A stretch of 35,791 nucleotides of DNA from Saccoglossus kowalevskii (lineage: Eukaryota; Hemichordata; Enteropneusta; Harrimaniidae), in the NCBI RefSeq assembly GCF_000003605.2, contig NW_003133355.1, positions 67,293-103,083 of the forward strand, read 5' to 3'. A program made the position numbers and the translations under genes. The notes beneath the pieces were generated by a model. The model had not been told where the DNA came from. It worked only from the letters and a program-made list of their open reading frames with translations, and did not search any database. Positions 1 through 35,791 of the stretch are shown one piece after another. Each line of letters starts with the position of its first letter. Within the stretch, counting starts at the first letter, position 1.

Positions 1-2
1 AA

Positions 3-125
3 TGCAGCGACGAGATCTTGCGAGGCGTGATAGGCGGAATCCACATGTTCTACGAAGGTAGGCTATATGGTTACACCATTTTAATTCAGGATCCATTCTC
101 AGCCCAAGACAAGTTGCAGATGTAG
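3..125 (+). CDS. possible 3'-terminal exon of an unidentified upstream gene (partial)
   Basis: From base 3 a frame stays open for 40 codons to a TAG at 123-125. It reads with protein-like composition, including GVIGGIHMFYEGRLYGY and ending DPFSAQDKLQM. An AATAAA hexamer lies at 148-153, 23 bases after the stop, as expected for a last exon with a short 3' UTR. A GT at 58-59 (GAAG/GTAGGC) could instead be a splice donor, and the opposite strand is also open here, so orientation is not certain. I do not recognise the family. The 5' part would lie outside the window. Confidence 0.27.
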   Translation, partial: CSDEILRGVIGGIHMFYEGRLYGYTILIQDPFSAQDKLQM

Positions 126-2743
126 TTGAGTGAATTGAAATAACGGAAATAAAAGGAAATAACGTGACATGACATTTAGATTTAGGTGGCCGGGTAAACT
201 TATTGCTAGAAACTTGGTCTCTATGGCAACGCATGATGAACTGCAATACCGGAGATTGAGAGACTGGCGGACGGAGAGATGCACATTTCGGGGCCCGATA
301 TTCATGCGGATAACAATTGGAAGCGAACTTGTTACACGCACGTCTGTATTTCATATTATGTTACTATGACCATGACAGCCAATCAGATTCGCGCATTACA
401 GGTACCCATATTCGTATGTCTACCTCCATCCGGGTACCTTCCTTCTGAATTTACCGGATATGACGCAAATAACTTGTCAGGGGAACACGATACGCGGCAA
501 TATTGCAAATGCGCAAATGTGATAGTTAGACACTTCATGTCAAAGGCGCATGCGACACCTCCTGTCATTGTGCAAGGAAATCAGCCCCGCCCCCAATTCA
601 TGAACTTTTATGTTGGTCCCAGAAATAACTATACACACGGATATCAAAATAAAACATTTTTTCAGCTTCATTGTCAGTTGAAAAATGAAGAAGACATTTT
701 CCATATTTTCGAAGGTAACACATACACTTGTATAGATAACAGATAATAGATATTGTATAATATTTGATTATTCCCTCTGACCGGAAAAGAATAAACGTCA
801 AATCTATCCCTTTCGCACGCATGGTTGCTAAGCAACCAAATAACCCGCAACTCAGTCGTCAACTGAATACTCATAAAATGCCTCACTCATTGATGAGATC
901 CGAACTACGTGTTTGTTGCTATGAGTCGGTAAACAATCGCTGGCACTCCTATAGTTGGGCCAGGTGCGTATACACGCTCGCGATCGGGGCCATCATGTCG
1001 GGGCTCAGCCCTATCGGTGTTCAGCCCCGAGGGTTTATTGGAGCCGACCATTGGGTTCCGATAAAATGATGTCGTGTAAACGTAACAATAGACTTGGAAA
1101 GAAAACAAACTACATGATTTTGAATCACAATTTCCCGAGGGGAATTAAAATTATTATATTGGACATTAAGACTAAATGAAATTCGCCACGGTGTAAGCAA
1201 ATACTTATTATTGCACACGCCGTGGTAGTCGAACACGATACAACGCGAAGATAGTAGCGTTTCAAGGCCCACTCCTTATCCGGTCTCTGCTCTGCGAGTA
1301 CAGTGCACATTTGGAGGCTTTCCTATTTGATATGCTGTTCCATTATATCAGCCCTTATATCAGCAATATGTCATGATCGAGGTGCTGGTATCGCATATTG
1401 TTTGTGATAAAACGGTAGCTGGTTTTGAGAGGGTACCAACTTGAAGTCAAAGTATGACGTGTCGTTTTCTAGCTTGTATATTTGGTTTTAACGAGCCGGT
1501 ATATAATGTTCGAGTCTTATAAAATTCTTATTTTGTGTTAACTGTGTTTGGTGGCGTTTATCTAGTCTCTTGTTCGGAAGCTTGGGTACTAATATATTTT
1601 TTGGGGTCGAGGTTATGATCAGTACAGTTGGGTTCGAAGTGAACACACAAGAGTGTTCACGCGTGTACAAGCGTAGGGCAGATTACTGACAAGAAACCAC
1701 CATACTATAATTATTGACGAGGTTTTAATTTCACTTTTTACGCTGACAAAAACAATTGCTAAATTTAATCCACGAGAACATGTAAAATTACAATATAACT
1801 AATTGTTTCCTAGCAAATTCTTGAAGTTAAAAACCAGTGAAATGCTCGCAATATGAAATTAGTGAAAATAAATAGTTTTACAGTTATTTTACAAATAACC
1901 CCTTTTTTAGCCTCCGGCACATTGGTTTTATTATCTGGAGTTTATATACATATATATATATATAACACATATTTTTTAAATTGAACTGACCATTTTTAAC
2001 TTTTCTCCCACAGAGTCGCATCTATTTACCCAGCAGTCTGCGTAAATTATTGCCATGTTTATCTCAAAGTGTGCTCACGTACGACCTTGTATAAAAACAA
2101 AGTATCGGTGCTTTTTAAAAGAATTCAAGTAAATGTGTTAGTCAAACTTATTCGCATCTGAATCATACTTACCCCATGTTTGAAGTCCACCGGTAATCGC
2201 GTGCACCGTCTGAATTCGAATGTTGGTTGCTGAGACTGTAGATGTTGTTTTGCCTCAACACTCTTTCTTCCCATTGGGTGGTTAATCGCGGATTGTTCAC
2301 CTTGGCGTGTAACCATGGAAAGCAAACATATACACAAGGAACCGTGTCTCTATGAATTCGCGCTTTTCATTTGTTAGGAAATACCCCGCTACGCAGTTAT
2401 TGGCATTGAATAGCCAATCACTTTACATGGCCTAAAGAAGGTTTGTAAATAAACCTCTAAGGAGTGTCCATCGTCAAAATAAACCGCAAGTAGAAAATGC
2501 AGGTCTGCTGCACTTTCGTAAGGTCGGAAACAAAGGCCTACTATACACCAGCCCAACCCCACTCCATTGTTGACAACAAAGACAATGGTGAGCCCATGCT
2601 GGTTAGAGAGCAACCATTTAAGTTGCGTTCAAAGAGATGTCACCTTTAGTAACTTGTATTCTTATTTTGCCCTATACTCAAGTCCTCGCTGTAGTCTCAT
2701 CCCCTACGTCACGGTAACGGGACTTTGTTTATTTCAATATTAT
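126..2743. other. intergenic stretch, no supported gene
   Basis: Only short open frames occur, the longest being 155 codons at 279-746 on the + strand. It has no recognisable motif and no splice or repeat support. The stretch is AT-rich after about 1700 and contains a short TA dinucleotide run near 1945-1965. I see no RNA gene or transposase. Confidence 0.5.
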
Positions 2744-2793
2744 CTTTAAAGCGTCACCTGCGCATGCGTCAGTTGGCCATAGCGTGTCATTGC
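2744..2793 (+). mobile_element. MITE family A, truncated copy
   Basis: The segment starts TTTAAAGCGTCACCTGCG and continues through GGCCATAGCGTGTCATTG, matching the left end of the family seen complete at 20792, 24248 and 29126. The rest of the element is missing or too diverged to follow. Confidence 0.6.
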
Positions 2794-3185
2794 ATTGTGT
2801 CGTCACAGGAAGCGCTGTCCCGGCACAGACATGTGTCATATGACGCCTTACTAGCCGATTTTGGCTAAATTAGCGCTCCGCCGCCTCTTTACACTAGTGT
2901 TTATACACGGAACTTGATACTTCTTTTTACAGTTTAAGTTGCTTTTTAATCACGTATTTTAGTGAAATACTGTTTAGTGAGTGAAATACTAACGCCTTCC
3001 GAACCAGACACTAGCAGCGTAAACTTATTGCAAATTTGTGCAATTTTGGGTCCAGTTTGTTCTTACAATATGTCTAAGTTTCATTTATCATTATTTAGTA
3101 AACAGGCCCCTGAAACGATTTGATATATCCGTAAAATACGTGCCAATCGACGATTGACTTCGAAATGTTCGAAATTTCGAACAAA

Positions 3186-3370
3186 CTCCCGGCACACCTT
3201 GCGCATATGCGTCAGATTGGTGTTGAAAGAACGCCGACCTGCAGCGTCAATGGTGTCATTGTTTACAAACAAGCGTCTACCCAAAAGCATTTGCGTTGTT
3301 AGCGTGTGTTGTTATCGTCGCTTGGGTCTCAATTCCCGCGCGTGCGCAGGTGACGACCCTCCCGCTTTAA
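3186..3370 (+). mobile_element. MITE family A, full-length diverged copy
   Basis: A copy of the short non-autonomous element. Its left end is degraded. The middle contains GTTTACAAACAAGCGTCTAC and a GTTGTTATCGTCG segment, and the right end is GTGCGCAGGTGACGACCC followed by CCCGCTTTAA. The right end is the approximate reverse complement of the family's left end, so the element has terminal inverted repeats. Extra bases lie between the left end and the middle compared with the other copies. It has no coding capacity. Confidence 0.72.
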
Positions 3371-5344
3371 TCTGAAAAGACGCAGAACACAAAAATAGAG
3401 GATTGTGTAGCCAGTGCCCGGGGTAGCTATTATTATTATTTTTATTTGACGTTGATCAAATATTCGTTTTCCGTTAGACTCCGTTCCAGTCTCATGCTCA
3501 CTGTGCCCGAAATTGTCACCAACTGAACTCATCGTCGAATGCTACCTTGAGGGCGCTGTGTTAGTCAACGTCATCGCCATGCCACTGCCTAACGGTAACA
3601 AAATCAACGAGATATCTGCACGTCATATTTATTTTTATAAGTATCTTATTTCCGATCTGATTAAAATGAGATCTTAGTTTGGGCTTTATTTTTTTTATTT
3701 TTTAGAAAAATATTTGTATAAAATTATTATTATTATTATTATACATTTTCTTTTACTTTACTTTATTTTATTATTTATTTGCCGGCAATTGTTTTGAGAG
3801 TTTTGGTAATCGCGAAACCCACGATTGAAATAATAAAAAAATAGGTGGTACGTAATAATGATAAAAACAACTACAAAAAATAAAAAAAAAATATATATAG
3901 TATACAAATAAAATATATAAAGGAAAATTAAATTCACGCCGTATAATACATCAGATTTTAATCAGATTGTTTTAATCCCTTATTCAAAAAGTGACCGCGA
4001 ATGTTATAAGTTGTAAAGATATTTTCATGAGTGATGGGTATACCTTTACAAAAAAATGCGCCCTCTTGCGACAAAGTGTTTCTGTGACGTTAAATCGTGT
4101 GAAATGACGTAATAGCAGAGTTTTATGATGGATGTAAGCCATGCCGTACATCTTCGTACATCTACAACAAAATAGTGTTGACGGACCGCTAGAGATCCCC
4201 GGGAGAAATCCAAACAATATCGGACGCTATTAGGGACAACATCAAATGTTCAATGTAGGATAAAAAAAAACTTAATTCCTTTAGTCCCTCCCCCACCCCC
4301 ACTGAAACTTACTAGTAATTGATAAATATTGATCATGGCGTCAGACGTCAGAATTCACCATTAAATACAAACTGATTATCGGACAGTAGTATGGCATAGC
4401 AGTTGGTTGTTACGTGGGTGTAAAAAAGGGGAATATACGCAAGCACAAAATACTTTTCTGGGTTCTGCGCATGCTCTAGGTCCATGCCCTGGAATTGACC
4501 TCATTTTACACTCGGACCAAACCATTTTCTCGTCTTGGATTTTGTTTCATTTTCTGTTATTTTTGTCCATGATTGGATAGAAAAAAACGAACTACAAATA
4601 CTCCAAGATTTTTTTGACTTCATTAAAAATAAAATCTTTTTTGTAGGATGGAAACTTTTTGAGGTCAAACCCCACCCCCACCCCCAAACTAAAGCAAATA
4701 AGTTTTTTTTTATCCGACATCGATCTGTTTTCGTTGTCCCTTAGCGGTGACGACTTTCCCGGAAGTCGAAGATACAGCGTTTCGCATGCGCCCGCATGGC
4801 GTTTTGGGGTGTAACGTAAACTTGCATGTGTGGTATTGTGTTCGGGGCGTGCCAATCGACGTCACAGAAATAAACTCCCTTCTATCGACTATTGGTATTT
4901 TCTATCGTGCTATAAAAGCAGAAGTATTTTGCACCCAGTCTCGCTACTTCCGGGAAAGTGTTCTATATTACGTCATAGAAGCGCTTCGCTGATAGATGGC
5001 GCGATTTACGAGAACAATGCTGATCAGTGTATTGTCATACCAGCCGAGTAATATTAGTATTTTTTCTGATTTCGGTAAGAGAGAATTCCTATTTAATTTA
5101 ATTACTACGAATGTGTGTATCGATAAAACAAAAATAAGTACGAATTTGAAATTGGATGGGTGAAGGTTGGTCAATATGAATCACGAATGTAGGTTGTTTC
5201 GAAGTGCACGCTAAGGAATTTTCACGTGTGAACAAGTTCTATTGCCCATGTATTATCAATTGGATATTGGAGTATCTTTACAAGTAGGTCCATGCCACCT
5301 TTTTATTATTTTAAAAATATAGTTCTCGGCACATATTGCTCAAA
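3371..5344. other. AT-rich intergenic DNA with microsatellites
   Basis: No gene is supported. Short TTA trinucleotide runs lie near 3428-3446 and 3724-3742, and poly-A/T tracts are frequent. C-rich and A-rich patches near 4280-4300 and 4668-4690 are of low complexity. Confidence 0.5.
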
Positions 5345-5507
5345 TAAACAAATAAATAAATAAATTAATTAATTAATTAATTAATTAATTAATTAATAAA
5401 TTAATTTTATTAATTAATTTTATTAATATTAATTTATTAATATTATTTTTATTAATTAAATTAATTAATTTAAATAATAAAATTAATTAATTAATTAATT
5501 AATTAAA
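5345..5507. repeat. (TTAA)n-type tetranucleotide tract
   Basis: About 160 bases are built almost only from AAAT, TTAA and TTTATTAA motifs. Because TTAA is self-complementary, the tract can fold on itself or extrude cruciforms. It is followed directly by ordinary sequence (GGGGACCCGCTC). Confidence 0.9.
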
Positions 5508-6672
5508 GGGGACCCGCTCAATCCCAGGGATTGCACCAAAGAATCATGGAACACTATTGTTTATGTTGTTTACAAAGTTAATCAATCTTTTGTTATCCAT
5601 TGTAATTTTAATCCAGAAAGTAAATTTGTTGTGAGATTAGGCTTAACTGGAAGTGCCACTTTAAGTAATATAACGTGTTTTTTTTTTAAAAAAACCGTGG
5701 CCAACCCTCCACATTACATTCTTCCAATAGGCAATTATTTCGCAAAGTACTAGTATGACAAATCCAAGGCATTTCATGGATATGTATTGATCAAACTTGA
5801 GTACTAGTAATTAATATCAAACAATGAGAAGACGCACGCTTTAAAGAAATAGTTCTAGATTGGGCCGTGGAGGTATAATCCACTGTGCGTAAACTTAAAT
5901 AAGGCAAGACTTGTTTTATTCCTTGTTTCTCGGGTTTTTATAAGGCAATTTTTTTGAGGAGGGTGGGAAAAAAATAAAATTAATTCTTTTTTTCCATCAG
6001 ATTTGTGTGATTCTCAAAGAATTGTAAGTGAGATCATTGATCGGAGAGAAGAAATGAAATAAAATTGTATTCCAAGTACAACCTTGTTTCTCATCTGCGT
6101 GAGACTTCGGTACTTTGATCATGATACTCCCACGAAAATGCAACTTCAAATTGGATTTGGTAGTATGCGGCGGGCGGTGAATATAAATGAAGATAAAAAT
6201 AATATTTGCTTAGCAATTTTTTGCACTTACAAGTCGGCGGGCGCGAGAAATGACACTGAAATAAAATTTTATTTCTATTTCATGTTCGGCTCCTGTTCAT
6301 TCGGCGGGTTCGCGAAACAAGGAATAATAAAAGTCTGGCCTAAAATGACATAAATTTATTGACTGATATATTGTGTTCATAAAAAAAAAAAAAAAAAAAA
6401 AAACAACGAAGCGCCTAATCCTGTTGTATTGAATTATATCTGATTCAGCCATAACACTTAGTAAGGGTTTGTCAATTTGACAACTAGGGAACACAAAGAA
6501 TTTAGTTTTCTGAAAGTATTGTTTATACGTCTGCCGCGATTTGTAACACTTTGTTTTTGTATTCGCATTACTCCTAGTACATTGCTGGCCGTTTTTCGTC
6601 CTCGAACATTTTTCTTCTCCAGCCCCAAGTTTTAAAATGGACTACCCGTAATACGTTTAAAATTGAAACACA
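5508..6672. other. sequence upstream of the amphiphysin promoter, no gene seen
   Basis: Only short chance open frames are present. A run of 23 A lies at 6381-6403. A self-complementary AAATAAAATTTTATTT lies near 6259. No further structure is supported. Confidence 0.45.
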
Positions 6673-6682
6673 TATATAAAAA
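6673..6682 (+). promoter_or_regulatory. TATA-like box
   Basis: TATATAAAAA lies about 145 bases before the start codon of exon 1, which would put transcription start near 6700-6710. In AT-rich DNA such a match can arise by chance, and the NRF-1-like and YY1-like sites nearer the ATG could instead drive a TATA-less start. Confidence 0.3.
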
Positions 6683-6791
6683 AATCTGTCCAAGCTGTGC
6701 GGAGTCAACTCAACCGTAACGACCGACAGAGGGCTCGGAGTGAAACCGTTTTCCCAGCATTCGTAGCAAAATCGCCGTCAGTTTGTAACAG

Positions 6792-6802
6792 ACGCATGCG
6801 CA
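6792..6802 (+). promoter_or_regulatory. NRF-1-like palindrome
   Basis: ACGCATGCGCA contains the GCATGCGC core of the NRF-1 consensus (YGCGCATGCGCR), with mismatches at the outer left positions. It lies 22 bases before the start codon, a usual place in housekeeping-type promoters. The surrounding 17 bases, AACAGACGCATGCGCAG, also occur in a MITE copy near 29236, so the site may be transposon-derived. Confidence 0.4.
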
Positions 6803-6820
6803 GTACTCAATCTACTTTCC

Positions 6821-6831
6821 AAGATGGCGGA
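6821..6831 (+). promoter_or_regulatory. YY1-type site spanning the start codon
   Basis: AAGATGGCGGA matches the YY1 element AANATGGCGG, which in many animal genes lies just downstream of the transcription start and includes the ATG. If it works here, the 5' UTR would be very short. The context also gives an acceptable initiation site, with A at -3 and G at +4. Confidence 0.45.
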
Positions 6832-6898
6832 AGGAGGCAAGAGGAGCAGTTTCCTGGGCAAAAGTTTTACTAAACACACAACACGAGCGAAGGAGCGG
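6824..6898 (+). CDS. BIN1: exon 1: start codon and H0 helix
   Basis: It encodes residues 1-25, [20 protein letters not shown] then RAKER, and ends in phase 0 before donor GTGAGT. Basic residues alternate with Phe/Leu as expected for the membrane-inserting N-terminal amphipathic helix of N-BAR proteins. It joins directly to [11 protein letters not shown] of exon 2, which matches the family pattern EKVLQKLGKADET. Confidence 0.9.
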
Positions 6899-9800
6899 GT
6901 GAGTACGGTAGATTCAGTGTAACTCCAGATATCGTACTAGGCGCCATAACGCGGCGTAGTGTTTACGTAGATGCATTAGGCTACTGTACCACACCTATCG
7001 CTGATCGATCAACATTCAAATTCACAACAAAAACACGCCCATTGCATTGCGTACTGTTCCGTCAGGTATTTGAGCAAGTGTCGTCATTCGTCGTCAGCGA
7101 TCCAAATACCCGACAGTTATTAATTTAATCCGTATCTGCTAACGATGCCGGGGTCGTCGCTTCAGTTAAACGAAGTAGCATTGAGGCTACTGTGAATAAT
7201 GTTTCTGTAGTACACTGCGTACGGCATTGAAATCTGCGTTAAAGCACGGTCCCTCTACTATGACTGTTGACTGAGGCAAAAAGGTTCAAGTTAATGAGAC
7301 GTTACGCCGCGACCCAGTTTCGTATGTGGTTGATATTTGATTTAGATCTATTGACAGATGTCGTGCCGCCCTGCTTATCAGTACCGGTTCGTTACTAGTA
7401 CGTTATTTTTTTGAAGGTGACTTCCACCGAGATTCCGACCTTGATTCGTTTTCATTCAGTGCTTCTCTTGGCCATGGGTTATCTGTGCACTTAATTTAGC
7501 TGTCAAAATAGTATGTTTGTAGTTTAGAATCCTGGATCTATTTACAGCAACTATCAGTATCTATATATTTACCCAGATGTGGGGTTTGTGTTACTATGAC
7601 TTTGAGCAAATAATTTAAACCGCAGATACAGTGTATGAAAAGATTTCAGTATTTAAATAGTAATCTGTGACGGTGCATCATACTTGAATGTGTCAGGAAA
7701 TCCCTGTAATTAAAACTATCAAAATGCAATTAAGTATACTGAAGAATACTTTATTTTCGCTTGGAATTTATTTTCGCTGAAGGAATGATTCCGTGAAAAT
7801 AAAATCCAGTGAATAATCTTTTTTTCCTATATTTCACATTCAACTCATCAAATATAAATTCCATACAAAATGCCCAAAAGGCCTTTTCAGTGAAAATTAA
7901 TACCAGCTAAAGTAAAGTATTTCACAGTATTTTGTTTTTTACAGTTTCAGTTTTGCATAACAATCATGAGTATATGTGTAAGAATAGAATAGAATTGAAT
8001 AGAATAGAATTGAATAGAATTGAATAAAATAGAATAGAATAGAATAGAATAGAATAGAATAGAATAGAATTGAATAATGCTTTATTACCACCTTAATGAA
8101 ATCTGACATTTCAGTTTTGGTAATTGCTGTATTAAAGCTTTTGAAAATAAACTACACATACAATACAATAATATATTGTGCCAATAAGCATTACCATTGG
8201 TCTAACAGGAGGATTGGTGATGAAAAATAAACTACACATACAATACAATGATAGATTTCAAATAAACAACAACTAAATTACACTGAAAATATAGCACAAC
8301 AATACATCAATTGATTTTCACCTTTACTTTTCTTATTTTGTAGGCTTTCTGTATGTGATTTAATAACCCGAGTAGACATTGTTTGTTAATTGTGTATTTA
8401 GTAAGATGATGTCATAGTTAGTTTGCCTGATTGGCATAATTCAAAGCGCATTCCATGTTACACACAAACAAACAAACAAACAATTTGAAAACATAATACT
8501 GTAGAATACTTTATTTTCGCTTGGAATTGATTTTCGCTATTTTCGCTGAAGGAATGTTTCCGTGAAAATAAAATCCAGCGAATATACTTTTTTTCCTATA
8601 TTTCACATTAAACTCATCAAAAATCAGTGAAAATAAATTCCACACAAAACGCCCAAAAAGCCTTTTCAGCGAAAATTAATTCCAGCGAATATAAAGTATT
8701 CCACAGTATTGCTATGGGTCCCATTTCACACACGACAAGACACAACTTGTGTTGCTGAGATGGATGATAGGGCATGTTTTATTTTAAACAGTCGTTTGAG
8801 TCTTCAAAATTACTGTTTATCATAGGTTTAGTTTTTCCAGTGAGTAATATTTTCATTCAGTCGCTGGCTGCCCACTCAAACACCACAATGGATCCTGATA
8901 TAGAAAAACCAGGGTGGATGCACAGCAAATTGGTGCGCACTGTTTTTTATCAAGCAGATGAGCAAAACATGAACAAGTAACTGTCTGGAAAAATTGCAAT
9001 ACAAATTTGATGCAATTTGCTTAATTTGCAGAGTATAGACAATCAGAGTTACTGTGAAATACTTTATTTTCCATGGAATTAATTTTCACTGAAAAGGCTT
9101 TTTGGGCATTTTGTGAGGAACTTATTTTCACTGATTTTTCACTGCGTTTAATGTGAAATATAGGAAAAAAAGTATATTCGCTGGATTTTATTTTCACAGA
9201 ATCATCCCTTCAGCGAAAATAGCGAAAATAAATTCCAAGCAAATTCCATCCACATTTCGCTATACCAGAATCCATTGCAGTATTTGAGAGGGAAGCCAGC
9301 AATCAAATGTAAATACCACTGACTCTGATGACGCTGTGGATCCAGGGCTAAGATTTAGTTTAATCCAAACTGTTACTTTATGTCTCTGCAAGGAAGTCAA
9401 TAATGTACGTAATAATAATAAAAATAAATTCAAACAATAATAATCATCCAATGAGAGTGCTTAGACTGGTACAGATTCTCCCATGCATCCCTGGAAATGC
9501 GGTTATTATGAAAAGTTTTAATAATACATGTCCTTGTTTGGGTCAGCCGCTCAGTGGCGTTCGATATCAGCTTTTAATATGTTAGCAGACAGAATGAACA
9601 TCTATATACACAGCAAACATAGTGAATTACATTTTCCCCAAAATTCACTGTAGCAATCCAAGAAAAATCGTTGTTTGCCTTTTATAACTAAAAAATGATG
9701 CTATTTTTACACCCTCTGATTTCCTCTGTTAGGTTGTGTGTAAACTAGTTTTTAACATGACACGGCTTTGGTGGTTTTAAAGATAGAGGTGATTGGTGAT

Positions 9801-12800
9801 TGTACTGTAGTTGAAACAGTGAATCTGGTTTCTGTTGTGGAATATGGTTATTTTTTTTATTAAACATGTTTAAAACGTGAGGAATGTCAGGAAGAGAAGA
9901 CTATAAAAACTATTTTGTAGGTGATGACTGAAATTGACAATGGTGCTCAAATGGTTAGAGTGACAATGTGAATAATGTGTGTCTGTCATGCTCAATTTTA
10001 GTTAAAGGCCGCGAGTGCGAGTGCTTGTATTCAACCAGGTCTTGTTGATGTCAGGATAGCACATTAAATTACCATGATACCATTATGATAGGAAGATGGT
10101 CACACAGCCCTGACACATACCGTAGTCCCAAACATGGGATATGGTTTCTGTGGTACAATGGACTGTATGTGTGCATTAAATTGCCATAATGACATTATGA
10201 ACAGATGATGGTCACATTGTCCCATGCTGAAATGCATTGTACACATGTGTATTACAACAAATATTTATGTTAGCTTGACCTTTGACCTGTTCATTTTTTT
10301 GATGAGGTTCCTGNNNNNNNNNNNNNNNNNNNNNNNNNNNNNNNNNNNNNNNNNNNNNNNNNNNNNNNNNNNNNNNNNNNNNNNNNNNNNNNNNNNNNNN
10401 NNNNNNNNNNNNNNNNNNNNNNNNNNNNNNNNNNNNNNNNNNNNNNNNNNNNNNNNNNNNNNNNNNNNNNNNNNNNNNNNNNNNNNNNNNNNNNNNNNNN
10501 NNNNNNNNNNNNNNNNNNNNNNNNNNNNNNNNNNNNNNNNNNNNNNNNNNNNNNNNNNNNNNNNNNNNNNNNNNNNNNNNNNNNNNNNNNNNNNNNNNNN
10601 NNNNNNNNNNNNNNNNNNNNNNNNNNNNNNNNNNNNNNNNNNNNNNNNNNNNNNNNNNNNNNNNNNNNNNNNNNNNNNNNNNNNNNNNNNNNNNNNNNNN
10701 NNNNNNNNNNNNNNNNNNNNNNNNNNTGCTTACTTACTACAGGCGTCTCTGTGTGTATGTAGCTGTGAGTATCATTATTGTCAATAATTGGATAGCTTGT
10801 AGCCAATCAGGTTATCCTATGTCAGGCAAAGGCTGGTACAAAAGTTGGTCATACAACCTGTTGCAGGTGTGACAGACTTGGTAGATAGATATGGTAGATA
10901 TTTGCCATCAGACAAAAGAGGATTAATGTCTTGTAACTCACTTCGGACATATAAATCATCACAAGAATTTACCAAATTCAAGATGACAAAAGAATTGTAT
11001 ACGATGATTTGTTTTTGTGATGTGACGTTGCCTCAGTAATGTATAATTGTCACATCAGGGAAAGAAATCTTAATCTACCACTCAATTGTTTTATCACCGT
11101 AATATCTGTATTAGAAGCCGCTTTAATAGAAGCCGCTCACATTCTTTTACGAAAATTAAGAACCACAAATGTTCCCCATTTCTGTGTATGCTCAAGCCAC
11201 ATTCTCACTGTTGTATTGTGCCATTTTAATAGAAGTCACTCGGGGATTTTTCTAGAAAACAACTGCAAGAGGGAGCACTGCAATTCAACGGCGCCACCAA
11301 GTGGGGGAGATAGGGTTCTCTCTACCAGGGTGTGGAGTTTTTGATAATTCTGAGTTAAAATGGCGCATTCTATGGCTTCCTTGGGGCCAAAAATTACTAT
11401 CAGACAGGTCACAGTTGAAGACTCAGGCCACATGTGATCCCTGCTGGTCAATCCGAATTTTATGGTTGCCAGAGGATATGCTCCCCAGGGTAAGGGGGCG
11501 CATGGCCATGGCATGAGGGCGCTGCCCCCCTGATCTCTTGTTTAAAAAAATCCCTGGTCACTGTTTCTGATACAGAGCTTACAATATGCCATACTTTTTC
11601 TTTTTTTTTTAAATATATTTTTTGTGCCAGGCGACAGTTCTGGACATTGAATGTCACTGTTGTCTCTCCTGACTTTTTTTTTGTATGTGCAAATTGCAAG
11701 TGCTAGTGCTGACACATAGTGCATTTTTGCCACAGAAGTCATTTCCTGTTTGGGACTACACGACATCAATTTAATGCGTTGTCTTGGCGTCAACCAGGCT
11801 CAGTCGAACACAAGCACCTGCGGACCTTAACCAAGGTTCCCCTAAAGTCGCATTTGTTAGTGAACAAGTCTCGACCAATGGAATCGGCCTTCCCATTGAG
11901 TCTGTTGCACACTCACCCAGGGTAGGGGTTGACCCTTTGATGTTCAGCCTAAGATAGGATTTGAACTTGGGTCTACCGATCATGAGTCTGATGCAACAAC
12001 CACTATGCTACCAGTGACCGGTTTACTTACTATACTTACCTCTTGTTTTCTTCATAGATGCTCCGATCATTAGGGAAGGCTGATGAAACAAAAGACCAAA
12101 TATTCGATGAGTATGTCCAGAATTTCAACAAACAACAAGCGGCAGCCGGTAAACTACAACGAGAAGTCAAGCAGTATATCCAGTGTGTCAAAGGTTGGTA
12201 ACCATAGCAATGGCTCGTATTATACATCTTTTCCTACAAGGATATATCATGGGAATGCCGAAATCCAAAAAGTTTAGAACAGAATCAGCGAACTTCTTTG
12301 TATGGAGTCCGGTCAAACTCTGGTGGCAGCCATGTTTGTTTTTAGTATTAGAGGTCTCTTACGTGCGTAATCATTCTATGTTTGGAATTCGCATTTCCTA
12401 ATATGGTAGGATGAAAATACCCTGTAAAATACCGCAAAATTACGACACGCTGTAACTTATGGCGTTAAGATGACAGATGTATAATAATCACTGATACTCA
12501 CAGCAAATATTTTGGTGTTATCAGATTGTAGCAATCTGTAATTAATGTGAAATCTCGTCAGTTTTAGTTTATTTGTCTCTGATCGTTTTCGTATTTCCAT
12601 TCTGAAGTCAATGTATGCTTGTTCTTTCTTGTACAGTAGTACACCACTTAAATTAACCTGTTCACCACCGGTTTTGACAGATGACCAGTTTACACTGGAT
12701 TAAACCGGTTTTGACAGATTTCCAGTTTACACAGAATGAAACCAGTTTTGACAGATGACCAGTTTACACTGGATTAAACCAGTTTTGACTGGATTTGATG

Positions 12801-15800
12801 TACTTTATTTCAGCAATGAGTGCTGCCAGCAAAAGTTTTTATGAAACACTCCGGGATGTCTATGAAGAAGACTGGGAAGGCTACAATCAACTAAATGACC
12901 TTGCTGAGGTTTGTTTTTAATAATTTTACAATACAACATCCATACGCATCCGACTAAATGCCCAGCTGGAAAAAAACAACAATATAATGCCGTGTCCTAC
13001 AGAAGTATGGTATTTTTTCTCAAATTTCTGAATATTGACATTTTTTCACGATCTGTTTTTTTTTTTTTAAAAACTGGTGATTCACAATGTTCAAATTACA
13101 AATTAGCCATGATAGATATGTAAATATATGCTTTATATGCAAACATTGATATGCAAAATAGCTGCTATATATGGACATATAGTTTACAGTGAATCAGTTT
13201 TGTGAATAATAAGTGCTATTAGGGCAACAAAATGTTTTGTTTTTGACAATGGGAGTCTTTGCAGTTTGCAGTGTGCCCGTCTGTTCCACTGATATCTCAA
13301 GAACCATACATCGTTTTTTGATGAAACTTAGTGCATAGATGTTCTGGACCAATGCGCAGATTTGATTAGGTTTTGGTAAAAATCCATGCATAATAATTAT
13401 CTAATTTGCGTGATAATTAGCTAATTTTCAGCTGTTCCATGACTGTTCCACGGATATCCAAAGAACCAGTCATTGGATTTTGATGAAACTTGGTAAATAG
13501 ATGCTCTGAATTAATGCGCAGATTTGATGAGTTTTTGATAAAAAGCCGTGGATATTAATTACTTAATTTGCATAATTAAATCAATTGATCAATTTCAATG
13601 AAACTTGGTACATGGATAGTCTGTTGTGCACATTGCGCAGACCTTATTAGTTTTACACTAGAATCTGTTCATATTAATTACCTGATTTGCATAATTAGTT
13701 CTTCCATCAATATCTTAAGTACAAGTAACTTTGGTATTAATTTTTAATGTCTTCAATACTCTCAGCACACGAGAGTTCTTTCTAAGCTTTCTTTGATTGT
13801 CATTGTGCTTGTGAGTTTGAAATCTGAATTCAAATCGTTTATACAATTTCAAATTTCAGTAGAGTGTGCTAATATACGGTAGAATGGAAAGTGCCTTGAA
13901 GAATGTTTTGTCAATCCAAATTAGCCTTAAACCACCAGACTTTCTCGCCCAAATTTTATAGAACTTTTTTCTCATTCTTCAATATTTCTGGAAATAAACC
14001 CTAACAGACAAAATTTTGTCCTAATCTTTTAAAGGAAAGTGCAGACTATTTTGTGAATTTGTATTATTTAATAAATGTTAAAGGTTGTATAAAAAAAATG
14101 ATAAACCGTATAATTTTTCAATTTTCAATAATTTAAAAACGAAATCTTATCTTTTTTTAAGACGTACTCTGAAATACTTCATTTTTGCTGGAATTAATTT
14201 TTGCTTAAAAAAAGACTTTTTGGGTGTTCTGTATGGATGTTACTTTCACTAATGTTTGATGACTTTAATGTAAAACGTAGAAAAAAAAAGATATATTCTC
14301 TGGATTATATTTTCACTGACTTCAGCGAAAATAGCGAAAAATTAAATACAGTACTTAAAAAAAACATTTATTTTCACTGACACTTACTGTGGAATACTTT
14401 ATTTTCGCTGGAATTAATTTTCGCTGAAAAGGCTTTTTGGGCGTTTTGTATGGAATTTATTTTCACTGATTTTTGATTAGTTTAATGTGAAATACAGGAA
14501 AAAAAGTATATTCACTGGATTTTATTTTCACGGAATCATCCCTTCAGCGAAAATAGTGAAAATAAATTCCAAGCGAAAATAAAGTATTCTACAGTAATTT
14601 TGATGTATGAGCATATTCACTGGGTATAAAGGTAGTAGCCCAGTCATAATTTTTGACAAAATTGGTCATTAATTGCATGATAATGTTCATTAGTTTATTA
14701 TGTACGATCATGAAGCTAATGTCTCATGGTACAATGAAATAGCATTATTTTGTGTGTTACAGTTGAGCTATTTGGGAAACGTGTTCTAATATTTCTTGAA
14801 AATTTTTATTTTTAGAACAATTCCATAGAACACAAGGTTGAAAAAAAATTGCATTTTTTTGACACTTTTTAGAACCCAGATTTTTTAAAATAATTCAGAA
14901 CAACAAAAAGTACTCCATCATTAACAGTATATAAATTTTTTAGCCCATGTCACCAGGCTAGATTTTGAGATATAGCATAATAACTCTGCCATAGAAACCT
15001 GTGGTAAAAGTGCCAAAATGGTGATTTTCCACTAAAATACAACCATCAATTTCTCAAAAATAAGGCTGGTGACCTCCAACTTTTTTTAAGTCAATATCCT
15101 TATATTGCCTTGGAGTACAGTTTATTGCAAAATAAATAAATTCTGGGTATTTTAATTTATGAGTTGGCTTCTACCTTAAGCTCATGAAAATGCCAGTGAA
15201 ACAATGAGTTCTATTGTTATTTTTTTCATGCTGATATATATTTAATTTAGTAGATTATATTTATCAGTATTTGCAGTTAATCTACTACTGAGATTTGTTA
15301 TTTTTTCAGACGTGTGAACTATTATGGGATGACTACCAGCATCGACTGTCGGAACAAGTTCATAAACCCATCTCTATTTACCAGAGTCAATTTCAAGACA
15401 TGAAAGTATGTACAACTAATCCAGGTGGTAATACTGCCCTCTGTGTCTCAGGATGGCCCCCTAGTGTTCATTTGGGTCAATTTCAAGATATGAAAGTATG
15501 TACAACTAATCCAGGTGGTAATACTGCCCTCTATGTCTCAGGCTGGGCCCCCTAGTGTTCATTTGGGTCAATTTCAAGATATGAAAGTATGTACTACTAA
15601 TCCAGGTGGTAATACTGCCCTCTATGACTCAGGCTGGGCCCCCTAGTGTTCATTTGGATCAATTTCAAGATATGAAAGTATGTACAACTAATCCAGGTGG
15701 TTATATTGCCCTCTGTGTCTCAGGCTAGCCCCCAAGTGTTCATTTGAGTCATATCTTTTGTTTGTCCAATGTATTGTCATAGAAATGACCTACCTACTTT

Positions 15801-18800
15801 ACAGCCATTGTAGATAAGTGGGTATATAATAATACTACTATATTGACATAGGCTGAATAATAGTAGACGTTAGTATAGCGCTGTGTATTCGCACAAAATA
15901 AAAATGCTCTTAAGGTACTCAAACAAAACGCATAAAAAGTTCTCAGTGACAATAAGCCTGTTTGAATAGCATTGTGTATCCACACAAAATAAAAATGCTC
16001 TTAAGATACTCAACAAAACACATAAAAAGTTCTTAATGACAATAAGTCTGCTTGAAAAGATAGGTTTTCAACTTCTTTTTAAAAATGTCAACTGAACTGC
16101 TATTCTTTACATCAGGGGTAGATCGCTCCTTACTTGGGAACAGCGTAATAAAAAGGATGCTTTTTCAAATGTTTTTTGTGGCAGCTGTTGGTGTATTTAA
16201 TGTAGAAGCCTACTCATAAATGAACATGCCAAGGATTTATTAATTTTGTAATAAATTGTACTTCAGAGAAATATAAGGATATTGACTTAAAAAAATTGGT
16301 GGTCACCAGAATCATTTTTGAGAAATTAAACGTTGTATTTAATTGGATAGTGGCTATTTTATCAGTATTATAATATTTTTACAATAGGTTCTAATGGCAG
16401 AGATATTATGCCATAAATTATTGAAATCTTGTAATCAAGAAACGTTGTTTTATATCAATGCAACTTATGTGGAATATCAGCAATGTGATTAAACTTTTGC
16501 TAATCGAGTTGCAAAAATAAGTGTTCTGGGTTGAAAAACTCGTACCTTAGAACTGTAAATATTTGCAAATCTCCAAAGTAGAGTCGTAATTTTTCCCTGA
16601 AATAGCTTTGCTAGATATGTAAACAGCTAACTTATAACTCACTATTGAAGGGGAAGTCAAGCCAAACAATACAATGACCCCCCCAAGAAAAAGCTTCGCA
16701 AATGTAGGAGAATGCAATTTACAGTGTTTTTATATCACTTTTCATTCTCTAGATATTCAACTTTTCATCAGTATTATGTAGTCAGCCATCTTGATTCTCA
16801 AGCAAAAGATTATGGGTAAAGTATGACATCATAGAATCTGTTGTCAGAAATTAAGAAAATGATTTCATCTATAACTTCTAATTTTACCCACAATCCTTTG
16901 CTGAAGAATCAAGATGGCGGTATACAAAAATTGATGAAAAATTGAATATCTAGAGAATGAGAAGTGATATAAAAAAACTGTAAATTGCTACCCCAGACCA
17001 TTCGTCCCGGTGTTATCGCTATCGCCACACGAGACTCCAGCTTGTCTCCTATACAATTTTCCTTCCGCCCACTTAATTTTAATATTCATATGACCTTTGC
17101 ACTGACATCGATAGCCAATCGCATTCGACCGCGGACGTCACTCTAAATAAACAACTGAATAAATTAATATACCATATTTGGAAGATAGCGGGTAAATTCA
17201 ACGTTGTTGGTGTGTTCCTTCGGGTTCCGAAGTCGCACGAAACGAGTTCATGTTCCGTTATCTTTCGCAAGTAAAACAGGTCGATATGTATTAAACATGG
17301 CATTTGTTTTCTTGTTTTAACCCCCTTATTACGCAAGCTTCCGTCGAAGTGGTGTTTTTTTCGACGATTTGTGGCATGTTGCAAAACGAACGAAACATTG
17401 CGGCATTCTTAGCGGTGGATAAGGGATCGACTATGTCGTCACATTTATGTCTCGTTTGAAAGAGAATAAACAACCGCTCAGAAAAATATGTTGCTAATAT
17501 TTAAGTGCGGTGCCTTGAAATCGCCTGCCCGACGTCCAAATTTTCAAAAAGATGTTCGATTTGCAATGACGACCGTTCATATGTACTAGGCGACGTTACT
17601 AATTACTACTAGGGTCGGTGTTTGCATTAAGAATTATAGAACAAAAGATCAGCAAAGCGGTGCTTTTGTCGGCGATTTTGTCAAAGGGAATATTGATAAA
17701 ATGTTGCAAAACAGAATCGCGAGTTGGGTGAAAAATTGCGCCGGCGGCATTCTCAGCGATGGCGACACCCGAGAAACACCGTGTCACGGTGCATTCGTGC
17801 ATCAGTACACCGAAGAAATACATACATATTGTTGCGGACGACTATTGTAGACTGTGTTCGTGTAGTCTTCGAGTTTGTGGACAGTTAAAGTCATGTGTGA
17901 ATTTATTCAAGCCAGGAAAAGCAGGAGGGATAACCTGCCCGACCACGTTCAAGTTCAAAACGACGTTCCATAACTTTCTCACATTCAATTTGCAATGATG
18001 ACCGCAGTTCATATGTACTTAGCGACGTGACGGACATTAACAACCATGATGTTGAAAAGGAGTTTGATGAAAATATGCCATTTCCAATTAGAAATCATTT
18101 TGATTTGATTTATGGATGGCGAGCACCGACACTCCGATCCGATGAACTAATCAAAACTAAAATGGCGTGTGTCACGTGACTTTGTTTACTAAAGATAGCG
18201 TGGGCGTTTGATTGACACTCAACTCATTAGTATTCCACCAATCACAGCTACATCTACTTTCTGGATGTGCGCAGTCAAATTGTATAGGAGACAAGCTGGA
18301 GTCTCGTGTGGCGATAGCGATAACACCGGGACGAATGGTCTGGGGTAGTAAATTGCATGTTCTTACATTTGCTGAGCTCTTCCATCGAGGAGTATTATGT
18401 TGTTAGCCTTGACTTTCACTTTAAGATCAACGGATTTATTCCCATTCATTCATGAACACAATATATAACACAACTTTTGATATTTTTGGGATCTCCAAAG
18501 TAGAGTCGTATCTTTTCCCATAATTGACCTCTCTCAATACGTAAGCAATCCAAATAGCTAATTTCTGATTTACCTCTGAAGTTCAACAGATTGGTTCTCA
18601 ATTCGTCATAAACGCAATTCTGTCACAACTTTTTATATTTTTTTTTATCTTTTTTTTTTTAGGGAAAAGTATCAAAACGAGGTAGAAAACTAGTAGATTA
18701 TGACAGTGCGAGGCACGCTGTGAACGCTTGTCAGAGTACGAAGAAAAAAGACGAGGCTAAAACCATGAAGGTAGTGCATGATCACAACAACTGGTATTTC

Positions 18801-21800
18801 ATGTTTTGTATTTGCAAAGATTTTGGTGCAAAATATTTTAAATTTTTGAACTTTTTCAAATAAAAAAATAATTTCTACTAACTAGTTTTCTTTCTCTCTC
18901 CGACTTTTGTGCTATGCTAATTGGTTATTACCCATAAAATATGGTAATGTTTGCCCAAAAGTCCACTGTCAAATACCTGAGTTTGTTGACTTTTAACATT
19001 TGTCTGCACTTTTTAGCCCCCGTTCGGTCGAAGTCCGAAAACGGGGACTTATAATTCGGTCTCAGTGCATCTGTGCGTCCGTGCGTCCGTCTGGAGTCAT
19101 ATCTCAGAATCCCTTGGACCGATTCCGTTCATTCTTTGCATGTGCCTAGTACTTTATGTGGGACATGCACATGCAGTGGTTTAGCGATTCAATTCTAAAT
19201 GGCCGACTGGCAGCCATCTTGTTTTTTGATAATGTTGTATTTTGGACATGCTTTGTCAGTTGTCATTCAAACTTGGTACATAGTTTATACATGTTAGGAT
19301 ACATGTCCATGACGATTTATTTCGCAATTGGATCAAAGATGGTCGACTGGCAGGCATCTTGTTCTTGTTTTTTTATGCGGTATCTTGGACGTGCTCTGTC
19401 AGTTTTCATTCAAATTTGGCACATACATCATACATATCAGTGTGTTTCATAATCAGATCAAAGATGGCTGAATAACGGCTGTTTTTATTTTGGCCATATT
19501 ACACGAAACACATGTTTTGATGTAAATAAACAATCTGTTGTATACGTCATTTGGAACTCAAGTTTCAAGGACATGCTCTCGACAATATGACGAGCACAAA
19601 GAGAACTTAATGGGGTCTGTGTCATTTTCAATGACTTGTTTCTAATATTTTTCAATAATCTGGAAATGAACCTTAATTTTTGAGCCAACAGACAAAATTT
19701 TAGTCTATTTTCAATTTTTATTCAACAAATTTTTGTCTCAATCTTCTGAAGGAAAGTGCAGACTATGAACAGGACTATTTTGTGAATTTGTGATGAAAAA
19801 GAGGTAACTTAAGTATATAAAACTTAAAATATATGATACATTTACTTTGGGTTATTGTTTGTCAAATGTGGCCTTGTATGCAAGTAGTTGTCAGAAGAAA
19901 CCAACCTTGTTATTTCTTAAAATGCCATTGCATATTAATTAGCTGATTTGCATAATATTTTCAGTATCAATTTTTGTGTCTTAGACCAAGTGCCTACATT
20001 TTTTTTTCACCATCATTTTTCGCATTTTTATTACGCCTAGTTTGTATTCGTTTTTCCTAGCTAATTTTGGATCAGATTTTTTTGACAAAAAACACAGAAT
20101 AAATTGTATTTTTGTCCTATACTGCATTATCTGACCAATGGTTTTTTTTTTTTTTAGGCGCAAGAAAGTTTTACAGAGGCCAAGAAATTGTATGATGATT
20201 TAAATAATGAATTATTAGAAGAATTACCATCACTATACGACAGGTATGTACTGTTAGCCTTTTCACCACCAGACTTTCTCGCCCAAATTTTGCTGCATTT
20301 TCTGTTATATTCTTCAATATTGAGAATACCGCCCTCTCGTGTTGTACTAATTTATGCCGGACTGTAGTGTACATTATAAATAGACAATAACATATTTTTG
20401 TGTACCTGCCATTTTCTAGCATTAAAATAATGTTACATTTCTATTCTGGAATGTGAAAAGTGAAAATATGAGATGGTCACCTGTGAAATCAGACTGTCAA
20501 ACATTTTTTTGGTGATTTCTTGATTCTGTGGCATTTGTAAAGACAAAATTTTGCAAAAGTCATGGAAACTTGAATTTCAAAGAACCCCAGGGAAATATCC
20601 AATATCAATTGTGAAATCTTGTTTCTCATGAAATTAAATTGATAATATGTAATAAGTACCGATAATATGAAACAAGATGTGTGAATTGACCAAATCACAC
20701 ACATCATTTTTTTTTATTATATAGAAAGTAATTTTTATTTCATTTCGACAAACATAAGACAAAAAAAAGAAGAAAAAAAAGCACACGCATCTTAAAGCGA
20801 GAGGGTCGTCACGTGCGCACGCACAGGAATTGAGTCCCAACCGACGATAACAACACACGTTAAAACGCAAAGGCTCTTGGGTAGACACTTGTATGTAAAC
20901 AATGACACGCTATGGCCATCTGACGCATGCGCAGGTGACGACTCCCCCGCTTTGAATGACTGAAAAACATCTATTTATGTTTGTTTATGTGATGTCCGAG
21001 GTCAGGTGAAGTTGTCCTACGACATCCATGTCACCTGTGTTTCCAAATTGCAATTTTTCAATAAGTTCTCTGTGTTTCCAAATTGCAATTTTTCAATAAG
21101 TTCTCTGTGTTTCCAAATTGCAATTTTTCAATAAGTTCTCTGTGTTTCCAAATTGCAATTTTTCAATAAGTTCTCTGTGTTTCCAAATTGCAATTTTTCA
21201 ATCAGTTCTCTGTGTTTCCAAATTGCAATTTTTCAATAAGTTCTCTGTGTTTCCAAATTGTAATTTTTCAATAAGTTCTCTGTGTTTCCAAATTGCAATT
21301 TTTCAATAAGTTCTCTGTGTTTCCAAATTGCAATTTTTCAATAAGTTCTCTGTGTTTCCAAATTGCAATTTTTCAATAAGTTCTCTGTATTTCCAAATTG
21401 CAATTTTTCAATAAGTTCTCTGTATTTCCAAATTGCAATTTTTCAATAAGTTCTCTGTGTTTACTTCACAGTCGGATACCTCTGTATGCGAATACATTCC
21501 AGATAGCATTTTCAGCGGAATCTACTTTCCATGGTGAATTATCAAAAGCAAAAAATCAATTGAACGATATCATGGATCAGTTAGCACAGGCCGCCAGTAA
21601 TGGCTCGTATAATGTAGGAAGGCCTTCAAGGTGAGTCCAATACTTGTAATTTTTTTTTGCACAACATTTTGCACATTTTCATGTTGTTTTTTTTACAATT
21701 TCTTCATTAATTTTGGACCAAATGGACACAATTTCCCATTGGCTACAAGTTTTGATCAAAATTGTTGAAAAGTATTCACCTCAAAACTTCTTTGTCAGTA

Positions 21801-24800
21801 GCATACCTGTCACCTTGGATTGAACACAGAAACAAAAGAACTGCATCCTGGGAAAGTGTGCCACAGACTCAATGAAAAAACCACAGCCATTGGTCAAGAA
21901 TTATTCTCAAACTGATAGGGATAGTGGTCAACCAGGCTTCATAGCTCTGGCCTCACCTGAATAGTTGAATTGTCATTTGCTGTCCTGCCCTGTCATGTTG
22001 TCAAAAGTTATTTGAACCCAGTGAAAATAAAAGTAATCTACTGTATGTTAATTATATGTCCTCTTCCAAGGAAAAAAATGTATTATATTCTCATTTAGAA
22101 TCTGTTCTCTTTTTTTAACTAGAGATTCTGACAGTTATGATGATTCTCATTCACCATCACCAAAAGCGCCCTCAACACCGGAACAGAAAAGTAGTTTAGC
22201 AAGAGTTTATAATGTCACAATTCCGAACAATGAGAATGAATTGGACAAACACAAAACTAAAGTTCTCTCGGCTCCAGCTGCAACACCCGAAGATGATACA
22301 GAGTACAAGGTTCCCAGGGCAACTGTGGAAAATGGTGATGAGGGTCGGCCTGTGGGTGGCGCTGAAGGAGGTGCCTATGAAATGGTTCAAATTGGTGCAC
22401 AGGTAATTATTTGTCATACAGCGCCATCTAGTGACATACTATAGAAATAGTGCTTTGTTGTAGTCCTAAATATGTTGAATATAACGTCCTCTTGTATTGA
22501 ATGTAGTACCCCCTAGTGCTGTAATTCCTCTGACTTTTGTACCCCTCTCAATACTGGTAGTTACCATCTATTTCCTATCATATTGCTCTGTCAGAAGTTT
22601 TGAGAATATCGCCCTCTAGTGTTGTACTAAGGGCCATCTAGTGTTGTAATTCATCTGATGACCTTTGTACTCCCTTCGAAAGTTAGTCCCTTCAGCCTAC
22701 CATGCTGCTATGTCAGTGTAGTGCCCTCTAGTTTTGAGAATATTGCCCTCTAGTGTTGTACTTAGCCCTCTAGTGTTGTAATTCATCTGATGACCTTTGT
22801 ACTTCCTTCTATATAGTTAGCCTCTTCGGCCTACCATGCTGCTGTGTCAGTGTAGTGCCCTCTAGTTTTGAGAATATCGCCCTCTAGTGTTGTACTAAGT
22901 GCCTTCTAGTGTTGTAATTCATCTACTGACTTTTGTATCCATCTCCAAGTTACCCTCTCCAGCCTACCATACTGCATCATCTGATTTTCAAATTGACCCA
23001 GCAACAACAACAATAACAGTCCCACCGACAACAACAACAACAACAACTACATCAACAATAACAACAACAGAGGAATATTTACCACCGGGTGTACTATATA
23101 AGGTAGGAGGAACTAGTTTTAATGACCATCAGTTTTGAGCTATATTTTTGTACATGTATTCTGTTATTTGAATTCGCATTCCCAATAGTCAGATTTTAGA
23201 CTATTTGACAATGTCAAACCAAGCTTGCGCGCGTAAGCCATATGGCTAAGGGCACCAATAGCCGTATTCAGTCCATAGAGGTTTTATTATATACCTTATG
23301 GGTATAATTACAATTTTACCATGGTGTGACCGCAACCACAGGGAGGCAATTTAGAATGACGCACTTTGTTTTGATTGATGAAAGCTGGGCCAGGCGGGAT
23401 ACAAGAAATTATTGCCCGGATGTGAGGGCGCACTTCCAATAGCGTTACAAGGTCGGGCAATACAAGGTGCATGATAATTATGATTTCACTATGTAAAATG
23501 ACAAATTATCACTATGTGAGTCAGATTTTACACTATTTTACTATGTTAAACCGTACTCTCCTTATACCAATCGTATTAAAGAGTTCAATCAAATTATTTA
23601 TTATTGGTGCAAGGTAGGTATGATTTCACTTTGTAAAATGACAAATTATCACTACCTAATTATCACTATCTGATTCTGATGTACAATCTACAGAAAACGT
23701 CTCACTGACCCCTGACTGCTCTAAGCATTGTAAGGATTTCGGTTTTTGTTCAGTTTACGAGATGTCTTGTTCAACAGAATCTTGAAATCATATTTGAAGT
23801 TCTTCCTCAAATAAAATAAGTCATACATGCACACATGTGAATGGTCTTAAGTATTTGAGTGCAATGAAAATTACGATTAATATGGTGATTACTGGTAGAT
23901 ACCTCAACCTTGTACCCGTATTTTGGATGGGTCACATGCACAAACTTGATATGTACTAGTTGTGAATTCTTTCTTCCTTTCCCTGTAGGTATTCTTTTCA
24001 TTTTCTGTACAATGTCATGTATTTATATAATTATCTTCTAACAAAGAAATAAAAAAAATAAAAACTTGACATGTACACAATGCATCTTGGGATACATACA
24101 TACGTGTCTATTTCTTTCATGTTGCAATTCAAGATGGCCGACTGGTGAAATTTTTAAAGTTGAACAAGTTTAAATGAGTTTTACATGTGTTGCGTACGTT
24201 GCTTTGAGTCCCATGTCAAATACGACACGATGCGACCTCCACCACCCTTTAACGCGGGGGAGTCGTCACCTGTGCTGCGTCAGATGGCCATAGCATGTCA
24301 TTGTTTATAAACCAGCATCTACCTATGAGCCTTTGCCTTTGCGTGAGACTCAATTCCCGCATGTGCGCAGGTGACGACCCTCTCGCTTTAAACTTGATAA
24401 CTCATGGAAACCATAATGCAATTAATTATATGTTTACTCCTGTTTTTAGCTCCGCTGTCGACTTTGTCGAGCGGAGCTTATATGAGTGACTGTCCGTCGT
24501 CCGTGTCAATGTTTTACTTTTTCGACTTCTTCTTGAAAACTACAAGCCTGAATGCTTTGATACTTGGTGTATTAGTACCTTGGGTAGACCTCTCTTAGGT
24601 TTGTTCGTTTCATGTTGATATCTTCAATTCTCTAATTTTGGTGAATATTTTTGTCATTTTTGGTAAAAAGTGATATTTTCGACTTCTTGTTAAAAACCGC
24701 AAGTCCAATTGCTTTGATATTACATATATTGGTACTACATGTAGACCTCTCTCAGATTTGTTCATTTTGTAATGATATCTTTAATTCTCTAATTTTGTTG

Positions 24801-26900
24801 AATATTTTTGCCATTTTTGGTAAAAAGTGATATTTTCGACTTCTTGTTAAAAACCGCAAGTGCAATTGCTTTGATAATACATATATAGGTACTACATGTG
24901 GACCTCTGAGATTTGTTCATTTTGTAATGATATCTTTAATTCTCTAATTTTGGTGAATATTTTTGTAATTTTTGATAAAAAGTGATATTTTCGACTTCTT
25001 GTTAAAAACCGCAAGTCCGATTGCATTTATATTACATTTATAGGTACTACATGTGGACCTCTCTCAGATTTGTTCATTTTGTAATGATATCTTTAATTCA
25101 CTAATTTTGGTGAATATTTTTGAAATTTTTTGTAAAAAGTGATATTTTTGTCCCATTGCTTGATACTATACATATTGTTCATTTTCTAATGATATCTTCT
25201 GTTCTTTAATTGAAATGTGCATTGCTAACAGCGGAGCTATCTCAGCCGAGAGGCTGCTTGTTATTTTATTGTCATGGTAACAAACTTTTTATTTCACTTC
25301 AGGTGCGAGCTACACATAAATATGAAAGTATGGACACGGATGAACTTAGTTTTGAAAAAGGAGAAATTATATTTGTTGTGCCCTTCGATGATCCAGATGA
25401 TCAGGTGAGTGGCCTCCCCCATTCCAGTAATAGTTTCTTCCACCGGCTACACAATGAGAAACAATGAACAGATGAAATGAAACATTAGGACAAACAATTT
25501 TTTTGAGTCTTGTATAATTTACAATTTATAATACTAACAGAAAACTCTAAAAATGCTAATTTAAATCTGGTTATTAGAAAATTGTCTAATTTATGCAAAT
25601 TTAGGTAAATTATATTAATGATTTTCAACCCCAAACTAATCTGGTTTTTGGGTTGTAAAATACTAGTACTGTAAAATACTTTATTTTCGCTTGGAATTAA
25701 TTTTCACTGAAAAAATGAAAACTAATGTAACAATGAACTAAAAAAATGAAAACTAATGTAATAATGAACCAAAAAATAAAAACTGATGAAACAATGAACC
25801 AAAAAATGAAAACTGATGATACAATGAACCACAAAATGAAAACTGATGATACAATGAACCAAAAAATGAAAACTGATAAAACAATGAAGCAAAAAATGAA
25901 AAGTGATGAAACAATGAATTAAAAAAAATTAGAACTGATGATGCAATGAACCAAAAAATGAAAACTGATAAAACAATGAAGCAAAAAATGAAAAGTGATG
26001 AAACAATGAATTAAAAAAATTAGAACTGATGATGCAATGAACCAAAAAATGGGAACTGATGATACAATGAACCACAAAATGAAAACTGATGATACAATGA
26101 ACCAGAAAATTAGAATTGATAATACAATGAATCAAAAAATTAGAACTGATGATACAATGAACCAAAAAATAAAAACTGATGATACAATGAACCAGAAAAT
26201 GAAAACTGATGAAACAATGAACCAGAAATAAAAACTGATGAAACAATGAACCAAAAATGAAAACTGACGAAACAATGAACCAAAAATGAAAACTGATGAT
26301 ACAATGAACCAGAAAATGAAAACTGATGATACAATGAACTAGAAAATGAAAACTTATGATACAGTGAACCAGAAAATAACTGATGATACAATGAACTAAA
26401 AATGAAAACTAATGATACAATTAACCAGAAAATGAAAACTGATGATACAATGAACTAGAAATGACAACTGATAAAACAATAAACCAAAAATGAAAACTGA
26501 TGATACAATGAACCAGAAAATGAAAACTAACGATACAATGAACTAGAAAATGAAAACGTATAATACAATGAACCAGAAAATAACTGATGATACAATGAAC
26601 CAAAAGTGAAAACTGATATACAATGAACCAGAAAATGAAAACTGATGATACAATGAACTAGAAAATGAAAACTGATGATACAATGAACCAAGAAATGAGA
26701 ACTGATGAAACAATAAACCAAAAATTGAAACAATGAACCAGAAATGAAAACTGATGAAACAATGAATCAAACTACATGTATGAAACAATAAATTTATGTT
26801 CTATCCTTGTTTGTTACAGGATGACGGTTGGTTGATGGGTACAAGATCGTCAGACGGAGCCAGGGGCGTTTTCCCAGAAAATTTTACAATTAAGATATAG
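6824..26900 (+). CDS. BIN1: amphiphysin/BIN1-like N-BAR and SH3 protein (11 coding exons, whole gene span)
   Basis: The coding parts are 6824-6898, 12058-12193, 12814-12908, 15310-15405, 18663-18770, 20158-20243, 21472-21630, 22123-22402, 22950-23102, 25303-25404 and 26820-26900. They total 456 residues, close to shorter BIN1 isoforms. Residues about 9-25 form the H0 amphipathic helix, about 26-240 the BAR dimer that senses and bends membranes, about 250-395 a linker, and 397-456 the SH3 domain that in this family binds dynamin-type proline motifs. Hallmarks are [55 protein letters not shown] and GVFPENF. Exons 4 to 6 are 96, 108 and 86 nt, sizes I recall for vertebrate BIN1. The expected role is membrane tubulation in endocytosis or T-tubule-like structures. 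The linker has no clathrin/AP2-binding motif and no polybasic phosphoinositide segment, unless alternative exons were missed. One invertebrate gene may be ancestral to both AMPH and BIN1, so the symbol marks the family. Confidence 0.95.
7735..7931 (+). mobile_element. MITE family B, copy 1
   Basis: An element of about 200 bp bounded by inverted ends: TACTGAAGAATACTTTATTT on the left and AAAGTAAAGTATTTCACAGT on the right. Sub-terminal blocks of TTTTCGCTGAA and its complement occur inside. It is non-coding and has several relatives in this window. Confidence 0.8.
7981..8078. repeat. (AGAAT)n pentanucleotide array, possible retroposon tail
   Basis: About 19 units of AGAAT/TGAAT. On the - strand it reads as AATAAAGCATTATTC followed by (AATTCTATTCT)n, the form taken by simple-repeat tails of some LINEs and SINEs, so it may mark the 3' end of a minus-strand retroposon. 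Next to it a segment AAATAAACTACACATACAAT occurs twice (about 8145 and 8226). Confidence 0.7.
8496..8712 (+). mobile_element. MITE family B, copy 2
   Basis: Ends are TACTGTAGAATACTTTATTT and AATAAAGTATTCCACAGTAT, which are inverted repeats of one another. The interior matches copy 1 closely, including CCGTGAAAATAAAATCCAG and TTTTTTTCCTATATTTCACA. Confidence 0.88.
9049..9246 (-). mobile_element. MITE family B, copy 3 (inverted)
   Basis: It begins TTACTGTGAAATACTTTATT and carries the family interior in the opposite orientation to copies 1 and 2 (GGCTTTTTGGGCATTTTG, then TATAGGAAAAAAAGTATATT). The far end is truncated after AATAAATTCCAAGC, before the terminal AAAGTATTYYACAGTA. Confidence 0.82.
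10055..10230 (+). repeat. imperfect direct duplication (about 115 bp)
   Basis: GCACATTAAATTACCATGAT with the following GATGGTCACA segment recurs about 113 bases later as GTGCATTAAATTGCCATAAT and GATGGTCACATTG. Two copies are visible and no gene lies in them. Confidence 0.6.
10314..10726. other. assembly gap (413 N)
   Basis: A run of N inside intron 1. Open frames drawn across it on either strand are artefacts of unknown bases. Confidence 1.
11790..12024 (-). mobile_element. tRNA-derived SINE, head next to exon 2
   Basis: On the - strand the sequence carries an RNA polymerase III A-box-like TAGCATAGTGG at 12010-12000 and a B-box-like AGTTCAAATCC at 11968-11958, about 31 bases apart as in a tRNA gene. 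The lower-strand continuation to about 11790 looks like a SINE body. The tRNA stems are not well preserved, so this is a retroposon rather than a working tRNA. The head lies 34-36 bases before the exon 2 acceptor. The left limit is approximate. Confidence 0.62.
12058..12193 (+). CDS. BIN1: exon 2: BAR domain, helix 1
   Basis: It encodes residues 26-70 plus one base of codon 71. It begins [20 protein letters not shown], matches the most conserved part of amphiphysin BAR domains, and continues [19 protein letters not shown]. The acceptor is TTCATAG and the donor AAAG/GTTGGT. The initial ATG codon is internal, not a translation start. Confidence 0.95.
12667..12790 (+). repeat. 37-bp minisatellite just before exon 3
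   Basis: Three full units and a partial fourth of ACCGGTTTTGACAGATGACC plus AGTTTACACTGGATTAA. Units 1 and 3 differ at only one base (ACCGG/ACCAG). The array ends 23 bases before exon 3, within the region where a branch point would be expected. Confidence 0.92.
12814..12908 (+). CDS. BIN1: exon 3: BAR domain
   Basis: It completes codon 71 (Ala) and encodes residues 72-102, [20 protein letters not shown] then [11 protein letters not shown]. This corresponds to the family segment [20 protein letters not shown]. The acceptor is TTTATTTCAG, the donor GTTTGT, and the 3' phase is 0. Confidence 0.95.
13230..13705 (+). repeat. tandem/dispersed repeat with GATGAAACTTGGTA motif (3 diverged units)
   Basis: Three related blocks each contain a CCACNGATATC or AAGAACCA start, GATGAAACTTGGTA, a TGCGCAGA motif and an end resembling ATATTAATTACYTAATTTGCATAATT. 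Spacing is about 150-180 bases. Parts recur in intron 5 (near 19270, 19400 and 19930), so this is a dispersed family. Confidence 0.6.
13925..14065 (+). repeat. dispersed repeat (CCACCAGACTTTCTCGCCC family)
   Basis: CACCAGACTTTCTCGCCCAA recurs at 20267 in intron 6, and the following CTGGAAATAAACC...AACAGACAAAATTTT...GGAAAGTGCAGACTATTTTG recurs, with an insertion, at 19660-19795 in intron 5. Three partial copies therefore lie in this one gene. No terminal repeats were found. Confidence 0.6.
14164..14358 (-). mobile_element. MITE family B, copy 4 (diverged)
   Basis: The order of motifs follows copy 5 just downstream (GAAATACTTCATTTTTGCTG at the start, AGCGAAAATAGCGAAAAATT near the end), with many more substitutions and a truncated right terminus. 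It lies only about 30 bases from copy 5 in the same orientation. Confidence 0.7.
14387..14597 (-). mobile_element. MITE family B, copy 5 (complete)
   Basis: Ends are TACTGTGGAATACTTTATTT and AATAAAGTATTCTACAGTA, near-perfect inverted repeats of about 30 bp including TTCGCTGGAATTAATTTTCG. This is the best preserved copy in its orientation. Confidence 0.9.
15310..15405 (+). CDS. BIN1: exon 4: BAR domain (donor lies in a tandem duplication)
   Basis: It encodes residues 103-134, [20 protein letters not shown] then [12 protein letters not shown], matching NNDLLWMDYHQKL...GQFPDIK in vertebrate BIN1, and 32 codons as there. The donor is AAA/GTATGT. The last 20 coding bases are the start of the first unit of a 90/91-bp tandem array, so identical donors exist further downstream. 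Confidence 0.93.
15386..15748 (+). repeat. 90/91-bp tandem array spanning the exon 4 splice donor (4 copies)
   Basis: Units start at 15386, 15476, 15567 and 15658. Each contains TCAATTTCAAGAYATGAAA followed by GTATGTAC, a CTAAT, and CCCTCTRTGNCTCAG. The first copy begins inside exon 4. The first period is 90, the later ones 91. Donor-like GTATGT recurs at 15496, 15587 and about 15678. Confidence 0.95.
15749..16565 (+). other. intron 4, left part, no gene
   Basis: Contains a local duplication of AATAAAAATGCTCTTAAGRTACTC (about 15896 and 15986) with AAAGTTCTNAATGACAATAAG. Otherwise it is AT-rich sequence without coding signs. Confidence 0.5.
16989..18347. mobile_element. 1359-bp DNA transposon with 71-bp perfect TIRs and 9-bp TSD (Mutator-like, non-autonomous)
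   Basis: Bases 16989-17059 and 18277-18347 are exact inverted repeats of 71 bp starting TACCCCAGACCATTCGTCCC. The element is flanked by direct GTAAATTGC at 16980-16988 and 18348-18356. The matching arm of the disrupted fold-back element shows this 9-mer only once, which confirms it as target duplication. Nine-base duplications with long TIRs are typical of Mutator-like elements, but the superfamily is inferred. No transposase is visible. The interior has two imperfectly duplicated blocks (about 17340-17600 and 17655-18030), one with a 79-codon open frame. Just inside both ends lie CCAAT boxes plus a GACGTCAC or GTCACGTGAC element. Identical TIRs suggest recent movement. Confidence 0.88.
17759..17998 (+). 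CDS. possible captured first exon inside the transposon
   Basis: An ATG in a YY1-like GCGATGGCGAC context opens 79 codons: [20 protein letters not shown] and onward. It includes [17 protein letters not shown], with a C-x2-C-x-C pattern that could bind metal, and [11 protein letters not shown]. Composition is protein-like and GC content is higher than in the flanking intron. No known family is assigned. It may be a host first exon captured by the element, a fragment of the autonomous relative, or chance. A related but broken copy lies in the first internal block. Confidence 0.35.
   Translation: MATPEKHRVTVHSCISTPKKYIHIVADDYCRLCSCSLRVCGQLKSCVNLFKPGKAGGITCPTTFKFKTTFHNFLTFNLQ
18425..18662 (+). 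other. intron 4, right end
   Basis: TCTCCAAAGTAGAGTCGTA at 18493 repeats the sequence at 16570 on the other side of the fold-back element, followed by loosely similar sequence, so a direct repeat of about 100 bases flanks the nested insertion. A long T-rich tract ending TTTTTAG forms the exon 5 acceptor. Confidence 0.55.
18663..18770 (+). CDS. BIN1: exon 5: BAR domain, concave-face basic segment
   Basis: It encodes residues 135-170, [20 protein letters not shown] then [16 protein letters not shown], 36 codons as in vertebrate BIN1. It contains the family signature [14 protein letters not shown] and the basic KKKDEAK that lies on the membrane-facing side of the BAR dimer. The donor is GTAGTG. 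Confidence 0.97.
19014..19480 (+). repeat. dispersed repeat with AGCCCCCGTTCGG head and about 130-150-bp internal units
   Basis: It starts AGCCCCCGTTCGGTCGAAGT, whose CCCGTTTTCGG-type head folds onto CGAAAACGGGGAC, followed by GTGCGTCCGTGCGTCCGTCT. About three units each contain CATTCAAAYTTGGTACAT and a GATGGYCGACTGGCAGSCATCTTG motif. One 98-codon open frame here is a by-product. Confidence 0.65.
20158..20243 (+). CDS. BIN1: exon 6: BAR domain, helix 3
   Basis: It encodes residues 171-198, [20 protein letters not shown] then EELPSLYD, plus two bases of codon 199. It matches [21 protein letters not shown]. The length of 86 nt equals the vertebrate exon. The acceptor is preceded by a pure T tract and the donor is GTATGT. 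Confidence 0.97.
20792..20955 (-). mobile_element. MITE family A, complete copy in intron 6
   Basis: Left end TTAAAGCGAGAGGGTCGTCA and right end TGACGACTCCCCCGCTTTGA are inverted repeats of about 30 bp. The interior, read on the - strand, holds GCGTGTCATTGTTTACATAC and GTTGTTATCGTCGGTTGGGA. Confidence 0.85.
21036..21460 (+). repeat. 35-bp minisatellite ending at the exon 7 acceptor (about 12 units)
   Basis: Units of TGTGTTTCCAAATTGCAATT plus TTTCAATAAGTTCTC are almost identical. The twelfth unit runs into TGTGTTTACTTCACAG, so the pyrimidine tract and AG of exon 7 directly continue the array. Long open frames over it arise from three 35-bp units making 105 bases. Confidence 0.96.
21472..21630 (+). 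CDS. BIN1: exon 7: end of BAR domain
   Basis: It completes Ser199 and encodes residues 200-251, [40 protein letters not shown] and onward to VGRPS, plus two bases of Arg252. It corresponds to [23 protein letters not shown] and the following LNDVL segment, which are separate exons in vertebrates as I recall. The donor is AAG/GTGAGT. Confidence 0.95.
22123..22402 (+). CDS. BIN1: exon 8: linker, Ser/Pro-rich
   Basis: It completes Arg252 and encodes residues 253-345. It starts [20 protein letters not shown], with SP/SP/TP sites for proline-directed kinases, and ends [18 protein letters not shown] then [10 protein letters not shown]. The last part resembles the ATVNGTVEGG segment before the vertebrate BIN1 SH3 domain. 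No clathrin or AP2 box (DLDFDP-, PWDLW- or FEDNF-type) is present. Choosing acceptor CTAG/A keeps the frame; the next AG would give an early stop. The donor is GTAATT. Confidence 0.9.
22403..22949 (+). repeat. about 130-bp tandem repeat array filling intron 8
   Basis: Blocks containing GCCCTCTAGTGTTGTA, ATTCATCTGATGACCTTTGT and CCTACCATGCTGC recur with periods near 125-136, giving three to four diverged copies. The last copy continues into the start of exon 9 (to about 22981). Confidence 0.85.
22950..23102 (+). CDS. BIN1: exon 9: threonine-rich linker leading to SH3 (start uncertain)
   Basis: The 3' part [11 protein letters not shown], just before donor GTAGGA, matches the ELPPGFLYK/DLPPGFMFK segment before the SH3 domain, so the frame is certain. 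Upstream the frame reads [17 protein letters not shown], encoded by CAA/ACA microsatellite. Exon 8 ends in phase 0, and acceptor CCAAG/TTA at 22949/22950 fits that phase. The better-looking CCCAG/CA at 23001 would need one extra base. With the 22950 start the first residues, [14 protein letters not shown], come partly from tandem repeat. A missed small exon is the alternative. Confidence 0.7.
23103..24247 (+). other. intron 9, left part, no gene
   Basis: Contains a local repeat of TATGATTTCACTNTGTAAAATGACAAATTATCACTA (23478 and 23619) and some hairpin-like patches near 23228-23300. No coding exon is supported. Confidence 0.5.
24248..24392 (+). mobile_element. MITE family A, complete copy in intron 9
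   Basis: Left end TTTAACGCGGGGGAGTCGTC and right end GTGACGACCCTCTCGCTTTA are inverted repeats. The interior is GGCCATAGCATGTCATTGTT and CTACCTATGAGCCTTTGC, in the same orientation as the copy at 3186. Confidence 0.85.
24449..25262 (+). repeat. 814-bp repeat element with AGCTCCGCT head and 156-bp internal units
   Basis: The head TTTAGCTCCGCTGTCGACTT pairs with CGAGCGGAGCTTATATGAG to form a hairpin. The tail is AGCGGAGCTATCTCAGCCGA. Between them lie about four tandem units of 155-157 bp marked by AAAAAGTGATATTTTCGACT and TTTGTTCATTTTGTAATGAT. Head and tail share GCGGAGCT, so this is one element with an expanded middle. Confidence 0.75.
25303..25404 (+). CDS. BIN1: exon 10: SH3 domain, first part
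   Basis: It encodes residues 397-430, [20 protein letters not shown] then [14 protein letters not shown]. This covers the first strand (ATHKY in place of ALYDY), the acidic RT loop DTDELSF and the diverging turn KGE. Both splice sites, YK/VRA and DDQ/DDG, are at the same places as in vertebrate BIN1. The acceptor is CACTTCAG, the donor GTGAGT. Confidence 0.97.
25670..25714 (-). mobile_element. MITE family B, terminal fragment
   Basis: ACTGTAAAATACTTTATTTT plus CGCTTGGAATTAATTTTCAC is the family's terminal inverted repeat. It breaks off directly into the 30-bp minisatellite, so only one end remains. Confidence 0.8.
25706..26769 (+). repeat. 29/30-bp minisatellite in intron 10 (about 35 units)
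   Basis: Units of about AAAATGAAAACTGATGATAC plus AATGAACCA repeat for over 1 kb, with single-base length changes. A few larger repeats are present (for example 25870-25925 recurs at 25963-26018). The 30-bp period yields long open frames on both strands (such as repeats of [10 protein letters not shown] on the - strand), which are by-products. The array ends about 50 bases before exon 11. Confidence 0.96.
26820..26900 (+). CDS. BIN1: exon 11: SH3 domain end and stop
   Basis: It encodes residues 431-456, [20 protein letters not shown] then NFTIKI, followed by TAG. Trp434 and Pro449/Phe452 are the ligand-binding SH3 residues of the GWL and GVFPENF motifs. The loop between them is shorter than in vertebrate BIN1, which has a WNQHKELEKC-like insert. 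The acceptor is TTTGTTACAG. Confidence 0.97.
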
Positions 26901-26915
26901 GATTCATCTATCACG

Positions 26916-27023
26916 CACTGTAAACCGATTTATTATTGCGAGAGACTAATTTTTTGCAAATTACGTAGTAGTGTTCTTTTTCATGAAAATTTCTCGCATC
27001 AAAAAATGAAATGGTTTACAGTG
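26916..27023. repeat. 108-bp inverted-repeat (MITE-like) hairpin in the presumed 3' UTR
   Basis: CACTGTAAACC at the left and GGTTTACAGTG at the right are exact complements, with TTGCGAGAGA against TTTCTCGCATC further in. It begins 15 bases after the stop codon, so the mRNA is likely to contain it. A TATAAA hexamer at about 27037 is the only polyadenylation-like signal close by. Confidence 0.75.
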
Positions 27024-27174
27024 TATTCTAAGGATTTATAAAACTTAGTGTAACATGCTTGAAGAATCTAACGTAGTGGCATGAAATAGATATGATCTGT
27101 TCACAAGAATACGCAGCTTTCTGGATCTAGTTGGATCTTCCTTTCGTTCTCTTCACTTCCATACCTACACCTGG

Positions 27175-27414
27175 TTAAGAATAAGATGTGGTGTTCTGCA
27201 GTTTGCGATTGTAAGACGTGGTTCCTTTCGGTTTGCGATTGTAAGACGTGGTTCTTTTCGGTTTGCGATTGTAAGACGTGATTCTCTTAGGTTTGCGATT
27301 GTAAGACGTGCTTCTCACAGGTTTGCGATTGTAAGACGTGGTTCTTTTCGGTTTGCGATTGTAAGACGTGGTATTCTGCGGTTCAGCAATTATTATCACT
27401 CGTTTAGGTGGCTG
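27175..27414 (-). CDS. possible - strand exon of basic decapeptide repeats
   Basis: On the - strand, after an acceptor-like TTTGCTGCACAG, the frame reads QPPKRVIIIAEPQN and then seven units of TTSYNRKPKR type, to a TAA at 27177-27175. Each unit is exactly 30 bases: 20 are nearly invariant and 10 vary (KPKR, KPVR, KPKG, KLQN). There is no ATG in the frame, so it could only be an internal or last exon of a - strand gene. No family is recognised. A non-coding minisatellite is equally possible. Confidence 0.3.
   Translation of the reverse strand, partial: QPPKRVIIIAEPQNTTSYNRKPKRTTSYNRKPVRSTSYNRKPKRITSYNRKPKRTTSYNRKPKGTTSYNRKLQNTTSYS
27193..27380. repeat. 30-bp minisatellite with 20-bp fixed core
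   Basis: Six copies of GTTTGCGATTGTAAGACGTG are separated by 10-base variable spacers such as GTTCTTTTCG, ATTCTCTTAG and CTTCTCACAG. A seventh, degenerate unit lies on the left. The core is exact in all six copies. Confidence 0.95.
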
Positions 27415-27994
27415 CTGTGCAGCAAACGTTGTTCAAGATGGCAATGATCACTGACCACCGGTAATACCCGCCAAGGATTGGCGTACACGCAACGTCAAAT
27501 GAAACGATCTACACTTGGCTCATCAGAGCAATACTATCACACACCGTTGCTTTGATGACTATCCGATAAATTATTCAAGCAGGGGTAGATTTTGCATGAA
27601 GATTGCATCAGCCTTTGTCGCTTGTACGGACCAGCGAACAGTTGACGCTGGTCGTCAAATGAATTTTGGTTTTCCCCCTATGTATACAAGTTTTTAGAGA
27701 GTAAACTTTCTATATATCAGCTGAATAATCATTCTTGTTTTTTTAAATAATCATGCTATTGTGTGTTTATGCTAGGAAGATGTCATTTTCCTTTCAAATG
27801 TCGCCAAATTATCATTTGTTTGTGGGTAAAAACTCGCTCATTTTTAAAAAGCGCATCATCCGAATCAAAGTGTTGATGACAATGTCTTCCTGTACACGTC
27901 AAGTGTATTTCGTTTTTACCAATTTCAACTTCGAACAAATGCCCTTTCACTGTCGTTGCTAACATATAACCTTCCGCCAAGCAGTCTTGTTAAA
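27415..27994. other. downstream sequence, no supported gene
   Basis: Short open frames on both strands (60-69 codons) show no motif or splice context. No repeat structure is evident. Confidence 0.45.
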
Positions 27995-28120
27995 TTAAAG
28001 CCACCTACGCATGCCCGGGATTTGAGTCCCAAGCGACGATAACAACACGATGCTTGTTTGTAAACAATGACATGTTAATTCCATCTGACACATGTGCAGG
28101 TGACGACTCCCCCGCTTTAA
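27995..28120 (-). mobile_element. MITE family A, shortened copy
   Basis: Starts ATTAAAGCCACCTACGCATG and ends GGTGACGACTCCCCCGCTTT. The interior has GATAACAACACGATGCTTGT and GTAAACAATGACATG, in the same orientation as the copy at 20792 but with an internal deletion. Confidence 0.8.
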
Positions 28121-28827
28121 TAATCTGATGAGTCTTCAAGAATTTTGATAGAAACCAGTTTTCAAATTACAGTGTTGTAAAAAGATTTTAGCCGCAAATC
28201 TGCACCAATTTTCGGTTTCATTTGAAAAATCGATTTTAAATGTTGAGTTTATGAATTCATACTGTATTTTATATTTGGATAACCCAACACATCATTTGCA
28301 CATAGTGAAGTTGGGAAAATTGGAAACAATGTGTCCAGTGTAAAATATTTCCAGAGAAGAATGCAACATCTCATTTGCATATTGGGAAAGTTGGAAACCA
28401 TGAGTCTAGTGCTAAAAACAAAACACGTAATTTGCATATATTGAGTTTTTTCACACAAGAATGCAAACGTATAATTTTTGAGTATTAGAGAACTAGAAAC
28501 AAAATTATTTTCAATGAATTTTTTGTCATTCATACATTACTGTGCTTGATTTACCAAGTAGCCATACATGTAATTTGCGTACATTGAGGTTGGAAAAATT
28601 GAAAGCAAACCTATTTCCAGAGAAAAATGCAGGATAGGAGACTTAGAAAACACAAGTCCTTTGCAGTTTTATCTAAAAGAAGAATGTAATTTGTATTTAT
28701 TGAGGTTTCGTGTTAAGGTAATTTGCTACTATCAAAAAAATTTCACACTAAATTATTCAAAAACTGTTGTGTAATGATTTGAATAAGTCATTCATGTTTG
28801 AAGTTTTTTTTTTTTACAGAGAAAGAA
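28121..28827. repeat. loosely repetitive AT-rich stretch
   Basis: The phrases ATTTGCATATTG, GGGAAAGTTGGAAAC and AGAATGCAA recur at roughly 60-70-base spacing (28290-28690), suggesting an old, decayed tandem array. No gene is seen. Confidence 0.45.
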
Positions 28828-29040
28828 TTACTGTAAAACATGTTGAAAAAGCTGCATGCAATTTTAGCGAATTGTGGTGAAATGACGTAATAGCGAAATG
28901 TTGATTTAGCGAATCTCTCGTCATTGTTGATTTCTTTGTATGGTGGCCATTTTGAATTGATAATAAAGTCATTAGCGATATCTTGAATTAGCGAATCAGT
29001 TCTGCCGCTAAATTCGCGAAAAAGACATGTTTTACAGTAT
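28828..29040. mobile_element. MITE family C (about 213 bp)
   Basis: Left TTACTGTAAAACATGTTG and right ACATGTTTTACAGTATG are inverted. The sub-terminal regions carry repeated TTAGCGAAT / AATAGCGAAA blocks in both directions. It is non-coding; one copy is found in the window. Confidence 0.8.
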
Positions 29041-29125
29041 GTGTTTAAAAGAAAACATGCAAAATAATTTTGGAACATTTTCCATCGGGATCTATGTTAA
29101 ACACAATATTCCTTGATGACTTTTA

Positions 29126-29272
29126 TTAAAGCGCACGCACGGGACTTCAGTCCCAAACGATGATAACAACACATGCTGAAAACGCAAAGGCTCATGGGTA
29201 GACGCTTGTTTGTAAACAATGACACGCTATGGCCAACAGACGCATGCGCAGGTGGCGACACCCTACTTTAAA
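29126..29272 (-). mobile_element. MITE family A, complete copy downstream of the gene
   Basis: It starts TTAAAGCGCACGCACGGGAC and ends CGCATGCGCAGGTGGCGACA then CCCTACTTTAA. The interior GGGTAGACGCTTGTTTGTAA and CAATGACACGCTATGGCCAA matches the copy at 20792 closely. Confidence 0.85.
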
Positions 29273-30660
29273 TGGTCGGTGTTGTGTTCGATATGGAACT
29301 CATAGCGACATACACAACGTGTGTAAAATATATTGTTGGTTACGTTAAATCAGAACATGCATTGCACAACTACCATCCCCCTTTATTATTCAAACTTCAT
29401 GACTGTCATATATAGCTCTCATAACACTACATATTATATTTTTTGGATAGGTTACTGAAAAAAAATTATTTGAGTTATGATGAAATATTTCTGTCGTTAG
29501 AACCAATTGTAAACTACTCAAAACATGCATTTTTTATCAATTTTGAAGGTGGTTTTTGTGGAAAAATTAGTTCGCTGACTATATATCTTATATTTTTGAA
29601 TTTAAACATTAAAGTAACTTTACCCAAATAGTCAGTAATTTCTGATTTTGTTTTCGTAAATGTAATGAACCACCTAAACTGTAAACACACAAAACATCCT
29701 GAAATATAACGTGTGCTTTTGCAAGAACAACCCTGCCTGCAGCATAATGGACTCTCTCAAGCAAAATATGGTATTGACTCTTTTATAGGCTGATATGTAG
29801 GTGTGTGTAGCGCCCTCGCCAGCTGAACGGCATCAGACCCCACTAACGTCTGACAGAATAGTGTATGTCTTGTCGGCAAGATCAATACTTTGAATTTGCG
29901 AAGTTTATGCCGCCTTGCAATGAGTTTCAATAAATATTCATTTTGGTGGTCATGGTGACACAGTCAATCTGCAGTTTGCATTGTTGGCAAAAAATCACAC
30001 TGTTTTCAACAAGATAATAAACATTGGGCCGGAAATTTGCCAGCCATTAATTTGCCATTAAATTGTTTTTACTTTTCTTTTTTTTTTTTCAATTTATTTT
30101 TTGAGACATTGATCTGATCTGTAAGTTTTTGTGTTGATACATCCAAAATTATCGACAAAGTTATTGAAATTTATGCAAAATTGTTACAGACAAATTGTTG
30201 GCGGGTAAATTTGTGGCGTTCAAAAAGTTAATTTGTGTGTTTTACGCTTTGTGTACTGTTGTGTCTTTTGTTTGAGGGAGTTAATCTTATTTTGTATTAA
30301 TTAATTTATTTATTATTAAGTCTTCATTGCCAGTGTGAAACTCGTACATTTTTTTTTAATCAAAATTTCTTTGAAATCTAACAAATTAAATAACCATGAC
30401 TGAAAACATCCCATAAAAAATGTCTGCAAGTTTTGTTGTATAACGTTTAAAAAGTAAATTTTGTCACTTTTAACAAAACTAACCTGCATGAAATTTTTCA
30501 ATTTTTGTCCACAAATTTTCATTAAAAGCTGCAGCAAATTATGTTCATTTGGTTCCAAATTAACAATGAAACTTTAGAAAATTCATAAAAATATCGCTTC
30601 ATGATTATAGTAGTATTCAGTTTATAGTCAAACTGCATTCTTAACTATTTGACCTTTACA
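29273..30660. other. AT-rich intergenic DNA, no supported gene
   Basis: Open frames of 62 and 80 codons (29443, 30316) are low-complexity and lack motifs. No inverted or tandem repeat of note was found. Confidence 0.45.
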
Positions 30661-31554
30661 AATAGTTGTGATGAATATTCATGAATTGTATCATGAATAC
30701 GTATAAGGTTATAAATCTGCTCATGAATATTCATGAATCATTCATGAATATGTATGAGTTTATAAATCTGCTCATGAATATTTATGAATTGTATCATGAA
30801 TATGTATGAGTTTATAAATCATGAATATTCATAACTTTTTGTAATTTTATCATTAAAGAATATTCATTGCTTCATGTTGTATTTATATTCTTTGTGTAGT
30901 TGACAACTGAATGCCAAAGTCACGTTTCACAAATCTGCATAATTTTTTTCATTTTTTTAAAAAAAAATTCAACTTCTGTAACGATTGACAAACTAAGTCC
31001 ATTTGGTCTAAAATTAATTGATCATTTGTAAAATACATAAAAAAAAATGTTGTGCCAAAATTTTGGCGGGAAAAATGATAGCGTTCAAATATTGTTGGAA
31101 ATATATCACTGCATTTAGAGATTTTATGTTGAACAAATATCACAACTACCTTGTAAACAGTGTCCTGTATTTTTTTGTAATTCAGTAGTTTTTTCGCCTT
31201 GCTAAAAATAGTAGTTTTTACATGTAGTGTTTTTCAACATTTTGTGATAAATGTAAAATAATAAATAGTTTTATTGCATTCATTGCTGAATAAGAAAGCA
31301 ACTATAAGTTTTGGTTGAAAATAGTTGAATAATTTTTAATGCTGTATTAGTGGTGCAAATATTTTAAGAGGAGTGGAGTATTTTTAGGGTTTGAAAAACA
31401 AGGGCTAGTTACACCGCCCTATTTACATGCATGTAATTATTTTGCTATCACTATTTTGTCAGGGAAGCTGAATTTTATTTGTTACCTGTGCCCAGGAACA
31501 TGTATAGGTATCTTGTTGTATGGTGTCATTTTTTTTATTTGAGTGAGCTGGTAG

Positions 31555-31925
31555 ATGTAGTAGAACATGGTGAATACAAATGAGGTAAATTCATTGTATT
31601 CAAATAAGGTTAAACATAGTGTATGCAAATATGGTAAAAACATTGTGTACAAATTAATATAAATATGGTTTATTCAAATTAGGTGAATACATTGTATTCA
31701 AATACACTTGAATATTAGTGTATGCAAATGAGGTTAATAAATTGTGTTCAAATTAGCATAAACAGTGTGCAAATAAGGTCAAAACATTGTTCATTTTTGC
31801 GTAAATGTGTATGCAAACGATTCAAATACACTGTATTCAAATATGGTATATGTAAATGAGGTAAATGCACGTTGAATGGGCTCAAATATGGTGTATGCAA
31901 ATGAGGTATATAAACTTGAACATTG
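31555..31925 (+). repeat. degenerate 30-40-bp tandem repeats with ATGCAAAT
   Basis: Units resembling GTGTATGCAAATGAGGTAAA then CATTGTATTCAAAT recur about ten times with variable spacing. The POU octamer ATGCAAAT is exact at three positions (about 31623, 31723 and 31896), with one near match at 31812. Confidence 0.65.
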
Positions 31926-31928
31926 CAT

Positions 31929-31977
31929 AAAAGTCTTTTCAGTGAATTAATTCCAGCTAAAATAAAAGATATTGTAG
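31929..31977 (+). mobile_element. MITE family B, terminal fragment
   Basis: AAAAGTCTTTTCAGTGAATT plus AATTCCAGCTAAAATAAAAG matches the right end of the complete copies. The other end is not visible. Confidence 0.55.
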
Positions 31978-32673
31978 AAAAATACATAAAAATTGATGCA
32001 CCATAGTTTGGCGGCCACTGCATTGTAACACTGAATTTGCATACAACAATGTGTTTCTATTAGAGCAAGTACAATATTTTATTTAGTATCTTATTTGCAT
32101 ACCTGTTATTGGTCATTCATGAATATTCATGAGTAAATTCCACTAATCATGAATATTCATGAGCATTTTCCACCAATCATAGATGCGCATGACATTTTAA
32201 AATTTGCATCATGAATATTCACTAGTTGATTTGTATAATTTAAATTTATTTGTGTAGTTGAATTTTTTGTGAACGAGACAATTTGTATATTGACAGAAAC
32301 AGTAATACATGTAATGAAGGTCTAGTTATTTGATGAACAGGTTCCTTGTAATCAAACACTGATGGTAATATTTATTATGAATATTCATGAGTTGTAGTAT
32401 CGTGAAATTCATGAGCAAGTTTTGTGGATCTCATCAATTCCTTATCGTGACAGAATGAATAATAGGTGTAATGAATATTCATGAGTTGTATCATGAATAT
32501 GCATGATTTTCATGTAAATCCACTCATGAATATTCATAATTTTTTGAATTTGCACCTTGACCATATTACATTTATATTCTTTGTGCAGTTGATAAATTTA
32601 ACAGAGCCATAAGATATTGACTGTTATTCATTTAAATTTGCAAATATACTCAACATATTCAGGTGAATGTATT

Positions 32674-32981
32674 GTGAATGGAGACAGCTGATTGGCCAAG
32701 TTTATAGTGTGAATGGAGACAGCTGATTGGCCAAGTTTATAGTGTGAATGGAAACAGCTGATTGACCAAGTTTATAGTGTGAGTGGAAACAGCTGATTGG
32801 CCAAGTTTATAGTGTGAATCGAGACATCTGATTAGTCAAGTTTATAGTGTGAATCGAGACATCTGATTAGCCAAGTTTATGGTGTGAATCGAGACATCTG
32901 ATTGGCCAAGTTTATAGTGTGAATGGAGACAGCTGATTGGCCAAGTTTATAGTGTGAATCGAGACATCTGATTGGCCAAAC
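32674..32981 (+). repeat. 35-bp minisatellite (about 9 units)
   Basis: Units of GTGAATGGAGACAGCTGATT plus GGCCAAGTTTATAGT repeat exactly at 35 bases. Two variants alternate: GGAGACAGCTG and CGAGACATCTG. Each GGCCAA unit carries an ATTGGCCAA, a reverse CCAAT. Confidence 0.96.
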
Positions 32982-33104
32982 TGTGGTGGTGGATTATTAA
33001 CTTTGACAATCAAATATTTTGTGAATATTATATATTCATAAGTTACCCAATAGAACCTTCATGTTTGACATTTTTTCTTAAATCATTTGCATGTTGAAAT
33101 TGAT

Positions 33105-33420
33105 TCAGTTGTGAATATTCAAATATTTTAAAGGATCATCTGTATGTTGAATATATTTATATTTTCAAATATTCAGATTTGATTAGTCAGCTCAGTTGTG
33201 AATATTCAAATATTCTAATGGCTCATTTGTAGAATATTTTCAAATATTCAGATTTGATTAGTCAGGTCAATTGTGAATATTCAAATTTTTTAAAGGCTCA
33301 TCTGTAGAATATTTTCAAATATTCAGAATTGATTGGTCAGGTCAGTTGTGAATATTCAAATATTCTAATGGCTCATCTGTATGTTGAATATTTTTAAATA
33401 TTCAGATTTGATTTGATATA
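33105..33420 (+). repeat. tandem repeat of GAATATTCAAATATT blocks (about 4 units)
   Basis: Blocks with CAGTTGTGAATATTCAAATA, TAATGGCTCATCTGTA and TTTTCAAATATTCAGATTTG recur at roughly 80-100 bases and end in a short TA run (33416-33430). Confidence 0.8.
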
Positions 33421-33430
33421 TATATATATA

Positions 33431-34500
33431 CATACTCATCTGACTCATCAGACCTGTTTGCTTTCAAATTTGATTGGCATGATGTTATTACTACTTTGCA
33501 TATTTGAAATTGATTGATGGGATCATTTGTATGCTAAATTTGATTGATATTTTATACTTCCTTCCAGTGTAGTGTGAAGAAATAAATCCTACAGTCTAAG
33601 CCATTATCACATGACTGTTTTGAATATCATTTACATTTTTGTCGTTAATTGTGAAATATCACTAGCTGATAGGTTGCGGTATACGTAGACATTTTGTGCG
33701 TATTCGAACAGTGTGCGTAGAAAAACAAAGTGTGTGATAGTTCCCTTTTTATCACAGTTATAAGACTATTTCGAAAAAAAAAAATGTGTGCCAATTTTTT
33801 TTCCCCACTTATTACACATCTGCACAGCACTCTCTGTTGACAAATTGATTGAACCTGTGTGTTATCAGCAGGGAAAAAAAATTACCAGAAATATTTCTTT
33901 TCAAAATATATTACTGAGAACGGCAATATTTTTTCTAATTTTCGAAAAACCATTGTCGGTTGTTACTGCAATGTGCATCCACTTACGTGCATGAATTAGC
34001 ATATCATTTGTACCCGTAGTTGCATTAAAAAAAAAGCGATATCACCTGGTATCACTTATTCATAGTTTTGATTGATACTCAGCGCTGGTTTGTCGGTAAC
34101 ATCACTCATATCAACTATTTCTAAAAATAAGTGATACAAGGTAACAACCTCATATTATTAAATGCCTTTCGCTAATACAATTTCTGGTTATACGTCTCAA
34201 GTATGCAGCAGTACTAAGGAGATGCACCCACTGATACTACCAACTCGTCAGCAGAATTTGTATTGTTGTTGCCCAGATACTGGCTGTCATACTGGTGCAT
34301 TTTCAACATTTCCCTATATACCCCATTATGAACATTACACATGTCTATTTGTGTACACAGAAAAGTACACCCTATTTTCAGGTCAGTAGTGATAACTTTG
34401 ATTGAAATATTCATCCGTAGTGATGACCACACAATGTCGTGCAATTTTGTAAAAAGTTTGAATGTTACTGTCATGGAAAATGATTGCTATTGTGGGGTAA
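33431..34500. other. intergenic stretch, no supported gene
   Basis: Several open frames of 61-86 codons overlap on both strands with no recognisable motif. None is bounded by convincing splice sites. Confidence 0.45.
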
Positions 34501-34510
34501 GAGCAGAATG

Positions 34511-35398
34511 GCAGTCTGGTACCCTGGTTAATGATGTAGGTTCAGTCTGGTACCCTGGTTAATGATGTTGGTTCAGTCTGGTACCCTGGTTAATGATGTT
34601 GGTTCAGTCTGGTACCCTGGTTAATGATGTAGGTTCAGTCTGGTACCCTGGTTAATGATGTAGGTTTAGTCTGGTACCCTGGTTAATGATGTAGGTTGAG
34701 TCTGGTACCCTGGTTAATGATGTAGGTTCGGTCTCGTACCCTGGTTAATGACGTAGGTTTAGTCTGGTACCCTGGTTAATGATGTAGGTTCATTCACGTA
34801 TCCCTGGTTAATGATGTAGGTTCAGTCTGGTACCCTGGTTAATGATGTAGGTTCATTCTGGTACCCTGGTTAATGATGTAGGTTCATTCTGGTATCCCAG
34901 TTAATGATGTAGGTTCAGTCTGGTACCCTGGTTAATGATGTACGTTCAATCTGGTACCCTGGTTAATGATGTAGGTTCAGTCTGGTACCCTGGTTAATGA
35001 TGTAGGTTCAGTCTGGTACCCTGGTTAATGGTGTAGGTTTAGCCTGGTACCCTGCTTAATAAAGTAGGTTCAGTTTAATAGCCAAATTAAGTATATAGGT
35101 TTAGTCTGGTACCCTGGTTAATGATGTAGGTTTAGTCTGGTACACAGGTTAATGATGTAGGTTCAGTCTGGTACGCTGGTTAACGATGTAGGTTCAGTCT
35201 GCCACCCTGGTTAATTGTGTATATTCAGTCCGGTACCCTGGTTATCTATGTAGGTTCAGTCTTGTACCCTGATTAGCGATCTAGGTTCAGTTTGGTACCC
35301 TGTTTAATTGTGTAGGTTCAGTCCTGGTACCCTGGTTATCTATGTAGGTTCAGTCTTGTACCACGATTAGCGATGTAGGTTCAGTTTGGTACTAGGTT
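34511..35398 (+). repeat. 32-bp minisatellite (about 28 units)
   Basis: Units of GTTCAGTCTGGTACCCTGGT plus TAATGATGTAGG. The first 17 or so are nearly uniform. From about 35050 units become divergent (for example a GTTATCTATGTAGG variant at 35243 and 35335), showing decay toward the right edge. Confidence 0.97.
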
Positions 35399-35488
35399 AA
35401 AATGGCACAGTAAGGTATTTTTTCAGGAAGGGATTGTGTCCTCCGATTTTGTATGTCGAGCCCCAAATTTTGGTGTAAAAATGTGTAC

Positions 35489-35673
35489 AGTAAGTAGAAT
35501 ACTTTATTTTCGCTGTTTTCACTGAAAGAGTGATGCAATAAACCCAGGGAACATACCGATGGTCTTATATTTTACATTCAACTCGGCAAAAATCAGTGAA
35601 AATGAATTCCATACAACAAAAAATCTATTCAGCGAAAATCAATTCCAGCTAAAATATAGTATTTTACACTAAC
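35489..35673 (+). mobile_element. MITE family B, right-most copy
   Basis: Begins AAGTAGAATACTTTATTTTC and ends AAAATATAGTATTTTACACT. The interior keeps CAAAAATCAGTGAAAATGAA and AGCGAAAATCAATTCCAGCT. It is more diverged than copy 2. Confidence 0.75.
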
Positions 35674-35791
35674 TTGCAAAATTATATATTGGTTCTCGAT
35701 ATTGAACTAGGTATAAAACTAGACACTTTTCAATACAGGAAGGGGTCAAGGCAAAGTGTCATGGCCGAATGTGGTTTCTGCTCACGCTCTG

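Follow-up and report, generated by a model that had tools for sequence, protein, structure and literature searches.

The 35,791-nucleotide stretch of the Saccoglossus kowalevskii genome analyzed here (NW_003133355.1, positions 67,293 to 103,083; hereafter the window) carries, inside an older fold-back element, a 1359-bp insertion bounded by long terminal inverted repeats (TIRs) and a 9-bp target site duplication (TSD). This locus raises the question of which superfamily of DNA transposons the insertion belongs to. It was addressed through the geometry of the insertion, its copies elsewhere in the genome, and the coding remnants that these copies retain.

Nested elements in an amphiphysin/BIN intron

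A sequence-only reading of the window had described a 1359-bp element with 71-bp exact TIRs and the same 9-mer, GTAAATTGC, on both sides, and direct reading and recomputation confirmed each of these features (Table 1). By an arithmetic argument, an exact inverted repeat of 71 bp lies far outside what chance would produce. The element interrupts the right arm of a fold-back palindrome spanning 16645-18424; with the insert and one 9-mer removed, the left arm pairs with both parts of the right arm. The left arm holds the target site a single time, as GCAATTTAC (16714-16722). The nesting and the empty site in the other arm, both proposed in the earlier reading, were borne out by this arm alignment and by GCAATTTAC. 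The placement of the whole structure in an intron is likewise supported: the next exon, at 18663-18770, encodes 36 residues that match the BAR domains of BIN2, BIN1, and amphiphysin (best E 5.4e-11), and an SH3 exon lies farther along the window, within 25210-25467.

The fold-back element belongs to a large family, with at least 103 matches in the genome when 40 of 686 first-look candidates were scored. Pairs of matches on opposite strands, spanning 721-854 bp, were found in at least eight contigs (C3172, C351, C4634, C763, C1851, C1422, C2261, and C672). At each of the 40 scored places, the best match covers the target site (query positions 70-78) in one piece; these fold-back copies thus have no insert there, in agreement with the empty-site reading.

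Other repeats were observed in the window. A 57-nt direct repeat, 75% identical between its two copies (16569-16625 and 18491-18547), lies on both sides of the entire fold-back structure. By eye, several imperfect copies of a repeat unit between AGCTCCGCTG-like ends occupy 24450-25240, just ahead of the SH3 exon, and the minus-strand open reading frames (ORFs) at 25929-26788, which share a recurring motif, form a tandem repeat array.

Table 1 Features of the nested elements (window positions) and of the DUF6589/helicase pairs found in two other contigs
Feature	Position	Strand	Description or basis
Inserted element	16989-18347	+	1359 bp; read as a non-autonomous DNA transposon, probably AcademH-type
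Left TIR of the inserted element	16989-17059	+	71 bp
Right TIR of the inserted element	18277-18347	-	71 bp
Left TSD copy	16980-16988	+	9 bp, GTAAATTGC
Right TSD copy	18348-18356	+	9 bp, GTAAATTGC
Decayed second copy of the left-gene region, upstream of the original within the element	17400-17599 (approximate)	+	Direct repeats; self-comparison of copy L003
5' part of the left gene	17759-17944	+	Weak zf-AD-like ORF; ORF and Pfam scan
Helicase gene start codon and first codons (MIS)	18090-18098	-	Remainder deleted in the window copy, kept in copy L048
Left arm of the outer fold-back	16645-16820	+	Inverted repeats; local alignment of arms
Right arm of the outer fold-back, inner part	16883-16988	-	Continues at 18357-18424; arm alignment
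Right arm of the outer fold-back, outer part	18357-18424	-	Severed from the inner part by the inserted element; arm alignment
DUF6589/helicase pair, contig C14	DUF6589 269907, helicase 273593	+/-	Facing; 3.7 kb between starts
DUF6589/helicase pair, contig C1561	DUF6589 36863, helicase 42157	+/-	Facing; 5.3 kb between starts

Copies of the element in the genome

The genome from which the window was taken (572 Mb, 4830 contigs) was searched with the full element and with the TIR. The former gave at least 127 matches at 40 places, some of them fragments, and the latter at least 40 matches, each 100% identical over positions 1-71; in both cases, 40 of 92 candidates were scored. The TIR matches fell at 29 places, 11 of which showed both ends and seven of which lay beyond those reached with the full element.

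Nineteen copies with both ends were available for counting TSDs: 18 compared together (15 with 9 bp, one with 10 bp, and two with none) and copy L019 (9 bp), eight of the 19 containing N. The 9-bp duplication expected by the earlier reading was therefore found in 16/19, and a 10-bp TSD, ATAGAACACA, in one (L050). The remaining two (L007 and L011) have both TIRs without a matching duplication, for which recombination between copies is perhaps a cause. No clear motif was detected in the 16 nine-bp target sites, whose GC content is 32% (35% for the window).

Thirteen copies contain fewer than 100 N; in every one of them the TIR stops at position 71, with no mismatch in nine and one or two in the other four. 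These copies differ from one another by internal deletions, and their pairwise difference has a median of 1.04% (range 0.34-8.0%). Most of the long matching pieces are 94-100% identical to the window copy, while pieces laid across deletions show 74-86%. The low divergence among copies supports a recent spread of the family, in line with the recent activity suggested from the perfect TIRs of the window copy.

No autonomous copy was found in 20 stretches of up to 9.9 kb read inward from copy ends, nor in the pieces read later: these ran into N, contig ends, truncated ends beside other sequence (L034 and L054/L056), or further non-autonomous copies (L038, L048, L050, and L057). N was present in 30 of the 48 loci examined, some of which overlap. 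A match in contig C10 (L058) proved to be a diverged short relative, and no transposase was recognizable in the 1.2 kb read there. Three individual copies showed other particularities. About 200 bp of other sequence lies beside an assembly gap in L051 (G000:C2350), where other copies carry the left-gene region; L034 (G000:C3085) is a left-end fragment of ~560 bp upstream of an exon that by eye resembles tafazzin; and L013 (G000:C3325), alone among the 13 aligned copies, has a small palindromic CCCTCAACACCC-type insertion in its right half.

Coding remnants and a transposase candidate

Remnants of two genes were recognized. In the left half, the window copy loses its frame where an internal deletion occurs, near element position 946, and several other copies keep a forward ORF; in L047 it reaches 199 codons, the final part of which is right-end sequence past a deletion. 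The resemblance of this left ORF to zf-AD is weak (Pfam E 0.41, 11.4 bits against a cut-off of 28), and no relative was found in a search of solved structures. Diverged relatives of it are present elsewhere in the genome.

On the opposite strand, beside the right end, the window copy retains only three codons of a helicase gene. More is preserved in L048, where an 83-codon ORF (8546-8794) begins with ~68 helicase codons, including LPTGFGKS; the codons that follow lie beyond a deletion junction. The Pfam DEAD model matched this ORF with an E of 4.7e-5 and 23.6 bits, under the gathering score of 26. In a search of the PDB, 28 of the 33 distinct sequences matched (E up to 0.1) were named WRN, RecQ, RECQ5, or BLM, the best being WRN (E 2.1e-4); the other five were one ATP-dependent DNA helicase, three DEAD-box entries, and one tau entry. 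The helicase query gave 15 matches in the genome and no relative in the viral contigs searched. The same helicase start recurs in contigs C1505 (near 67.7 kb, 99% identity over residues 1-68), C176 (near 186.8 kb, 97% over 1-33), and C285 (92% over 1-24). The Walker A motif is contained in the starts of L048 and C1505, those of C176 and C285 being shorter, and no complete helicase was seen, owing to deletions and gaps. The C285 locus (L055) runs into N, and huge open-frame values suggest that the C1505 and C176 loci do so too. Of the 13 aligned copies, four retain the helicase start codon (L001, L003, L013, and L021), and in all four it occupies the identical place beside the right end. Taken with the forward ORF of the left half, this opposite-strand helicase start leads us to propose that the parent element probably carried two inward-reading genes, one from each end.

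The transposase of the family itself was seen in none of the copies read. As a candidate, we tested DUF6589 (PF20231), a Pfam family of unknown function. It gave 11 matches at nine loci in this genome (E ≤ 0.001) and no match in 14 control genomes. At two of the nine loci, in contigs C14 and C1561, the DUF6589 match faces a helicase relative (44% identity over 48 residues in C14, 40% over 45 in C1561), and it is these two arrangements that make DUF6589 a candidate transposase (Table 1). In both pairs, the DUF6589 match and the helicase match are weak; the DUF6589 scores are near the cut-off of 27 bits, at 26.8 (35.8 with in-frame neighbors) and 29.2. For nine loci and 15 helicase matches, the chance expectation is 0.003 pairs within 6 kb. 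Two pairs appeared in 0 of 20,000 simulations, in which hits were placed uniformly and the 6-kb limit was the one set after the pairs had been seen. No helicase match is listed at the other seven loci, which may reflect divergence or absence. Likewise, no relative of the zf-AD-like ORF is listed at either pair, and no link between that ORF and DUF6589 was seen in this genome.

Assignment of the family

AcademH is a lineage of the Academ superfamily. It is reportedly the subject of a 2020 paper by Kojima (Mob DNA 11:15), the title of which is said to refer to animals and fungi. The definition of AcademH used here comes from one passage of a later paper (PMC10045372), which gives TSDs of 9 or 10 bp for AcademH and of 3 or 4 bp for AcademX and ties these lengths to the encoded helicase and nuclease; a passage in another (PMC10799480) lists both AcademH and KolobokH among the sources of helicases. 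The family studied here has the 9-10 bp TSD of AcademH (9 bp in 16/19 copies, 10 bp in one), and the helicase encoded by AcademH is matched by the helicase start in its relatives. A difference from AcademH is that the copies read here are deletion derivatives without a transposase. On the grounds of TSD and helicase, the 1359-bp element probably belongs to an AcademH-type family of cut-and-paste transposons, as a non-autonomous derivative with internal deletions.

Two genes would be expected in the full element. One would run rightward from the left half and encode a weakly zf-AD-like N-terminus with, presumably, a transposase (possibly DUF6589) after it; the other, for a RecQ-like helicase, would run leftward from near the right end. 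The transposase, presumably supplied in trans, would recognize the 71-bp TIR, and insertion would take place with a stagger of 9 bp, sometimes 10 bp, and with no clear preference for a target motif. Deletions of varied extent inside the element would then have produced many short copies keeping both ends, one of which would have landed in the right arm of the older fold-back element in the amphiphysin/BIN intron.

The earlier reading had favored a Mutator-like element and expected a transposase of the MuDR/Rehavkus type. Passages in two papers (PMC6446971 and PMC5225508) indeed describe TSDs of 8-11 bp and long TIRs as features of Mutator-like elements (MULEs), as well as their uptake of host gene pieces, so that the element might be a Pack-MULE-like derivative with a captured helicase start. 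The TSD and the TIR lengths (tens to hundreds of bp) of MULE, Phantom, and Rehavkus elements, as given in PMC6446971, are like those of this family. As TSD length is common to MULE and AcademH, it cannot separate them by itself; the helicase does, and the RecQ-like helicase start at the right end sets this family apart from MULE, Phantom, and Rehavkus. That start lies at one fixed place in all four of the 13 aligned copies that retain it, and another gene begins in the left half; convergent genes of the element's own account for this better than capture does. DUF6589 is also faced by such a helicase in two other contigs. No MULE transposase was recognized among the three element ORFs scanned with Pfam. 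Rehavkus is described in PMC6446971 as having a minisatellite before the 3' TIR and a PHD-finger transposase; no tandem array was found at 16600-18470 of the window, where the copy is a deletion derivative. The Mutator/MuDR/Rehavkus assignment is thus not supported, since the relatives keep a RecQ-like helicase start and TSD and helicase together fit AcademH, and we now consider a MULE origin quite unlikely.

Nearly as unlikely is a separate, unnamed superfamily in which a RecQ-like helicase accompanies a DUF6589 transposase and which resembles AcademH in duplication length only. The word DUF6589 appeared in no paper of the literature collection searched, which would suit such a superfamily; parsimony argues against it, as both TSD length and helicase fit the AcademH description in the passage cited above (PMC10045372). 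A KolobokH-type element would likewise bring a RecQ helicase, together with a Kolobok transposase, and passages in one paper (PMC9587614) report that KolobokH encodes such a helicase, that one other Kolobok has it on the complementary strand, and that KolobokH is found in fungi only. The RecQ helicase is thus common to KolobokH and this family. Kolobok elements insert at TTAA, however, whereas the TSDs found here are 9-10 bp of varied sequence; this TSD length contradicts the KolobokH reading, the restriction of KolobokH reports to fungi also counts against it, and we regard it as extremely improbable.

The AcademH-type assignment adds a new, young family of a known kind for an animal. It also makes clear that Mutator cannot be diagnosed from a 9-bp TSD with long TIRs, and it corrects a superfamily call drawn from TSD length alone, which was plausible but is probably wrong. 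There is about an even chance that DUF6589 serves AcademH-type (or sister) transposons as their transposase domain, in convergent orientation to the gene of a RecQ-like helicase. If this is true, the 9-10 bp TSD would arise from the transposase-helicase pair, and animal proteins annotated as DUF6589 would be transposon proteins. The convergent DUF6589/helicase pairs offer a testable identity for a domain of unknown function and are the part most worth following.
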